Assembly: GCF_000218485.1 (NCBI RefSeq)
Contig: NZ_AFPB01000162.1
Location: forward strand, 1-64,000
DNA length: 64,000 nucleotides
Direction: 5' to 3'
DNA from: Aquimarina agarivorans
Lineage (GTDB): Bacteria > Bacteroidota > Bacteroidia > Flavobacteriales > Flavobacteriaceae
The position numbers and the translations under genes were made by a program. Below the pieces are notes generated by a model. That model ran no database searches, had not been told where the DNA came from, and worked only from the letters and a program-made list of their open reading frames with translations. This document shows positions 1 through 64,000 of this stretch, piece by piece; the first letter of the stretch is position 1; every line of letters begins with the position of its first letter.

Positions 1-2
1 AT

Positions 3-443
3 AATAAAACTTTTAATGCCAATAATGATATAAGGCATTCATTAACTTGGTCTCATTTTTTGCAGTGGAAAAAATTGCAACTTTCTTTAGGCTGGAAGCA
101 CAGAACGGGACCCCCTTTTACTATAGTAAAAAAGTTACCTGATCGAAGAGGGAATTTACCTCCCGACGCTATTGATTCTTTTAATGGCGAAAGAACACCC
201 GATTATCACCGTTTAGATTTTTCGATAGCTTACGGAGCTAAACTATCAAAACGAGAAGATTATAAAAATTTTAAAATTGGGTTATCAATTCAAAATTTGT
301 ATAACAGGAAAAATATATTAAACACAAGGTTCAGTAATTTTATAGCTTCAACCGATATTGATTTAACTTCAAATTTCCCAGTACGGCTTGATAGTGAGTC
401 ATTAGGAATTACCCCTAATGTTTATATCAGGTTAAATTTATAA
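3..443 (+). CDS. TonB-dependent receptor, C-terminal fragment
   Basis: The frame is open from the window edge to the stop at 441-443, so the gene starts outside the window. The 146 visible residues look like the last strands of an outer-membrane TonB-dependent receptor barrel: alternating polar and aromatic residues, a GWKHRTG turn near the start, RLDFSIAYG, and an ending on NVYIRLNL, the usual C-terminal beta strand. Such receptors import polymers or chelates with TonB energy. No SusD partner follows; the next gene lies on the other strand. The substrate cannot be told from this fragment. Confidence 0.8.
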   Translation, partial: NKTFNANNDIRHSLTWSHFLQWKKLQLSLGWKHRTGPPFTIVKKLPDRRGNLPPDAIDSFNGERTPDYHRLDFSIAYGAKLSKREDYKNFKIGLSIQNLYNRKNILNTRFSNFIASTDIDLTSNFPVRLDSESLGITPNVYIRLNL

Positions 444-637
444 TTAGTCTCAAATTTAAATTATTTAAACGAGTATGTTTTTTGAATTATTTGATTTGTT
501 TAATAGCTTTTTTTCAAGTCAAGCAACTATTCCGTAAATTTTGAGAATTTTAAATTTGAAGAAACATCAAACTTGAAATATAGTTATCATTAGTAGTATA
601 AGAACAACAAGATAAATCATAAGCAAAAGTATTTAAC

Positions 638-1132
638 TCACTCATTAAGTACAGATTGTATATTTTGCTGAATGATAGTCAACATATTAGTTTCAAACCA
701 CGGATTTTTAGCTTTCCAAAATCTGTTTGTTGGTGAAGGGTGGGGTAAAGGCAAATATTCAGGGAGGTATTTTTCCAATTGTCGGACTCTTTGGGTAAGG
801 TTTAATTGATCTTTTAAATAATAATCTTGTGCATATTTGCCAATAAGAATATTTAAATTCGGGCGTTCTAATTCAGTTAAAACCTTTTGGTGCCAAGTTG
901 GTGCACATATTTTTAAAGGAGGGATGTCGCCAGTTTTTGCTTTGCCAGGATAACAGAATGACATAGGCAGGATAGCAAAATTGTTAGGATTGTAAAACGT
1001 AGCATTACTTACCCCAAGCCACTCCCGTAATTTATTGCCGCTAGCGTCCTGCCATGCTATTGATTTGTTGTGCGCAATACGACCAGGAGCCTGACTAATT
1101 AAAATGATTTTAGATTTTTTTGAACCCGCCAC
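638..1132 (-). CDS. uracil-DNA glycosylase family protein (start uncertain)
   Basis: This member of the UDG superfamily would excise uracil from DNA or act on related bases. From the GTG at 1132, motif A is SQAPG (residues 13-17, usually GQAPG) and motif B is HPSP (131-134); WLGVSNATFYNP and MSFCYPG between them fit the family. The frame stays open upstream of the GTG and encodes KKCTIC then LPLGANPIV, which matches the N terminus I recall for this family, so the GTG probably truncates the protein. No in-frame ATG, GTG or TTG lies between the GTG and about 1207. The true start may be a rare codon or be lost. The gene is last in the minus-strand run from the msrB genes. Confidence 0.75.
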   Translation of the reverse strand: MAGSKKSKIILISQAPGRIAHNKSIAWQDASGNKLREWLGVSNATFYNPNNFAILPMSFCYPGKAKTGDIPPLKICAPTWHQKVLTELERPNLNILIGKYAQDYYLKDQLNLTQRVRQLEKYLPEYLPLPHPSPTNRFWKAKNPWFETNMLTIIQQNIQSVLNE

Positions 1133-1203
1133 AATAGGATTTGCCCCAAGAGGTAACTCATTGAGGCAAATAGTACATTTTTTGATATGTTTTAGTAATT
1201 CTT

Positions 1204-1758
1204 TTATTCTGTAAAATTTAAAAGTTTTGCTCCTTGAGATACTGTTGTATAATCGGCAAATTTTGCTCCGTTTTGAGCATTAAAATCTACAGAGTTTATT
1301 ACTGCTATCCTAAATTTTTGATTTGTTAAAAAGTCGCTAATATCTTGATCTGTTAGCATATTTAATTCAAAATTAGTGTCTAAAACAATATCAACATCTA
1401 AGCTTGTATGATTAAAACTATACTGTAGTGTTCCTGCTTCTAAAAAAAAATTAGTTGGTAACAGTTCCCAAACTTCTCCATTAGTTGAGTTCAATCTGCT
1501 TCTTCTGTACACAAAAATAAGATCACCGTCAGTAATAGCTATATTATCAGGAATATCAGTAGTTACAACAAATTGATTTTCTTCAATAAAATTTTGACCT
1601 TCAATTTCAAAAATTACTGTTGAGCTAAAGTCATCGCCGCTAGCACCGTTAGTGCCATTTCTTCCTGGTGGTCCGGTAGGTCCTTCGCACGAAACCATCA
1701 AAAAGCTCATGCTTAAAAGACCAATTAATAAATTTTTAATGTTTTTCATAATTTTCAT
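1204..1758 (-). CDS. lipoprotein with short collagen-like segment
   Basis: The 184-residue protein starts with a lipoprotein signal peptide and a lipobox ending at Cys24 (LMVSC). Directly after it come six G-x-y triplets (residues 26-43, GPTGPPGRN then GTNGASGDD), a miniature collagen-like stalk, followed by a beta-rich domain of about 140 residues that I do not recognise. The start overlaps the stop of the MsrB gene at 1755-1758, so translation is probably coupled; an alternative ATG lies at 1749. It is probably tethered to the inner or outer membrane. The function is unknown. Confidence 0.7.
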   Translation of the reverse strand: MKIMKNIKNLLIGLLSMSFLMVSCEGPTGPPGRNGTNGASGDDFSSTVIFEIEGQNFIEENQFVVTTDIPDNIAITDGDLIFVYRRSRLNSTNGEVWELLPTNFFLEAGTLQYSFNHTSLDVDIVLDTNFELNMLTDQDISDFLTNQKFRIAVINSVDFNAQNGAKFADYTTVSQGAKLLNFTE

Positions 1759-2147
1759 TTTTCAAAATTAATACTTGCCGAGTTTACGCAGTAGCGTTGT
1801 CCCGTTTCAGTAGGGCCATCATTAAACACGTGGCCTAAGTGTCCACCACAATTAGCACATAGTATTTCGGTTCTTATTCTGCCAAGACTGGTATCTCTTT
1901 CATAAATGACTGTTCCTTCTTCAGAGGCATCAAAACTAGGCCAACCACAACCACTATCAAATTTATGCTCGCTAGTAAAAAGTTTTGTACCACACCCTTT
2001 ACATGTGTAAGTACCTTCTTCATAGTGCGTATCTAATGCTCCACTAAAAGCACGTTCGGTTCCCTTTTCTCTAAGAATGAAATAAGACTCTTCTCCAAGT
2101 TGTTCTTTCCATTCTTGATCAGTTTTTTCTACATTAAATTTTTTCAT
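1755..2147 (-). CDS. msrB: peptide-methionine (R)-S-oxide reductase MsrB, cytoplasmic
   Basis: Reduces methionine-R-sulfoxide in proteins. The 130-residue MsrB domain is complete: zinc ligands CKGC (Cys49, Cys52) and CANC (Cys97, Cys100), the signature SGCGWPSF near 65-72, GHLGHVF, and the catalytic cysteine in RYCVNS (Cys120). No signal peptide is present, so it should act in the cytoplasm. It sits 3 nt downstream of a second, lipidated MsrB and overlaps the collagen-like lipoprotein gene by 4 nt, an evident operon. Confidence 0.95.
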   Translation of the reverse strand: MKKFNVEKTDQEWKEQLGEESYFILREKGTERAFSGALDTHYEEGTYTCKGCGTKLFTSEHKFDSGCGWPSFDASEEGTVIYERDTSLGRIRTEILCANCGGHLGHVFNDGPTETGQRYCVNSASINFEK

Positions 2148-2150
2148 GGT

Positions 2151-2627
2151 TTATTCAGTTGGTTTAAATTGTAATGAAACGCTATTAATACAATGTCTTT
2201 TTCCTGTGGGTTGCGGCCCGTCTCCAAAAACGTGTCCTAAATGACTACCACAATTACCACAAAGCAACTCCTTACGTGCGTAACCTAATTTATAGTCCAC
2301 GCTAGTATCTACATTTTTTTCAATTGCTTTGTAAAAACTTGGCCATCCAGTGCCGCTATCAAATTTATGCTCACTACTGTACAATGGAATACTACAACCT
2401 TTACACTCGTAGATTCCTTTTTTATAATGTTTATTGTATTCACCGGTAAAGGCTCTTTCTGTACCAGCTTGCCTCAGTACGTAATATTCAAAATCAGATA
2501 ATTCTGATTTCCATTCAGCTTCAGTTTTGTTTATGGCATAAGATTTGGTATCATTATTATGATTTTCTTGTCCTTTACAGGAGAATAAAATGCTACAAAT
2601 GCTTATAAAGGCGATTAATTTTTTCAT
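2151..2627 (-). CDS. msrB: lipidated MsrB paralogue
   Basis: A second MsrB domain with a lipoprotein signal peptide (lipobox LFSC, Cys17) and a short linker. Zinc ligands are CKGC (Cys75, Cys78) and CGNC (Cys123, Cys126); the catalytic cysteine is in RHCINS (Cys146). It should repair oxidised methionine on periplasmic or surface proteins and complements the cytoplasmic copy 3 nt downstream. The pair probably arose by tandem duplication, though the sequences now differ at many positions. It is the first gene of the minus-strand operon ending at 638. Confidence 0.93.
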   Translation of the reverse strand: MKKLIAFISICSILFSCKGQENHNNDTKSYAINKTEAEWKSELSDFEYYVLRQAGTERAFTGEYNKHYKKGIYECKGCSIPLYSSEHKFDSGTGWPSFYKAIEKNVDTSVDYKLGYARKELLCGNCGSHLGHVFGDGPQPTGKRHCINSVSLQFKPTE

Positions 2628-2804
2628 TGTATTAAATCGAATTTTAAATACTGTTAAACGAATATCTCAAAAAGTTAGCCAAACTTTGTTTTTTTAATAA
2701 AAATTTAAAAATTAATTTTGGCGTCCTTAAGAGTTAGTTGGAAAAATGAAATCATCTTAACATAATTATTCAAAAAATTGTAATTTTAATATTCAAATTT
2801 AAAT

Positions 2805-3644
2805 ATGACTATTATGAAATTTAAAAATCAAATAATATTAGCACTTTCGTCAGTTTTATTATTGGGGTGTGCAACAAACCCTTTTACAGGAAAAAAAACA
2901 TTGGCTTTAGTAAGTAATAGTCAGATATTTCCTATGGCTTTTCAACAGTATGACCAGTTTTTAAGTGAAAATAAAGTAGTTAAGGGAACATCAGATGCTG
3001 AAATGATCAAGCGTATTGGTCAAAAAATATCGAAGGCAGCAGAGCGTTGGTTTAATGCCAATGGTCATCCAGAGTACTTAAATGGTTATAAATGGGAATA
3101 TAATTTAGTGGATGATGCTACTGTAAACGCATGGTGTATGCCTGGCGGTAAAATTGTTTTTTACACTGGTATTTTACCAATTGCTGCCAATGAGGCAGGA
3201 ATTGCTGCAATTATGGGGCATGAAGTAGCACACGCCTTAGCAAATCACGGACAACAGCGTATGAGTGCAGGTCAAATACAGCAAGTTGCAGGGGTGGCGG
3301 GCTCAATAGCTATGAGTGGTAAAAGTGCTGCCGCTCAGCAAATTTTTGCACAAGCTTTCGGAATAGGGACTCAAGTTGGTGTAATGTTACCTTTTAGTAG
3401 AAGTCATGAAACAGAAGCTGACAAAATTGGGATAAATTTAATGGCAATTGCAGGATACAACCCTGAGGAGGCAGCAAAACTATGGGTGCGAATGAAATCA
3501 AATTCGGCAAAAAGCGGAAACGGCGCACCTCCTGAAATGTTAAGTACGCATCCATCTAATGATACCCGTATTGCTAACTTAACTAAATGGGCACCAGAAG
3601 CTAGAAGTGAAGCTAAAAAATTTGGTGTGACCACATTTAAATAG
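2805..3644 (+). CDS. M48 family metalloprotease, lipoprotein
   Basis: A zinc metalloprotease of the M48 group related to BepA/LoiP, which in other bacteria clears misfolded outer-membrane proteins. A signal peptide ends in the lipobox LLLGC (Cys22). The zinc motif HEVAH is at residues 139-143, and the downstream HETEAD segment (201-206) supplies the third ligand. Length (279) suits a single-domain peptidase without TPR. The first ATG is at 2805, but the ATG at 2814 gives a more usual start (MKFKNQ). It is monocistronic, with a strong hairpin after its stop. Confidence 0.9.
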   Translation: MTIMKFKNQIILALSSVLLLGCATNPFTGKKTLALVSNSQIFPMAFQQYDQFLSENKVVKGTSDAEMIKRIGQKISKAAERWFNANGHPEYLNGYKWEYNLVDDATVNAWCMPGGKIVFYTGILPIAANEAGIAAIMGHEVAHALANHGQQRMSAGQIQQVAGVAGSIAMSGKSAAAQQIFAQAFGIGTQVGVMLPFSRSHETEADKIGINLMAIAGYNPEEAAKLWVRMKSNSAKSGNGAPPEMLSTHPSNDTRIANLTKWAPEARSEAKKFGVTTFK

Positions 3645-3701
3645 GCTTTAAATTTTACATTGTAATTTAAGAGCACATTGCTCAATAGGTTAAATCATAA
3701 T

Positions 3702-3739
3702 AAACACCCCAAATTGCTAGTCAGCAATTTGGGGTGTTT
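3702..3739. terminator. strong hairpin terminator after the M48 gene
   Basis: A perfect 17-bp stem (3702-3718 with 3723-3739) closes a 4-nt loop and ends in a run of T, with A on the other side, so it could stop transcription from either strand. It lies 58 nt after the M48 stop. Confidence 0.85.
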
Positions 3740-4188
3740 TAATATAGCTCAATTGATTGTTATAATTTTAGTTAAATTATGACTTATTCAATTATCAATA
3801 ATAAAGTTACCGTTCAAAATGGTTGTTTTTTTGCATAAAACTTCAAGTTAAAAAATGCCGTAGCAAGGGTTACTACATATTTTCTTACTTTAAAAAAAAA
3901 CTAACTTTTATTTAATTAATTTGAAATCGTTACAATAAGAGCATATTTTATGCATTGTAAATGTTGTATTGAAATAATTATAACGTTAATTAAATTTTAT
4001 ATACGCAAATTTCAATAAATATTTATTTAAAATTGTTGTCTTTTGTAAGCTTAGCGTTACTTTAACGATATATTAATCGAATAGATTTTTCTAATAAATT
4101 AAGGCAATCGTAACTAAACTGACTTAATTTACTATTTGGTAAATTAAGTTATAGTATTAATCAATATAGTGTCTTTATTTTTCGAATT

Positions 4189-4223
4189 TGATGTTCATAT
4201 TTAAATTTGAACATCAATTTTTT
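4189..4223 (+). promoter_or_regulatory. terminator-like hairpin in the GH86 leader
   Basis: TTGATGTTCA (4189-4198) pairs with TGAACATCAA (4208-4217) around an AT loop and is followed by a T run. It sits about 60 nt before the probable GH86 start, so it could be a leader attenuator or simply the end of an upstream transcript. Confidence 0.35.
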
Positions 4224-4280
4224 TCATACATACAAAGAACGCTTTTTTTATACGAGTTAATTATTACTAACACATTGATT

Positions 4281-7087
4281 ATGAATTTAAAAATCTTTTT
4301 TTTTTAATATTCTTCAACCTTTGCATAGGAGCTTTTGCTCAAGTAGAAGTTGATATTAACTTTGATGTTCGTCATACTGTTGGCGGACAAGATACTTTTG
4401 ACCGAGAAAAGTATATTGTTATGCATGCGGATCAGTCCGACGGTGATTACAACAGAGAATTAGGAAAACTAGACAGTTTACTAGTGCGCTACCGTGCAAA
4501 TTACGGAAGGGGTACAGGATTAATGCGTTTCATTTCGAGCCAAGTAACAGAAGATCCTACCAGACCAGGTTTTGCTGATCCGACAAGTATTGAATTTTTT
4601 GGAAATAGATCAACTGTAAATTATGCAAATTTTCAAACAGGAAAACATGCTACTCAAACTAGAGGCGGTGTTATAACTGCGGCGCAAGATCGTCCATTTT
4701 TTCCTGATGGTACTTTAACAGATTCTGGAAATTTTGCTTTTTCTACTGCTGATGGTCCAGCTGATGATGATTTTGGTACTGCTACAGGGGAATTTATGGG
4801 ACGATTTTTAAGAGCAGCTTATGGGAACGATCCAAATAGCGGTATGGATGGACCTCCTAGGCCTATTTGGGTGGAAGCCATTAATGAGCCATTTTTTCCT
4901 TTATTTGATTTTGCAAATGATAATCCAGCTACAGCTGAAGAAATTTTTGAATTTCACCGTAGTGTAGCCAGAGAGGTTAAAAGATTCAATCCCGATGCTA
5001 AAGTAGGTGGTTTTACTAATGCATTTCCTGACCTTCAGTTTTTTGGAGCAAAAGGTAATGATCAGCGTATTTTTGGACAATGGGATCAACGTTGGGAAGG
5101 GTTTATAAATACTTCAGGAGATCAAATGGATTTTTATTCAGTTCATTTATATGACTTTCCAAGTATTGGAGGGGGTTTGGAATTGTTGCGTAAAGGAGGA
5201 AACAATGAGGCAATTTTGGATATGATTGAACATTACAATACGATCCGTTGGGGCGAGGTAAAACCATGGGTTATTTCTGAGTATGGTACTCAGTTAAATG
5301 ATTTTTTTAGTCAAAACTGGACACCTGGCAGAGATTGGTTTATTTTAAGAGCATTTTCATCAATGATGATGCAGTTTATGGAAAGACCCGATGTTATTGA
5401 AAAAACGGTGCCTTTTGTATTGGGAAGGGCCGAATTTTTATATGCTGGGGCAGCTAACCCTGGTTTTGTGTATCCTTGGCGAATGATGCGCCGAGCTGAA
5501 GAGTTCCCGTTACCATCAGGTATTGGAATTAACCAAGCAAATGCTTTTCCGCAGTTTCCTAATAATCAACCGCCAGATGATCAAAAATATGATTTTACTG
5601 AAGTAGTTAAATTTTATGAATTATGGGCAAATGTAGATGGTACTAGAGTGGACACTAAATCGTCGGACTTAGATATTATGGTAGATGCCTATGTAGATGC
5701 TTCAAATAACAAAGCTTATGTAATTTTAAACAGTCTTGAAGATGAAAATACGAGCATAAACCTAAATCAAATAGGTATTGATGCCGCAAATGTTTCTGAA
5801 GTTGAAATTCAACATTTATTTTTAGGATCAAATGGAAATCTTTCATTGACTAAAGTACAATCGGGTACAGCTCCTGAAACTGTTGTGGTTAATGAAGATG
5901 CAACTATGATTATAGAGTATACCTTTGCTACAGCACCATCTGTTTCCAACACTTCCGAAGAAAGAAAGATTTATGCCTTATCGGCAAATCCTAATCTTCC
6001 TGCGGCGGATCAAGGGACTGTTTTTCCAAGAACTATACAAGCAAATCAACCAATTACATTTATTATTCCAGGAGTAACAAAGGGTAGTTTTGGTGAAGCT
6101 ACATTGCGAATAGGAATTGGTAGAACAATTAATACACCAATTATTCCAGTGGTAACCGTCAACGGTACCGAAATTGAAGTTCCTGTAGATTTTAGAGGTG
6201 ATGATCAATCAGACAGAGCGCAACGTGCCGCTGGTCAGCGAATATTTTTTGGTTTATTAGAGGCGGACGTCCCTTATGACTTGTTAATAGCAGGTGATAA
6301 TACGGTGGAAGTAACCTTTCCTACGGAAGGGGGAGCGATAAGTAGTTGTGCCTTGCAAACATTTGAATTTACTAGAGAAGTTACAAGAACAAATTCCAAT
6401 GACCGAACAAGGTTTTTAAGTTTTAATAATCAAGCGTCATTTATTTTGTCAGGCGATGATACTCCAACGCTAGAAGTTGGTAGCGATTTTGAATTTAATA
6501 TTAGTTATGCTACGGGTCTATTAAATGCAGAGGAAGAGGAGTTGCTAAATATTTCCACTGATATTTTAAGGTTAACACCAGCAGGAGCAGTCGTGGGTAG
6601 AACTGCATTTGACTTTGCAGTACCTCAAGGAAGTGAAAACGCTGATTCAGAAGTAATTTATACGTTTACCGTACCTGAATTTTTTGCTCAAGATAATTTA
6701 CAAGATTTAGATACTACGAATCCTTTACCAACAACTCCAGCCGAGTTAGGGAATGATAGGTTAGTATTGCGTATTGTAATGTCAATAAATAATGACACTA
6801 TTTTTGAAACGGTACAGACTGATGTTAATATTGTTAACAACGGGACATTATCAACTGAAAGTTTTACAAACGGAATTACCGATACAGTTACGGTGTACCC
6901 CAATCCAACAACATCAAAATTAACAATTTCAGAAGAAGTAAATAGCTGGAAAATTTATGATTTATCAGGAAAAATAATTTATAAAGGTGAAGCTTCAACA
7001 ATTAAAGTAGATCAACTTGCTGAAGGTTTATATTATATAATTTTGGATGATAATAAAACTCAGGTATTCAAGTTTGTGAAAAATTAA
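4281..7087 (+). CDS. GH86-like beta-agarase/porphyranase with T9SS tail (frameshifted signal peptide)
   Basis: Secreted glycoside hydrolase for red-algal galactans. The ATG at 4281 encodes MNLKIFFF and meets a stop at 4305 inside a T10 run (4296-4305). One extra T restores a signal peptide ending GAFAQ and one 935-residue protein; without it the longest frame starts at 4421. In the repaired numbering the probable acid/base is Glu of EAINEPF (about 202) and the nucleophile Glu of ISEYG (about 333); this spacing of about 130 matches the two catalytic glutamates known in GH86. Beta-sandwich regions follow. The last 75 residues are a T9SS sorting domain (VYPNPTTSKLTI to QVFKFVKN). A good terminator follows. 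GH86 is recognised from memory of motifs; another clan GH-A family is possible. Confidence 0.72.
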
Positions 7088-7114
7088 TTTGATTAACCAT
7101 TAAGTCTAATTCTT

Positions 7115-7154
7115 AAAAAACACGTGTATTTGCTAAAATTTACACGTGTTTTTT
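7115..7154 (+). terminator. terminator after the GH86 gene
   Basis: A 14-bp stem (7115-7128 with 7141-7154) whose right arm ends in six T residues, 28 nt after the GH86 stop. Confidence 0.85.
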
Positions 7155-7320
7155 ATTGATCTCAGGTTTAGTTAAAATTATGCATTTTTAATGCATTTTG
7201 CTTTTAGCTTCTAAAAATATTACAAGAGCTATTGGCAATTAGTAATTAGCTGTTGGCTTTAAAATACTGTATATAGCTAAAGGCTAATAGCTAATTGCAA
7301 AAACGGATGTTTAAAAAGTA

Positions 7321-7365
7321 ATGACTTTTAGTCATAACCGAAACTATGGTACTTTTAGTCCATAG
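7321..7365 (+). repeat. pair of palindromes sharing ACTTTTAGT
   Basis: ATGACTTTTAGTCAT (7321-7335) and CTATGG/CCATAG flanking TACTTTTAGT (7344-7365). Both palindromes are centred on the same 9-mer, 27 bp apart, about 250 bp before the DUF1338 gene. Operator function is a guess. Confidence 0.35.
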
Positions 7366-7608
7366 AAATTCATTTAAGCCATTTCTAATTGTGAATTATC
7401 AAGCAAAAATAAGCCATTTTGAATGTGAAATTTAATGTTGATACAAACATAAATTGAAGTTGTAAAAGGCAATTGACTATTTACTTCCTTAAAAATAGTT
7501 TACAATAAGCTAACTAAATAGCATTTTGCGTTTTAACATAAAATTCTTAATACCAAATGGTGCTTAAAATAGAAAACCTTTAGTACCTTTAAGGTAAAGG
7601 TGATTTTT

Positions 7609-8502
7609 ATGGATGCATTGCAAAAAATTTTTGATGGTTTAATGGAAAGGTATAAAGCAGACGTACCTGATGTATCAAAAATAACCAAAGCAATGGTTGA
7701 TCAATATATAATTCAAAATCAATTTGATATTGAAAATGATCACGTTGCTTTTCGAACTATTGGAATCCCCAAATTGGGAATAAAAGCTTTCGAAAAAATT
7801 TTCTTGAATTATGGGTACAAGGCAAGAGATAGATACAATTTTGAGTCAAAAAAACTGAATGCACGTTGGTATGCCTCGCCTACAAATAAATTTCCTAGGG
7901 TGTTTATAAGTGAATTGCGTATTCATGAATTTCCTAAAAATATTCAGGAACTCATTTTAAAATATACAAATGAAATTACCAATGACCCAATCAAAGAATT
8001 AGACTTAAATAATCCTGAGCAAGTGGATGATTTTTTACATACGCCTTTGTGGAGTGTACCTTCATGGGAGGACTACCAATCGCTTTTAAAGGTGAGTGAA
8101 TATGCAGCTTGGGTAATTTACAATCGGTATTATTTAAATCATTATACTATAGCAGTTTCAAGTTTACCAAAAGGATTTAATACATTGGAGTCATTTAATG
8201 ATTTTTTGAATTCTTTAGGTATTTTATTGAGTGATGCAGGAGGCTATATAAAAGAAAGTCCCGATAAATTATTGTTGCAAAGTGCTACAGTATCGCAATT
8301 AAAAAAAGCTATTTTTGCTGCCGGTGATTCGCATTTAATTGCTGGGAGTTATGTGGAGTTTGCTGAGCGAAAAATACTGCCGGAATATCAACACATACCT
8401 TTAGCTGAAATTGAAAGAAAACACAGAAAAGAAGGATTTGAAGCTGCAAATGCGGATAAAATTTTTGAAAGTACATTTACGAGTCAACTAAAAAGAAAAT
8501 AG
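7609..8502 (+). CDS. DUF1338 protein, 2-oxoadipate dioxygenase/decarboxylase-like
   Basis: The 297-residue protein matches DUF1338, the family of HglS/YdcJ, which converts 2-oxoadipate to 2-hydroxyglutarate with non-haem iron. The expected metal ligands are visible: DHVAFRT near residue 48-54, NHYTI in the middle, and GSYVEFAER near the C terminus. The frame opens with a GTG at 7600, but the ATG at 7609 (MDALQKIF) is the natural start. The saccharopine dehydrogenase gene follows 43 nt later on the same strand, so both probably serve lysine breakdown through 2-aminoadipate. Confidence 0.85.
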   Translation: MDALQKIFDGLMERYKADVPDVSKITKAMVDQYIIQNQFDIENDHVAFRTIGIPKLGIKAFEKIFLNYGYKARDRYNFESKKLNARWYASPTNKFPRVFISELRIHEFPKNIQELILKYTNEITNDPIKELDLNNPEQVDDFLHTPLWSVPSWEDYQSLLKVSEYAAWVIYNRYYLNHYTIAVSSLPKGFNTLESFNDFLNSLGILLSDAGGYIKESPDKLLLQSATVSQLKKAIFAAGDSHLIAGSYVEFAERKILPEYQHIPLAEIERKHRKEGFEAANADKIFESTFTSQLKRK

Positions 8503-8545
8503 TTTTTTTGAGCAATAAGAGAAGTTATAAATAGCGTATTGAACA

Positions 8546-9613
8546 ATGAAAAAAATTTTGGTATTAGGTTTAGGTAAGGTAGGAACGCTTATTGCCACTT
8601 TACTAAGTGATACATACGAAGTTACCGGAGTAGATAGAGATACTCCTTATTATAAATTTAAACAACCATTTTTAATTGCAAAGGGCAACGTTACTGATCG
8701 TAATTTTATTACCCAATTAATAGCTGAAAATGATGCTGTAGTATCTGCCTTACCCTATTTTTTAAATAAAGAAATTGCCAATATTGCTTACGAGAGCGGA
8801 GTTCATTACTTTGATTTGACTGAAGACGTAGCAACAACAAACTATATTAGAGGATTAAGTGAAACTGCTAAGTCAGTTATGGCGCCCCAATGTGGTTTAG
8901 CGCCAGGAATTATAGGAATTATTGGTGCGGATTTAACAAAAGTATTTTCTAAAGTAAGGGACATTGAACTTAGGGTGGGTGCTTTGCCTAAGTACCCTAA
9001 TGGCTTACTTGCGTATTCATTTACGTGGTCTCCAGCAGGGGTGATTAATGAATATATAAATGATGCGGAAGCCATTCATAATGGAAAACGAAAAATGGTA
9101 ACTTCATTGGATGGTATTGAGCATATCAATATTGGAGGAAGGGAATTTGAAGCTTTTGCCACATCAGGTGGTTTAGGAACTATGTGCGAAACTTTTGAAG
9201 GGAAGGTGGATACGCTCAATTATAAATCAATAAGGTATCCCGGACATGGTAAATTAATGAAATTTTTAATTCATGAATTAATTTTGAAAGATGATAAAGC
9301 CCAGTTGACTCAAATTTTAGAAAATGCCAAACCACCTGTAAAAGAGGATGTTGTATATATTTATGCGGTTGTTGAAGGATGGAAAAAAAAGGGCGGAGAG
9401 TTATTTAGGAACGAATTCTACAAAGCATATTCCCCCAAAACTATTGCAGGTCATGAGTGGAGAGCTATTTCATGGACAACTGCAGCATCCATAGCGGCGG
9501 TTATTGAAATGGTTGCTAATGGAAGCCTGCCACAAAAGGGATTTATCAAGCAAGAAGAAATACCTTATAAAGATTTTATAGCCACTAAAAGTGGACAATT
9601 GTTTATTGATTAA
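8546..9613 (+). CDS. saccharopine dehydrogenase family protein
   Basis: An NAD(P)-dependent dehydrogenase of the LYS9/SDH family; the usual reaction cleaves saccharopine to 2-aminoadipate semialdehyde and glutamate. The Rossmann fingerprint GLGKVG is at residues 8-13, ACDRDTPYYKF-like sugar-binding segment reads VTGVDRDTPYYKF, and the central APQCGLAPGIIG and C-terminal GHEWRAISWTTA regions fit the saccharopine dehydrogenase C-terminal domain. At 355 residues it is a compact version. Co-directional with the DUF1338 gene, which could handle the later intermediate 2-oxoadipate. The direction of flux (catabolic) is inferred from that neighbour. Confidence 0.85.
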   Translation: MKKILVLGLGKVGTLIATLLSDTYEVTGVDRDTPYYKFKQPFLIAKGNVTDRNFITQLIAENDAVVSALPYFLNKEIANIAYESGVHYFDLTEDVATTNYIRGLSETAKSVMAPQCGLAPGIIGIIGADLTKVFSKVRDIELRVGALPKYPNGLLAYSFTWSPAGVINEYINDAEAIHNGKRKMVTSLDGIEHINIGGREFEAFATSGGLGTMCETFEGKVDTLNYKSIRYPGHGKLMKFLIHELILKDDKAQLTQILENAKPPVKEDVVYIYAVVEGWKKKGGELFRNEFYKAYSPKTIAGHEWRAISWTTAASIAAVIEMVANGSLPQKGFIKQEEIPYKDFIATKSGQLFID

Positions 9614-9625
9614 TTAAAATTTTAA

Positions 9626-10255
9626 CTACACTTTAAAAAGTGTGTAGTCATCAAAAATTTGAAGGGTATTAAAGCCTATATGTTCTTTAATAAATGTTAA
9701 GCTTTCATGAGTATAAAAAATTACATGAGTAGGATCATTTTTATACCACCAATTACTGAAATTTATTGTGTGATCATACAAATAGGTTTTTAAAAGCAAT
9801 GTTCCACCAGGGAGTAGTAATTGATGAAGCCTTTTGAATTCTTGCAAAGGAAAATAAAAATGCTCTGCGACTTCACAACAAGTTATAAAATCATAAGTGT
9901 TACTAAAAACTTCAGTTGACGGAGCATATATTGGATCAAAACCTGCTACTTGATAGCCTTTTTTTTGCAACAAATACTGTACTATAGCGGTTTTTCCACA
10001 TCCATAATCTAAGCCGTGGCTTTTTACAGAATAGTTTTTTACAACAGCATTAATTAATGGAGTTACAAAATTCTGGTATCCTTCATCTTCAATATCATCA
10101 CTATGTTTGTCGTATCGTTCTTTTTCGGCGGTAGTATTTAAGTAAAATTCAGGATGTAAAAAAATAACTCCACACGTTTCACATTGTGAGTACGATCTTT
10201 TTTTGGAAGAATAAAATAAGTGCGTGTTAGCACTTTTGCATAATGAGCATGTCAT
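9626..10255 (-). CDS. class I SAM-dependent methyltransferase with zinc-ribbon N terminus
   Basis: The 209-residue protein begins with two CxxC pairs (Cys3/Cys6 and Cys25/Cys28), a small zinc ribbon, then a Rossmann methyltransferase with the SAM loop GLDYGCGK at 81-88 and a CCEVAEHFYFP motif. Members of this group methylate small molecules or cell-surface sugars; the substrate is unknown. The frame extends up to 10291, but that would run through the terminator hairpin at 10280-10312, so the ATG at 10255 is preferred. Convergent with the saccharopine dehydrogenase gene, with 12 nt between stops. Confidence 0.85.
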   Translation of the reverse strand: MTCSLCKSANTHLFYSSKKRSYSQCETCGVIFLHPEFYLNTTAEKERYDKHSDDIEDEGYQNFVTPLINAVVKNYSVKSHGLDYGCGKTAIVQYLLQKKGYQVAGFDPIYAPSTEVFSNTYDFITCCEVAEHFYFPLQEFKRLHQLLLPGGTLLLKTYLYDHTINFSNWWYKNDPTHVIFYTHESLTFIKEHIGFNTLQIFDDYTLFKV

Positions 10256-10279
10256 GGTTGGAGTATAAAAATTTAATAA

Positions 10280-10312
10280 AAAAAAATCCACTTGAAGTAA
10301 GTGGATTTTTTT
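10280..10312 (-). terminator. terminator after the DUF349 gene
   Basis: The stem 10280-10293 pairs with 10299-10312 around a 5-nt loop. On the minus strand it ends in a long T run. It lies 58 nt downstream of the DUF349 stop. Confidence 0.85.
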
Positions 10313-10369
10313 ATTGAGATTAAGAATTCCCTTTCAAGAAATTTTTCAATTATGCCTTTTCTTGCAAAA

Positions 10370-12305
10370 TTAAAGTGATTTTATTTTTTGCCATTTTTCT
10401 TTCCAAATAGTCAAGTCATCATGAAATTTATCAATTTTTTTATACACATCTGCTACCATTGGATTGGATTTATCGGCGTGTTTAAAAAATTGTAGGTTAT
10501 TTTCTAATTGCAGTATTTCACCTTTTAATTCGTCCATACGTTTGCGGATAAATGACTTTTCATCCTGTAATACTCGTTGGTCGTTTTGATCAGTAATTTC
10601 AGCTAATTTATTATCAAATTTAATAAGTTCAGCTTCCTTTTTATTCAAATTAAGTTTAGCAAACATACTATCCAAAATTTGACTAAATTCTTCCTCAATT
10701 TTACGTTTTTTGTACGGTACTGCACCAAAAACCTTCCACTCACTTATTTTTGAAGTCACTGATTCTAAATCTGTCACCTCAAATGCTTTCAGTTTTTCTA
10801 GGAAACTCGATTTTTTTTCAAAAGCTTCTTCCTGGGCAGCATTAGCCGCTTCCTTTTTATTGTTTATACGGTCAAAATAATAGTTGCAAGCATCCTTAAA
10901 TTGTTTCCATACTTTATCGCTATCCTTACGGGGAACATGACCAATTGATTTCCATTCACTTTGGATACGTTTCATTAAAGGAGTAACAATTTCAAAATCA
11001 TCACTATCCTTATTTGCTTCGGCAGTAGCAATTAAATCTTTTTTCTTTTTAAGATTATCTAGTTGATCGCCTTTTATTTGTTTATAAAAGTCGTTTTTTG
11101 CTTTGTTAAAACCTCGTTCAGCAGTACGAAATTCATCCCAAATACTATTTTTAAATTCATTAGGAACTCTGCCAACTTTTTTAAATTTTTCATGAAGCGC
11201 TTCAATTAGCTTCATTGCTTTTTGCCAATCCTGATGTTTATCTTTTGGAGCTTCGGTAATTGCATTTATTTCAACAAGAATATCCTTTCTTGCCACCAAG
11301 TTTTTCTTCCTGTTTAGCGTCTTGTTCCGTGTAGTGCGCCTGCCTGTTGTCATGAATTTCTCGCGTAAGCTCGCTAAATTTATCCCAAATTAAATCTTTA
11401 TACTCTTTGGCAACTGGACCAATTTCTTCCTTCCAAATTTTGTGTAAAACCTGTAATTCTCTAAAGGCTCTATTGATATTAGTTTCTTGCGTAAGCTCTT
11501 TGGCACGCTCAATGATTTTTACCTTTTGCTCTAAATTGTGTTTGTAATCTAAATCACGAAATTCACGATCAAGGTGAATTATTTCGTAAAATTTATCTAC
11601 ATGGTGATAAAATGTATTCCAAACTACGTTATTTTGGTCTCTTGGAATAGCGCCTGCCTGATGCCAGTGTTCCTTAATATTCTTAAATAAATTGAATTTA
11701 TTGTTTACTGTTTCATTGGAAGAAATAAGTGTTTTCAATTGCTCGATAAGTTCCAAACGATGCTTTAAATTCTTTTCAAGGTTGGTTTTTAAAGTTTTGT
11801 AATAATCGTTCTTTTTGTCCTTATAATTGAAATATAACTCATTGAATTTTCGTTTTAAAGGAGTTGTAAAATAGAAATCAATTTCATTTCCGCCTTCAGC
11901 AATAAATATTTCTTTACTTTTAGCCGCCTTTTCGTCAAAGTTTATATTAAAATGCTTACGAATATTTTCAACCTGATCTTTAATTAATTGCACAGGATAA
12001 TTTGTAGTTAATTTTTTAAGACTATCCAGCAATTGTTCTTGCGTAAAGGAAGCGTAATCTTCAACAGGAATTTCAATAATTTTTTCCTTTTCTTTTTCGG
12101 TTTCAGCTATAGCATCATCATTTTTTACCTCATTTTCGGAAACAGAAGCTTCAGAATTCACAGGATCAATAGTAGGTTTTTCAGTTGATTCTGTTTCATT
12201 GGTAGTCGTAGCTTCTACATCATTAGTTGTTGTAAAAGTATTTTCTGCAGCAGCGTCATTATTTTGAGCTTCTAAATCGGTGTTTAAATTTTCGCTAATA
12301 GGCAT
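10370..12305 (-). pseudogene. DUF349 domain-containing protein, broken by one base
   Basis: Two overlapping frames (12305-11271 and a second ending at 10370) together make one acidic, coiled-coil-rich DUF349 protein. The N-terminal half ends EEKLGGKKGYSC-stop, while the next frame reads VARKDILVEINAI. Deleting one G of the GG at 11296-11297 gives a continuous EEKLVARKDILVE and an uninterrupted 644-residue protein. Repeated helical blocks of about 70 residues with W-(K/H)-x-(I/A)-G-x-(I/V)-P motifs are visible (for example HWHQAGAIP, EWKSIGHVP, EWKVFGAVP). The N-terminal 80 residues are low-complexity Glu/Thr/Asn. Function is poorly known in Bacteroidota. It lies 83 nt after aroE. Confidence 0.85.
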
Positions 12306-12388
12306 TGGTAAACGATTTCAATTTTAGATTTTTGAAAGATAATAAAAATTGCTAGTAAATAAGCACAAATGGCGTATTGAAATATTGT

Positions 12389-13120
12389 TCAGGAATTCCA
12401 AATTTCATATGATTTTTCAGCTTGTAAAATAAGCATTTGCAAACCGTTACAAGTAATTGCATTTTTTTCAGCTCCTTTTTTTAAAAAAGTGGTTTCCGCA
12501 GGATTGTAAATTAAATCATATAAAACATGATTATTAGTAATAAACTCATAGGGAATATTTGGACAGGCATCCACGTTTGGAAACGTGCCTAAGGGCGTAC
12601 AATTAATAATTAATAAGTTATTTTTAATGATCTGCTGATTCAATTCTTCGTAAGTGTACTGGTTTTCTTTTTTGTTGCGCGAAACAAAAGTGTAATCAAT
12701 ATCTAAACTTTTTAATGCATAAGCCACAGCTTTAGAAGCCCCTCCAGTTCCTAAGATCAGTGCTTTTTTTGGTATTTCCTTAAGTAATGGAAGTAATGAA
12801 TTTTTGAAACCGTAAAAGTCACTATTATATCCAGTTAGGCTACCATCGTTTTCAAATTTTATAACATTTACTGCGCCAATTGTTTGCGCAATAGGATCCA
12901 ATTGTTTTAAAAAAGGAAATACATCTTGTTTGTAAGGAATGGTTACGTTAAGCCCATGGAGCTTATTTGTTTTTAGTACCTCACGCAATTCATTAATGTT
13001 TTGCAAATCAAAATTTTGATAGCTAGCATTAATTTTTTCTTTTTCAAAACGTTCCTTAAAATAGGATGCTGAAAAAGAGTAGCTTATATTTTTTCCTAAC
13101 AGGCCGTAAGTTTTTTTCAT
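12389..13120 (-). CDS. aroE: shikimate dehydrogenase
   Basis: Reduces 3-dehydroshikimate to shikimate with NADPH in aromatic amino acid synthesis. The 243-residue protein carries the shikimate-binding start YSFSASYF, the catalytic lysine in LNVTIPYKQDV, the aspartate in GYNSDFYGF, and the NADP loop LGTGGASKAVA. Slightly short but complete at both ends. It heads a minus-strand unit with the DUF349 gene. A small GC-rich palindrome (13129-13142) lies just before the start codon. Confidence 0.95.
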   Translation of the reverse strand: MKKTYGLLGKNISYSFSASYFKERFEKEKINASYQNFDLQNINELREVLKTNKLHGLNVTIPYKQDVFPFLKQLDPIAQTIGAVNVIKFENDGSLTGYNSDFYGFKNSLLPLLKEIPKKALILGTGGASKAVAYALKSLDIDYTFVSRNKKENQYTYEELNQQIIKNNLLIINCTPLGTFPNVDACPNIPYEFITNNHVLYDLIYNPAETTFLKKGAEKNAITCNGLQMLILQAEKSYEIWNS

Positions 13121-13375
13121 AATTATAATTTCCCTTTCGGGAAGAATTAAAACCTTCGTAATGAAAGTTATGTCATTGTTATTGGATTTAAGTTTTTAAG
13201 AAATATTTTGGATTTTGATAATTGTTATAACAGTTACATTTTTTTAACAATTAAACTATTATTGTTTCTTTAAATTTAATGTGATTGATAATAGTTTTTA
13301 AGTATCTATATGGGGCAATAACCGATTTTAGGAGTAAACTCATTTAAAAAAGATTTGTGTGATCAATGAACTTTG

Positions 13376-14392
13376 TTAAATTTTAGAAGTTTTATTTCCT
13401 ACATAATCCAAATACAATACTACGCCAATACCTACTATAATCCAAAGTAGCGCAATAAATGTTGCCGAATTTAAAGCAGGAAGGTAACGTTCATAATGAT
13501 CCAGCACCGCATTGCTATTATTGTCCATAAGTAATTGATTGGTAGTGTCTAGTTTAAAAATTTTATTTTTCCAAGGCCATACCACACCAAGTGAACCTAA
13601 AATAAATCCTATGATACTGGCAAAGGTTTGATTTTTAAATTTTTTAAGCACAAATCCCAACAAATGGGATAGACTAACCATGCCTACCAATGAACCTATA
13701 CTAAAAATTATAAGCACTGTTAATAAACGCATATGTTTTGCATTGTTTAAAAAACTAAAGTCGTTATTAAATACGTAAAGAAAAGTGTCAAATAATGTAT
13801 TTACTGAATCAACCAGCAACAATACGTAATTACCCAATAGAATAAGTATAAACGAGCCTGAAAGCCCAGGAAGTGTCATGCCCGAAACTCCAATTATGCC
13901 ACAGAAAAACACAAAAATAAGGTTGTCATTTTGCGTACTGGGAGGTAGTAAACTAATGGCAATTCCTGCTAAAGTGCCTCCAATTAAAAAAGAGAGCGTA
14001 GTTGAATTCCAATTTTTAAAGGTACGAGCAATATAGATTACTGAGCCTATAATCATTCCAAAAAATAATGACCAAACATACAATTCATGAGTGACCAAAA
14101 AGTAATCCAGAATTTTAGAAACACTAAAATAGCTAATCAGCATTCCTGCAATGAGCAAACCCAAAAAAGAACCATTGATGTACTGAAAAAAACTAGCCCA
14201 CCTAAAGTTAATAAGTAGTTTAAACGCTTTAAAATTGATTTTTTGAAGCGAGTAAATAAATTCCTCATAAAAACCAGCAACAAAAGCAACAACGCCACCA
14301 GAAACCCCAGGGACTTTATTAGCAGCACCCATAGCCAAACCTTTTAATACCAAAAGAATTTTATCGACTAAAGTACGCGTGCTTTGTGGCAT
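13376..14392 (-). CDS. DUF368 membrane protein (undecaprenyl-phosphate translocase family), copy 2
   Basis: A 338-residue multi-pass membrane protein with the DUF368 signature near the N terminus (KGLAMGAANKVPGVSGG, then FVAGFYEEF) and a second PGxSGSF motif (LPGLSGSFIL) mid-protein. DUF368 proteins (PopT) have been shown elsewhere to flip undecaprenyl phosphate back across the membrane for envelope synthesis. It follows a paralogue by 15 nt in the same orientation. AANK replaces the AADV/AADI usual at the first motif, so the two copies may have diverged in role. Confidence 0.88.
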   Translation of the reverse strand: MPQSTRTLVDKILLVLKGLAMGAANKVPGVSGGVVAFVAGFYEEFIYSLQKINFKAFKLLINFRWASFFQYINGSFLGLLIAGMLISYFSVSKILDYFLVTHELYVWSLFFGMIIGSVIYIARTFKNWNSTTLSFLIGGTLAGIAISLLPPSTQNDNLIFVFFCGIIGVSGMTLPGLSGSFILILLGNYVLLLVDSVNTLFDTFLYVFNNDFSFLNNAKHMRLLTVLIIFSIGSLVGMVSLSHLLGFVLKKFKNQTFASIIGFILGSLGVVWPWKNKIFKLDTTNQLLMDNNSNAVLDHYERYLPALNSATFIALLWIIVGIGVVLYLDYVGNKTSKI

Positions 14393-14407
14393 AAATTGAT
14401 GTAATTT

Positions 14408-15325
14408 CTATTTGTTTCGTTCTCCTAATTTTTCTAAAGCTAAAATACTGATAAAACCAATAATACTAAGTATAACGGCAAGTAGGATTTGCGGTTCGCC
14501 ATCATAATTTGATGGTAAAACGGATTGTTCCTTTAGGGTAATTGTTTTATCGCTGACCACCATGGTTTCAAGCACCTTTTTCCATGGCCATATTTTATTT
14601 AATGAACCTAAAATAAAACCAGTAAGAATGGCTAAAGTTATATTTTTATAATGATTAAATAACCATTTCAGCAAACGTGAAAAGGATAACAATCCAATAA
14701 TTGCACCTAGGGCTACAGCACCAACTTTGGCAAAATCGTGGTTGTGTACTGATTCGCTAATGGTGGCGTAAGCACCAAGCAATACTAAAATAAATGCCCC
14801 AGAAATACCAGGTAAAATCATGGCACAACTAGCTATGGCACCAGCAAAAATTAAAAAAAGTGTACTATCAGTTCCTTGCATAGTGCTTAATTGAGTAATG
14901 CTAAATGCGCCAACGGCACTAATTATAAGCAATATTATAGTAATCCCATTCCATTTGGTTATTTGTTTAGCTACATACAGTATACTAGCCAATACCAAAC
15001 CAAAAAAGAATGCCCATATTTTTATAGGATGGTTTTCAAGTAAAAAATGCATTAATTTCATAATACTCAGTGCACTGATTATAACACCAAAAGCTAATGT
15101 GGTTAAAAAATTGGCATTTGCTTTTTGCCAAAATGATTGAAGTCCATTTGTTTTAATCGTATTAAAAAGTGCTAGATTTATGTTAGAAATACTTTCCACC
15201 AACTCCTGATAAATTCCAGAAATAAAAGCAATAGTTCCTCCAGAAACTCCAGGGACTACATCGGCAGCCCCCATTGCCATCCCTTTTAAAAAAATGATAA
15301 AATAATCTTTAATTGATCTTTTCAT
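14408..15325 (-). CDS. DUF368 membrane protein (undecaprenyl-phosphate translocase family), copy 1
   Basis: First of two tandem DUF368 genes. The N-terminal motif KGMAMGAADVVPGVSGGT and the central LPGISGAFIL are close to the family consensus, with about nine hydrophobic segments. The frame opens at a TTG at 15355, but the ATG at 15325 (MKRSIKDYF) aligns better with the paralogue. The two copies share architecture but clearly differ in sequence, so the duplication is old. Probable role: recycling of the lipid carrier for peptidoglycan and surface polysaccharide. Confidence 0.9.
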   Translation of the reverse strand: MKRSIKDYFIIFLKGMAMGAADVVPGVSGGTIAFISGIYQELVESISNINLALFNTIKTNGLQSFWQKANANFLTTLAFGVIISALSIMKLMHFLLENHPIKIWAFFFGLVLASILYVAKQITKWNGITIILLIISAVGAFSITQLSTMQGTDSTLFLIFAGAIASCAMILPGISGAFILVLLGAYATISESVHNHDFAKVGAVALGAIIGLLSFSRLLKWLFNHYKNITLAILTGFILGSLNKIWPWKKVLETMVVSDKTITLKEQSVLPSNYDGEPQILLAVILSIIGFISILALEKLGERNK

Positions 15326-15409
15326 AGTTGATGTGTCCTTTTTTGCTGACGTCAAAAGTAATTAAAAATAGGAGAGTAGTGGTATTAAAAAATTGCTAAG
15401 TGGTAATAA

Positions 15410-16198
15410 TTAATCAATAATTTCGATGGGAGCATCCATAAAAATTTCCCCTTTGTTCGTAGGAACCAGATAAATACCAAAACATACTGATTTTCCTTCT
15501 TTTTTAAAGGTGGCTAGCGTTCTTAATGGTTCTTGATTGTCGCGTTGTTTCAAGGTTATAGGGTCAATGGTGCTTAAGGAACATCGATTTGTTTTTGATA
15601 CAACATTGAATATGATGTTTCCAATTTTTAGTGTTTTCCACAATTCTTCCTCGTAAGCTTGCCCACCTGTAACTATCAGATTAGGTCTAAAACTTTCTGC
15701 GGTTAAATGTGTTCCAATCCTATTATTTAAATCATTTAACGATGCTTCAGAAATTAAATGTATGGGAGCTATATCGTTAAAAGCTTTTTTACTGGTAATA
15801 GTATCGGATGAATCAAGTTTAATTAAGCGACATGATATATTTAAGTATTCAGAAAGTAACTTATTAATTTTTGTGTTTTTTAAAAGCTGGACTTTTACAA
15901 TATCATCAAATAGATGTACTTCAGTTAACATTTTATCGAATTGGTCAACATTAATAGTAATCTCGGCGTTATCTAAAGTAATATGCAGCATTTGCTGATT
16001 TACCTTAATGATTAGGTGTAAAAATTTAGAGTACTCGCGTGCCGTAAGTACTTTATTATTTTGATCAATAATTGCATAATTTCTATCATTTTGAAAACCG
16101 TTAAATTCCACCTTAGTATGAGTTAATTCAATAGGTTTGGCTGATTTTAACGGGTAAACGAGTAACTTTTTTACACGATGTATATCCAATATATGCAA
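15410..16198 (-). CDS. MOSC domain protein (YcbX/mARC-like)
   Basis: The 262-residue protein has an N-terminal beta-barrel (VKKLLVYPLKSAKPIEL, then FQNDRNYAIID) and a C-terminal MOSC domain with SFRPNLIV and the conserved cysteine in TNRCSLSTIDP, the residue that binds molybdenum cofactor in mARC and YcbX. Such proteins reduce N-hydroxylated compounds. There is no fused ferredoxin domain (YcbX has one), so it would need a separate electron donor. It lies alone, between the DUF368 pair and the TPR gene on the same strand. Confidence 0.85.
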   Translation of the reverse strand: MHILDIHRVKKLLVYPLKSAKPIELTHTKVEFNGFQNDRNYAIIDQNNKVLTAREYSKFLHLIIKVNQQMLHITLDNAEITINVDQFDKMLTEVHLFDDIVKVQLLKNTKINKLLSEYLNISCRLIKLDSSDTITSKKAFNDIAPIHLISEASLNDLNNRIGTHLTAESFRPNLIVTGGQAYEEELWKTLKIGNIIFNVVSKTNRCSLSTIDPITLKQRDNQEPLRTLATFKKEGKSVCFGIYLVPTNKGEIFMDAPIEIID

Positions 16199-16268
16199 GT
16201 TTAAAAATTAATTACCACTCTGCCATTGAAACACAACTGAAGTATAAATTCATTTGAAAATTTGAAAT

Positions 16269-17660
16269 TTATAAGCATCCCGCATATATATGTTGCACCT
16301 CAATTAAATTTAAACAGGTGGGAAACAATTCTTCAAAAATCACAAAATAATCTGCATCTGCTTTTAAAGCAGTTTCTAAATAATAATTGGCTTTCGTTAA
16401 ATTATGTTTAATGTAATGCAATCCTGCTAAACGAATTAATAATTCATTATTTTCAGGAAAAAGCTCCAGAGCTTGATCCAAACTTATTATGGTAGCATCA
16501 ATTTCACCTAATTTCCACAACAGATCTGCTCGTTGAATCCAAGTATTAATATCATAATCTCCAAATTCGAGTGCTTTACGATAGCCTCTTTCAGCTTCTT
16601 CTAAAAAACCTAAACGCAGGTTTATTTTTGCATAACGTTTCCAGTAATTAATATTTTCAAAATCAATTTCCAATGCTTTGTTAATATAGTACAATGCTTT
16701 TTGGTAATCTTTTTTTGCGTTATAAAAATCAGTAATTGCAATCCAGCCTTTATCTAGTAAAGGATCTTCATTAACAGTTTTAATGTAATAGTGTAAAGCT
16801 TTGGTTTGTTCGCCAAGTTTTTCGAAACTTTTTCCAATGTGGAGTAACGCAAAAGACGTTGGATCTTCTAGCTCCAGCGTAATCGAATAATTTTCAATGG
16901 CATCATTGTAACGCCCTAACTGCTCTAATACTTTGCCTTTTTCAATATAAGCACCAACAAACGTATCGTCACTTATTATCGCAAAATCAAATGCAGCTAA
17001 TGCTTTTTTTAATTCTTTAATGTCGCAATATTGTTTGCCTAATTGGTGCCAAGCAACTTCACAGTAAGGATTTGTTTCCAGATATTCAGTTAAAAAATTA
17101 ATAGCTTCTTCAGGCTGATCTAAAAAGTTAAAACAATTAATTGTATTGTATAATGAAGAATAGTCGTCAGGATCTAGTTTTAAACATGCTATAAATTCGC
17201 TTTTTGCATTTTCAAAATCATCCATAAACAAATATTCCATGCCTAATAGGGCATGAACATCGGCTTTATCTTGGGTAAGCTTTAATGCTTTTTTTAATAA
17301 TTCAATAGCTTTACCATGATTGCCTCTTTTAGAAACAATTGACGCTCTTTGAATAAATACTTCATCATTTTCAGGTTCCAATGCCTGTAGCTGATTCAGT
17401 AAACGCTCAGCATTGTCCAAATTATCTTCAAAAACCATGATTTCAACATTAAGTAGTTTTAAATTAGTTGAAGAAGGATGCTGAGCAAGTCCTAATGAAA
17501 TTGCTTTTTTTGCTTTAGCTAATTTACCACTGTCCAAATAAAAATGGATGATGTTTTCAAATTCGTTGGAATCAAAGAAAACAACCCTGTTTGATTTAAG
17601 CATTGCCTCATACCTGTCCAATGCAATATTTTCATTATCGTCGTGATTGCTTAAATACAT
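16269..17660 (-). CDS. tetratricopeptide repeat protein
   Basis: The 463-residue protein is built almost entirely of TPR units (about eleven), for example AKSEFIACLKLDPDDYSSLY, AIENYSITLELEDPTSFALL and ALYYINKALEIDFENINYW. No signal peptide or membrane segment is visible, so it should be a cytoplasmic scaffold. Its 5' region contains a perfect 16-bp inverted repeat (17700-17743). The same-strand order OstA-like, aminotransferase, TPR may be one regulon, but gaps of over 300 bp argue against a single operon. Confidence 0.88.
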   Translation of the reverse strand: MYLSNHDDNENIALDRYEAMLKSNRVVFFDSNEFENIIHFYLDSGKLAKAKKAISLGLAQHPSSTNLKLLNVEIMVFEDNLDNAERLLNQLQALEPENDEVFIQRASIVSKRGNHGKAIELLKKALKLTQDKADVHALLGMEYLFMDDFENAKSEFIACLKLDPDDYSSLYNTINCFNFLDQPEEAINFLTEYLETNPYCEVAWHQLGKQYCDIKELKKALAAFDFAIISDDTFVGAYIEKGKVLEQLGRYNDAIENYSITLELEDPTSFALLHIGKSFEKLGEQTKALHYYIKTVNEDPLLDKGWIAITDFYNAKKDYQKALYYINKALEIDFENINYWKRYAKINLRLGFLEEAERGYRKALEFGDYDINTWIQRADLLWKLGEIDATIISLDQALELFPENNELLIRLAGLHYIKHNLTKANYYLETALKADADYFVIFEELFPTCLNLIEVQHIYAGCL

Positions 17661-17976
17661 ATGACCGTTTTTTGAACCTTTTTACATCAGGTTTGTTTTT
17701 TGATTTTATTAAACAATGCTGATGCTCTGTTTAATAAAATCAAATTAAAATACGTTTTAAACGTTCTTTTTTCTAAGATACAATCTTATGCTGTACATTT
17801 CAATTGTATTAAATTGTCTTGTTAACATATTAATTAACAAAATTGATACCACTTATCGTTTATTGATTCCTAATCTTTACTTATGCTATGTAAAGGTTAG
17901 TACTAAAGTAGTATTTACTTTATTTAAGCATACTGAGTTATCATTATTTTAACGTATTCAATTTAAGTGAACACTT
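17661..17976 (-). other. 316-bp intergenic region
   Basis: No gene was found. The only structure is the inverted repeat at 17700-17743 close to the TPR start. Confidence 0.5.
17700..17743 (-). repeat. perfect 16-bp inverted repeat before the TPR gene
   Basis: TTGATTTTATTAAACA (17700-17715) pairs with 17728-17743 across a 12-nt loop. Neither side has a good T run, so it resembles an operator or 5' leader hairpin more than a terminator. It lies 40 nt upstream of the TPR start. Confidence 0.5.
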
Positions 17977-19155
17977 TCAAGAAAATTCATTTAAAATTTC
18001 CAGAAGTATCTGACATCCCTCTTCAATTTCTTTATCACTGATAGTGAGCGGTGGAGTGATACGTACAGCTCTTTTTTCAAATAATAAAAAGAAAAGTATC
18101 AGCCCTTTTTCTTTGCATTTCATAACAACTTCAGTAGCTAATTCTGCCGTAGGCAAAAGTATAATGAGCATTAATCCTATTCCTCTAATTTCATTAATTA
18201 ATGGATGTACTAATAATTTTCTGAATAATTTTTCCTTTGCCAATGTGTCAGGAATTAGATCTGAAGAAATGACTGTTTGCAACGTAGCTAGGCAGGATGC
18301 CGCAATTATAGGATTTCCTCCAAATGTAGTAATATGTCCAAGCATGGGATTATTCATTAGTAAATCCATGTGAGCTTCCGATGCAGTAAAAGCACCAACG
18401 GGCAATCCGCCACCTAATCCTTTGCCGGTAACAACTACGTCAGGGATTACATTATAATTTTGAAAGCCAAATAATTTGCCAGTTCGACCGATACCAGGTT
18501 GAATTTCATCTAAAATTAATAAGGCTCCAACCTGGTCACAGCGTTTTTTGACTTTAGTAAGGTAGCCGTTTTTTGGTTGAATAAATCCAGCGCCCCCTTG
18601 AATGGTTTCCAAAATAACTCCGGCGGTTTGTGTTGTTATTTTGCTTAGATCATTTTCATTATTAAATTCAATAAAATGAATATCTGGAATTAAAGGTCTG
18701 AAAGCTTGTTTGCGTTCCTCATAGCCCATAACACTTAGTGACCCCATCGTATTACCGTGATAAGCCTTTTTGGCAGCAATAATTTGGCTTCGACCAGTAA
18801 CCCTACGAGCTAGTTTTAGCGCCCCTTCAATAGCTTCAGTACCTGAATTGGTCAAGTATGTTTTATTGAGTGGATCGGGGAGGTTTTTGGCAATAAGTTT
18901 TGTCAGTTCAACGGCAGGTTGCTGTATGTATTCACCATAAACCATTACATGCAAGTACCGATCTACTTGAGCTTTAATAGCCTCAACTACATTTGGATGG
19001 CAATGCCCTAAACTACAAGCCGATACACCCGCTACAAAATCCAAATGTGCTTTTCCTTTGGTGTCATATATGTAGCTTCCACTTGCATGGGAAACTTCCA
19101 TAGCTAAAGGAAAAGGAGTGGTTTGTGCCTGATATGTAAAGAAATCTTTTTTCAT
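17977..19155 (-). CDS. class III (acetylornithine-type) aminotransferase, aspartate aminotransferase family
   Basis: A PLP-dependent aminotransferase of 392 residues. Visible features are the cofactor-binding NSGTEAIEGALKLAR, YHGNTMGSL, the aspartate of LILDEIQPGIGRTG, and the PLP lysine in VVTGKGLGGGLPVG. Relatives use acetylornithine, succinyl-DAP, 4-aminobutyrate or lysine as amino donor; the sequence does not decide. Placement next to the OstA-like gene is, from memory, common in Flavobacteriia. A long inverted repeat separates it from that gene. A role in the lysine pathway of the 7.6-9.6 kb genes is possible but unproved. Confidence 0.88.
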   Translation of the reverse strand: MKKDFFTYQAQTTPFPLAMEVSHASGSYIYDTKGKAHLDFVAGVSACSLGHCHPNVVEAIKAQVDRYLHVMVYGEYIQQPAVELTKLIAKNLPDPLNKTYLTNSGTEAIEGALKLARRVTGRSQIIAAKKAYHGNTMGSLSVMGYEERKQAFRPLIPDIHFIEFNNENDLSKITTQTAGVILETIQGGAGFIQPKNGYLTKVKKRCDQVGALLILDEIQPGIGRTGKLFGFQNYNVIPDVVVTGKGLGGGLPVGAFTASEAHMDLLMNNPMLGHITTFGGNPIIAASCLATLQTVISSDLIPDTLAKEKLFRKLLVHPLINEIRGIGLMLIILLPTAELATEVVMKCKEKGLILFFLLFEKRAVRITPPLTISDKEIEEGCQILLEILNEFS

Positions 19156-19546
19156 TTGCTATTATTAATGAGTTGACAGTTTTAGTTGTGAGTTGTTGGT
19201 TATTAGTTGTGAGTAGTTAGTTGTTGGTTGTATGGTATAATTTTTAATATAAAAATTTAAAGTTTGAATTGAACTAACTATTTTTTAATTTGTTTTCAAG
19301 TAATATAAACAATGAAAAGTCCAACGGAGAATGTTGATAATATTAAGCAGAATCAAAAATAAATACAATCATTGTTGATCCTGATACTTCACCATTTGAA
19401 TTAAATTTTGATATTAAAAAAAGATAAACCAGATTATAAAATTAATTAAAAATGAAATAAAAAGTCAAATAATGGAATTTTTGTTAGAAATTTTTATATT
19501 TATTTAACTAGCTAACAGCTAATAACCAACAACTCACAACCGAAAA
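19156..19546 (-). other. 391-bp intergenic region bounded by inverted repeats
   Basis: No convincing gene was found; only short broken frames. The left and right edges carry the two arms of the 21-bp perfect inverted repeat. Confidence 0.5.
19185..19540. repeat. MITE-like region with 21-bp perfect inverted repeats
   Basis: The left arm 19185-19205 (GTTGTGAGTTGTTGGTTATT plus one A) is the exact reverse complement of 19520-19540. Similarity continues imperfectly for about 10 bp on each side. The arms enclose 314 bp without a gene. The left arm is itself an imperfect tandem repeat of AGTTGTGAG...GTTGGTT. The size and layout resemble a non-autonomous mobile element or an opposed pair of intergenic repeats; no target duplication was identified. 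Confidence 0.5.
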
Positions 19547-21214
19547 CTAATCATCAGACGCTTCTTTAAGTTTGACATCTTTAAAACGAGAATGTTCTGA
19601 TCGTTGCTCATTAATTCTTTTTAATGTTTCTTCATCAAAAAAGTCTTTTTCTTCTTCCGGAAGGGGCAACCCCTTAATCTTGGTAAGTTGAAAAGGGGCT
19701 TCATCCCTAAATAAATCTTTTTTACTGGAAATAAGTTCATCTCCTCGCCAATTGAGGCCTTGTAATTCTCTAGCATTTGGTGGTAATTCACTTTCCATGT
19801 AAAGTGTACCTTCCACGTTATCGTAATAATAAATATCGGTCATTTCCTGTTCCTCAAATAAAATCCGAATATTACTACAGGCTACTTTGTTAATTCCAAT
19901 TAGTTCCTGTTTGTCATCACGTTGAAAATAAATGGTTTCCGTATTTTTATCAATATCAACAATATCCAACTTGTTATTTTTAAACAACCCATACAAAATA
20001 GCGCCTTTAACTTGGTTAAATCCTTCTTTTAATGTATCCTGCTGTACTAAAAAACTATTATTATACACTTTTAACGAATCTAATTTGTTTGTTTTTTGAT
20101 CGGAAATTAATTGAATAGTATCCCCAGTCATTTGGTTTTTTGCAGACCATAATATGGGTTTGCCAATCATTTTGGTAAAGCCTGTGATCTGTGCCATACT
20201 TAAGGAATCGCACTTGCCGCTCATGTCGGTTTTATATATCCGAACATCATAAAAACCGCGAAGTAGTCTTTTTTCAGGTTTTCCCGTAACCATTATTGTA
20301 TCGCTGTGGATAAAAATGGAATCATTTTCTTGTTTTGAAATGGCTAATGCTCGCTTTGTAATAAAAACAGAATCTTTATTTTTAAAAACTTCGGCATAAT
20401 GACCTTTTATTAAACTGTGATTTGCGGTGTCAATAACGCGAATGTTGTTGGTTGCAGAAGCAAAATTAATGTTATTATCCACGTAAATACTGTCGCCAAG
20501 TACACGTCGGTTGTCATAATCAATTCGGGCGTTTTTGATGGCATATCCGATATCAGTTTTTGTATCGTAAAAACCACGTTCACAATACAAGATACTTTCA
20601 GGGCTTACTACTGTTGAAGGTCCGTATAAATAAACTTTTCCCGTTTCGTTAAAATAATCAAGTCTGTCAGAATTTAAAGTATTTTCATTGTTTACCACTA
20701 CCACTTCTTTTGTGAAAGTTGAAAATTTACGATCCATATAATACCTTCCGATACGACTTGTCAATGTCATGCTAGAGTCGATTACCGTTCCTCCACTGCG
20801 GTAATATGCTTGCTGGCGTAATCTGTCAAAAAACAAGGTATCTGTTTTAAGTGTATTTTGTTCGGTTTCCAAAACAACATTGGTACTGGCATAAGCAAAT
20901 TCGGTATTTCCGTTATATTCAGCATATTTGCTATTCATTGTCAATGTGTCACCTTGTTTCATTTGAACATTTCCATAAGCTTTAACAAAGCGGTCTTGGC
21001 CATAATGCACAGCTTGATCGCACCAAATTTCAATTCCTTTATGTTTTAAATAAACTTGATTGTCAATTTTACTGAGTAGGGTAGCACCAGGATATTTTTT
21101 TTCATCTATTTCCAATCGGTCAGATACCACGTCGATTACCTTAGATTCTTGCGCAAGCAAACTACTTGTAAAAAGAAGAATGAAAAGCGTTATGTTTAAA
21201 TGAGATTGTTTCAA
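19547..21214 (-). CDS. OstA-like protein (LptA/LptD N-terminal domain family)
   Basis: A 555-residue periplasmic protein with a cleavable signal peptide (LLFTSSLLAQ) and repeated beta strands of the OstA type (DRLEIDEKKYPG, GNVQMKQGDTLTMNSKYAEY, LTSRIGRYYMDRK, LNSDRLDYFNETG). It should form a beta-jellyroll bridge that carries lipopolysaccharide or another lipid to the outer membrane. It is longer than LptA (about 180 residues) and lacks a recognisable LptD barrel, so it is a Bacteroidota form of the bridge. The charged C-terminal tail (EEEKDFFDEETLKRINEQR) is unusual. First gene of its unit. Confidence 0.85.
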   Translation of the reverse strand: MKQSHLNITLFILLFTSSLLAQESKVIDVVSDRLEIDEKKYPGATLLSKIDNQVYLKHKGIEIWCDQAVHYGQDRFVKAYGNVQMKQGDTLTMNSKYAEYNGNTEFAYASTNVVLETEQNTLKTDTLFFDRLRQQAYYRSGGTVIDSSMTLTSRIGRYYMDRKFSTFTKEVVVVNNENTLNSDRLDYFNETGKVYLYGPSTVVSPESILYCERGFYDTKTDIGYAIKNARIDYDNRRVLGDSIYVDNNINFASATNNIRVIDTANHSLIKGHYAEVFKNKDSVFITKRALAISKQENDSIFIHSDTIMVTGKPEKRLLRGFYDVRIYKTDMSGKCDSLSMAQITGFTKMIGKPILWSAKNQMTGDTIQLISDQKTNKLDSLKVYNNSFLVQQDTLKEGFNQVKGAILYGLFKNNKLDIVDIDKNTETIYFQRDDKQELIGINKVACSNIRILFEEQEMTDIYYYDNVEGTLYMESELPPNARELQGLNWRGDELISSKKDLFRDEAPFQLTKIKGLPLPEEEKDFFDEETLKRINEQRSEHSRFKDVKLKEASDD

Positions 21215-21308
21215 TATACAATTTTTGACAAATTTATTTATTTAATTCAACAATGTATAAATTAATTATACATAGTACATTTTGATGTAGTACATCTCAA
21301 TTATAAAT

Positions 21309-21347
21309 TAAACCGATTTATACTTTTGCAGAACATAAATCGGTTTA
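21309..21347 (-). terminator. 12-bp inverted repeat after the larger GNAT gene
   Basis: TAAACCGATTTA (21309-21320) pairs with 21336-21347 across 15 nt. It lies 68 nt past the GNAT stop and before the OstA-like gene. The T run is weak, so it may be a terminator or an operator for the OstA-like promoter. Confidence 0.5.
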
Positions 21348-21414
21348 AAAACTATAAAAGTGCTATGCCAATAACTAATTTAAAGTAGTCAAAGGGAAAA
21401 CTATCAACTTCTTT

Positions 21415-22008
21415 TTACAAAGAAACTAGATTGTTTTGCAGTTCATAGTTGTCAATTTCAGTAGCTTTAAGTGAATTTATCCAATCCTCTTTTGTAATAC
21501 TGTAATACACATCATGCCTACTTATGCCCGCAGCATCTACATAATGATTACGACGAATTCCCTCTTTTGTTGCACCTAATTTTTCGATTGCTTTTTGCGA
21601 ACGGATATTTCGAGTATCCGCCCCAAATTGGATTCGGTTTAAGCGTAAATTAGTAAAACCAAAATCTAATAATAATGCTTTGGTGGCAGTATTAAGCCCA
21701 GTACCCCAAAAATGAGTGCCATACCAAGTCCAGCCAATTTCGGCTCTTTTATTTGTAGTATCAATTTTTCCAAAGCGTGTGCAGCCGGCTAAAGCTCCAA
21801 AATCTTTATCTACTACTAAAAAGGGAATAGCGGTATTGTTCTTTTTTGCTTGTAAGGTACTGTTTATGTAATCTTTTAAATCATTTGTATTTTTAATATA
21901 ATGGCCCATAAATTCCCAAATGTCATTATTGAAAATTATTTCATTTAAGCCTTGTGCTGTTTGAATATTAAAGGGAATAAGTCTGACTCTTTCGTTTTCT
22001 AAAATCAT
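21415..22008 (-). CDS. GNAT N-acetyltransferase, RimJ/RimL type
   Basis: A 197-residue acetyl-CoA-dependent N-acetyltransferase. RLIPF at the start, AEIGWTWYGTHFWGTGLNTATK (acetyl-CoA binding region), LNRIQFGADTRNIRSQKAIEKLGATKEG and a C-terminal HDVYYSITKEDW are the standard RimJ/RimL-like blocks. Substrates include ribosomal protein N termini, amino acids and drugs; none can be assigned. It lies 102 nt downstream of a second, unrelated small GNAT gene. Confidence 0.88.
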   Translation of the reverse strand: MILENERVRLIPFNIQTAQGLNEIIFNNDIWEFMGHYIKNTNDLKDYINSTLQAKKNNTAIPFLVVDKDFGALAGCTRFGKIDTTNKRAEIGWTWYGTHFWGTGLNTATKALLLDFGFTNLRLNRIQFGADTRNIRSQKAIEKLGATKEGIRRNHYVDAAGISRHDVYYSITKEDWINSLKATEIDNYELQNNLVSL

Positions 22009-22110
22009 GATATAATGAACCTCATTACTGAGGAGTTTTTTTAAGTTATAATTTACGCTATTTGAGATTTGAATACTTTAGGACAAGCCTTAAAGCCTTA
22101 AAGTTTTAAT

Positions 22111-22521
22111 TTAGCAATGTTCCGTTCCGTTATAAATCCACATGGGCATGGTGGTGCCTGCAGTTACAAAATTCAATTTTTTGTAAAACGAAATGCTATT
22201 ACCATCAGCAGTTAGCATTTGCATATGAAACTGCATATAATTTTTTTGTAGCTTTTGCATTACTAACTTACCAATGCCTTTATTTTGATATTCGGGCAAA
22301 ACAAGCAAATGGGGGTAATAAACTACTAAATAGCCATCTGAAATAGCGTTTCCTAAGCCGATTAGTTTATCATTATCCCAAGCAGTAACTAATGAATGTG
22401 AATTCATTAGGGCCTTTTGTAACATTTCAGGTTTATCCGCAGCGCTCCATTTATTAGCTTTGTACAAATGAACAATTTGTGCTAAATCAATTTTTTTTGA
22501 AGTTGAAACTTTGATATTCAT
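22111..22521 (-). CDS. small GNAT N-acetyltransferase
   Basis: A 136-residue minimal GNAT: KWSAADKPEML, IGLGNAISDGYLVVYYPHLLVLPEYQNKGIG (strand beta4 and the Q/R-x-x-G-x-G/A acetyl-CoA loop) and FYKKLNFV are visible. Unlike its neighbour it belongs to the short YitI/phosphinothricin-like type. Upstream lies a small leader ORF followed by a strong terminator hairpin (22551-22573), so expression may depend on read-through. The substrate is unknown. Confidence 0.85.
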   Translation of the reverse strand: MNIKVSTSKKIDLAQIVHLYKANKWSAADKPEMLQKALMNSHSLVTAWDNDKLIGLGNAISDGYLVVYYPHLLVLPEYQNKGIGKLVMQKLQKNYMQFHMQMLTADGNSISFYKKLNFVTAGTTMPMWIYNGTEHC

Positions 22522-22550
22522 GATAAATAATTAAAAATTAGATAAAAAAA

Positions 22551-22573
22551 ACCTCGTAGCTGAGCTACGAGGT
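22551..22573 (-). terminator. candidate attenuator hairpin before the small GNAT
   Basis: ACCTCGTAGCT (22551-22561) is exactly complementary to 22563-22573, and eight T residues follow on the minus strand. It stands 30 nt before the GNAT start and 36 nt after the leader ORF, the position of an intrinsic attenuator. Confidence 0.7.
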
Positions 22574-22608
22574 CTATTAGATTTTATGCAATACTAATCA
22601 TCCGTAAC

Positions 22609-22644
22609 TCATTCGTAGAATGTACGTTTCATAGTTTTTTTCAT
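22609..22644 (-). CDS. 11-residue leader peptide candidate (MKKTMKRTFYE)
   Basis: ATG at 22644, stop TGA at 22609-22611, preceded by a TATATTTG box 35 nt upstream. Its last codons, with sequence CTACGA, are complementary to TCGTAG in the left arm of the following terminator, so the ribosome position on this ORF could decide whether the hairpin forms. Whether it is translated is unknown. Confidence 0.4.
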   Translation of the reverse strand: MKKTMKRTFYE

Positions 22645-22678
22645 TGTATTTAAAAATGCTGTTGTGATCATATAAAAA

Positions 22679-22686
22679 CAAATATA
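22679..22686 (-). promoter_or_regulatory. TAnnTTTG promoter box for the GNAT leader
   Basis: TATATTTG on the minus strand, an exact Bacteroidota -7 element. A clear -33 element at the usual distance was not found. Confidence 0.4.
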
Positions 22687-22712
22687 TAAATTTTTAATTT
22701 ACTTGCATTAAA

Positions 22713-22742
22713 AAAAGCCAATAAATTAATTTATTGGCTTTT
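22713..22742. terminator. terminator after the TM-helix channel gene
   Basis: AAAAGCCAATAAA pairs with TTTATTGGCTTTT through a short AT palindrome; T runs on both strands. It lies 120 nt beyond the stop of the channel gene. Confidence 0.65.
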
Positions 22743-22861
22743 ACTAAATTTGTCTAAATATTCTAGCCGAGATTTATTAAAGGTACGATACACACCCAAA
22801 TTTTAAAGATAACTTTGTGTCAACTTTAATTTATTGCAGCTTAATAGTATAATAAAAGATA

Positions 22862-24049
22862 TTAGTCTTTTTTTCTGAATTTTGCTAAAATTTCTTTCAT
22901 GTGTTCGCCAGCAGCCTCGCGACCACCTAAACCATATGATAAAGCTACTGCCACAGCCACAGCACCTAAAACAAGCCCAAAAGCAAGTTCCACAATACTA
23001 TTAGCAATACCCATTGTACGTAGTGAGATTGCTAAAAATAATGCTATAATAGCGCCTCGTGCAATAGAAGCTATAAATGTGTTATTTTCTGACTTGGATA
23101 ATATGTTATAAAATAGTGTAGCAATAAAATTACCAATAATAAGAATAAGCAAGCCAAATAATATTTGCCCTGATAAATCAAGAATTGTTCGTAAAATATC
23201 ATTTAGTTGTGATAATTCAAGAATTTCCACTCCTGTGATAATTCCGAAAAACACAATAAAGAAATATAACAACCCGCTCACTATTTTTGCAACAGATTGA
23301 TCTTTTCCTATAACACTACTTAATTGTAATTTTTCAGCAAGGTTATCAATACCTAGACTTTTTAAAAGATCACCTACAAAATCAGTTAAATATTTACCTC
23401 CAATTACAAATAGTGCAATAATTATAAAGGAAGCTAGTATTTTTGGAAGCAATCCTAATACAGTATGTAAAATACCATTGGCAGGTTCACTTATGGCATT
23501 AATATTAAGTGCATTTAAAGCCTGTATAATAAAAGGAATAATAATTACAGCAAATACAATTTTTTGTAAAATATTGACAAATTTTGCAGTATCGCTAATT
23601 TTTAATTTACTAGCCAAGCTGCTTAGTAAGGTTGAACCCATACTGATTAAATTGGACACTACCTTGGCAATAATGTATCCAACAAAAGCTATTACGCCGG
23701 CTGCAATTAAATTAGGTAAAAATGCCAAAATTTCATTAAGCATATTTTTAATAGGATCTAACACGCTATCAAGTCCCAATTTGCTTAATACTAATAGTAA
23801 TACAAAAATTAGTATTACGTAATAAAAAAGATTCGCAATAAAAACATTGATATTGGTGTTGCCAACTTTGTTTCCTAAAAGCTTATTGTCCCATTTTGAT
23901 TTTTTTAAAACTTTGCGAATCAAATTTCGAATCACCTTAGCTACAATTAGCCCTATAATTAAAATAAGAATTGCAGCAACTAGGTTGGAAATTTTTCCAA
24001 GACCTATTGCGGCAAATGTTTCATTAAATGTTGTTGTAATTTTATCCAT
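22862..24049 (-). CDS. mechanosensitive-channel-like protein with repeated TM helices
   Basis: The 395-residue protein has about nine membrane segments arranged as repeats of the conserved TM-helix motif (for example LVAAILILIIGLIVAKVIRNLI, LIAAGVIAFVGYIIAKVVSNLI, KILASFIIIALFVIGGKYLTDFV). This domain is known from small-conductance mechanosensitive channel relatives. The MscS beta domain is not visible, so channel activity is inferred by family only. The C terminus (GLGGREAAGEHMKEILAKFRKKD) resembles the segment where MscS proteins enter the cytoplasm. Monocistronic. Confidence 0.82.
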   Translation of the reverse strand: MDKITTTFNETFAAIGLGKISNLVAAILILIIGLIVAKVIRNLIRKVLKKSKWDNKLLGNKVGNTNINVFIANLFYYVILIFVLLLVLSKLGLDSVLDPIKNMLNEILAFLPNLIAAGVIAFVGYIIAKVVSNLISMGSTLLSSLASKLKISDTAKFVNILQKIVFAVIIIPFIIQALNALNINAISEPANGILHTVLGLLPKILASFIIIALFVIGGKYLTDFVGDLLKSLGIDNLAEKLQLSSVIGKDQSVAKIVSGLLYFFIVFFGIITGVEILELSQLNDILRTILDLSGQILFGLLILIIGNFIATLFYNILSKSENNTFIASIARGAIIALFLAISLRTMGIANSIVELAFGLVLGAVAVAVALSYGLGGREAAGEHMKEILAKFRKKD

Positions 24050-24622
24050 GATTTAAATAATTGATTATTAGACAATTAAATTTACTTAGAAAAAACTACT
24101 TAATCCTAATTATTTAAATATTTCGCAAGTTTATTTCCATAATCCGCAAAAATTATGGTTAAAGAGTTTATGAGGAATTGAAATATAAATTTTGCGTAAC
24201 TTAAAAGAGAAATACCAGTCAAGCGATGGAAACTTATTTTTTTAGGGTGTATTGACTTGAATTTTGCTTAGTCAGAAATAGAAAATACCGATTCCAATTT
24301 TGCATTATTCCAATAGAATTTAGGAATTCTTATTTTTAAGTATAAAGGGATAAAGAACCATTTTTAATTTGCCGAATTAAAATGAGCCTTTAAAAATTCT
24401 ACGTCAACATAAAAAAGAACCGTAGCACATGCGATACTTATTTTTTCTGATTTGTACAATTCCCAAACTCATCATTTTTATTTAAGATAAATTCATACAG
24501 GAAATGGTATTATTTTACTACAACAGATGTATTCTAAATAGAAAAACCTAATATGATTGTATTAGGTTTTTTTGTATCGTACGAATTTTAGAATAAGCTT
24601 GATTGGATAGGGAAGAGGTGTA
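24050..24622 (-). other. 573-bp intergenic region
   Basis: Nothing recognisable except the hairpin at 24542-24571. All reading frames are short and broken. Confidence 0.5.
24542..24571. terminator. terminator after the HAD phosphatase gene
   Basis: AAAAACCTAATA (24542-24553) pairs with 24560-24571 with a 6-nt loop; T runs occur on both strands. It is 50 nt past the stop of the HAD gene. Confidence 0.75.
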
Positions 24623-25399
24623 CTATTCTTTAAGTAACTCCTCCAGATTGACATCAGCTAATGAATTTACCACCATGTCGGGCTCAAAAGCGTATTTAAT
24701 TAATGACTCTTTTTTGGTAATTCCTGAAAGTGTTAGGATGGTTTTATAACCCATTTGTATGGATCCTAATATATCAGTATCCATGGTGTCTCCTATAACA
24801 ATAGTTTCATCGGTTGATAAGCCTAATTTTTTTCTTGCTGCACGCATCATCACAGGGCTAGGTTTTCCAACGGAAAAAGCTTTAATACCTGTAGCTTCTT
24901 CAATCATTCTTACAATAGCTGTAATTCCTAAATTATCCCAACCTTTTTTCTTTGGAGAAGGATCTAGATTTGTAGCAACCAATTTGGCACCTGAAAGAAT
25001 CATATCTACAGCTTTATTTGCCATTTCCAGAGTAAAATTTCTACCCTCACCAATTACTACATAATCTGGGTCTTGAGTCACCATTGAATATCCATTTTCG
25101 TGCAGACTGGATATCAATCCACCTTCGCCTAAAACGTAGGCGGTACCATTTGGTTTCATAAAAGATAAAAACCAAGCAGTTGCCATGGCGCTAGTATACA
25201 CGTTTTCCTCCTGTACGTGAATATCCATTGGTTTTAGTTTGTTTACTACATCAATGGCTGCTCTTTGGCTATTGTTAGTCATAAAAAGAAAAGGGATATT
25301 TTCTTCTTGTAATTTTGTAATGAATTCTTTTGCTCCAGGGATGGCGTTATTTCCGCTGTAAATAACTCCGTCCATATCAATTAAAAATCCTTTGCTCAT
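24623..25399 (-). CDS. HAD-IIA family hydrolase, NagD-like phosphatase
   Basis: A 258-residue haloacid dehalogenase-fold phosphatase. The nucleophile motif is FLIDMDGVIY (Asp8, Asp10), motif II is FMTNNSQR, the lysine of motif III is in FSVGKPSP, and motif IV is VIGDTMDTDILG. The C2 cap is of the NagD type, whose members dephosphorylate UMP, p-nitrophenyl phosphate or similar small phosphates. It is a single gene, separated by 301 bp from the ribosomal protein cluster. Confidence 0.9.
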   Translation of the reverse strand: MSKGFLIDMDGVIYSGNNAIPGAKEFITKLQEENIPFLFMTNNSQRAAIDVVNKLKPMDIHVQEENVYTSAMATAWFLSFMKPNGTAYVLGEGGLISSLHENGYSMVTQDPDYVVIGEGRNFTLEMANKAVDMILSGAKLVATNLDPSPKKKGWDNLGITAIVRMIEEATGIKAFSVGKPSPVMMRAARKKLGLSTDETIVIGDTMDTDILGSIQMGYKTILTLSGITKKESLIKYAFEPDMVVNSLADVNLEELLKE

Positions 25400-25700
25400 T
25401 ATTTTTACCTATTTGATAGATTTATAAAAGTAATACGAATATTATAAAGTAGAATGAAATTCATATTAATTATTCGTTTTGCACTTGCTTATTACGCTTT
25501 TGAACGACTTTTTGTTTGATCAATAGTAAGCGTTTATTAAAAATAATTATTTCAAATTGTAAATATAGTAATGGCGCTTATAGAAAGCTAAAAAAGTAAA
25601 AAGAGATTTATTGTAATTTCTTAGATCATTAATTAAAAAAAGGCTACCAAATTAATGATAGCCTTTTAATATATCGAGATTTCTATGGTTTAGAAATAAA
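25400..25700 (-). other. 301-bp intergenic region
   Basis: Contains the terminator of the thrS-infC-rpmI-rplT cluster (25638-25667); nothing else was recognised. Confidence 0.5.
25638..25667 (-). terminator. terminator of the thrS-infC-rpmI-rplT cluster
   Basis: AAAAGGCTA (25638-25646) pairs with TAGCCTTTT (25659-25667); seven A residues on the plus strand supply the minus-strand T run. It lies 33 nt beyond the rplT stop. Confidence 0.75.
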
Positions 25701-26045
25701 TTATTTTACTTGTGCAACAATAGCTTTGAACGCCTCTGGGTTGTTCATAGCTAAATCAGCTAATACTTTACGGTTAAGCTCAATATTATTGGCTTTCAAT
25801 TTCCCCATAAACTGAGAGTAAGACAATCCTTCTTGTCTTGCTCCTGCATTTATACGGGTAATCCATAAAGCACGGAAAGTTCTTTTCTTATTTCTACGGT
25901 CTCTGTAAGCATAAGACATTGCTTTGTCCACCGCGTTTTTAGCTACTGTCCAAACGTTTTTACGACGTCCGAAGTATCCTTTTGCTTGTTTAAGCACCTT
26001 TTTTCTACGAGCTCTTTTGGCTACAGAATTTACTGATCTAGGCAT
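25701..26045 (-). CDS. rplT: 50S ribosomal protein L20 (bL20)
   Basis: A 114-residue, strongly basic 23S rRNA-binding protein, full length for bL20 ([20 protein letters not shown] ... YFGRRKNVW ... [20 protein letters not shown]). It is needed for early 50S assembly. It is the last gene of the conserved thrS-infC-rpmI-rplT order, 132 nt after rpmI. In other bacteria L20 or IF3 represses this cluster; no L20-binding mimic was identified here. Confidence 0.98.
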
Positions 26046-26177
26046 AATTTTAAATTTTTTAGTAGCAGGCGATCTTTTGATACTTTCTTAAATAAATAAC
26101 ACTTTGACAGTTTAATTTATTTAGCCCGACTCCTGGGTTTATAATAATTTTAACCGATTGGCTAACTTAAAATTGAA

Positions 26178-26375
26178 TTACTTTAAACGTAATTGTGTTA
26201 ATATGTTAGCTTCATCATTTTTGTGCACTAATCCATCATGGGTTAATGCAAGCTTACGTTTTTTAGACTTTTTTGTTAAAATATGACTTTTAAACGCGTG
26301 CTTTCTTTTAATTTTACCAGTACCAGTAAGCTTAAAACGCTTTTTAGCACTAGATTTTGTCTTCATTTTAGGCAT
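26178..26375 (-). CDS. rpmI: 50S ribosomal protein L35 (bL35)
   Basis: A 65-residue basic ribosomal protein with the family start [20 protein letters not shown], then [20 protein letters not shown]. Full length. It lies between infC (103 nt upstream) and rplT in the same minus-strand cluster. Confidence 0.98.
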
Positions 26376-26478
26376 AATATCCTGTTTTTATATAAAAATC
26401 TCGCTATATCTATATACAATTATTTCGGACTGACAAAAATGCCAATCCAAAATAGATGGTGATAATTCTTTATCAGAA

Positions 26479-27036
26479 TTATTTTGATTTTTTTGGAGCA
26501 ATAAACATAATCATACGCTTACCTTCCAACTTTGGCATTTGCTCTACTTTACCTAATTCTTCCAGCTCCTGTGCTAACTTTAACAAAAGGATTTGTCCTT
26601 GATCTTTATAGATGATTGAACGTCCTTTAAAAAATACATAAGCTTTTAGTTTTGCACCTTCTTGAAGGAATTTTTCAGCATGTTTCTTTTTAAAGGCATA
26701 ATCATGTTCATCCGTATTAGGTCCAAATCTAATTTCCTTAACAACAACTTTGGTTGCTTTTGATTTTAAGGCTTTATCCCTTTTCTTTTGTTCATAAAGG
26801 AACTTTTTATAGTCCATTATTTTACAAACAGGAGGAACTGCTTTAGGTGAAATTTCAACAAGATCAAGTTCTTGTTCTTCGGCCATACGTAAAGCTTTGC
26901 GTGTATCATATACACCAATTTCTACATTATCACCAACAAGACGTACTTGTTCTGCTCTTATGTATCGGTTAATCTTATGAGGATCTTCCTTTATTTCCCT
27001 AATAGGTCTTTTAGATCTTTTTCTTCGAATTGCTAT
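26479..27036 (-). CDS. infC: translation initiation factor IF-3, non-AUG start
   Basis: IF-3 binds the 30S subunit and checks start codon pairing. The first ATG (26886) starts within the N domain ([14 protein letters not shown]), so it cannot be the true start. The frame continues upstream without ATG, GTG or TTG and encodes the missing N domain ([20 protein letters not shown], then [16 protein letters not shown]). The most natural start is ATA at 27036, giving [17 protein letters not shown] at 27030 is the alternative. Rare starts are the known IF-3 autoregulation device (AUU in E. coli). Length is then 185 residues, normal for IF-3. thrS ends 28 nt upstream. Confidence 0.93.
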
Positions 27037-27064
27037 GGCTAAAAATGTTTTAGTTAATATTAAT

Positions 27065-29014
27065 TTATCCGTTAAAAACGACTAGTGTTTTTTCAATTTC
27101 TTTAGTGACAACTTCTGCGAAAGCTTCAATAGAAATACTTCCTAAGTCATCTTTACTACCATGTTGACGTACAGAAACTGTGCCATTTTTCTCTTCATTT
27201 TCTCCAATAATAAGCATAAATGGATATTTTTTCATTTCTGCTTCACGAATTTTTTTACCAATGGTCTCGTTTCTATTATCTACAAGTGCGCGAATTTCGT
27301 AATTTTCTAGTACATTTAAAACTTTTTCCGCATATTTTTCATATTTTTCACTTAATGATAATATAATTGCTTGTTCTGGCATAAGCCAAAGTGGGAAATT
27401 ACCCCCAGTATGTTCTAAAAGAATTGCAATAAAGCGCTCCATACTTCCAAATGGTGCTCTGTGAATCATTATAGGTTGATGTAATTCATTGTCAGAGCCT
27501 TTGTATGTTAATTCAAAACGCTCAGGAAGGTTGTAATCCACTTGTATAGTTCCCAACTGCCAACTACGTCCTAATGCGTCTTTTACCATAAAATCAAGCT
27601 TAGGACCGTAAAAAGCAGCTTCGCCACTTTCAATAACGTAATCTAATCCTTTTTCTTGGGCTGCGTTAATAATTGCATTTTCAGCTTTTTCCCAGTTCTC
27701 AACACTTCCAATATATTTTTCAGGTTTTTTGAGATCTCTGACTGATACCTGAGCCGTAAAATTATCAAAACCAAGCGATCCAAATACGTAAAGTACTAAG
27801 TCAATTACTTTTTTAAACTCATTATCCAATTGGTCTGGAGTACAAAAAATATGTGCATCGTCCTGAGTAAAACCTCGAACACGCGTTAATCCATGGAGTT
27901 CGCCACTTTGCTCGTATCGGTAAACGGTGCCAAATTCGGCATATCGCTTAGGTAAATCACGATAAGACCAAGGACCACTTTTATAAATTTCACAGTGGTG
28001 TGGACAGTTCATGGGTTTTAACAAAAACTCTTCGTCGTCGGCAGGCGTTGTAATAGGTTGAAAGCTATCTTCGCCATATTTTGCGTAATGACCGCTAGTT
28101 TCATAGAGTTCTTTTTGACCAATATGTGGTGTTACTACCATTTCATAGCCCGCCTTTTTTTGTGCTTTTTTTAAGAAGTTTTCTAAACGTTCGCGTAAAG
28201 CAGCTCCTTTTGGTAACCATAACGGTAAGCCTTGGCCTACCCGTTTAGAAAAAGTAAATAACTCCAACTCCTTGCCTAATTTTCTGTGATCCCTACGTTT
28301 AGCTTCTTCTAATAATTCTAAATAAGCTTTTAAATCCTTTTGTTTAGGGAACGAAGTTCCGTATACACGTGTTAACTGTTTATTATTTTCATCACCACGC
28401 CAATAAGCGCCAGCAATGCTCATTAATTTAACGGCTTTTATGTAACCTGTATGAGGTAAGTGTCCGCCTCGGCATAAATCGGTAAACGTATCATGTTGTA
28501 CAAATGTAATTGTACCATCTTCCAGGTTTTCAATCAATTCAACTTTGTATTCGTTGCCTTGTTCTTTATATTTTGCTAATGCCTCGTCTTTAGATACTGA
28601 GGTTAATTCAAAAGTGTGTTTTCCACGAGCTATTTCAAGCATTCGTTTTTCAATGGCGGCAAAATCTTTATCCGAAATTGTTTGATCCCCCAAATCAACG
28701 TCATAATAAAAGCCATTATCAATTGCGGGACCTATGCTTAATTTTACGCCAGGGTACAGTTGTTCTAAAGCTTGCGCCAAAACGTGGGCTGATGAATGTC
28801 TGAAAGCAGTTTTACCAGCTTCGTCATTCCAGGTATAAAGTGTTAAGTTACCATCGGTGGTTAATTGGGTGCTTGTTTCAATGGTTGATTCATTAAAGCT
28901 TGCTGAAAGCACATTGCGGGCAAATCCCTCACTAATATCTTTAGCAACATCCATGGCGGTGATACCGCTTTCGTAATTTCTTACCGATCCGTCTGGTAAA
29001 GTTATATTGATCAT
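27065..29014 (-). CDS. thrS: threonine-tRNA ligase
   Basis: Charges tRNA-Thr and edits mischarged serine. The 649-residue protein is complete: TGS domain (1-60), editing/SAD domain with [11 protein letters not shown] and [12 protein letters not shown] (HxxxH and the CxxxH partner), class II catalytic core with the zinc cysteine in [13 protein letters not shown] and motif 3 [13 protein letters not shown], and the anticodon-binding C terminus. It heads the cluster. A minus-strand TATATTTG box at 29037-29044 gives a short leader. Confidence 0.98.
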
Positions 29015-29036
29015 AAAATAATTAAGTTAATGGTAG

Positions 29037-29044
29037 CAAATATA
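29037..29044 (-). promoter_or_regulatory. TAnnTTTG promoter box for thrS
   Basis: TATATTTG on the minus strand, 23 nt before the thrS start codon. It is an exact Bacteroidota -7 element; the -33 element is unclear. Confidence 0.5.
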
Positions 29045-29108
29045 ATTACTATTTTTTTACTGTTTGTTGTGGTGAGAAGAAGATTTGCAGAATGATTTGA
29101 ACTAATCG

Positions 29109-29386
29109 TATGATAAGATAAATACAGTCTATAAAAAACAGTTAGGCATAAAGAAATTTCATGAATCCATAAATAGTAATACAGGTTTTGCTAAATTTTC
29201 TACAAAAACAATGAAAACTCAAATGAACCATTATATGTTATCAATAATAGCCTACACAAAATTTGAATGGTTAAAGCAATAAACCATTAAAATTATTTAG
29301 CCACGAAAGCTCATATATATTTAGCAGCACAGCAAGTAGCGTATCAGGAGCTACAAATTTTATCAACACCTGGAGTAGCACAATAA
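29109..29386 (+). pseudogene. transposase C-terminal remnant (IS4/IS701-like)
   Basis: Frame 3 from 29109 reads YKKQLGIKKFHESINSNTGF, then MKTQMNHYMLSIIAYTKFEW and stops; after a frameshift another frame from 29297 reads LATKAHIYLAAQQVAYQELQ to a stop at 29384-29386. This matches the C terminus I recall for DDE transposases of this type (E-x-x-HKSLK, then TQxNH...AxxKLE, then HFALKxKLY...AFxELQ). Stops and a frameshift show it is dead. The terminal repeats and the rest of the element are gone. Confidence 0.6.
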
Positions 29387-29570
29387 CAATTTCAAAATAT
29401 AATAATGTGTAAGGTGAGCTAATAATTTAAAACCATCTCGTCAGTAAGTTCAAAATTTTTATTAAAAGAACGCCAGAAAAATCCTTTTGTAAAAAATATA
29501 TAGTTTCCAAATTAGTATTTTTACAAGATAAGTTTCCAACCCATTTATTAAGATAAGTTTCGTTTTTAAT

Positions 29571-30830
29571 ATGACTAATAAACAAATTGTAATTATTGGA
29601 GCAGGTTTTGCTGGAATTTCAATGGCTAAATATTTGAAAAACAAAAAAGTGGATGTGCTTGTGCTGGACGAAAATAATTTTCACAATTTTCAGCCACTAT
29701 TATACCAAATAGCCACAGGAGGATTGGAGCCATATAGTATTGCATACCCAGTAAGGCGTATTTTACGAGGATGCCGAAACATACGTTTTCGCATGGCGAA
29801 AGTAAATAGTATTGAAGCTAAAGACAATACTTTACATACCTCATTAGGAGTAATAAAATACGATCAATTAATTATTGCTACAGGGAGTAAAACAAATTTT
29901 TTTAATTTTAGTGAGGAAACAAAAAAACATTTACTGTCTTTAAAGAGTGTCCCAGAGGCTTTAGATATTCGAAGCTTTATTTTTCAAAATTTAGAACGCG
30001 CTCTTGTAAAATGGGAAGGTGAAACTGTCGATGAAATTATAAGTATCGCAATAGTTGGTGGTGGCCCAGCAGGTATTGAAGTTGCTGGTGCTATTGCTGA
30101 AATGAAAAAACATGTGATTCCGCGAGATTTTCCTGATTTAGATGTGTCTAAAATGAAAATACATTTGTATCAATCTTCTCCAAGGTTACTTAAATCAATG
30201 TCCGAAGAAGCCTCGTCAAAAAGTTTGGAGTTTTTAGAAGCCATGGGGGTGGATGTTAAATTAAATTCGCGTGTTACGGATTACGATGGTGATTTGTTAG
30301 TTTTAAAAACGGGCGAAAAGTTTAAAACAGATACTGTTATATGGGCAGCAGGAGTAAAAGGAACGCTAATTGAAGGATTGCCTGAAGATGTAATAATGCG
30401 AGGTGACCGTATAAAAGTGGATGAATTTAATAGGGTTGTTGGGAGTACTAATATATACGCTATTGGTGATGTAGCCAGCCACGTTACTGACACGAATGCT
30501 TACGGTTTACCCATGCTAGCGCCTGTTGCCCAACAGCAAGGCGAATTGTTAGCTAAAAATATGTTACTATCCTTAAAGGGAAAACAAATGACCCCTTTTA
30601 ATTACCATGACAAAGGTTGTATGGCAACTATTGGAAGAAATAAAGCAGTGGTAGATTTGCCTAAATTTAAGTTTCAAGGAGCTTTTGCTTGGTATGTTTG
30701 GATGTTTGTACACATATTCTCACTTGTTGGATTTAGAAACAAATTGGTTGCTTTAATCGATTGGATGTCCAATTATTTCACCTATGATAGACCTTTAGGG
30801 TTAATTATCAGGCGCTTTGATAAAGATTAG
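29571..30830 (+). CDS. ndh: type II NADH dehydrogenase (NDH-2) / FAD-dependent oxidoreductase
   Basis: A single-subunit, non-proton-pumping NADH:quinone oxidoreductase on the inner face of the membrane. The FAD fingerprint IIGAGFAGISMAKYL is at the N terminus, the NADH fingerprint IVGGGPAGIEVAGAI mid-protein, and the second FAD motif IYAIGDVAS near residue 300, followed by LAPVAQQQGELLAKN at the quinone side. The C terminus has an amphipathic membrane anchor (WYVWMFVHIFSLVGF). 419 residues is normal. Its stop overlaps the stop of the convergent small gene by 4 nt. Confidence 0.92.
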   Translation: MTNKQIVIIGAGFAGISMAKYLKNKKVDVLVLDENNFHNFQPLLYQIATGGLEPYSIAYPVRRILRGCRNIRFRMAKVNSIEAKDNTLHTSLGVIKYDQLIIATGSKTNFFNFSEETKKHLLSLKSVPEALDIRSFIFQNLERALVKWEGETVDEIISIAIVGGGPAGIEVAGAIAEMKKHVIPRDFPDLDVSKMKIHLYQSSPRLLKSMSEEASSKSLEFLEAMGVDVKLNSRVTDYDGDLLVLKTGEKFKTDTVIWAAGVKGTLIEGLPEDVIMRGDRIKVDEFNRVVGSTNIYAIGDVASHVTDTNAYGLPMLAPVAQQQGELLAKNMLLSLKGKQMTPFNYHDKGCMATIGRNKAVVDLPKFKFQGAFAWYVWMFVHIFSLVGFRNKLVALIDWMSNYFTYDRPLGLIIRRFDKD

Positions 30831-31372
30831 TAAAAAAGTACCGCCTCATCAAATGTACGCCCTTTTATTTTTACATCGTAACGAGCTATAGGTACAATCA
30901 GATCATTAATTTCATTTTTCAAACCCTTATAAACTGACTTTCCTGAGCGGTCAAAGATCCAGATTTCGGGATTGCCAGTAATTTTTTTTAGGTATTTTAC
31001 TTTTTGCAGGTTCACATGTTTTAAGTTAGACCTTTGAATGATATTTTTTGAAGTAATTCCTTCAGCGTACTTACAAAAAATATAACTATCCAATATTTTT
31101 GGATACACATGACTTTCAGCCTCAACAATTAAGCCGCCTGATAGCTGAATTATGACGTTATTGAATACAAAACCAGATTTGTCTTGTACTATCATATTTT
31201 TTCCAGTAATAATTATTTCTTCTCGTGTGTCGTATTCTTTTTTTAAGATATTTCCGTCGATAACTAAGTTACCTTCAATATTAGATAATTGCGCAGTCAT
31301 ATCAATGTATTTTTGAGCAAATACAAATGAACTTAGAAAAATCATGTAAACGCTTAAGGTAGTTTTTTGCAT
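30827..31372 (-). CDS. secreted protein of unknown function
   Basis: From the ATG at 31372 the protein is 181 residues with a clear signal peptide (MIFLSSFVFAQ). The body is beta-rich (NLVIDGNILKKEYDT, IIITGKNMIVQDKSGFVFNN), reminiscent of a short right-handed beta-helix. The C terminus (WIFDRSGKSVYKGLKNEIND to VKIKGRTFDEAVLFY) resembles a degenerate T9SS-type tail but lacks the final basic residues. The frame extends four codons further, to 31384. No function can be assigned. Confidence 0.55.
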   Translation of the reverse strand: MQKTTLSVYMIFLSSFVFAQKYIDMTAQLSNIEGNLVIDGNILKKEYDTREEIIITGKNMIVQDKSGFVFNNVIIQLSGGLIVEAESHVYPKILDSYIFCKYAEGITSKNIIQRSNLKHVNLQKVKYLKKITGNPEIWIFDRSGKSVYKGLKNEINDLIVPIARYDVKIKGRTFDEAVLFY

Positions 31373-31592
31373 GTGGGGGTTCAATGTTTTAATAACAAAG
31401 TAAAAGTATTAAACAAAAAACAGGGTTCAAATTATTATGCACGCCTAACAAAAAACATAATATATATTTAATGTAAATTTAAATTTGTAGCCATTTTCAA
31501 TGGTTTTTTTTCTTAAAAACAGATTTTTGAATTTGCCTTGTGTTACAATCTTTTGCCAGCATTGCTTACGGTAATTAATTTAAAATAGATTG

Positions 31593-32480
31593 CTAAGATA
31601 ATTTTAAATGAGTTTTACGATATTGAAAAGGGGTACACCCAACAATTTTTTTGAATTGCTTATTAAAATAAGGAGTGGAATTGTAACCACATTCATAACC
31701 AATTTCTTTAATTGCGTAATCAGTATTTGCTAATAATTTTTTGGCTACATCAATACGTATTATATTTAGGTAATTTGAAAAGGTAGTGTGTGTTTCATTT
31801 TTAAAAAACCTACAAAAAGAAGAAATCGTCATATTTGCAATATCGGCACAGGTTTGAATATGAATTTCACGTTTGTAATTTTCCATTAAAAATTCGTGAA
31901 TCTTTAACATCCTATTGGATTTAAAATAAAAGCTTTTTTTCAAATAATTTTCAGAAACTAAAGGTTGGTAGTCTGAAATACTTACTAAATTTAAAATTTT
32001 CAATAATTGTAATAATTGTTCAAACGGATTTAATTCTGGAATTTTACGTAATAAAAAATTAATTTCTTTTTTGTGTTTTCCCGTAATTTTAAGTCCACGT
32101 TCGGAATAATTAAGTGCTTTTCTTACACCTTTTAATTCAGGGACACTAACAAAAAAAGACCCGAAAATCTTTTTATTAAATTGCACATAAATCGATTCGC
32201 AATACTTGGTGGAATCTTCTTTTAAATAAATTTCATCCGGAATCCAAGCATGAGGTAACAAACCACCCAAAAGCACTAAATCGTCTTGTTCAAATTGACC
32301 CACATGATCTCCAACCAACAATTTACCAAAACCGCTAGTAATGGATAGTAATTCAATTTCAGGATGATAATGCCATGATCCACTAAAGTAAGGTTGTTTG
32401 TATATACCTGTGTGAAATGATGAATGTATTGGTTTTTCTATTTTTTCTAATGAAACAGAAATTTTATCAAACTGGCTCAT
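31593..32480 (-). CDS. AraC family transcriptional regulator with cupin sensor
   Basis: The 295-residue protein has an N-terminal cupin (GSWHYHPEIELLSITSGFGKLLVGDHVG), a linker, and a C-terminal double helix-turn-helix (IHIQTCADIANMTISSFCRF, then IKEIGYECGYNSTPYFNKQF). Such regulators bind sugars and activate polysaccharide-use genes. It is divergent from the truncated GH2 gene; both starts have an exact TAnnTTTG box in the 89-bp gap. Its probable target is therefore now broken, and it may be an orphan. Confidence 0.9.
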   Translation of the reverse strand: MSQFDKISVSLEKIEKPIHSSFHTGIYKQPYFSGSWHYHPEIELLSITSGFGKLLVGDHVGQFEQDDLVLLGGLLPHAWIPDEIYLKEDSTKYCESIYVQFNKKIFGSFFVSVPELKGVRKALNYSERGLKITGKHKKEINFLLRKIPELNPFEQLLQLLKILNLVSISDYQPLVSENYLKKSFYFKSNRMLKIHEFLMENYKREIHIQTCADIANMTISSFCRFFKNETHTTFSNYLNIIRIDVAKKLLANTDYAIKEIGYECGYNSTPYFNKQFKKIVGCTPFQYRKTHLKLS

Positions 32481-32509
32481 GCTAAAGGTTAATTTAATAT
32501 AATTTACAG

Positions 32510-32517
32510 CAAATTTA
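32510..32517 (-). promoter_or_regulatory. TAnnTTTG promoter box for the AraC gene
   Basis: TAAATTTG on the minus strand, 30 nt before the AraC start codon. Confidence 0.5.
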
Positions 32518-32544
32518 GTATAATTTTCTGCTACTATATTGTTA

Positions 32545-32552
32545 TAGTTTTG
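32545..32552 (+). promoter_or_regulatory. TAnnTTTG promoter box for the GH2 remnant
   Basis: TAGTTTTG on the plus strand, 18 nt before the GH2 start codon, inside an ATAGT/ACTAT mini-palindrome. Confidence 0.5.
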
Positions 32553-32569
32553 TACTATATTATCAATTT

Positions 32570-33418
32570 ATGAAAATTATTTTTCACTGTTTACTTTTAT
32601 TTTTTTCGGGTATCCTTGCAAAAAATTTACCTGTTCGTAATGTTATCAATTTTAATGCAAATTGGAAATTTCATCTGGGGGATGTTGAGAATGCGCAGTC
32701 AACTGAATTTAATGACAATATGTGGCAAGTACTTAACCTGCCACATGATTGGAGTATTGAAAATGGATATCAAAAAGAAGGCAAAACGGCGTGTAGTACT
32801 GGTTTTGTAATAGGAGGAATAGGGTGGTATCGGAAAACATTCTCACTTTCTGAAAAAGATAAAAAAAAGAAAATACAAATTATGTTTGATGGGGTTTACA
32901 ATAACTCCAGCGTGTGGATTAATGGTCATTTATTGGGTACTCGTCCTAATGGATACAGTACTTTTTCATATAATTTAACTCCTTATTTAAATTTTAAAAA
33001 CAAGCAAAATATAATAGCAGTAAAGGTCAATCATGATGCCTATACAGATTCGCGTTGGTATACTGGATCGGGTATTTATCGAAAAGTAAGATTAATTAAA
33101 ACTAACCCTTGTCATTTTAAATTGAATGGAATACATATACTAGCTAATAAAGTAGAAGAAAATATTGCAACTATAGTTGTAAACACAGATTTGGAAATTA
33201 AACCAGCTTCACCTAAAGCTAAATTTGATATTGAATACCAAATTTTTGATAGGTTAGGAAAATTAGTATTCACAAAACATCAATTAACAAATAAGAGTTT
33301 AAATACAAGTGTATTGGAACTGAATGATCCGATTTTATGGTCAGTCCAAGCACCTAATTTATATCATTTAAAAGTTAAATTAATTAATGTATATCCGCTT
33401 AGTGTCCATTTGCTGTAA
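32570..33418 (+). pseudogene. GH2 glycoside hydrolase, N-terminal fragment
   Basis: The frame starts normally with a signal peptide and the sugar-binding domain of GH2 beta-galactosidase-type enzymes (FNANWKFHLGD, LPHDWSIE, GGIGWYRKTF, FDGVYNNSSVWINGH, NLTPYL, SRWYTGSGIYRKVRL), followed by the immunoglobulin-like domain. It stops after 282 residues at ILWSVQAPNLYHLKVKL plus a few unrelated residues. The catalytic TIM barrel, with both glutamates, is absent, so it cannot hydrolyse sugar. A fragment of an unrelated peptidase gene follows immediately, which indicates a deletion. Confidence 0.85.
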
Positions 33419-33434
33419 TGCTAGCTATTACTAG

Positions 33435-34442
33435 CCTGTCAAAGATTTTCTCTCCAAAATACCTTCTATTAAGTTTGTATACGCTTCAACAAATAGAGAT
33501 TTTGACACGAGTAATTTGCGCTACACTTATACCTCTTTAACTGCTCCGTTTAGTACTATTGAGTATGACATGAATACTAAAACACAAAAAGTTTTAAAAG
33601 AACAGGAAGTGGTTGATCCAAATTTTGATAAAAGTAATTACGTTTCCGAAAGAAAATTTGCCACAGCCAGCGATGGCACAAAAATTCCAATATCACTTGT
33701 TTATAAAAAAGGCTTAAAAGTAAATAGTGAAACACCGTTGTTATTATATTCTTAAGGATCTTATGGTAGTAGTGCCGAACCTTATTTTAGTTCCACAAGA
33801 CTCAGTTTATTGGACAGAGGATTTGTTTATGCTTTAGCTCATATAAGAGGTGGACAAGAAATGGGACGGTACTGGTACAAGGATGGCAAACTGTTAAAAA
33901 AGAAAAATACGTTTACTGATTTTATTGCGGCTGCAGAGCTATTAATTGAGCAAAAATATACAAGTCCTAAACATTTGTATGCAGAAGGTGGAAGCGCCGG
34001 AGGTTTATTGATGGGAGCCATTTTGAATATGAAACCTGAATTATGGAATGGCGTATTAGCTGCAGTTCCTTTTGTTGATGTGGTTTCTACAATGATGGAT
34101 GAAACCATTCCGCTAACTACATTTGAATTTGATGAGTGGGGTAACCCTAAGGATAAAACATATTATAAATACATGCTTTCTTATTCACCTTATGATAATG
34201 TTACCGCAAAAGATTATCCTAATATTTTAATTACTACGGGGTATTGGGATAGCCAAGTACAATATTGGGAACCCGCTAAGTGGGCTGCCAAATTACGTGA
34301 ATTAAAAACTGATGATAATTTACTTATTTTAGATACTAATATGGAAACAGGTCACGGTGGAGCTTCAGGTCGATTTGCTAGGTATAAACGTACCGCTCTT
34401 GAATATGCCTTTATGTTTGATTTGGAAGGGATATCGGAATAA
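33435..34442 (+). pseudogene. oligopeptidase B (S9A) fragment with internal stop
   Basis: The frame is open from 33435 without a start codon and encodes the end of an S9A propeller and the catalytic domain of an oligopeptidase B-like serine peptidase ([37 protein letters not shown]). The Ser of GGSAGG, the Asp of [10 protein letters not shown] and the His of TGHGGASGR are kept. A TAA at 33753-33755 replaces the Tyr of the YGSYGSS loop (LLLYS-stop-GSYGSS). About half of the normal 690-720 residues are missing at the N terminus. Not functional as written. Confidence 0.88.
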
Positions 34443-34470
34443 TAAATTAGAAAAAAGTACCGTTTAAAAT

Positions 34471-35370
34471 TTAAGCGTATAAAATTAAACCTACGCCTAG
34501 CATAATGCCAAGCAAGGGGACTAATTTTTTACGCTTATTTTTTTCTTTAAAAATGATACCTCCAATGATTACTGAAATTAATATTTGGCTTCTTTTAATG
34601 GCAGAAAGTAGCATAATTAATGCTTCTGGATCTTGTAGTGCCTTAAAATAAAAATAATCTGCCATTTGCAATAAAATTCCAACGGCTGGTATGGACCAGC
34701 GCCATTTAAATTGTTGCCTTTTTTCTCCGTAAGGAAACCATGTAAACGATAAAAGTAATACAAGTATCAAAGTAGTGTAAAAACAAAACCAGAACTGCAA
34801 AGTTTGCGGATTTAAATGTAAGCTTTGTACTAAAAATTTGTCATATAATCCGCTTGAAGCACCTAAAAAGGTAGCAGCTATTATGGCAAAAATCCATTTG
34901 TTTTTCTTAAAAATAATGCCTTCTTTTTTCCCTAATTGAGAATAAATTACAACCGAAATTAAAATCAAAAAAAAGCCAATCCATTGCCATGAATTTGGAT
35001 TTTCATTGTAAATAAAAAGTGCACCTAAAAAAGTAAAAAAAGGACCTGCGGATCTAATAGGAGTTACAATGGTTATAGGCAAATGTTTTAGCGCTTGGTA
35101 AGCTAAAATCCATGAGCTAGCCATGATTAATGACTTTATAAAAATAAAGCCATGAATTTTCCATAAAATAGGAGTAATGTAAAATCCTATTTCCTTGGCG
35201 TAATTTACGTTGTAAAACGATAGTATAGCCAAAGGGAGTAGTAACAAAAAACCGGCACTTATTGTTCCTAAAAGTACGGGGAAAACTTCATTGTTTTTTA
35301 CTGCATGTTTTTTACACAAGTTGTGAAGCCCCAAAAATAAAGAAGCCAAAAGTCCTAAATACATCCACAT
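34471..35370 (-). CDS. EamA/DMT family transporter
   Basis: A 299-residue inner-membrane protein with about ten hydrophobic helices in two EamA halves (ASSWILAYQALKHLPITIVTPIRSAGPFFTFLGALF in the first, GASSGLYDKF and LIMLLSAIKRSQILISVIIGGIIFKE in the second). Members export amino acids or other metabolites; substrate unknown. Terminates close to the oligopeptidase remnant on the opposite strand. Confidence 0.87.
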   Translation of the reverse strand: MWMYLGLLASLFLGLHNLCKKHAVKNNEVFPVLLGTISAGFLLLLPLAILSFYNVNYAKEIGFYITPILWKIHGFIFIKSLIMASSWILAYQALKHLPITIVTPIRSAGPFFTFLGALFIYNENPNSWQWIGFFLILISVVIYSQLGKKEGIIFKKNKWIFAIIAATFLGASSGLYDKFLVQSLHLNPQTLQFWFCFYTTLILVLLLSFTWFPYGEKRQQFKWRWSIPAVGILLQMADYFYFKALQDPEALIMLLSAIKRSQILISVIIGGIIFKEKNKRKKLVPLLGIMLGVGLILYA

Positions 35371-35667
35371 GGGCGCGAAGATACTTTTAAAAATTTTTAA
35401 GCAAAATTTTTAAAGCTTTTTACGGGATTATAGCCTTATAATTTATGGTCTATTTTATAAAAAAATAAATTTAATAGGATTGAACAACACCATTTTATAG
35501 GTGTAAGAATTTATTATTTAGAAATTTTTGGTGTAGGAAAACAATAAAAAACGATGTAGCTAGCGGCAAAAATTATAATATACGTATTTTTAGTCAGACT
35601 TTTAAAGTATTATTTGCGTTAGACTTAAACATACAGTAATTTTAGGATATAATTAAGTTAACCAACA

Positions 35668-36351
35668 ATGAAACAACTGATAAAAAACGAAGCAATTTGT
35701 TTATTCAATTGCCATGGAATTTCCTCCGTTTCCATGAAACAAATTGCAGATTCTTTAGATGTTAGTGAAGAGAATTTATGTGTTCACTATAAAACAAAAG
35801 AACTGTTACTAGCGTGTATTTATGAAGATATGTACGCCGAATCCCTACAATTTTCTGTTCCTCAGTATAGTCAAATTACACTACATCATTTGTATAATAT
35901 ATTATTGAGATACGAAAATTTACAGTGTAAATACACATTCTTTTTTAAGGAAATTGTTTATGCTGTTAAAAATTACCCCCTACTTGCTAAATTACATAAC
36001 AAATCCAGCATACAAAGATTTGAAGAGGCTTATAGTCTAATCAACTATTACGTAGAGACAGAAAGGTTTATACCTCAAAATAGAATGTCTTGCTATAAAA
36101 AGTTGATTCATTCCATATGGATGATAGGTACTTTTTGGCAGTCACAACAACAAATTATTGATAGTGTTGATTATGTCGAAAATAAATATCATTTTGTAGA
36201 TTTTTTATGGAATCTTTTATTACCATACCTAACGGAAAAAGGATTAGAAGAATATTACGAAATCAAAAATGCTTTTATTAGGTCTTACGACAATACTTAT
36301 ATTAATCAAAACGAAATAATTAATAGCTTGGTTGAAAAAAAAGAAGGGTAG
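35668..36351 (+). CDS. TetR/AcrR family transcriptional regulator
   Basis: A 227-residue regulator with an N-terminal TetR helix-turn-helix (FNCHGISSVSMKQIADSLDV, then LCVHYKTKELLLACIYEDMY) and an all-helical ligand domain. The recognition helix region reads SEENLCVHYKTK in place of the more usual GTLYHYF. No divergent efflux genes are adjacent, so the target cannot be read from context; the EamA gene lies 297 bp upstream on the opposite strand and is divergent. Confidence 0.87.
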   Translation: MKQLIKNEAICLFNCHGISSVSMKQIADSLDVSEENLCVHYKTKELLLACIYEDMYAESLQFSVPQYSQITLHHLYNILLRYENLQCKYTFFFKEIVYAVKNYPLLAKLHNKSSIQRFEEAYSLINYYVETERFIPQNRMSCYKKLIHSIWMIGTFWQSQQQIIDSVDYVENKYHFVDFLWNLLLPYLTEKGLEEYYEIKNAFIRSYDNTYINQNEIINSLVEKKEG

Positions 36352-36409
36352 CCATTATTAAAACTCGATCCAACTTTATGTATTTAAAACAATAACCAAA
36401 TATTGATTA

Positions 36410-37051
36410 TTATAAGATATCGAAAATTTTATGCTTAATAGCATAAATAACTAAACCAATGCGGTTTCGGGTATGTAATTTTTCGAAGAGAACATCCCTG
36501 TAACCGTCTATGGTTTTTGGACTTAAAAACATTTTTTCAGCTATTTGTTTGTAAGTCATTTCAGTACAAACCAATTTTAAAAATTCAATTTCTCTATCTT
36601 TTAATTGAATTTTTTTTGTATTACCATTTAACGAATTAACTAATAAATTTGACACATCTTTTGTGTAATAAAAACCACTGTTCATAAGCTCATGCAATCC
36701 TTTTTCTAGAATGGTTTTTTGAACGTCCTTTAATAAATATCCTTTAGCTCCTGCTTTAAGCATTTTTATTATAGTATCCTCATCATCTTCAACAGATAAA
36801 GCCAATACTTTTATAGAAGGGTATAATTGAGTAAGTTGTTTAGTGGTTTCTATTCCATTTAAAATGGGCATATTTACATCCATAAGTACAATATCTGGTA
36901 GTAATTTTTCGGATGCTATACGGTCTAGTAGTTCCTGACCGTTACTACACAGGTATTTAGTAGTAAATTGGTTAAAGGAATTTACCAAACTACTTATAGC
37001 TTGTGCAAGCAAAATGTAATCATCTACAACTACAACACTAATAGTTTTCAT
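36410..37051 (-). CDS. LuxR/NarL-type response regulator
   Basis: The 213-residue protein has a receiver domain with phospho-acceptor Asp58 (IVLMDVNMPILNG), the acidic pair after VVVVDD, the conserved Ser/Lys region, and a C-terminal LuxR helix-turn-helix (DREIEFLKLVCTEMTYKQIA, MFLSPKTIDGYR). It overlaps the histidine kinase gene by 4 nt, so both are co-translated and should be partners. Confidence 0.93.
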   Translation of the reverse strand: MKTISVVVVDDYILLAQAISSLVNSFNQFTTKYLCSNGQELLDRIASEKLLPDIVLMDVNMPILNGIETTKQLTQLYPSIKVLALSVEDDEDTIIKMLKAGAKGYLLKDVQKTILEKGLHELMNSGFYYTKDVSNLLVNSLNGNTKKIQLKDREIEFLKLVCTEMTYKQIAEKMFLSPKTIDGYRDVLFEKLHTRNRIGLVIYAIKHKIFDIL

Positions 37052-37800
37052 GAGTTATAAAAATAAGTTATAGTCAATTTTGTTCCTTCATTTAATAATG
37101 AGGTGATTTCGGATTTAGCTCCAATAAGTTGTGCTCGTTTATCAATATTACTTAATCCAATACCCCGATTATCAGTTTTTTCACTATTAAATCCGATACC
37201 ATTATCACTAATACAAATTTGTAATTGATTATTGGTATAATTTAAAGTTAAGGATAATTCAGTTGCTTTTGCATGTTTTATAGTGTTTGAAAAAAACTCT
37301 TGTAAAATTCTAAATAAAACAGTTTCTACCTTTGAATCTAATACGTTTACCTTTCCTTCAATTTTTATGTTGGCTTTTAAATAATTTAAGCGATTAAATC
37401 TATTAATTTCTTGTTCCAATGCATCAACAAATGAAATGGCTTTTAAAGCTTCGGGATTAGCTAATTTAGACAGCACACGTAACTCGGTCAATGCTTTTGT
37501 GAGTGTTTTATCAACTAATTGTTTATCATCATCATTTTGAATTTGCAATTTAGCCAGCGTAATTAACTGTCCAATATTATCATGCAATTCCCAACTAATA
37601 TTTCTAAAAGCTTCTTCTCTTATTTCAATTTTGGACGAGTTAATTTCTTTCTCGTAATGTTTCTCTGCTTCTTTTTGTTGGAGTAGTAATTTATTTTTTC
37701 GTTTTTGAAAAACAATAAATAAAGTAACTAAAACAATTGCAATTAAAATTGCAACTATTGAAAACATTAAAAACAGCTCATTTATTTGTTTTTCATCCAT
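37048..37800 (-). CDS. NarL-type sensor histidine kinase (one-helix)
   Basis: From the ATG at 37800 the kinase is 250 residues: one membrane helix (LMFSIVAILIAIVLVTLFIV), a coiled-coil linker, the HisKA_3-like dimerisation helix with phospho-acceptor His73 (WELHDNIGQ), and an ATPase domain with N, G1 and G2 boxes (EFFSNTIKHA, ISDNGIGFN, NRGIGLSNI). The frame extends upstream to 37950, but that would overlap the preceding gene by 169 nt. At the chosen start the overlap is 19 nt. It has no own input domain, so the upstream membrane protein probably senses. Confidence 0.9.
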   Translation of the reverse strand: MDEKQINELFLMFSIVAILIAIVLVTLFIVFQKRKNKLLLQQKEAEKHYEKEINSSKIEIREEAFRNISWELHDNIGQLITLAKLQIQNDDDKQLVDKTLTKALTELRVLSKLANPEALKAISFVDALEQEINRFNRLNYLKANIKIEGKVNVLDSKVETVLFRILQEFFSNTIKHAKATELSLTLNYTNNQLQICISDNGIGFNSEKTDNRGIGLSNIDKRAQLIGAKSEITSLLNEGTKLTITYFYNS

Positions 37801-38411
37801 GTAAAACCTAAAATGTAACAAGTATAAGTCACCCAGTTCAATAAAGTTAAAATAATTGAATAACTTAACAGGCTTATATTTAGATATTTTTGAAAAAGAA
37901 CTAATGGAAGCAAACCAACAAAGTAAATGATGTTCCCCATTGTAATCCAAAAGGGCAAATTGGTTTTTAATCCTAAAATTTTTTCGCTATTTAGCAATTG
38001 AAAGTAGTAAGAAACAGCATAAGTAATGACAGCCAAACAGGTTCCAAAATAACTTATAGTTTGTAGTGTTTCAGTAAATCCTTCTTTTACGAAAGAGATT
38101 CCCAACAAAATTAGATAAATAACCAATACTATGGCCAAAAGCTGATTTTTGTTTTTTAATACTGATTTATACCAAATAGTAAAAAACACAAAATAAAAAA
38201 TTAATAAACTATTGTAAATAAATTGATTATTAATTTTAGTGATATAAGCCATGGTAGTTCCTAAAGTATCTACAAAAAAAACAATCCAAAAAAAATAGAT
38301 AAATTTTCGCTCTGTAGTATGCTTGTACTTATTCCAAACTAAACTGATAGTAATAGCTGTTACTAATTCGACAAAATGAATACTGAGCAAAAAAAATTGG
38401 GGACTTTTCAT
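37782..38411 (-). CDS. multi-pass membrane protein, probable sensor component of the kinase operon
   Basis: A 209-residue protein with about seven hydrophobic helices (FVELVTAITISLVWNKY, FIYNSLLIFYFVFFTIW, LAIVLVIYLILLGI, FWITMGNIIYFVGLLPLV). It has no motif that I recognise. Its end overlaps the kinase start by 19 nt and the response regulator follows, so the three form one operon. The short kinase lacks its own sensor; a role as its input module is an inference from this layout. Confidence 0.65.
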   Translation of the reverse strand: MKSPQFFLLSIHFVELVTAITISLVWNKYKHTTERKFIYFFWIVFFVDTLGTTMAYITKINNQFIYNSLLIFYFVFFTIWYKSVLKNKNQLLAIVLVIYLILLGISFVKEGFTETLQTISYFGTCLAVITYAVSYYFQLLNSEKILGLKTNLPFWITMGNIIYFVGLLPLVLFQKYLNISLLSYSIILTLLNWVTYTCYILGFTWMKNK

Positions 38412-38569
38412 GAATTGAATGTTTACTGTGTTTCTCTATTAAATCCTTAGGTATTTTAATTGAAAGAAAAATATCTAAGCAAGGGTTTCATTAATCATTT
38501 TTAATTAGTATTCATTAGTTTATTATTTAATTTTTTTTCTACGAACTTTAAAAGTAAAATTATATGCGT

Positions 38570-39100
38570 TTATTGAGCAAGCACGTTTTTAGGAGGGTGT
38601 CCTGATCCACCTAAGTTTAAAGCCTTAGCATTCTGCATATTTTCGCTTTTTTCATGATCTGATGTAGGAACTAAATTTGATTGTATATGACTTTTGCCAC
38701 CAGGTATACTTGTAGTAGTTGGTACTGCAAATAAGGTAGTATACCCTATATTTTCGTTAGTATCAGGGTATACTCCAAAGTAAAAGCGTAAGCCTAATTC
38801 TTTATAACCTTCTTTATCCGCAGTTGCCTCAACATATTTAATATATTCTTTCATTCTCTCCAACGAAAACCAAACTTCTCTGGAGTCTTGCATTTTATAA
38901 CCATCAAAACCAAGTGCTTTATTAATTATTGAATGGCGCGTTTTAATATAACGTTGTTCAAGTTGATGTGCTTCTTTCAAGGTAATTGTTCCCTCTGGAG
39001 CTTTAATTTCTCTAGCTTTATCTTCGCATGAGTTAAATGCCACCGCATTAATAAAAATTGCTATTAAAATTGTTCCATTAATTACTTTTTTAATTTTCAT
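38570..39100 (-). CDS. lipoprotein of unknown function
   Basis: From the ATG at 39100 the protein is 176 residues with a lipoprotein signal (AIFINAVAFNSC). The mature part has the helical LKEAHQLEQRYIKTRHSIIN, then VWFSLERMKEYIKYVEATAD and LRFYFGVYPDTNENIGYTTLF, and a Gly/Pro-rich tail. I do not recognise the family. It is divergent from the 702-residue protein gene; the region between them may hold both promoters. The frame also extends to 39151 but with no signal-like start. Confidence 0.6.
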   Translation of the reverse strand: MKIKKVINGTILIAIFINAVAFNSCEDKAREIKAPEGTITLKEAHQLEQRYIKTRHSIINKALGFDGYKMQDSREVWFSLERMKEYIKYVEATADKEGYKELGLRFYFGVYPDTNENIGYTTLFAVPTTTSIPGGKSHIQSNLVPTSDHEKSENMQNAKALNLGGSGHPPKNVLAQ

Positions 39101-39415
39101 GATATTTAAGTTTATGGTTTTTGATAGGTGCAATGTATTTGCTTTTAGCAAGTTATAAAAGGGTGTTTTCCCCCTTTATGCATAGGAGAATCGCCATTGG
39201 ATCTCCAAAAAGCACTTCGTTATATAAAGAAAAATTTAAATTATTTGGTAATAATTACCGTTCATTAGGCAGCAATACTTCTGATTTGTATAGTGTTTTC
39301 AAGAAAAAAAACAGAAGTATAACACTATTGATTATCAGTTTTTAAACTATTATAAATCATGACTTAACAAGCTAATTTTACTTCATTCAAATAATATAAT
39401 TTAAAACTTAAAATT
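39101..39415. other. 315-bp divergent intergenic region
   Basis: No gene. It contains the interleaved complementary segments at 39275-39328 in the leader of the 702-residue gene. Confidence 0.45.
39275..39328 (+). promoter_or_regulatory. interleaved inverted repeats (A-B-A'-B') in the leader
   Basis: A is ATACTTCTG (39275-39283), B is ATAGTGTT (39290-39297), A' is CAGAAGTAT (39312-39320), B' is AACACTAT (39321-39328). A pairs with A' (9 bp) and B with B' (8 bp), but as A' directly abuts B' both stems cannot easily coexist. This could be a two-state RNA switch or a compound operator, 88 bp before the start codon. Confidence 0.4.
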
Positions 39416-41524
39416 ATGGAGATTAAGGAATTAAAATTAGATGACAGATCGGGGTATAAATTAAATTTACTTTCAAACTTAAATTATTATGGAAATTTAG
39501 ATCCAAATATTTTTGGTAAACCAGTAAAAACTATCGTTTTTTCAAATACTTATGAGGAATTAAAATGTATTAGCTATCACCCAGAAAATAAGGAGTTAAG
39601 AGCTTCGGTGTTTATAAAAAATCAATCGGGCTATTTGGGAAGTCATTGTAAATCAGGAAGTACTGAATATGTAAGATTCTATATTGATTATAATAATGAC
39701 AATAGCTGGGAAGATTTGGGACTTAGTAGCTTTAAAATTCATGACATTGAGGACCACAAAGGATTATGTTATGGCTTAAAATTAAAAATTAACCCAAAAA
39801 TTACAAACAGTTGTGCACAAACTCCTGTGTTACCTAATGTAAGAGCTATTTTATCATGGAATATTGATCCTCCTGCTGAAACACCTAATTTTACTCCAGT
39901 TTGGGGATCTGTAATAGAAGCTAGGATTCAAATAGCGCCTAAAGCAAAGTTTCAAATTGATCCAATTTTAAAAAATCCAATTAGCATTAATAATACTTTA
40001 ATTCCTACTGGACTCCCACCATTATCGTTTAGTAAGTTTAATAAAAAAATTGATTTAGCCAGTTTAAAAAAGGTATACAAAGATGTTGATGAGTCTAGAT
40101 TGGCATCCATGGCATTAAAAAGTACAGTGCTTAATTACAAAGATATTATCTTAAGTAAAAAATTGATCAATGCTGCCAAAATTGACATTTCAAAAAAAGC
40201 GTTAACTATTTTAAAAACCCCAAAGTTCAATACCAATTATGAAGAGCTAAAATGCGTAAGTTTAAATAGAAAACTTAATGAATTGCATGCCGATATACAT
40301 ATTAAGAAAGCGTCAGGATACTCAGGCGATTTATGCAGCCAAGGGAGTAATGAATATGTTGCTTTTTATATGGACTTCGGAAAAGGGTGGAAGTTTATGG
40401 GAACTTCATCAGTTACGGTGTATGATATTAAAGATATTCCAAAAACAGGTCTTTGGTATAACACTTATTTGCCAATTGACCTTACTCCATGGCAAAAAGC
40501 GTATTGTAAAGAAGGTCGCGCAAAAGTGAAAGGCATCCTTTCATGGAATACACCTCCAACTGCCAATGATCCCAATTTTGTAGCTACCTATGGAGATTGG
40601 GAAATTTGTACCGTCGAAATTAAGCCTTTTTCTAAAAATATAGATGGTATTAAAAATCAACCATGGATTGAAAGCTTAGGTGGTGTAGATACTGATATTA
40701 TTTTTCCAACTTCGGGATTGGCTGAAGGTGCTAGTGGTATGGGAAATAATATTCAAGCTAATTACAGCCCTTTTGATGGCAAAATTTACATTACTGGAGA
40801 AATTTTAAATCCATCTACCAATGCCAAATATAAAGTATTTTTAAAAGAGCCAGGGCAGTCACCATTGCCACTAAATAAAAACTTTAAAGTAGTACTTACC
40901 ACTTGGGATACAGTAAACGGAACCAGAACCAGATCAACTGTTGCACAACAACCCGTGGGAGGCTATTATAATTATTTGCCAAAAACTACAGGAAATCTAA
41001 TTAAACGTGTCAATGATGATATTTTAGCGGTTATCAATCCTACTAGTTATGGAATTCATGAAATTTATATTGAAAGTGAAACCGGAACTAAAAGTGACGC
41101 CATTTCATTTTTTGTAGATAAAGACAAACCAGAAGCTTCAATTAAAATTACAAGTACCGAAACTATACTACCTGGCGGTTGTAAATCATTTTCTGGTAAA
41201 CAGCCTATTGAAGGGGGGTTTAGTGTTAAAAACGACCGACATTTGGGAGCTATTTCTTTAAAATTAGTACCCAATGGACAAAATCATGTAACGGCAACGC
41301 TTACATCATCATCTGATGCTGTTACCGTAAATGGAATAAGTATAAAATTTGATGATCAAGATAGTAATCGGGACTATTTTAATGGCACATTTTCTATAGA
41401 TGCTACTAAATTAAAGCCATGTGGCTATGTTATTCACGTTATTGCAACTGATCGAACCATTGTAAATAGTAGTATTGTTGGGAAAAGGGCAATAAGTGAA
41501 CATGTAGGTTTTATAATAAAATAA
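39416..41524 (+). CDS. 702-residue protein with an internally duplicated domain, unknown function
   Basis: I do not recognise an established family. Residues about 43-183 and 270-410 are two copies of one domain: NTYEELKCISYHPENKELRA versus NYEELKCVSLNRKLNELHAD, SGYLGSHCKSGSTEYVRFYI versus SGYSGDLCSQGSNEYVAFYM, and LSWNIDPPAETPNF versus LSWNTPPTANDPNF. Each copy keeps a pair of cysteines and a W/D-rich turn. The rest (about 440-702) is beta-rich and looks immunoglobulin-like (KAPEASIKITSTETI-type strand, SDAISFFVDKDKPEASIKI). No signal peptide is visible at the N terminus. A terminator follows. A divergent lipoprotein gene is the nearest neighbour. Confidence 0.7.
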   Translation: MEIKELKLDDRSGYKLNLLSNLNYYGNLDPNIFGKPVKTIVFSNTYEELKCISYHPENKELRASVFIKNQSGYLGSHCKSGSTEYVRFYIDYNNDNSWEDLGLSSFKIHDIEDHKGLCYGLKLKINPKITNSCAQTPVLPNVRAILSWNIDPPAETPNFTPVWGSVIEARIQIAPKAKFQIDPILKNPISINNTLIPTGLPPLSFSKFNKKIDLASLKKVYKDVDESRLASMALKSTVLNYKDIILSKKLINAAKIDISKKALTILKTPKFNTNYEELKCVSLNRKLNELHADIHIKKASGYSGDLCSQGSNEYVAFYMDFGKGWKFMGTSSVTVYDIKDIPKTGLWYNTYLPIDLTPWQKAYCKEGRAKVKGILSWNTPPTANDPNFVATYGDWEICTVEIKPFSKNIDGIKNQPWIESLGGVDTDIIFPTSGLAEGASGMGNNIQANYSPFDGKIYITGEILNPSTNAKYKVFLKEPGQSPLPLNKNFKVVLTTWDTVNGTRTRSTVAQQPVGGYYNYLPKTTGNLIKRVNDDILAVINPTSYGIHEIYIESETGTKSDAISFFVDKDKPEASIKITSTETILPGGCKSFSGKQPIEGGFSVKNDRHLGAISLKLVPNGQNHVTATLTSSSDAVTVNGISIKFDDQDSNRDYFNGTFSIDATKLKPCGYVIHVIATDRTIVNSSIVGKRAISEHVGFIIK

Positions 41525-41540
41525 AATTTTCAAGTTTTCA

Positions 41541-41576
41541 TAAAAAAGTGATGGAAGCTAATCCATCACTTTTTTA
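41541..41576. terminator. bidirectional terminator between convergent genes
   Basis: A 15-bp perfect stem (41541-41555 with 41562-41576) with a 6-nt loop, flanked by A and T runs. It follows the 702-residue gene and overlaps the stop of the small minus-strand ORF. Confidence 0.85.
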
Positions 41577-41736
41577 TTAATTGTTTTACCAAGGTGCCTC
41601 CTTTTTTCATAATTTTTATGATATACTTTCCTGATGAAAGTTTGGAGATATCAATCCGTTTTCGTTTTCGTGAAAGTTCTTTTGCTTCAATAACTTCACC
41701 ATTGGGGCCTAATACACTTATATTTTCTAAAATCAT
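41566..41736 (-). CDS. small protein resembling an isolated T9SS tail
   Basis: The ATG at 41736 opens a 56-residue frame: ILENISVLGPNGEVIEAKEL, KRIDISKLSSGKYIIKIMKK, GGTLVKQLIKK. The pattern (turn G-x-x-V, then IDISKLSSGKYIIKI, then a basic ending KQLIKK) copies the fold of T9SS type A sorting domains, but there is no secretion signal or upstream cargo. It may be a free-standing relative or the leftover end of a secreted protein gene. It is too short for ordinary gene callers. Confidence 0.5.
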   Translation of the reverse strand: MILENISVLGPNGEVIEAKELSRKRKRIDISKLSSGKYIIKIMKKGGTLVKQLIKK

Positions 41737-41903
41737 GACTAAAAGGTTTATTGTTTGCTTATTAGTCTATAATTTATGTAAAAACTTAAATTATTTTAAC
41801 TTTTTTAACGAAGTTTGTTTTTTGTATAATTATTCCTACTTTTAAAAACTCAATATATTTATAAATAATTAGTAATTAGTTAATTAAGTATTATTGAGTG
41901 AAA

Positions 41904-42473
41904 TTATTTCCTAATGATTTTAACAGTTGAATCTGAGCCAATTTTTATTATTGCAGAAGGTTTTTTATGTTTACTATTTAAAGGAGTTTTACACACATAA
42001 TCCACCAATTTTATAAGTTCTGGATTAATATCTTCAAAAGTTTTAGGTGTAGGGTTTCCGCTAAAATTGGCTGAAGTTGAAACTAAAGGCTTTTTAAATT
42101 TTCGAATTAGTTTTCCAACAAAAGGATCTCTAACTACTCGGATTCCTAAAGAATTATCTGAAGCAATGATGTTTTCGGCAACTCTTATCGGATTATCATA
42201 GATAATAGTTGTTGGTTTTTTGGCATATTTCAACACGTCGTAAGCTACTTCAGGAACTTCTTCCACGTATTGTTGTAGCATTTTAAAGTCGCTGACTAAA
42301 CAAATTAATGACTTGTCTGCACCACGTTGTTTTATTTTATTTAATTTATCAATGGCATCACTATTTACAGCGTCGCAACCTAATCCCCATACGGTATCAG
42401 TAGGATATAAAATAATTCCTCCGCGTTTTAAGTGAGTAATAATGGTTTCCGTTTCTAGTTTAAGATCAATCAT
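41904..42473 (-). CDS. tsaC: L-threonylcarbamoyladenylate synthase
   Basis: Makes threonylcarbamoyl-AMP from threonine, bicarbonate and ATP for the t6A37 modification of tRNA. The 189-residue Sua5/YrdC domain is complete: IILYPTDTVWGLGCDAVNSD, the lysine-rich KIKQRGADKSLICLVSD, LGIRVVRDPFVGKLI and PLVSTSANFSGNPTP. No C-terminal Sua5 extension. The ATG at 42473 is preferred over a start two codons upstream. An isolated gene; convergent with the small ORF region. Confidence 0.93.
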   Translation of the reverse strand: MIDLKLETETIITHLKRGGIILYPTDTVWGLGCDAVNSDAIDKLNKIKQRGADKSLICLVSDFKMLQQYVEEVPEVAYDVLKYAKKPTTIIYDNPIRVAENIIASDNSLGIRVVRDPFVGKLIRKFKKPLVSTSANFSGNPTPKTFEDINPELIKLVDYVCKTPLNSKHKKPSAIIKIGSDSTVKIIRK

Positions 42474-42701
42474 GCACAAAAAATTAATGAGCTACAAAAA
42501 TACTTAAAAGTCTACATTTTTGACCTATATTTCAAAAGAAGGGAAGGTACTGTAGTGTAATTGTTCGTTAAGTATGCTTAAACTAATTTTACACATATTG
42601 TTACTAAAAAGGAAATTCTATTAGATCCAATTCAAGCATCAGGGGATAAAGAACTTTTTTTTACTAGAAATAAAATTTTAGAAATGGATTAAACGTCTTG
42701 A

Positions 42702-43691
42702 CTAAGTAATTTTATAATCAGTACCAATTTTTTTTATAACCGCTTCTATATGCTCAGCCAATTCAATGCTTTTAGCATGTGTCATCACAGGACTTTCTAA
42801 CTTTTTTTCATTAATTAAAGATTGCATGTGCATTGCTTCAAATTGATACCCATTTCCTTGCTCATACTTTGGGTAAGTAGTTTCATTGCCGTTTTTATCT
42901 ACAATTTTTAATTCAGTAGGGCCATAAAATTGAGGACCTAAAATTGCTGATCCATTTTCAAATTGAATTTCCACTGAGGTGGGTGTATTCTCGCGTAAGC
43001 TACTAAATAGATGCGCCTCAACTGAATTGTGGTAAGTAAATTTCATGGTACAGCTTTCATCAACCCCAGTAGTTCCTATGACTGCGTTTGTAGAAATTGA
43101 ATCAGGTTTTCCTAGTAGTGTCAAACAAGCATAAATAGGATAAATTCCAATATCAAAAATACTTCCACCACCTAGTTTTTTATCAAATAACCGACTCATA
43201 GGATCAAAGTCAGATTTAAATCCGAAATCAGCCTTTAATTGTGTAATTTTCCCCAAGCTCTCGGAAACGACAAGCTCCTTTAAACGGGTAAAATTAGGTA
43301 AAAAAGTAGTCCACATTGCTTCCATGAGCAAGCAATTATTATCAATAGCAATTTGACATAGCGTTTTAACTTGGGCGACACTCATGGTCATGGGTTTTTC
43401 ACATAAAACAGCTTTTCCATTTTCAAGACATAATTTTGCGTTTTCAAAATGAAAAACATGTGGCGTAGCCACGTAAATAATATCAATTTCAGGATCTTCT
43501 GCCAAAGCTTGATAGTTATTATAAGCTTTTTGAGCTCCGTATTTTTCTTTAAAAGCTGCAGCTTTTTCGTGGTTTCGACTAGCAACTGCTAACAATTTTG
43601 CATTAGTTACAAACTGTAAATCGCTAGCAAAAGTGTTGGCAATATTTCCTAAACCTAATATTCCCCAATGTATTTGTCTTGTAGTACTCAA
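42702..43691 (-). CDS. Gfo/Idh/MocA family NAD(P)-dependent oxidoreductase
   Basis: A sugar-type dehydrogenase of 329-341 residues. The Rossmann start is HWGILGLGNIANTFASDLQ, then AVASRNHEKAAAF and the catalytic-lysine motif LCEKPMTM; the C-terminal fold includes GGGSIFDIGIYPIYACLTLLG. Closest in pattern to dihydrodiol/xylose dehydrogenase-type members. No ATG fits. TTG at 43691, directly after the symporter stop, is chosen; a TTG at 43727 inside the symporter end is the alternative. It is probably cotranscribed with the symporter and PIG-L genes, suggesting a sugar-related role. Confidence 0.88.
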   Translation of the reverse strand: MSTTRQIHWGILGLGNIANTFASDLQFVTNAKLLAVASRNHEKAAAFKEKYGAQKAYNNYQALAEDPEIDIIYVATPHVFHFENAKLCLENGKAVLCEKPMTMSVAQVKTLCQIAIDNNCLLMEAMWTTFLPNFTRLKELVVSESLGKITQLKADFGFKSDFDPMSRLFDKKLGGGSIFDIGIYPIYACLTLLGKPDSISTNAVIGTTGVDESCTMKFTYHNSVEAHLFSSLRENTPTSVEIQFENGSAILGPQFYGPTELKIVDKNGNETTYPKYEQGNGYQFEAMHMQSLINEKKLESPVMTHAKSIELAEHIEAVIKKIGTDYKIT

Positions 43692-43692
43692 C

Positions 43693-45357
43693 TTATTTTT
43701 TTTTAAAATTTGATAGTATTGCAGCAAGTAAAATTACCAATACACATCCTAATAAATTTAACCATAAAAACGGCAATATATCCGAAAAGTAAACACCCAT
43801 AACAATGAATTGTGTGAGTAATGCCCCAATAAAAACTGCATTAGAGGTTATTTTTTTAAAGAAAAAAGCAATGAGAAAAATGCCCAAAATGTTTCCGTAA
43901 AAAATTGATCCTATAATATTGACTAACTGAATTAAATTATCAAATAATGGTGCAATACAAGCTACAGCTATGGCGATTATCCCCCAAATTAAAGTAGTTA
44001 ACTTGGTTAAATTCATTAATTGCGTCCCTTTTTTAGGCTGTGAAACATTTGGTTGATACAAATCCACAACTGTAGTAGTAGCAAGGGCATTTAATTCCGA
44101 TGCAGTGGAGGACATAGCTGCTGAAAGGATCACTGCAAGTAATAACCCAATGAGTCCCTTAGGTAAATGATGCAAAATAAAGTGTATAAACACGTAATCT
44201 TTATCGTTAGATTCCACTTCAGGAGCAACCATATCAATTAAAGTAATAGAGGCTTCTTTATTTTTTTGTAATTTAAAATTTAATGCCTGTAATTGATCTG
44301 CTAAACCCTCATTATCATCATAATTATGATACGATTTATAAATTTTCTGTTTTGCCAACTCTAAACTCTCTTTTTCATTTTTTAGGGTAACGTAAGCAGC
44401 TGCTTGGCTGGAATCCATCACCGCTTTTTCGGCCTGCGGATTAAAACTTAAAGGCGCAGTATTAAATTGATAAAAAACAAATACCATTACACCAACAAAT
44501 AGTATAAAAAACTGCATTGGTACTTTTAATAGCGCGTTGAATAATAATCCCAACTGACTTTCCCTGATAGATTTACTTGATAAATAACGCTGCACCTGAC
44601 TTTGATCGGTTCCAAAATAGGAAAGCATTAAAAAAGTTCCTCCAATTAGTCCAGTCCAAATAGTATACCTGTTTTTTAAATCAAAAGAGGTATTGATTAA
44701 ATTGATTTTATCATTTGCTTTAGCCAAACAGAAGGCTTTATACAAATTCATATCATTGGGCAGGGAAGTATAAATAATAAAAAAGGCAGCAAACATACCG
44801 GCAAAAATTACTGCCATTTGTTGTTTTTGGGTTACAGTAACAGCTTTTGTACCGCCACTTACCGTATAAATAATAACCAATACTCCAACGCATATGTTTA
44901 ACCACACTAAAGGCCAACCTAAAACAACTGAAAGTACTATTGAAGGAGCATAAATGGTAATCCCAGTGGCTAAACCACGCTGAATTAAAAATAAAACGGC
45001 AGTTAGTACTCGTGTTTTTTTATCAAAACGAGACTCTAAATATTCATAAGCTGTGTAAACCTTTAATTTTTTATAAAGTGGAATAAAAATTAAACAAATA
45101 ATTACAATGGCTAATGGCAATCCAAAATAAAATTGAACAAAGCCCATGCCCGAAAAATAGGCTTGTCCCGGTGTGGATAAAAAAGTAATTGCACTGGCTT
45201 GGGTTGCCATTACCGAAAGTCCGATTGCCCACCAAGGCGTTTTTTCATCCCCTTTAATATATTCATGTGCTGTAGTCACCGCTCTGGTTTTCCAAACTCC
45301 GTAACCAACAATAAATCCAAGGGTAAGTAAAAGTATTAACCAATCAATTCCACTCAT
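43693..45357 (-). CDS. sodium:solute symporter (SSS family)
   Basis: A 554-residue inner-membrane transporter with about 13 helices. Family landmarks are DWLILLLTLGFIVGYGVW, MATQASAITFLSTPGQAYFSG, GGTKAVTVTQKQQMAVIF, FGTDQSQVQRYLSSKS and AVILSAAMSSTASELNALAT. It takes up sugars, sialic acid-like compounds or similar with sodium. A hydrophilic insert at about residues 305-380 separates two helices. Ten nt upstream ends a 30-residue one-helix ORF, and before that the PIG-L deacetylase; all are on the minus strand, so uptake and deacetylation of an amino sugar is a plausible joint job. Confidence 0.92.
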   Translation of the reverse strand: MSGIDWLILLLTLGFIVGYGVWKTRAVTTAHEYIKGDEKTPWWAIGLSVMATQASAITFLSTPGQAYFSGMGFVQFYFGLPLAIVIICLIFIPLYKKLKVYTAYEYLESRFDKKTRVLTAVLFLIQRGLATGITIYAPSIVLSVVLGWPLVWLNICVGVLVIIYTVSGGTKAVTVTQKQQMAVIFAGMFAAFFIIYTSLPNDMNLYKAFCLAKANDKINLINTSFDLKNRYTIWTGLIGGTFLMLSYFGTDQSQVQRYLSSKSIRESQLGLLFNALLKVPMQFFILFVGVMVFVFYQFNTAPLSFNPQAEKAVMDSSQAAAYVTLKNEKESLELAKQKIYKSYHNYDDNEGLADQLQALNFKLQKNKEASITLIDMVAPEVESNDKDYVFIHFILHHLPKGLIGLLLAVILSAAMSSTASELNALATTTVVDLYQPNVSQPKKGTQLMNLTKLTTLIWGIIAIAVACIAPLFDNLIQLVNIIGSIFYGNILGIFLIAFFFKKITSNAVFIGALLTQFIVMGVYFSDILPFLWLNLLGCVLVILLAAILSNFKKK

Positions 45358-45367
45358 AAAACTGTGA

Positions 45368-45460
45368 CTATTTTGATAACCAAAAAAAGAAAATAATGTA
45401 TACTAGATTAGCAATTAAAACCCACGTATACCATTTTTCCCACTTAAAATTAGACTTCAT
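45368..45460 (-). CDS. 30-residue single-helix membrane protein linked to the symporter
   Basis: ATG at 45460 starts one nt after the PIG-L stop (45462-45464) and ends with TAG at 45368-45370, 10 nt before the symporter ATG. The peptide is MKSNFKWEKWYTWVLIANLV followed by YIIFFFWLSK: a basic/aromatic N terminus, one membrane helix and a short tail. The tight packing in the operon and the clean topology support a real gene. It might be an accessory subunit of the symporter, comparable in idea to small subunits of other SSS transporters, but this is not shown. Confidence 0.65.
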   Translation of the reverse strand: MKSNFKWEKWYTWVLIANLVYIIFFFWLSK

Positions 45461-45461
45461 T

Positions 45462-47933
45462 TTACAAGTTAATTATGTTAACTAACAATTTGTAGGCTCC
45501 AGTAACTCCTTTGGGTAATTCTCTAAAAAAACTGATTCCAGTGTATACAAAATGCCCATTGCCATAGTCTCCAATCAATAAACTCCCTTTGGTTAATGGC
45601 TCATCGACATCATTCATACCCAAAATTGGCGTAAATTCCTTACCCCATTGATCAGGGAAATACAAACCACGCTCTTGTACCCAATCATTAAAATCAGTAT
45701 TGGAAATTTTGTTAGGATTATTAAGTACCTGATGTTTGGGAGCTAAAAATGTTACTTTGGCTGTTTCGTCGGTGACCCGCTTTCGCGAAAGCGTAAATTG
45801 AAAAGGGAAAAAATTATTTATTGAACTTGGAGCTGCCCGGTATGATTTTGTGGTGTATTGAACAATTACAGTGCCGCCAGCTTTTACAAACTTTTCAAAT
45901 TTAGTTTTATTATTTAACAAATGTGGGAATTTGTTTAAAGCGCGTATTCCTAAAATAATGACATCAAAATTACTAATATTAGTAGCATAAAAATTTGAAG
46001 CATCAATCGGGGTTATTTGTAATCCTAATTCACTCAAATTAGCATCAACACTATCCCCAGCTCCTTGTATGTATGCTATTTTTTTATTTCCTGTTTCTAT
46101 AGAAAAATTAACTAAACGAATTTCTGCCTTATGGATAATTTGCTGTTTAGGAATATGGTCATAGTTAATATGCTCAGCATAACTACTATATTGTTTATCA
46201 TTTACGGTAGCAGTAACTTTAGCGGTTGCAATAGCAGCATCTAAAGGAGGGATTACTTTAAATGAAAATGAAGTTTCGTTGCCTTTGGTAATATTAAAAT
46301 CTATTTTTTCGGGCTGAACAATCCACTCATCTGGTACATCAATGCGCAGCGTACCTTTTTGATCTTTAGTAGCTGCCAATAATGATACGGTTACTTGTTT
46401 TTCGTTTTGTTTTGGGAACAAAATTAACTCCTTGGTTGGTTTTACATTAATTTCAGGAATGACAAATAAAGGCTCATATACCTCGCCAGCCACTCGATCC
46501 CTATATTTAAATACTATTGGTTGTTGACGGCTAATTAAATATCCGTCCACATCTAACTTAAAATCTACCATAAACGGGGTAGGAGTTTCGGGTAATCCAA
46601 TATTCAGTTTGTTGTTAACTGTATACATTCCTGATGAATATTCTTCTTTCAAATAATAAGGTGTGGTGTAATTTTTATGGGGCGAAAGCACCGTTGTTTT
46701 TTTTATGAAGGCGCTATTGTTTTCTAATTTTTGAACTCCATTTAATTGTTTGTTATTAAAATGTACGCTGTTCAATGTCACAGGATAATTGCTTCTGTTT
46801 ACTGCTTCAATTGAAATTTGCAATGAGTCTGCAGGAGTAATTTTCCCTGTATTGGTATAGGCCTTTAAATAAATACCCAAACAATCCGTAATTATAGTTT
46901 CTAATAGCGGTAATTTTTCTGTTTTCCAGTGAGAATCTTTTAATTGACTAATTTTTTTATGAATTTTTAATAAATCCGTAACATTTGCACTTGGGTTGTT
47001 AAAATTAAAATCGGCTAGTAAAGCACTTACCATTTCTGCAACAACAGCGCCACCATCGGTACGATTCCAAGTGGTATCAATCCCTTCAAAAAAATTAGTT
47101 GCTTTTTTCCCTTTAATAAGTTCAAAATATTCTTTTCGCTTTCCGCGAGAAGATAGCATTCCAAACCCTTGTGATTTATGTTGACTTCTACTTAAAGCAG
47201 CAATCTCAGTGTTGGATTTTCCAATGTTGGGATAATAAGTACCCACGTCAACTGAAATATCTTTGGTTACCGAAGCTTCAAAGTCGGATTTATTTTTGAA
47301 AAACCACGAAGATTTATTTAAGTACACAGCATTGGGTTGGTGTATACTCGTATGTTGCAATTGCTCAGGAAATTTTGATGCATCACCAACGGCATCAAAA
47401 GCTTCTACACTAATCATTGCCGAAGTAGTGTGGTGACCGTGTGTAGTACCAGGAGTACGGTGATCAAACCGATTAATAATTACGTCAGGCTTAAATTTTC
47501 GGAAAGCCCAAACTACATCATGTAGTAATTGTTCTTTTTCCCAAAAGGTGAACGTTTCTTTAGGATTTTTTGAATAGCCAAAATCATTTGCACGTGTAAA
47601 CCATTGCCCCCCACCATCAATAGAACGTGCTGCTAGCAATTCATGTGTTCTTATAACACCTAATGCTTCACGCAACTGTGGACCAATTAAATTTTGTCCA
47701 CCATCACCACGTGTAAGCGATAAATAAGCTGTAGTAGCGTGTACTTTGTTAGCAAAATGCGAAATTACATTGGTATTTTCGTCATCTGGGTGTGCGGCTA
47801 CATACATCACTTTACCCAAAAATGCGAATTTTTGAAGTTTTTGATATATACCTACACTGTTTGGTTGATTTTGTTGTGCGTTTGATGTAAAACTAAGACT
47901 AACTAATAGCCCAATGAGTATCTTTTTTTTCAT
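45462..47933 (-). CDS. secreted PIG-L family deacetylase
   Basis: An 823-residue exported protein: signal peptide (LLVSLSFTSNAQ), then a PIG-L N-deacetylase domain with the zinc motif HPDDE (VAAHPDDENTN), TRGDGGQNLIG, RSIDGGGQW and the second histidine site THGHHTTSAM. The C-terminal 500 residues are beta-sandwich modules and a GATase-like segment (VIVQYTTKSYRAAPS). Start ATG at 47933 gives the signal peptide; the frame runs upstream to 47984, overlapping the thioredoxin-like gene. It probably removes N-acetyl groups from glycans or small thiols outside the cytoplasm. It heads the deacetylase/small-protein/symporter/oxidoreductase run. Confidence 0.9.
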   Translation of the reverse strand: MKKKILIGLLVSLSFTSNAQQNQPNSVGIYQKLQKFAFLGKVMYVAAHPDDENTNVISHFANKVHATTAYLSLTRGDGGQNLIGPQLREALGVIRTHELLAARSIDGGGQWFTRANDFGYSKNPKETFTFWEKEQLLHDVVWAFRKFKPDVIINRFDHRTPGTTHGHHTTSAMISVEAFDAVGDASKFPEQLQHTSIHQPNAVYLNKSSWFFKNKSDFEASVTKDISVDVGTYYPNIGKSNTEIAALSRSQHKSQGFGMLSSRGKRKEYFELIKGKKATNFFEGIDTTWNRTDGGAVVAEMVSALLADFNFNNPSANVTDLLKIHKKISQLKDSHWKTEKLPLLETIITDCLGIYLKAYTNTGKITPADSLQISIEAVNRSNYPVTLNSVHFNNKQLNGVQKLENNSAFIKKTTVLSPHKNYTTPYYLKEEYSSGMYTVNNKLNIGLPETPTPFMVDFKLDVDGYLISRQQPIVFKYRDRVAGEVYEPLFVIPEINVKPTKELILFPKQNEKQVTVSLLAATKDQKGTLRIDVPDEWIVQPEKIDFNITKGNETSFSFKVIPPLDAAIATAKVTATVNDKQYSSYAEHINYDHIPKQQIIHKAEIRLVNFSIETGNKKIAYIQGAGDSVDANLSELGLQITPIDASNFYATNISNFDVIILGIRALNKFPHLLNNKTKFEKFVKAGGTVIVQYTTKSYRAAPSSINNFFPFQFTLSRKRVTDETAKVTFLAPKHQVLNNPNKISNTDFNDWVQERGLYFPDQWGKEFTPILGMNDVDEPLTKGSLLIGDYGNGHFVYTGISFFRELPKGVTGAYKLLVNIINL

Positions 47934-47958
47934 AAACAATTTTTCCGCTAAGGGATAT

Positions 47959-48510
47959 TTATTTCCATTTAATTCCACAGCCAATACTAGGAACCTGAGC
48001 TCCTTCGTAACTGTTGTTCTCTAAAATACTATCTAGTGCCATTGCCAAATCCTTACCTGTTGCAACACCCATGTTAGGTGTTGTAGCATCAAACCTTCCG
48101 CGGTAAGCAAGCTTTAAGTCTTTATCATAAACAAAAATATCGGGTGTACATTCTGCACCGTAAGCTTTTGCCACACTTTGATCTTCGTCGTACAAATAAG
48201 GAAAACAATACTGATTTTTTTTAGCAAATTCAGTCATTAATTCTGGCGCATCAGCCGGATAATTTTCAATGTCATTACTGCTAATGGCTATAAATTTTGC
48301 ACCCATTGCCTGATACTTATTAGCTAAAGTTGCAAGTGCTTTATTGATATGAATTACAAAAGGACAGTGATTGCATATAAATAAAACTACAGTAGCTTTA
48401 TCCGATTTCAGTTCGTTTAAGCTTGCCTTTGAATTAGTTAATGTATCTAATAAATTGAAGTTAGGAGCTTGTGTGCCTAATGAAATCATTTGCGATTCGG
48501 TTGCTGCCAT
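47959..48510 (-). CDS. thioredoxin/peroxiredoxin family protein
   Basis: A 183-residue AhpC/TSA-fold protein with the redox pair CNHC (Cys46, Cys49) in LFICNHCPFVIH, GAKFIAISSNDIENYPADAP, and the cis-proline region AECTPDIFVYD. No signal peptide is visible, so it should be cytoplasmic, reducing peroxides or disulfides. The pattern matches a widespread group annotated simply as thioredoxin family protein. It lies 25 nt upstream of the PIG-L start, so it may share its promoter. Confidence 0.9.
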   Translation of the reverse strand: MAATESQMISLGTQAPNFNLLDTLTNSKASLNELKSDKATVVLFICNHCPFVIHINKALATLANKYQAMGAKFIAISSNDIENYPADAPELMTEFAKKNQYCFPYLYDEDQSVAKAYGAECTPDIFVYDKDLKLAYRGRFDATTPNMGVATGKDLAMALDSILENNSYEGAQVPSIGCGIKWK

Positions 48511-48705
48511 TGTATACTATTTTATATTGCTAGAAATTTACGAATTCTGATAATTTTTTTGTTGAAATTAACGGATATTTAATAATCAAACGGATTTTAA
48601 TTTGTAAATTTTTATCATAACGGGTAAAATACTTTCAATCATATAATTATGGTTAAAAATTTTAAATGTTTGTTTTTTTTGGCTTCGGTAACTAAAATAA
48701 AGTGG

Positions 48706-48713
48706 TATTTTTG
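48706..48713 (+). promoter_or_regulatory. TAnnTTTG promoter box for the helicase
   Basis: TATTTTTG on the plus strand, 26 nt before the TTG start of the helicase gene. Confidence 0.4.
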
Positions 48714-48739
48714 TATTCCCAATTTTTAAACTTGGCTAC

Positions 48740-50245
48740 TTGCAATCAATACAAAAAACATCTGGTATCAAAGAATTATATCCTTATCAAAAGGATGATA
48801 TAAATAAAATTTTTGAACGAATTAATAGCAAACCCGATGGCTATAATTTGTGCTATCAATTACCAACTGGTGGAGGAAAAACTGTAGTTTTTTCTGAAAT
48901 TGTTCGTAGGTATATTGAAGAACAACAAAAAAAGGTACTCATCCTTACACACCGTATTGAGTTGTGTAACCAAACTTCGAAAATGCTTGAAGGCTTTGGT
49001 GTGACCAGTAAGGTAATTAACAGTAAGGTTAAAGAAATACCTAATGAGGAAGATTACATGTGTTTTGTTGCCATGGTTGAAACGCTTAATAATCGTTTGA
49101 ACGAGGAAAAGGTTGAGTTTAAAAACCTTGGTATGGTTATTATTGATGAAGCGCATTACAATTCATTCAGAAAATTATTTAGACATTTTGAAAATTGCTT
49201 CATTTTAGGGGTAACAGCAACTCCCTTAAGTTCCAATATTAAAATGCCAATGAAAGATAGCTACCGCGAACTTATATGTGGGCAGCCAATTTCAAACTTA
49301 ATCGAACAAGGCTTTTTAGCAAATGCAGTAACTTATTCATTTGATGTAGGTTTAAGTACTTTAAAAGTAGGTATTAACGGGGATTATACCGTTAAATCAT
49401 CGGAAGATTTGTATTCTAATGCTTTTATGCAAGAAAAGCTATTGTATGCTTATCACCAAAAGGCCAAAGGTAAAAAAACCCTGATTTTTAATAATGGAAT
49501 TAATACCTCCGTTCAGGTATATGAAACTTTTAGAATGGCAGGCTTGGATGTTCGCCATTTAGATAATACACATAGCAAGCAGGAACGTAGAGATATCTTA
49601 CGCTGGTTTAAGGAAACACCTGATGCTATTTTAAGTTCAGTCGGAATTTTAACTACTGGATTTGATGAACCCACTATTGAGGTAATCATACTCAATAGAG
49701 CAACAAAATCGTTGACTTTATATTTTCAAATGATAGGTAGAGGATCACGTTCTTTACCAGGTAAAAAAGAATTTAACGTCATTGATTTAGGAAATAATGC
49801 GGCGCGTTTGGGATTATGGAACGCTGATGTTGATTGGCAAAAAATATTTCGTTTACCTGATTATTACCTAGAAAATCTAGTAAGTGATGATGAAATAGAG
49901 CGGCAGTTTAAATACGTAATGCCTCCTGAAGTTAGAGCAGAGTTTGCGAATTCCGAAGATATTTCTTTTGATGTAAAACAGGAATACGATGCTGTAGTTA
50001 ACAATGGTGAAAAGTCTAAAATGGTTTTAGAACGTTCTATTGAACAACACGCAAAAATTTGCGTTGAAAATAGCGAAGATGTTTTTGATGCCCGTATTTT
50101 GGCAAAACTATTGGATGAAGAAATTGAATACCGTATTCGAATGTACTCTTACTGTATTAGTAACAGTACCAAAAATTACCGCAGTTGGTTGGAGGAAGAT
50201 TACAAACGTAAATTGCGTTTACGAATTAATCAATTGATCGATTAG
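48740..50245 (+). CDS. DEAD/DEAH-box superfamily 2 helicase
   Basis: A 501-residue ATP-dependent SF2 helicase. Motif I PTGGGKT is at 42-48, motif Ia ILTHRIEL, motif II IIDEAHY (about 134-140), motif III VTATPL, and motif VI QMIGRGSR near residue 330, with FNNGINTSVQVYETF and GFDEPTIEVI in the second RecA domain. The start is TTG at 48740; no in-frame ATG precedes motif I. Layout resembles the helicase subunit of type III-like or UvrB/RecQ-like proteins, but no methylase or nuclease gene is adjacent. The role is unknown. Confidence 0.88.
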   Translation: MQSIQKTSGIKELYPYQKDDINKIFERINSKPDGYNLCYQLPTGGGKTVVFSEIVRRYIEEQQKKVLILTHRIELCNQTSKMLEGFGVTSKVINSKVKEIPNEEDYMCFVAMVETLNNRLNEEKVEFKNLGMVIIDEAHYNSFRKLFRHFENCFILGVTATPLSSNIKMPMKDSYRELICGQPISNLIEQGFLANAVTYSFDVGLSTLKVGINGDYTVKSSEDLYSNAFMQEKLLYAYHQKAKGKKTLIFNNGINTSVQVYETFRMAGLDVRHLDNTHSKQERRDILRWFKETPDAILSSVGILTTGFDEPTIEVIILNRATKSLTLYFQMIGRGSRSLPGKKEFNVIDLGNNAARLGLWNADVDWQKIFRLPDYYLENLVSDDEIERQFKYVMPPEVRAEFANSEDISFDVKQEYDAVVNNGEKSKMVLERSIEQHAKICVENSEDVFDARILAKLLDEEIEYRIRMYSYCISNSTKNYRSWLEEDYKRKLRLRINQLID

Positions 50246-50549
50246 TTTTGATTTTCATAAATAAAAGCAAAAGCCTTTTAAAATTTAGAATTTAAAAGGG
50301 CTTTTTGCTATAATTATACCAGTTTTTGAAATTAAATTACTCTAATAAAAAATTACTAGTTTTTGCTTGAGCAAGAGGCAAAATATAAACGTATACTCAG
50401 TTTCGGCGTGAAGTATCAAGCAAAAAAGAACAATTTTGAATCAAAATTTAATCTCGGAAACGGTATTAAAATCTAATTGCAAATTGATGCCTACTTGTCA
50501 AAACAATTAAAAAGACATAGGATCAGTCTAAAATTTTTATAAATTAACT
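50246..50549 (+). other. 304-bp intergenic region
   Basis: Only the helicase terminator (50266-50309) was recognised. Confidence 0.5.
50266..50309 (+). terminator. terminator after the helicase gene
   Basis: AGCAAAAGCC...TTTTAAA pairs imperfectly with TTTAAAAGGGCTTTTTGCT; a long stem with two bulges, 20 nt after the stop. Confidence 0.65.
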
Positions 50550-51413
50550 ATGAAAAAAAACATATTAATAACAGGAACATCATCGGGTGTAGGATTGGCA
50601 GCATCTATTTTACTTGCCAAAAATAATTATAAAGTATACGCCACCATGCGTAACTTAAAAAAATCAACGGTTTTAAAAGAGGCTATAGCAAAAGACAATC
50701 TTGATATTGAAATACTAGAACTGGATGTAACCAAATACGATACCATTGAACATGCCGTAAATATGATTGTTGAAAAAGACGGTAAAATTGATGTTTTATT
50801 GAATAATGCTGGAGCAGGTTTTGCAAAAACATTAGAACAAACCTCCTTGGATCAAATCGACTGGATAACTGATGTTAATTATAAAGGGGTAGTTATAACT
50901 ACAAAAGCCGTATTGCCTATAATGCGTAAAATGAATTCAGGGCATATCATTAATATTACTTCTATAGGAGGATTGGTAGGACAGCCTTTTAATGAGCTTT
51001 ATTGCGGAGCAAAGTTTGCTGTAGAAGGCTTTACAGAAGCATTGGCTACCTATGTTGCTAAACCGTTCAACATTAATTTTTCTTTAATCGAACCAGGTGG
51101 AATTGCTACTGAATTTATGAATAATGCAATTACAAAAACCGTTGATGAAAAAGGGGAGATGGTAACAGGTGAATACGCGCCTATTTTTACAAAATACTTA
51201 GAAGGAGCTAAAAGCAGAGCAGGATCAGGGACTGCTTCGCCCTACCAAACACCTGAGGAAATTGCAGCCATAATTTTAGATACAATCAATGCAAAAAATC
51301 CGCCTTTAAGAGTAAGAACATCAGAATGGGCAGAAAATATGACGGCACTTAAAGTAAAAGCAGATCCAGATGGAACAAAACTTGTAAATCAGGTAATAGA
51401 CTATTTTTTATAG
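50550..51413 (+). CDS. short-chain dehydrogenase/reductase (SDR)
   Basis: A 287-residue classical SDR. The cofactor motif is TGTSSGVGLAAS (residues 8-19), NNAGAG follows, the catalytic Ser is in ITSIGGLVGQP, and Tyr and Lys are in ELYCGAKFAVEGF. The substrate is unknown; the group includes many oxidoreductases of alcohols. A single gene, with a 21-bp stem terminator shared with the convergent thioredoxin-like gene. Confidence 0.92.
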   Translation: MKKNILITGTSSGVGLAASILLAKNNYKVYATMRNLKKSTVLKEAIAKDNLDIEILELDVTKYDTIEHAVNMIVEKDGKIDVLLNNAGAGFAKTLEQTSLDQIDWITDVNYKGVVITTKAVLPIMRKMNSGHIINITSIGGLVGQPFNELYCGAKFAVEGFTEALATYVAKPFNINFSLIEPGGIATEFMNNAITKTVDEKGEMVTGEYAPIFTKYLEGAKSRAGSGTASPYQTPEEIAAIILDTINAKNPPLRVRTSEWAENMTALKVKADPDGTKLVNQVIDYFL

Positions 51414-51430
51414 ACTTTTAAAGAAATGAA

Positions 51431-51474
51431 ATAAAAACACCCAAATCTTTGAGCAAAGATTTGGGTGTTTTTAT
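51431..51474. terminator. bidirectional terminator between SDR and thioredoxin-like genes
   Basis: The arm 51431-51451 is the exact reverse complement of 51454-51474 (21 bp), with A and T runs on the two sides. It resembles the terminator at 3702-3739 in its CACCC/GGGTG core. Confidence 0.88.
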
Positions 51475-51486
51475 TTGAAGCGTTTA

Positions 51487-51924
51487 TTATAAAATACTTT
51501 CTAAAAAACGAAAGTGACCTGTAGTGTCTCTAAGTGAACTGTAAGCAGAAATAGTATTTAATAACTTACCTGAACTATCTAATCCAATTAAAGTAGGAAA
51601 TGATTTCCCTGGATTGTATTTTTTAATTAATTTTTCGTTTTTTTTACGTTGTTCAGGAGTTATAATATCTTGTCGGAACGGCATGTCTACCATTAGTAAA
51701 ACCACTTTATCTGCTTTTTCAATAAACTTTTCAGAATGAAAAAAATCAGCTTTTAATTGCTTGCAAGGCGCACACCAATCGCTTCCTGTAAAATAAACAA
51801 GAATATTTTTGTTTTGATCTTTGGCTAAATCTTTTGCCGTTGTAAAATCAGTTTCCCATTTCAAATCCTGAGCAAAACTTGCTGTTGAAATAAGAATGAA
51901 AAGACTAAAAAAAAGTTTCTTCAT
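51487..51924 (-). CDS. periplasmic thioredoxin-like protein
   Basis: A 145-residue exported protein with a signal peptide (LFILISTASFAQ), active site WCAPC (Cys51, Cys54) and the cis-proline loop GKSFPTLIGLD. It should reduce or isomerise disulfides in the periplasm. Similar to TlpA/DsbD C-terminal-like single domains. It lies 57 nt after the nitroreductase gene. Confidence 0.9.
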   Translation of the reverse strand: MKKLFFSLFILISTASFAQDLKWETDFTTAKDLAKDQNKNILVYFTGSDWCAPCKQLKADFFHSEKFIEKADKVVLLMVDMPFRQDIITPEQRKKNEKLIKKYNPGKSFPTLIGLDSSGKLLNTISAYSSLRDTTGHFRFLESIL

Positions 51925-51980
51925 GGTAATTAAAATTTATCTTAAATGATTAGCAAATTCCTTGCCAATATAAAAATTAT

Positions 51981-52613
51981 TTACGGAATAATTTTTACAA
52001 TATCATTTAACGGTCTACGTACCTTGTTTATTTTTGCAGATACATCATTTTTTGCTCTGTAACCAATTGGCAGTAATAATACTGCGGATAATTGCTCTTG
52101 TTCTAAGCCTAAAATAACATCAATTTCAGCAGGAATGAACCCTTCCATTGGACAGGAATCTATTTTTTCAATTGCGCAAACGGTAAGTAAATTTCCAAGT
52201 GCCAAATATACTTGTTTGGTAGCCCAAAGTTTAATATCAGCTTTTGATTTAAGTTTAAAACGATCAATTAATACATCGCCGTAAGCATCAATTTCACTAT
52301 GTGCTTCAGGACGTAATTGTTTTGAATTATTTGAAAATGCTTTTATAAAATCTGCATCTACATTTTTTTCAGCACAAAGCACTAAAACATGCGATGCTGT
52401 AGCTACTTGTTCCTGATGAAATGAAGCAGCCTTCATTTTTTTTTGAATAGATTTATTTTTAACAATAATCATTTTTATGGGCTGTAACCCATAGGAAGTT
52501 GCTGTTAAATTAAAAGCCTTTGAAATACGCTCAATTTTTTCATCTTCAATAAATGCATTATTATCAAATTTTTTTGTTGCGTATCGCCATTCCAGGCTTT
52601 CAATAATATCCAT
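51981..52613 (-). CDS. NAD(P)H-dependent oxidoreductase, nitroreductase family
   Basis: A 210-residue FMN flavoprotein of the NfsB type. The N-terminal ESLEWRYATKKFDNNAFIED carries the phosphate-binding basic residues, LTATSYGLQPIKMIIVKN follows, and GNLLTVCAIEKIDSCPMEGF forms the lid region. Reduces nitroaromatics or quinones with NAD(P)H. On the minus strand with the thioredoxin-like gene. Confidence 0.9.
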   Translation of the reverse strand: MDIIESLEWRYATKKFDNNAFIEDEKIERISKAFNLTATSYGLQPIKMIIVKNKSIQKKMKAASFHQEQVATASHVLVLCAEKNVDADFIKAFSNNSKQLRPEAHSEIDAYGDVLIDRFKLKSKADIKLWATKQVYLALGNLLTVCAIEKIDSCPMEGFIPAEIDVILGLEQEQLSAVLLLPIGYRAKNDVSAKINKVRRPLNDIVKIIP

Positions 52614-52677
52614 AGCTGTTTTTTACGCAAATATAGGGCTATTGTAAGATTTTATTAAAGATTTCCGATAACAATAA

Positions 52678-54135
52678 CTATGATTTAGGAGCAATTAATT
52701 GCCTGATTTTAATTTTGAAAACAGCAAAAATTAAAGTCATAAATGGACTCAGCCAATTAAAAATAGCAAAAAAGGCATAATCAGCAACGTCTACTCCAAG
52801 CGTTTTGGAATGAAACGCCCCGCAAGTGTTCCAAGGAATTAGAGCAGATGTTACTGTACCCGAATCTTCTAGTGTTCGGCTCAAATTTTCAGGAGCTAAT
52901 TTTTGATCTTTATAAGCATTTTTAAACATTTTTCCTGGTACTACAATTGACAAGTATTGATCACTAGCCGTAACGTTTGTTAAAATTGTAATTCCAGTAG
53001 TACTTGCTATTAATCCAGTAGCACCTTTAGCTATTTTAAGAATCGCACTACTTAAAGTACTTAAAGCTCCAATTGCTTGCAGTGTACCCCCCAAAACCAT
53101 TGCACAAATAATTAACCAAATAGTGCCAAGCATTCCTTGCATACCCCCAGCGCTAAAAAGATCTTGTAATAATGGATTTTCTGTTGGAATAGTAATATCA
53201 TTTGTAAGCGCGGTTAAAACGGTTTGATACGCCGAAACTAAATTGATTGAAGTAGCTTGAGTTACCTGAAGTATTACTTGAGGTTGGGCTATGCAAGTAA
53301 CTATACCACCTAATAAAGAACCAGCTAATAAACTTACTATTGCAGGTACTTTTTTTACGATAAGAAAGAAAACAAATAACGGGACGAGTAATAACCAGCC
53401 AGAAACGTTAAAAGCACTTTTAATATCCGCTTCAAACGCATTTGAAGTTATACTTTCGGGCGTTTCTAAAGTAAGTCCGAGAATTATAAAAAATAAAATA
53501 CTTATTACTATGGAAGGAATGGTGGTCCACAACATGTATTTAATATGAGTATATAAATCTGTTCCTGCAATTGAGGCCGCCAAATTAGTAGTATCTGATA
53601 AAGGTGAAAGTTTATCACCAAAGTAAGCTCCTGATAAAATAGCTCCGGCTGTCATTCCAATAGGAATCCCCAATGTTTTAGAAATTCCAATTAAAGCCAC
53701 ACCAATAGTAGCACTAGTAGTCCAAGAACTTCCAGTAGCCAAAGACACTATAATTGAAATAAAAACACAAGCTACCAAAAATATTTTAGCATTCAGTAAC
53801 TCTAAACCGTAGTATACCATAGTTGGTATCACACCACTTGATAGCCAAGTACCTGTTAGGGCACCCACCATTAGTAATATTAGCAAGGCTTCCGAGGTTA
53901 TACTAATTTGCTTTTTTACTTGATCAATAATTTCGGAATAGCTTACTTTTTCAGTAATTCCAATAATTGCAGCAATAGCAGCAACAAATAATAAAATAAA
54001 TTGATTACTTCCGCTTAAAGCATCATCACCAAAAACAAATACTACGTTAAAAAAAAGAAGTACAATTAAAAGAATCATTGGAAAAAGTGCCTTCCATAAA
54101 GGTAAATTGCGTTTGGGAATCGTATTATTTGGCAT
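52678..54135 (-). CDS. nhaC: Na+/H+ antiporter NhaC
   Basis: A 485-residue inner-membrane antiporter with about twelve helices. GALTGTWLSSGVIPTMVYYG, VSLATGSSWTTSATIG, LSGAYFGDKLSPLSDTTNLA and GIMTVTASDQYLSIVV-like TNVTASDQYLSIVVPG are characteristic of NhaC. It would expel sodium in exchange for protons, fitting a marine cell. Divergent from the CPBP gene. Confidence 0.93.
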   Translation of the reverse strand: MPNNTIPKRNLPLWKALFPMILLIVLLFFNVVFVFGDDALSGSNQFILLFVAAIAAIIGITEKVSYSEIIDQVKKQISITSEALLILLMVGALTGTWLSSGVIPTMVYYGLELLNAKIFLVACVFISIIVSLATGSSWTTSATIGVALIGISKTLGIPIGMTAGAILSGAYFGDKLSPLSDTTNLAASIAGTDLYTHIKYMLWTTIPSIVISILFFIILGLTLETPESITSNAFEADIKSAFNVSGWLLLVPLFVFFLIVKKVPAIVSLLAGSLLGGIVTCIAQPQVILQVTQATSINLVSAYQTVLTALTNDITIPTENPLLQDLFSAGGMQGMLGTIWLIICAMVLGGTLQAIGALSTLSSAILKIAKGATGLIASTTGITILTNVTASDQYLSIVVPGKMFKNAYKDQKLAPENLSRTLEDSGTVTSALIPWNTCGAFHSKTLGVDVADYAFFAIFNWLSPFMTLIFAVFKIKIRQLIAPKS

Positions 54136-54224
54136 ATGTCAATATAAATGTTGAAATTAGGTCATTAAAAATCCGACGTAATAGTTGTATAAAAGTAAAT
54201 GTAACATTTTAGTTGAAAATAATA

Positions 54225-54855
54225 ATGCCCAACAAAACACTTAAATTTTTAGAATTATTTTTGTTATTTTTTTGCGCTACCTATTTTGTTAGCCCTACCT
54301 GTTCCCAAAATACTAAAATTAGTAATGATAGGTGTAGCCCTACTACATGTTGGTTTTCTGTTATTTAAAACTTATAAACTCAGGTTTAAACTTCCCCAAA
54401 AACCAAAAAAGACTTTTGTAATCAGAGTATTAATTACGAGTTTGCTTTTACTTGTTTCTGGAATAATTTTAATAAAACTTTATGATAAAAGCCTACTATT
54501 TCAAGTAGTCAAACAAAAACCAGGGTTATGGGTTACCATTTTGTTTGTATACACTTTTTTTTCAGTGTTTCCTCAAGAAGTGGTATATCGAAAGTTTTTT
54601 TATGAAAGATATCAGCCTTTATTTGACAACAAAAGGTTCTTTTTTTTACTGAATGTAAGTTGTTTTATGCTCTGCCATCTATTTTTAAAGAGTATACTTG
54701 TATTAATTATAACCTTTTTAGGAGGATGTTTTTTTGCTTACACTTACGAAAAAGAAAAAAGTATTACCTGGGTTAGTTTGGAGCATGCTTTGTATGGAAA
54801 TTTAGTTTTCACCTTAGGGCTAGGGGAAATGTTGGCATTTCCTGGAGCGGCTTAA
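54225..54855 (+). CDS. CPBP family membrane protein (frameshifted N terminus)
   Basis: From the ATG at 54225 frame reads MPNKTLKFLELFLLFF and then breaks at a T7 run (54267-54273); dropping one T continues ALPILLALPVPKILKL and gives a 209-residue protein. Otherwise only a TTG at 54286 is available. The CPBP/Abi motif 1 is degenerate but recognisable (FPQEVVYRKFF, Q in place of the first E), motif 2 is CHLF, and motif 3 is SLEHALYGN. Members are intramembrane proteases or relatives; catalytic competence is doubtful here. Confidence 0.75.
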
Positions 54856-54899
54856 GCATTTTTAAATTTAGCGCTTAAAAAAAATCGAAAACCAAATTC

Positions 54900-55718
54900 C
54901 TATTTCCCAATTAAACCAAGTTCAATACCTTCAGAGTAAGCTACCTTAATTTTATTTTCGCTAAATATACGTTTGACAGCTTCGTGCGTATCAAAAGTAG
55001 CTATCCAATAATCGTTAGGAAGCACAAAAGGACGTATAGCTAATTGCACGTTGTGCGAATCAAAGGTTTCAATTCCAATTTCAGGTGCAGGATCGTTTAG
55101 TACCGTGGGTATTAAACGCAGTTCATTTTCAATGATACTTTTTACTTTTGGAAAATCTTCGCTATACGGAATATGAACATTCAATTCCAACCGGACAACC
55201 CCTTTTTTAGAAAAATTAGTTACAATACCATCTGTAATTTTTGAATTAGGAACAATGAGAGTTTTACTACCAGGAGTGGTAATTATGGTACTGAAAATTC
55301 CTATTTCCTCTACTTTACCAAATTTGTCATCAACTTCAATCCAATCGTTAGCTTTGTATGGTTTTAAAAATAAAATAAGTATACCTGAGGCAAAATTACC
55401 CAGACTACCCTGTAATGATAATCCTATGGCAAATCCCATGGCTGCAACAATGGTAGCAACACCTGATAATTCAGCACCTAAAATTGATACGGCAATAAGT
55501 AACAAAGCAATTTTTAAAACCGTAGTAAGGAGTGAAATTATAAACGGTCGCATCGTATCCGATACTTGCATTTTTATTAAGCTTTTGCTAACTATTTTGT
55601 CTACTTTTTTAATTAGTTTAAAGCCAATCCATAATAAAAGTGCTGCAACAATTATTTTTGGAGCAAAAAAAACAATTTTATCGATAGCAATTTCTAAGTA
55701 CTCATTTACTTTATCCAT
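54900..55718 (-). CDS. MscS family mechanosensitive ion channel
   Basis: The 272-residue protein has three membrane helices and the MscS pore segment GVATIVAAMGFAIGLSLQGSLGNFASGILILFLKPYKANDW in pieces (GFAIGLSLQGSLGNF is the pore helix), a beta domain (DKFGKVEEIGIFSTIITT, VPNSKITDG) and the C-terminal alpha-beta part. It opens on membrane stretch to release osmolytes. Length matches MscS of E. coli (286). The nearest neighbour, CPBP, is convergent. Confidence 0.94.
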   Translation of the reverse strand: MDKVNEYLEIAIDKIVFFAPKIIVAALLLWIGFKLIKKVDKIVSKSLIKMQVSDTMRPFIISLLTTVLKIALLLIAVSILGAELSGVATIVAAMGFAIGLSLQGSLGNFASGILILFLKPYKANDWIEVDDKFGKVEEIGIFSTIITTPGSKTLIVPNSKITDGIVTNFSKKGVVRLELNVHIPYSEDFPKVKSIIENELRLIPTVLNDPAPEIGIETFDSHNVQLAIRPFVLPNDYWIATFDTHEAVKRIFSENKIKVAYSEGIELGLIGK

Positions 55719-55909
55719 TCTTTTTTATATAAAACAATCCCTTGTATTTTTTAATTACAAGGGAAAATAATCAATAGTATAAAGGTATAAAAAAACTTAG
55801 ATTTTATGTGGTGGGATCAGTTATTTCTAGCGATTCTAAAATTTGTTGGTAAATAACACACCTTTATTTTTTAAAAAAATATTAAACCAGCATTCAAGTA
55901 ATTATTCTA

Positions 55910-57211
55910 CTAAGCTAACGCCTTTTTATAAGTTTCCAAACAGCGTTCACGAGCCATTTTGTGTTCTACCATTGGTTTTGGATAAGTAAGTTCATTTAAA
56001 TCAGTAACCCAGCGATTAATATATTCGTGTTGCTTATCAAATTTTTGAATTTGTGTGGTTGGATTAAATATTCGAAAATAAGGTGCAGCATCCACTCCAG
56101 TTCCTGCTACCCATTGCCAGTTTCCTATGTTTGAAGACATTTCATAATCCAATAATTTTTCAGCAAAATAGGCTTCGCCCCAGCGCCAATCAATGAGTAA
56201 GTGTTTACACAAAAAACTACCCACTAACATACGTACTCGGTTGTGCATATATCCAGTCGCATTCAATTCGCGCATACCTGCGTCAACAAATGGATAGCCT
56301 GTTTCGCCATTTTTCCATTTTTCAAATTCAGCTTCGTTATTTCGCCACTCGATACGGTCGTATTTGGGTTTAAAACTCGCATTTTTAGTATGCGGGAAGT
56401 GCCATAGGATTTGCATAAAAAATTCGCGCCAAATTAATTCGGACCAAAAGACTTCATTTTTTTCTGCAATAGCTTTTTTTAATATTTCGCGTACACTAAC
56501 GGTTCCAAATCGCAAATGCGGCCCTAGTTTTGAGGTGCCTTCTTCGTTTCCAGGAATGTTTCTGGTATCTTCATAACTTTCGATTAAACCAGGTGTTGCC
56601 ATATAAGGAGCAACTTTAATTTTTGATTTTTTAAATCCCAAATCCTTTAAATTACAACTTTCATAGGAGCTAAATTCAATTATAGATTTTAAATGATCTT
56701 GACTAGGATATTGCTTTAGTTCCTTAGTTTTAAAAACTTCTTTCCATTTGTTTTTATAAGGAGTATACACCATATACGGATCACCATCAGCCTTTACAAT
56801 TTCATCTTTTTCAAAATAAACTTGATCCTTATAAGTTTCAAATTTAATTGCTTTTTCCTCAAAAAAAGCTGTTAAAATCTTGTCACGTTCCAGTGCATAA
56901 GGTTCGTAATCATGATTGGTATATACTTTAGTTACTTTGTATTTTTTTTCAATTTCTTGAAATATCGCAATAGGTTCACCATGAAATATGGAGATTCCTT
57001 TATTCATTTCTTTTAACTTGGAGTGCATATCAGCTAAAGAATCATGTATAAAGCTGACTCGGGCATCGTTTTCAGGAAGCTTACCCAAAATTTCAGTATC
57101 AAAAATAAAAATAGGCAGTACATTTTTATTTTCGCTTAACGCGAAGAAAAAACCAGTGTTATCGTGTAGTCGTAAATCTCTTCTAAACCAAAAAATAGTT
57201 AATTCCTGCAT
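55910..57211 (-). CDS. phrB: deoxyribodipyrimidine photolyase
   Basis: Light-driven repair of cyclobutane pyrimidine dimers. The 433-residue protein has the antenna-binding domain (WFRRDLRLHDNTG) and the FAD domain (LGPHLRFGTVSVREI, WSELIWREFFMQIL, GYMHNRVRMLVGSF, LLDYEMSSNIGNWQWVAGTG, RIFNPTTQIQKFD). It ends an operon of SRPBCC, SDR and photolyase genes; from memory this trio occurs in other Flavobacteriia and is light-responsive through MerR/B12 regulators in some bacteria. No such regulator is in the window. Confidence 0.94.
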   Translation of the reverse strand: MQELTIFWFRRDLRLHDNTGFFFALSENKNVLPIFIFDTEILGKLPENDARVSFIHDSLADMHSKLKEMNKGISIFHGEPIAIFQEIEKKYKVTKVYTNHDYEPYALERDKILTAFFEEKAIKFETYKDQVYFEKDEIVKADGDPYMVYTPYKNKWKEVFKTKELKQYPSQDHLKSIIEFSSYESCNLKDLGFKKSKIKVAPYMATPGLIESYEDTRNIPGNEEGTSKLGPHLRFGTVSVREILKKAIAEKNEVFWSELIWREFFMQILWHFPHTKNASFKPKYDRIEWRNNEAEFEKWKNGETGYPFVDAGMRELNATGYMHNRVRMLVGSFLCKHLLIDWRWGEAYFAEKLLDYEMSSNIGNWQWVAGTGVDAAPYFRIFNPTTQIQKFDKQHEYINRWVTDLNELTYPKPMVEHKMARERCLETYKKALA

Positions 57212-57217
57212 AGTAAC

Positions 57218-57910
57218 TTAGTTTAAATTTAACGCACCAATACCACCATCAACTCCCATAACCTGACCCGTTACCCATGACGCTTTTTCCGAAAGTAGAA
57301 AACAGGCCATGTTAGCAATATCCTCGCTTTCACCAATACGTTTCAGGGGATGACGCTCGTTCATTTTTTCAATTTTAGCATCATTGGAAACTAAGCGCTT
57401 TGCTAAAGGTGTATTTGTTAATGAAGGAGCAATAGCATTTACTCTGATATTTGGAGCCCATTCCGCAGCAAGTGATTTTGAAAAACCTTCCAAAGCTCCT
57501 TTAGCCGCCGCAACAGAGGTATGGAAAGGCATACCTACTTTTACCGCAACAGTACTAAAAACAACAATACTGGCTTGTTCAGCAGCTTTCAATTTGGGAT
57601 GTACCTCTTTTAAAATTTTTACTAGAGACATAAAATTTAAATTCAAATCTTTTTCAAAAACTTCAGGCTTAAGCATGCTAAAAGGTTTTAAATTAATGGT
57701 ACCTGGGCAATAGACTAAACCGTCAATAACATCAGGAAGATCAACATCTGCAATTGAGTTTATAGTAGCGTCAAAAGGAATGTGTGTAATGGCTTCAGGC
57801 AAATCATCATTAGTTCTGGAAGCAATGATTACATGATGATCGTTCATTAACTGCTTGGCAATTTCAGCACCAATACCGTAGGATCCACCTATTAAAAGTA
57901 TATTTTTCAT
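57218..57910 (-). CDS. SDR family oxidoreductase lacking the catalytic Tyr
   Basis: A 230-residue SDR fold: GGSYGIGAEIAKQL at the N terminus, CPGTINLKPF, the serine region VVFSTVAVKVGMPF and a C-terminal ASWVTGQVMGVDGG. At the YxxxK position the sequence reads SVAAAKGALEGF, so the tyrosine is valine while the lysine is kept. Classical dehydrogenase activity is therefore doubtful. It lies 6 nt from both neighbours (SRPBCC upstream, photolyase downstream), clearly in one operon. Confidence 0.9.
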   Translation of the reverse strand: MKNILLIGGSYGIGAEIAKQLMNDHHVIIASRTNDDLPEAITHIPFDATINSIADVDLPDVIDGLVYCPGTINLKPFSMLKPEVFEKDLNLNFMSLVKILKEVHPKLKAAEQASIVVFSTVAVKVGMPFHTSVAAAKGALEGFSKSLAAEWAPNIRVNAIAPSLTNTPLAKRLVSNDAKIEKMNERHPLKRIGESEDIANMACFLLSEKASWVTGQVMGVDGGIGALNLN

Positions 57911-57916
57911 AGTTTT

Positions 57917-58372
57917 TTAATTAAAAAGTGAGGTGATATGTTTTGTTCTGTATTCAAAAATTTTAGCCAATTTAGGCTTGATAATTACTGGATGAAGCAA
58001 ACGCCCTAAAACTCCAAATGGTACTTGATAATGAACAATATCGGTAACTAATGTGCCATTAGGTATTGCTTCTAAATAGTGTTTATGATGCCAAAGTTTG
58101 TAAGGCCCCTCTAGTTGAGTGTCAACAAAAAAATTGGGCTTTTGGATATAATTAATTTCAGATAACCAAGTGGTATTAAAAAAAGGTAACGGAGTTACTG
58201 TGTACTGAATTACCTGGCCACAATATAATGGCAGGGTAGCTCCATCAATCACCTTAAATTTCATGCTCTTAGGCATAATTTTAGAAAGATTGTTTGGATT
58301 TGAAAAAAAATCCCAAGCTTCATCGATTGGAATAGGTAATTCTAACTTTGCTTCTAATTTATATGTTTTCAT
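57917..58372 (-). CDS. SRPBCC family protein
   Basis: A 151-residue START/Bet v1-like lipid-binding protein. The start has KLEAKLELPIPIDEAWDFFSNPNNLSKIMPKSM, and the end DIVHYQVPFGVLGRLLHPVIIKPKLAKIFEYR is typical of the group that carries hydrophobic ligands. The ATG at 58372 is chosen over a TTG one codon upstream. A TATTTTTG box lies only 5 nt before it. First gene of the photolyase operon. Confidence 0.88.
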   Translation of the reverse strand: MKTYKLEAKLELPIPIDEAWDFFSNPNNLSKIMPKSMKFKVIDGATLPLYCGQVIQYTVTPLPFFNTTWLSEINYIQKPNFFVDTQLEGPYKLWHHKHYLEAIPNGTLVTDIVHYQVPFGVLGRLLHPVIIKPKLAKIFEYRTKHITSLFN

Positions 58373-58377
58373 CAATT

Positions 58378-58433
58378 CAAAAATACTTTTATTTTGTTTA
58401 ATTATTTAATCTTTTTTGTTAAACAAAATAAAA
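58378..58433 (-). promoter_or_regulatory. promoter and inverted repeat of the photolyase operon
   Basis: On the minus strand TATTTTTG (58378-58385) is an exact -7 box. The 15-bp perfect inverted repeat 58387-58401 / 58419-58433 (TTTTATTTTGTTTAA and its complement) covers the region just upstream, an operator-like placement. The box lies so near the ATG that the mRNA may be almost leaderless. Confidence 0.5.
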
Positions 58434-58491
58434 ATAGTCAAAATGATGGTAGCATTTTCATTGAAAAAAAGTATTTATTAATGAATTTGCG

Positions 58492-60851
58492 TCATTTAAC
58501 TACAAGTTTTTGATGGTAGTTATTTTTTCCATTAGTTATTTTAAGCAAATAAAGTCCACTTCGCAAATCATCAATTGGGTGCGTTTGTGTTTTGGATTTT
58601 GTTAAAGAAATAGTCTTAACTAAATTTCCAGTAGTATTATAAAACTCAATAGTAAAATCGGAATTGAAATTTTTAGTGGTTACAATTAATTGAGCAAAAG
58701 CAGGATTAGGAGCAATTTTAATTTCGGCTTGATTTTTAGCTATGGATGGTGTATTTATAGAGGTAAACTTTAAGTTAAAATCTTTAAGAATAATCAAATT
58801 TTCGGCTTCAGTTGATGCAATAGTGAGTTTCCAGTTCCCTTTGGGGGAACTATTGATTAGTTTTATTAAAGATTGATGTGGTGCTCTAAGTCCCATCACT
58901 TTATCATCACAAACACCATTTCCAAGTCGCAGTGGATCCATTGGGATTTTTTGTTCATCATCTTTAAAAGTAAGATCAATATGTTGTTCATTGGAGCAAT
59001 TACGATTCCATAACAATATTTTTTGTTTGCTAGGATTTTCAAGACTAATAGTAAGGTTTCCAATTTTAGAATGTGTTAATGACAATGCTACCTCAAGGTT
59101 TTCAACAGTAAAATGATCATCAACTACAATAGTTTTTTCTATAATTCCTTTATCTTTTATTAGAGAAGACATGTTGGGAGTAAATTTTTTTATGCTTACG
59201 TCTTGATTTATAGAAAAAGGCGTGGTGTTTAGTGCATAAAAAATATTGCCTATAGCTTTTATTTTTATTCGGCATTGGTTTGATGATATGTTTGCAGGAA
59301 CACTAATGGTTGCTTCTCCGGTATTGGGAGTGCTTTTTACAAGTGTTTGAAATGTTTTACCGTTATCTGAAGAAAGTAGTATTGCAACTTTTTTGGTATG
59401 AATAGGGTAGGCTTTTGTATGCCCTACGTTCCATGTAATTTTTTCTAAATTAGTACTTTGCCAGCTTAAATTTTTGGTATTTTGGGAAGTCACTTCAAAT
59501 TTAGGACTTTCCGTTACAGCTACTTCAAATTTTTGTATTGATGCTCCTAAGTTTTCGGGATCCGTACTTCTTGCGGAAGCAGCAAAAGAATAAGTACGCG
59601 GTACAGCTGCTAAAACACCTTGCTTGGAGGCGTTATTGTTGTTTATGACTAATTCTTTTTTGGGGAACGAAATCACTGCATCATTTTTCGGAAATTGCGA
59701 GGTGAATACAGGCCCTACTTTAGCATTCTTGTTTGGTGGAAAAACACCAATTTCAGTGTCAATTTGTTCACATGTAAAATATAAAAACTTATTTGATGGA
59801 ATGGTAGTATGCAACGCTATTTCAAAAGGGGTGTTTAAAGGAATTGAATAGTTAGGAATTGACATTAAAATATTTTTTTGTTGGGGGAGTGTAGCTATTT
59901 TAGAAGATAAATACGTAGATATTTGTTCAATACTTTTACTATGGAAATAAGGTTTTGATGTATTGGAAACATTACTTTTTGGTAAATTACAAATACCTGC
60001 GTAACTCATTATAGTATGTCCGCTTCCAGGTTCAACGGCACTTTCGCTATTTCTGGAACAATTACTATTTTGAGTGTGCGAGGCACCAAGCTGATGAGCA
60101 ATTTCATGGGCTAAATAATCAATATTAAAAACCTTACCTTCGGGAATAGGGTGGCCTGTAATTCCATTTGCTTTCCTGTTGGAAAATGCCACACTGCACG
60201 AACTTGTTCCTCCTTTAAAAGTACCTAGTGTTTGTGCAATATCATAACTATTTTGATCAATTAAAGATTTAATTTTTTGAGGAGCTTCATAAATTAGCTT
60301 TTTCAAATCATTATTGGTAAGTCCGTCTGAAACAGGGTCAATAAAAATAAGTTGTTCATTATTTTCAACAAGCTGAAGATGTATACCTAAGTCTCTATTG
60401 AAAATTTTATTAACACTTTGAAGGCTATTTTTAAGCGCATTTAACACCACTTTTTTTTGTTGATTAATTGGTAGTAAACTAGCCTTGTTTTTTTTATATG
60501 ATATTGGGCATATTCCCCAGTGGTCATTAATGCAATTTTAACTTTGATTAAGGATGTAGCTGTTGCTTTAAATTTTTGATCAGAAGTTGTAGTGGGATTG
60601 ATTTTTTGGTAATCAGGTTGCCTGATAATGACCTTTTTTTTATTCGAATTTGATTGACTTTTAAAAAGGAATTTGCTTTGAGTGATTTTTATTTTTTTAA
60701 ATGCTTCTTCTGTAATACAATGGTATTCAAAATCTTGTATTTTATTTGTTATAAGTTCAAATTTATCAAGAGTTGTCCTTGTCCAGTTTTTAAGTAGCCC
60801 TGGATTATTTGCGCTTAACGCAAAAATGATAACCATGATATATTGAAGCAT
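58492..60851 (-). pseudogene. reprolysin-like secreted metalloprotease with P-domain and T9SS tail, broken by one base
   Basis: The N-terminal frame (from 60851) has a signal peptide-like start MLQYIMVIIFALS and ends INKKKWC; the other frame, opening at GTG 60450, continues VVLNALKNSLQSVNKIFNRD. A T8 run on the plus strand (60451-60458) lacks one base; adding one gives a continuous 786-residue protein. The zinc motif is HEIAHQLGASHTQNS. A proprotein-convertase P-domain follows (IGNLTISLENPSKQKILLWN, KGNWKLTIAS) and a T9SS tail ends the protein (IAPNPAFAQLIVTT, HQKLVVK). It is paralogous to the next gene, but with a shorter propeptide. Confidence 0.87.
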
Positions 60852-61404
60852 TTACCCCAGTTTATAAATGGAGATCTTTTTTAAGCGATGAATTCATAAC
60901 ATTCATCCATTATGTAGATTTCCATTTAACGTTATATTTCAATTTTATGGTGTTTCCTATTTCTAATTTGCTTTGTTAAAACATAAAAATCTAATGCTCT
61001 TTTTATTTTATATTAAAATAAAGATTAAAAATTTTGTGTAGGAACATTCATAAATATAAATAAAAGATTTAAAATTCTAACACAAAATTAATTTTTTTAA
61101 TCTGTAAATCAATTAGTTATAAAAATTTGAAATATCGTTTATATGAAATAAGGCTTATTTTGGAGGGGGGATATAATAGAATTAATATGCATCTAGGTTT
61201 AAAATTAATTGGTTAAAGCCAGTAGTTAATAGGCTTCAGGCCGTAAATTAGTTATTTAAGCGCTAGGATTATGTTAGAAAAAATTTTTTTTAATCTGATT
61301 TTCAGTGAATTAATTATAAAAAATATAAATAAGTTATTTTTTAATGCTTAGAAATTGTAAGAAATATAGTTTTGTACGAAATTTATGCTTAAAATTTTGT
61401 GAAT
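60852..61404 (-). other. 553-bp intergenic region between metalloprotease genes
   Basis: No gene, hairpin terminator or exact promoter box was identified; the sequence is uniformly AT-rich. Confidence 0.5.
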
Positions 61405-63957
61405 TTACTGAATTACAATTTTTCTAACTGCAATTTCACCATTTATAAATACACTTAAAATATAAAGTCCAGGGGATAAACTAGTCAAGTCAATAGACTC
61501 GATTTGAGTTAAAAATGAATACTCAAAAATAGGTTTACCGTCTAAATTATATAAAACAGCTTCGTAACCGTCGAGCGGAATAGTTAAAATTTCAAGGGTA
61601 ATATTACCATCTGAAGGGTTAGGGTAAACAATAATATTCTCTTTAATATTCAATTGTTTTTTTGCAAGTGTACCTATGCTAGTCAGGTTGGGATTACTTA
61701 CACCCTCAGGAATATTTAAAATAATCTTAATTTTATCAGCACCACCACTATCGGTATTTGAATCTACTAATGGAAGGGCTATAATAACTTCGTCATTATT
61801 TGCAGGAATGGTTACAAATTCTTCTATTGCAGTTGTGTAAGTATCCCCACCATCAATAGAAAAGGTTACCTTACCGCTAAAATCCAAAACTGCGCCCGAA
61901 GGTTCAGTTTCAAAAGAATAAAATACATTGGTATCATCTTTTACAGGTTCGGATGTTTTTACTCTAAAAATAAGTAAATTATCATTTTTCCTTTGTCTGC
62001 TAGACACTCTAGCTGCAGGAATCAATGGTAAAACAACATCACCAATATTAAAATTACTTTTATTTACCGCATAAAATATTTGTTTTAATGCACTTACTCT
62101 TATTCGCGCTTCTGATGTAGTGATGCCCTCAGGAATTCTAATACTTTCTGAACCATCGTTTGGTGTTTCTTCAATTAATACAGTAGGATAAGTTTCTCCA
62201 CCATCAAAAGAAAGTTCAATTTTAACATTTTCTACATCTATATCATTAGCATCAGTACCTGCAACATTCCAAGTGACATCCTGTACACTATTTTGATCGT
62301 AACTAACGCTTGAACTTTGTGAGGTAACCTCAAAAAAACCTTCGCCAGTATCTATGGCATTTATTTTCACTTTTGAAAACGAAACTCCACCTGGTTTTCC
62401 ATCTCGCACGGTATGGGCAAAATTCATTGTTCTTGGGACAGTAGGTAGTACTTCCCATTTTGTACTTACACCTAATTTAGCAGGAAAATCTCTTCTGGGC
62501 GATGCACTAGGAGGGAAGGATCTAAATAAAGGACCTACCTCAGAGGTAGATTCTGGAGGTGCTATAGCACGTTCATTATCAATTTGCTCCCAGGTATAAG
62601 TTAAGTCATCATTATCCCTATCATTTACAATAGTTTCTAAAGCAAATGCAGTACCCAAAGGAATGTTTAATTCGCGTAAAGGTTCAATTGAGGGTAGTTC
62701 ATTTGTAACAGCCTCGGTAGGTATACAACTAGAATTAAATTCTAAAAATGCTTTCACTTCTAAAATACTCACGTAATGAAAATAAGCATCACTTGAAGGT
62801 TGAATGACAACACTAGGCACTCTACACGGTCCACCAGCATACCCCATTATAGTGGTTCCTTCACCAGCTTCAACAGCGGTTTCATCAAATCGTTGACAAG
62901 GGTAATTTTGAGTATGATTTGCACCTAATTGATGTCCTAATTCATGTGCAAAAAAAGTAATATCGAAAATATCACCCTCGGGTTCTCTAAATCCAGTAAA
63001 ACCTTTACCTTTTCGATTACCACACAAACTTCCGATTAACGCTAATCCGCCATTAAAATGAGTAGTCAGTAAGTGTCCAATATCATAGTTGTCTTCGCCA
63101 ACGATACGGTTGATATTTTGATTAGCTAAGTCACTCAATTCTTCAGAGTTTCTCGAATCAAAAGGATTAGCCTGTGATTCAAGAAAAATAAGCTCATCGT
63201 TGTTCGGAATTAGCTCAAGACGGATGCCTAAATCCCTTTCAAAAACACTATTTATACGATTTATTGATGCAACAATACCAGCCAAAGCTGCCCCTTTTTT
63301 TTCGGAATCAGTTCCTCTTATGACACCTGCTTTAATGCTAAAAAATCGGGTGTAGTTAGATGAAACTGCTATTGCCGCACGTAATATTCGGAGTTGATTG
63401 TCACCAACTGCGGCTTCGCTACGTAATTGTCTTTTGCTAGACTGATATGATTTTAATCCACTGGTACTAGTGGTATGCTTATGGTCAGTTGAAGTGCATT
63501 CAAAAAAAGAATCTACGGGAATTTGATCTTTATTGGCTACAATTTTATATTGATTTTTTGGGGTATCTAGGGAGGAGTCTAGATGCCAGCTTTGGTTGTT
63601 TTTAAGCAGCGTAGCGTTAATTCCGTTTGCAGCGCATGTAAAAATTACCGAAAAATTAGGGTCGTTGATGGCTACACCTTTATAAGAATGTATTTGAGGA
63701 AATTTTTGCTGTAATTCCTTAGGAAGTATGGCATTGTCCTTGATTTTGAAATCAATTAATTCTCCAGTAGGGGAAGGAAAATTGATGATTGTTGTAACTT
63801 TTGTATCTTTTGAAACGTCTTTTAAAGCTTGATTAAGTTTTTTTGTATTTAAAATAAAAATTCCTTCAGATTTTTTGGTCCAAACAATTTGTTGTGCATT
63901 TAAATTTACACCAAATGCAAATAAAAAGCAGGTAAGTATATATATTCTTATATTCAT
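61405..63957 (-). CDS. reprolysin-like secreted zinc metalloprotease with T9SS tail
   Basis: From the ATG at 63957 the protein is 850 residues: signal peptide (LTCFLFAFGVNLNAQ), a propeptide, an M12B-like peptidase with HELGHQLGANHTQNY (zinc motif HExxHxxGxxH), the Met-turn GTTIMGYAGGPC, two fibronectin/immunoglobulin-like modules with repeated WNVAGTD- and SFDGGETYPT-type strands, and a C-terminal T9SS sorting domain (VYPNPSDGNITLEI to IAVRKIVIQ). It should digest extracellular protein. The frame runs open to the window edge, but the upstream part is not coding-like. Confidence 0.93.
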   Translation of the reverse strand: MNIRIYILTCFLFAFGVNLNAQQIVWTKKSEGIFILNTKKLNQALKDVSKDTKVTTIINFPSPTGELIDFKIKDNAILPKELQQKFPQIHSYKGVAINDPNFSVIFTCAANGINATLLKNNQSWHLDSSLDTPKNQYKIVANKDQIPVDSFFECTSTDHKHTTSTSGLKSYQSSKRQLRSEAAVGDNQLRILRAAIAVSSNYTRFFSIKAGVIRGTDSEKKGAALAGIVASINRINSVFERDLGIRLELIPNNDELIFLESQANPFDSRNSEELSDLANQNINRIVGEDNYDIGHLLTTHFNGGLALIGSLCGNRKGKGFTGFREPEGDIFDITFFAHELGHQLGANHTQNYPCQRFDETAVEAGEGTTIMGYAGGPCRVPSVVIQPSSDAYFHYVSILEVKAFLEFNSSCIPTEAVTNELPSIEPLRELNIPLGTAFALETIVNDRDNDDLTYTWEQIDNERAIAPPESTSEVGPLFRSFPPSASPRRDFPAKLGVSTKWEVLPTVPRTMNFAHTVRDGKPGGVSFSKVKINAIDTGEGFFEVTSQSSSVSYDQNSVQDVTWNVAGTDANDIDVENVKIELSFDGGETYPTVLIEETPNDGSESIRIPEGITTSEARIRVSALKQIFYAVNKSNFNIGDVVLPLIPAARVSSRQRKNDNLLIFRVKTSEPVKDDTNVFYSFETEPSGAVLDFSGKVTFSIDGGDTYTTAIEEFVTIPANNDEVIIALPLVDSNTDSGGADKIKIILNIPEGVSNPNLTSIGTLAKKQLNIKENIIVYPNPSDGNITLEILTIPLDGYEAVLYNLDGKPIFEYSFLTQIESIDLTSLSPGLYILSVFINGEIAVRKIVIQ

Positions 63958-64000
63958 TCGAAGCAATTTTCTTTTTAATTTTAGCAGTTGTCGCAACAAT

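Follow-up and report, generated by a model that had tools for sequence, protein, structure and literature searches.

The peptide locus

The window, by which we mean the whole stretch of 64,000 nucleotides of Aquimarina agarivorans contig NZ_AFPB01000162.1 that was analysed, carries a small open reading frame (ORF) between a gene for a PIG-L domain protein and a gene for a solute:sodium symporter (SSS), all on the minus strand (Table 1). The minus strand from 45460 to 45368 translates into the 30-residue peptide MKSNFKWEKWYTWVLIANLVYIIFFFWLSK. A single nucleotide separates the stop codon of the PIG-L gene (45462) from the peptide ORF, and 10 nt separate the peptide ORF from the ATG of the symporter (45357), which confirms the coordinates and the exact fit between two genes given in a preliminary description of this DNA. 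The window is AT-rich (GC 0.32), and the list of ORFs overlapping positions 42000-50000 has 78 entries of 25 aa or more; ORFs of this size are thus common, and the case for a peptide gene rests on conservation. A search of its own genome returned a single copy of the peptide (E <= 10). For the adjacent symporter we infer 13 helices. An ORF of the Gfo/Idh family (42702-43727, listed with a TTG start) shares 35 nt (43693-43727) with the 3' end of the symporter gene on the same strand, and its true start is uncertain.

Table 1. Coordinates of the peptide ORF, its parts and its neighbours in the window
Feature	Position	Strand	Details
One-helix protein ORF	45368..45460	(-)	30 codons, ATG to TAA; stop 45368-45370
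Predicted transmembrane helix	45377..45433	(-)	About residues 10-28, N-in/C-out; approximate, transferred from homologue L083
Conserved W7-x3-Y11, N-terminal membrane boundary	45428..45442	(-)	Near-invariant in 54 members; matching W and Y invariant in 14 members of alignment A4
SSS (solute:sodium) symporter, usual neighbour	43693..45357	(-)	554 aa; Pfam SSF 2.9e-40; TIGR00813 2.7e-69; SiaT-like fold of homologue L083
PIG-L domain protein, frequent but not constant upstream neighbour	45462..47984	(-)	Up to 840 aa, start codon uncertain; Pfam PIG-L 1.1e-11

Conservation and purifying selection

With the symporter as the sole query, 80 named loci were retrieved, and a peptide profile was built from 11 peptides, namely 10 from those loci and the window's own. 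Each of the 80 loci contained one profile match (E < 0.01), which immediately precedes the symporter and shares its strand; this includes all 70 loci that had supplied no seed to the profile. Over the 80 loci, the peptide and the start of the symporter match overlap by 1 nt at one extreme and are 72 nt apart at the other. An alignment of 54 peptides (A1) has the consensus MxxxxKxxWKKxYTxVLxANAxYIxxFYxIMxxFx, in which N18, Y21 and F25 are invariant and W7, Y11, L15 and Y26 (F in the window) near-invariant. The N terminus had been described as Trp-rich; W7 bears this out across the 54 members, but W10 and W13 do not, and since W7 is the only near-invariant N-terminal Trp, richness in Trp is not a trait of the family.

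The peptide evolves under purifying selection. In 16 independent pairs with a symporter nucleotide identity of at least 80%, we counted 134.4 synonymous differences over 317.2 sites and 97.6 nonsynonymous differences over 1305.8 sites, a dN/dS of 0.126 (binomial p = 1.5e-37), about twice that of the symporter in the same pairs (0.057). An earlier estimate of 0.44, from 40 pairs picked by low pS, was discarded because such a choice biases dS downward, and was replaced by the pairs picked by symporter nucleotide identity. The preliminary description had named two signs that would speak against the peptide, its absence from relatives and equal rates of synonymous and nonsynonymous change; the 80 loci and the dN/dS ratio show the opposite in each case. 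The 30-residue ORF is a real, conserved protein-coding gene and not a chance ORF.

Association with one symporter clade

The position of the peptide gene follows one clade of SSS symporters; the peptide is absent beside the other SSS genes examined, and is independent of the PIG-L gene. This genome has four other SSS genes, and no profile match was found upstream of any of them, nor upstream of any of 21 distant SSS genes (22-29% identity to the symporter), these being the loci with a BLAST match to the symporter among 29 further SSS loci; one of the 21, L240, has upstream of its SSS gene a hydrophobic ORF of 28 aa that is unrelated to the peptide. Seven more distant SSS genes (23-29% identity) likewise had no profile match upstream, making 28 distant SSS genes without the ORF in all.

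The peptide might instead serve another partner, such as the PIG-L protein or envelope machinery, and simply be co-transcribed with the symporter. PIG-L lies directly upstream in 61 of the 80 loci (and further away in L086), and three genomes hold the ORF away from the symporter, both of which fit such a reading; yet the ORF is kept in the 18 loci with no PIG-L match. Moreover, the five genomes of a 249-genome sample that have a peptide match and no symporter match (G016, G023, G180, G186 and G192, identified by eye) have only weak ORF matches (E 0.19 to 0.87). We consider this reading very unlikely.

Among the loci without PIG-L are 16 from Tenacibaculum. In 13 of them (L031 and 12 others, at about 4060-4890) the large ORF upstream of the peptide is 250-270 aa long, and several of these ORFs carry the motif VNGxxLPKSITWY; in L046, L057 and L059 the large upstream ORF is about 600 aa long.

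Reach in the family and the phylum

Among 249 genomes of the window's own family, the 30-residue query had BLAST matches (E <= 1) in 209, the symporter was matched at E <= 1e-100 in 220, and both were matched in 204, as judged by comparing the tables by eye and counting weak peptide matches up to E 1; adjacency was checked for a part of these BLAST matches, some of which are weak. Sixteen family genomes have the symporter and no BLAST match to the peptide, and 14 of them carry a divergent one-helix ORF in its place (found by eye in L189, at E 0.095 in L192, and at better E values in the others). In the other two of these checked flavobacterial genomes (L188 and L198; 1.7 Mb) there is no peptide at the symporter, and the PIG-L stop directly precedes the symporter gene. 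Across the flavobacterial genomes of 1.6-2.7 Mb (L187-L198), the peptide is often truncated and, as judged by eye, lacks W7 as well, or it is missing altogether, as in L188 and L198.

A search with A1 across 296 genomes from the phylum matched 56 at E <= 0.01, and these include genomes from other classes. Forty regions around peptide matches were read: a symporter homologue adjoins the peptide in 36 and lies about 15 kb off in three, and the remaining one (L165) looks like a chance match. The peptide is found in several families of the phylum and is not confined to one class, and its pairing with the symporter likewise occurs in families and classes besides that of the window. A remark in the preliminary description, that similar short ORFs lie near SSS genes in flavobacteria, is supported by these matches, and the peptide extends beyond flavobacteria too.

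In one genome the same small ORF was seen near both ends of a 3.86-Mb contig (L152 and L153). The PIG-L and symporter frames are broken in one of the copies and PIG-L is broken in the other too; the duplicate ends may come from a circular contig whose overlap was left untrimmed, combined with errors of sequencing.

Distant members and symporters without the peptide

Twenty SSF matches from other families were picked by eye for a shape like that of the window's symporter, and all proved orthologue-like (45-53% identity). A one-helix ORF lies directly upstream of the symporter in 16 of them, 15 recognised by profile (weakly, at E 0.06-0.07, in the case of L252, L257 and L258) and one (L249) by eye, and in 12 of the 16 it overlaps the symporter start by 4 nt. 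The remaining four (L242, L247, L250 and L260) have no one-helix ORF upstream, and together with L267, an orthologue at 42% identity that also has none, they bring the total to five of 21 distant orthologues (42-53% identity) without the ORF. L267 came from a reading of 13 further SSF matches, which comprised the seven additional distant SSS genes without the ORF described above, L267 itself, and five orthologues with the ORF (46-54% identity), these five having been chosen because matches to a profile of distant peptides lie there.

That profile comes from an alignment of 14 distant peptides (A4), in which only the W and Y of W-x3-Y, corresponding to W7 and Y11, are invariant. A profile-profile comparison joined A1 and A4 with a probability of 97.7 and an E value of 2.1e-12, and the best match of A4 in the window's own genome is this very ORF (E 2.8e-4). 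A search of 60 class genomes with A4 gave 21 matches at E <= 4.9e-6, every one of which lies just upstream of an SSF match (coordinates compared by eye); seven of the 21 are outside A4, and five of these seven come from loci new to the analysis.

Symporters without an adjacent peptide (two of the 16 family genomes and five of the 21 distant orthologues) indicate that the peptide is not universally required. Such gaps in distribution fit a non-essential modulator, that is, a conditional regulator that would bind the symporter under some conditions only and tune it up or down or mark it for proteolysis, in the manner of AcrZ; the tuning of transporters by small one-helix proteins has precedents, AcrZ-AcrB among them (PMC7267776). 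The short gaps or overlaps between the two genes in the loci read, on the other hand, suggest matched amounts rather than separate control, and we regard conditional regulation as unlikely, although it is the least unlikely of the alternatives weighed here.

Copies separated from the symporter

Peptide and symporter share a contig but are about 15 kb apart in L205-L207, three genomes that belong to another class, and are adjacent in L208, from the same genus. Of the genes in the intervening block of L205-L207, those for a NagB-type deaminase and a DASS transporter pass the NCBIfam cut-offs, and ROK kinase-like, BshB/PIG-L-like and gluP-like MFS genes fall below them. This gene content gives a hint that the symporter clade may use amino sugars, and with the SiaT-like fold it makes sialic acid or amino-sugar derivatives tentative first candidates for the substrate. 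Within the block (L205:1438-16586, and likewise in L206 and L207), ORFs resembling SusC/SusD and sigma/anti-sigma factors were noted by eye.

The separated copies bear on the idea that the ORF is a cis-acting leader, whose translation, rather than its product, sets symporter expression by translational coupling. The closeness of the ORF to the symporter start, which it overlaps by 4 nt or precedes by a very small gap, fits such an element, but the conservation of the amino acid sequence (the dN/dS of 0.126) argues against it. So do the three separated copies, which lie about 15 kb from their symporter and still look to be under purifying selection, with pairwise dN/dS values of 0.05, 0.15 and 0.14 that stem from two, three and five nonsynonymous differences, at few sites and over an undated separation. 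A leader function is accordingly highly improbable.

Known families and literature

Searches with the 54 members at E <= 1 listed 15 Pfam families (best E 0.0034) and seven NCBIfam families (best E 0.002), the best matches being to families with unrelated descriptions, and the Pfam and NCBIfam matches of five distant members all fell below curated cut-offs. DUF485, DUF997, DUF3311, DUF4212 and MetS were not among the families listed for the 54 members or for the five distant members. No PDB sequence matched the peptide profile at E <= 10, a comparison in which a helix profile of 36 positions has little power. A literature search, with most subscription papers and all preprints outside its range, showed no paper on this peptide family among the titles and abstract openings listed, and prior notice is possible; the main text of a paper on a small membrane protein finder (PMC10903887) contains neither symporter nor Bacteroid nor Flavobacter. 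In the search for an annotated close orthologue, 115 plasmid records had a match, all below 60% identity.

Topology and structural model

Over 105 unique homologues, 373 Lys and Arg residues precede the most hydrophobic 17-residue stretch and 47 follow it; the excess on the N-terminal side holds in all 105, and from it an N-in/C-out topology is predicted. The uniform charge pattern and the single helix of the structural model agree, as predictions, with the clean one-helix topology claimed earlier.

We modelled the Aquimarina locus L083 with AlphaFold2 as one tethered chain made of the peptide, its stop codon read as Gly, the 24-codon gap and the symporter (129 rows); this design joins both chains, and hence is no unbiased test of docking. 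The mean pLDDT was 92.3 and the pTM 0.91. The peptide forms a helix over residues 12-35 of 36 at a pLDDT of 96-97, values that a lone helix can reach too, and the linker (40-58) scores below 50. A first tethered model, from 39 similar rows, reached a pLDDT of 58.3 and was unusable. The symporter part has the SSS fold, and the closest solved structure is SiaT (5nva: Z 44.4, 461 residues, 2.2 A, 28% identity). Nearly all top rows of the structure comparison span the symporter part alone; AgcS (6cse_C, Z 19.8) starts at model residue 8.

Mutual-information covariation over 178 paired sequences (effectively about 90) ranked 142 pairs within the symporter above the best pair between the two proteins. 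N18 or Y21 takes part in 21 of the top 25 inter-protein pairs, and because both residues differ between lineages, the covariation signal between peptide and symporter is probably phylogenetic.

The model also bears on whether the peptide is a 14th helix, at the position of TM13 in SGLT, that the symporter itself lacks. TM13 has the same N-in/C-out orientation; against this reading, SiaT, the closest fold, is not known to need such a helix. The L083 model aligns to chain residues 21-545 of SGLT2 (8hez_A, Z 36.4) and stops there, and in 149 of 158 symporters no hydrophobic segment follows the helix that matches TM12. On TM13 of SGLT2 packs the single helix of MAP17, in a part of the transporter that barely moves (PMC10803289 and PMC10203128). 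However, the small ORF is retained with each of the other nine symporters, whose C terminus does carry an additional hydrophobic segment, and we find a replacement of TM13 quite unlikely. The nine are L047, L050, L070, L075, L081, L094, L102, L110 and L179; in L047, L070, L075 and L102 the extra segment is long enough for two helices.

A candidate subunit of the symporter

Taken on the sequence evidence, the peptide is probably a dedicated one-helix accessory subunit of the adjacent SSS symporter, and we put it forward as a candidate for that role. Encoded with short gaps or overlaps, the peptide would be made together with the symporter and is predicted to enter the inner membrane as a single-pass protein with its N terminus in the cytoplasm and its C terminus in the periplasm, where the W-x3-Y belt is predicted to anchor it at the cytoplasmic (inner) face. 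It would then dock on the lipid-facing surface of the symporter and, by analogy with MAP17 and SGLT2, may aid the folding, stability or activity of the transporter. Weighing against this reading are the symporters that stand without the peptide and the dN/dS of the peptide, about twice that of the symporter.

MAP17 (PDZK1IP1), the partner of human SGLT1 and SGLT2 (SLC5), is the closest working analogy, offered as an analogy rather than as a homology. MAP17 is larger than the peptide and N-out. Both would place one transmembrane helix beside an SSS-fold transporter, but no sequence relation between them was detected in the PDB search, and binding is demonstrated for MAP17, whereas the partner of the peptide is predicted from gene positions. 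The docking site of MAP17 on TM13 also seems absent in most of these symporters (149 of 158), since no hydrophobic segment follows their TM12-matching helix. In the SGLT2-MAP17 complex, MAP17 has been proposed to have a structural role and to support surface expression (PMC10203128 and PMC10803289).

The wider set of comparable systems differs from the peptide in helix number or in transporter family. Small membrane partners are encoded beside several bacterial SSS genes, among them YjcH/DUF485 with ActP, YhdT/DUF997 with PanF, DUF3311 and DUF4212; like the peptide they are small and adjoin an SSS gene, but they are larger than it and have two helices. The subunits MetS (of the NSS transporter MetPS) and KdpF (of KdpFABC) match the peptide in size (about 30 residues) and in having one helix, and are encoded in the operon of their transporter, but they belong to different transporter families, and neither is in the Pfam list for the 54 members. 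For SiaT, the sialic acid SSS symporter (5nva/5nv9) whose fold is closest to the L083 symporter part at 28% identity, we know of no one-helix partner. As a kind, one-helix transporter subunits have been described before; what appears to be new is this family, along with its broad distribution and its link to a single SSS clade.

We tentatively suggest, with somewhat more doubt than confidence, that a dedicated one-helix subunit for one SSS clade, found in many families of the phylum, arose in Bacteroidota independently of the animal MAP17-SGLT2 pair. If this is true, transporters of the SSS fold recruited single-helix partners at least twice, and a shared need would point to a common weak point of the fold, namely the lateral stability of its scaffold side. 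Should the peptide prove to be a subunit, expressing these transporters without it may yield misfolded or inactive protein, and the pair would offer a minimal bacterial system in which to study the reliance of SSS-fold carriers on one-helix partners, which SGLT2-MAP17 explains only in part. Genomes without the peptide, or with the peptide 15 kb from the symporter, are ready-made comparisons. The family is absent from the copies of Pfam and NCBIfam that were searched, yet in 204 of the 249 family genomes, by the same count by eye that includes weak matches, both it and the symporter are matched.
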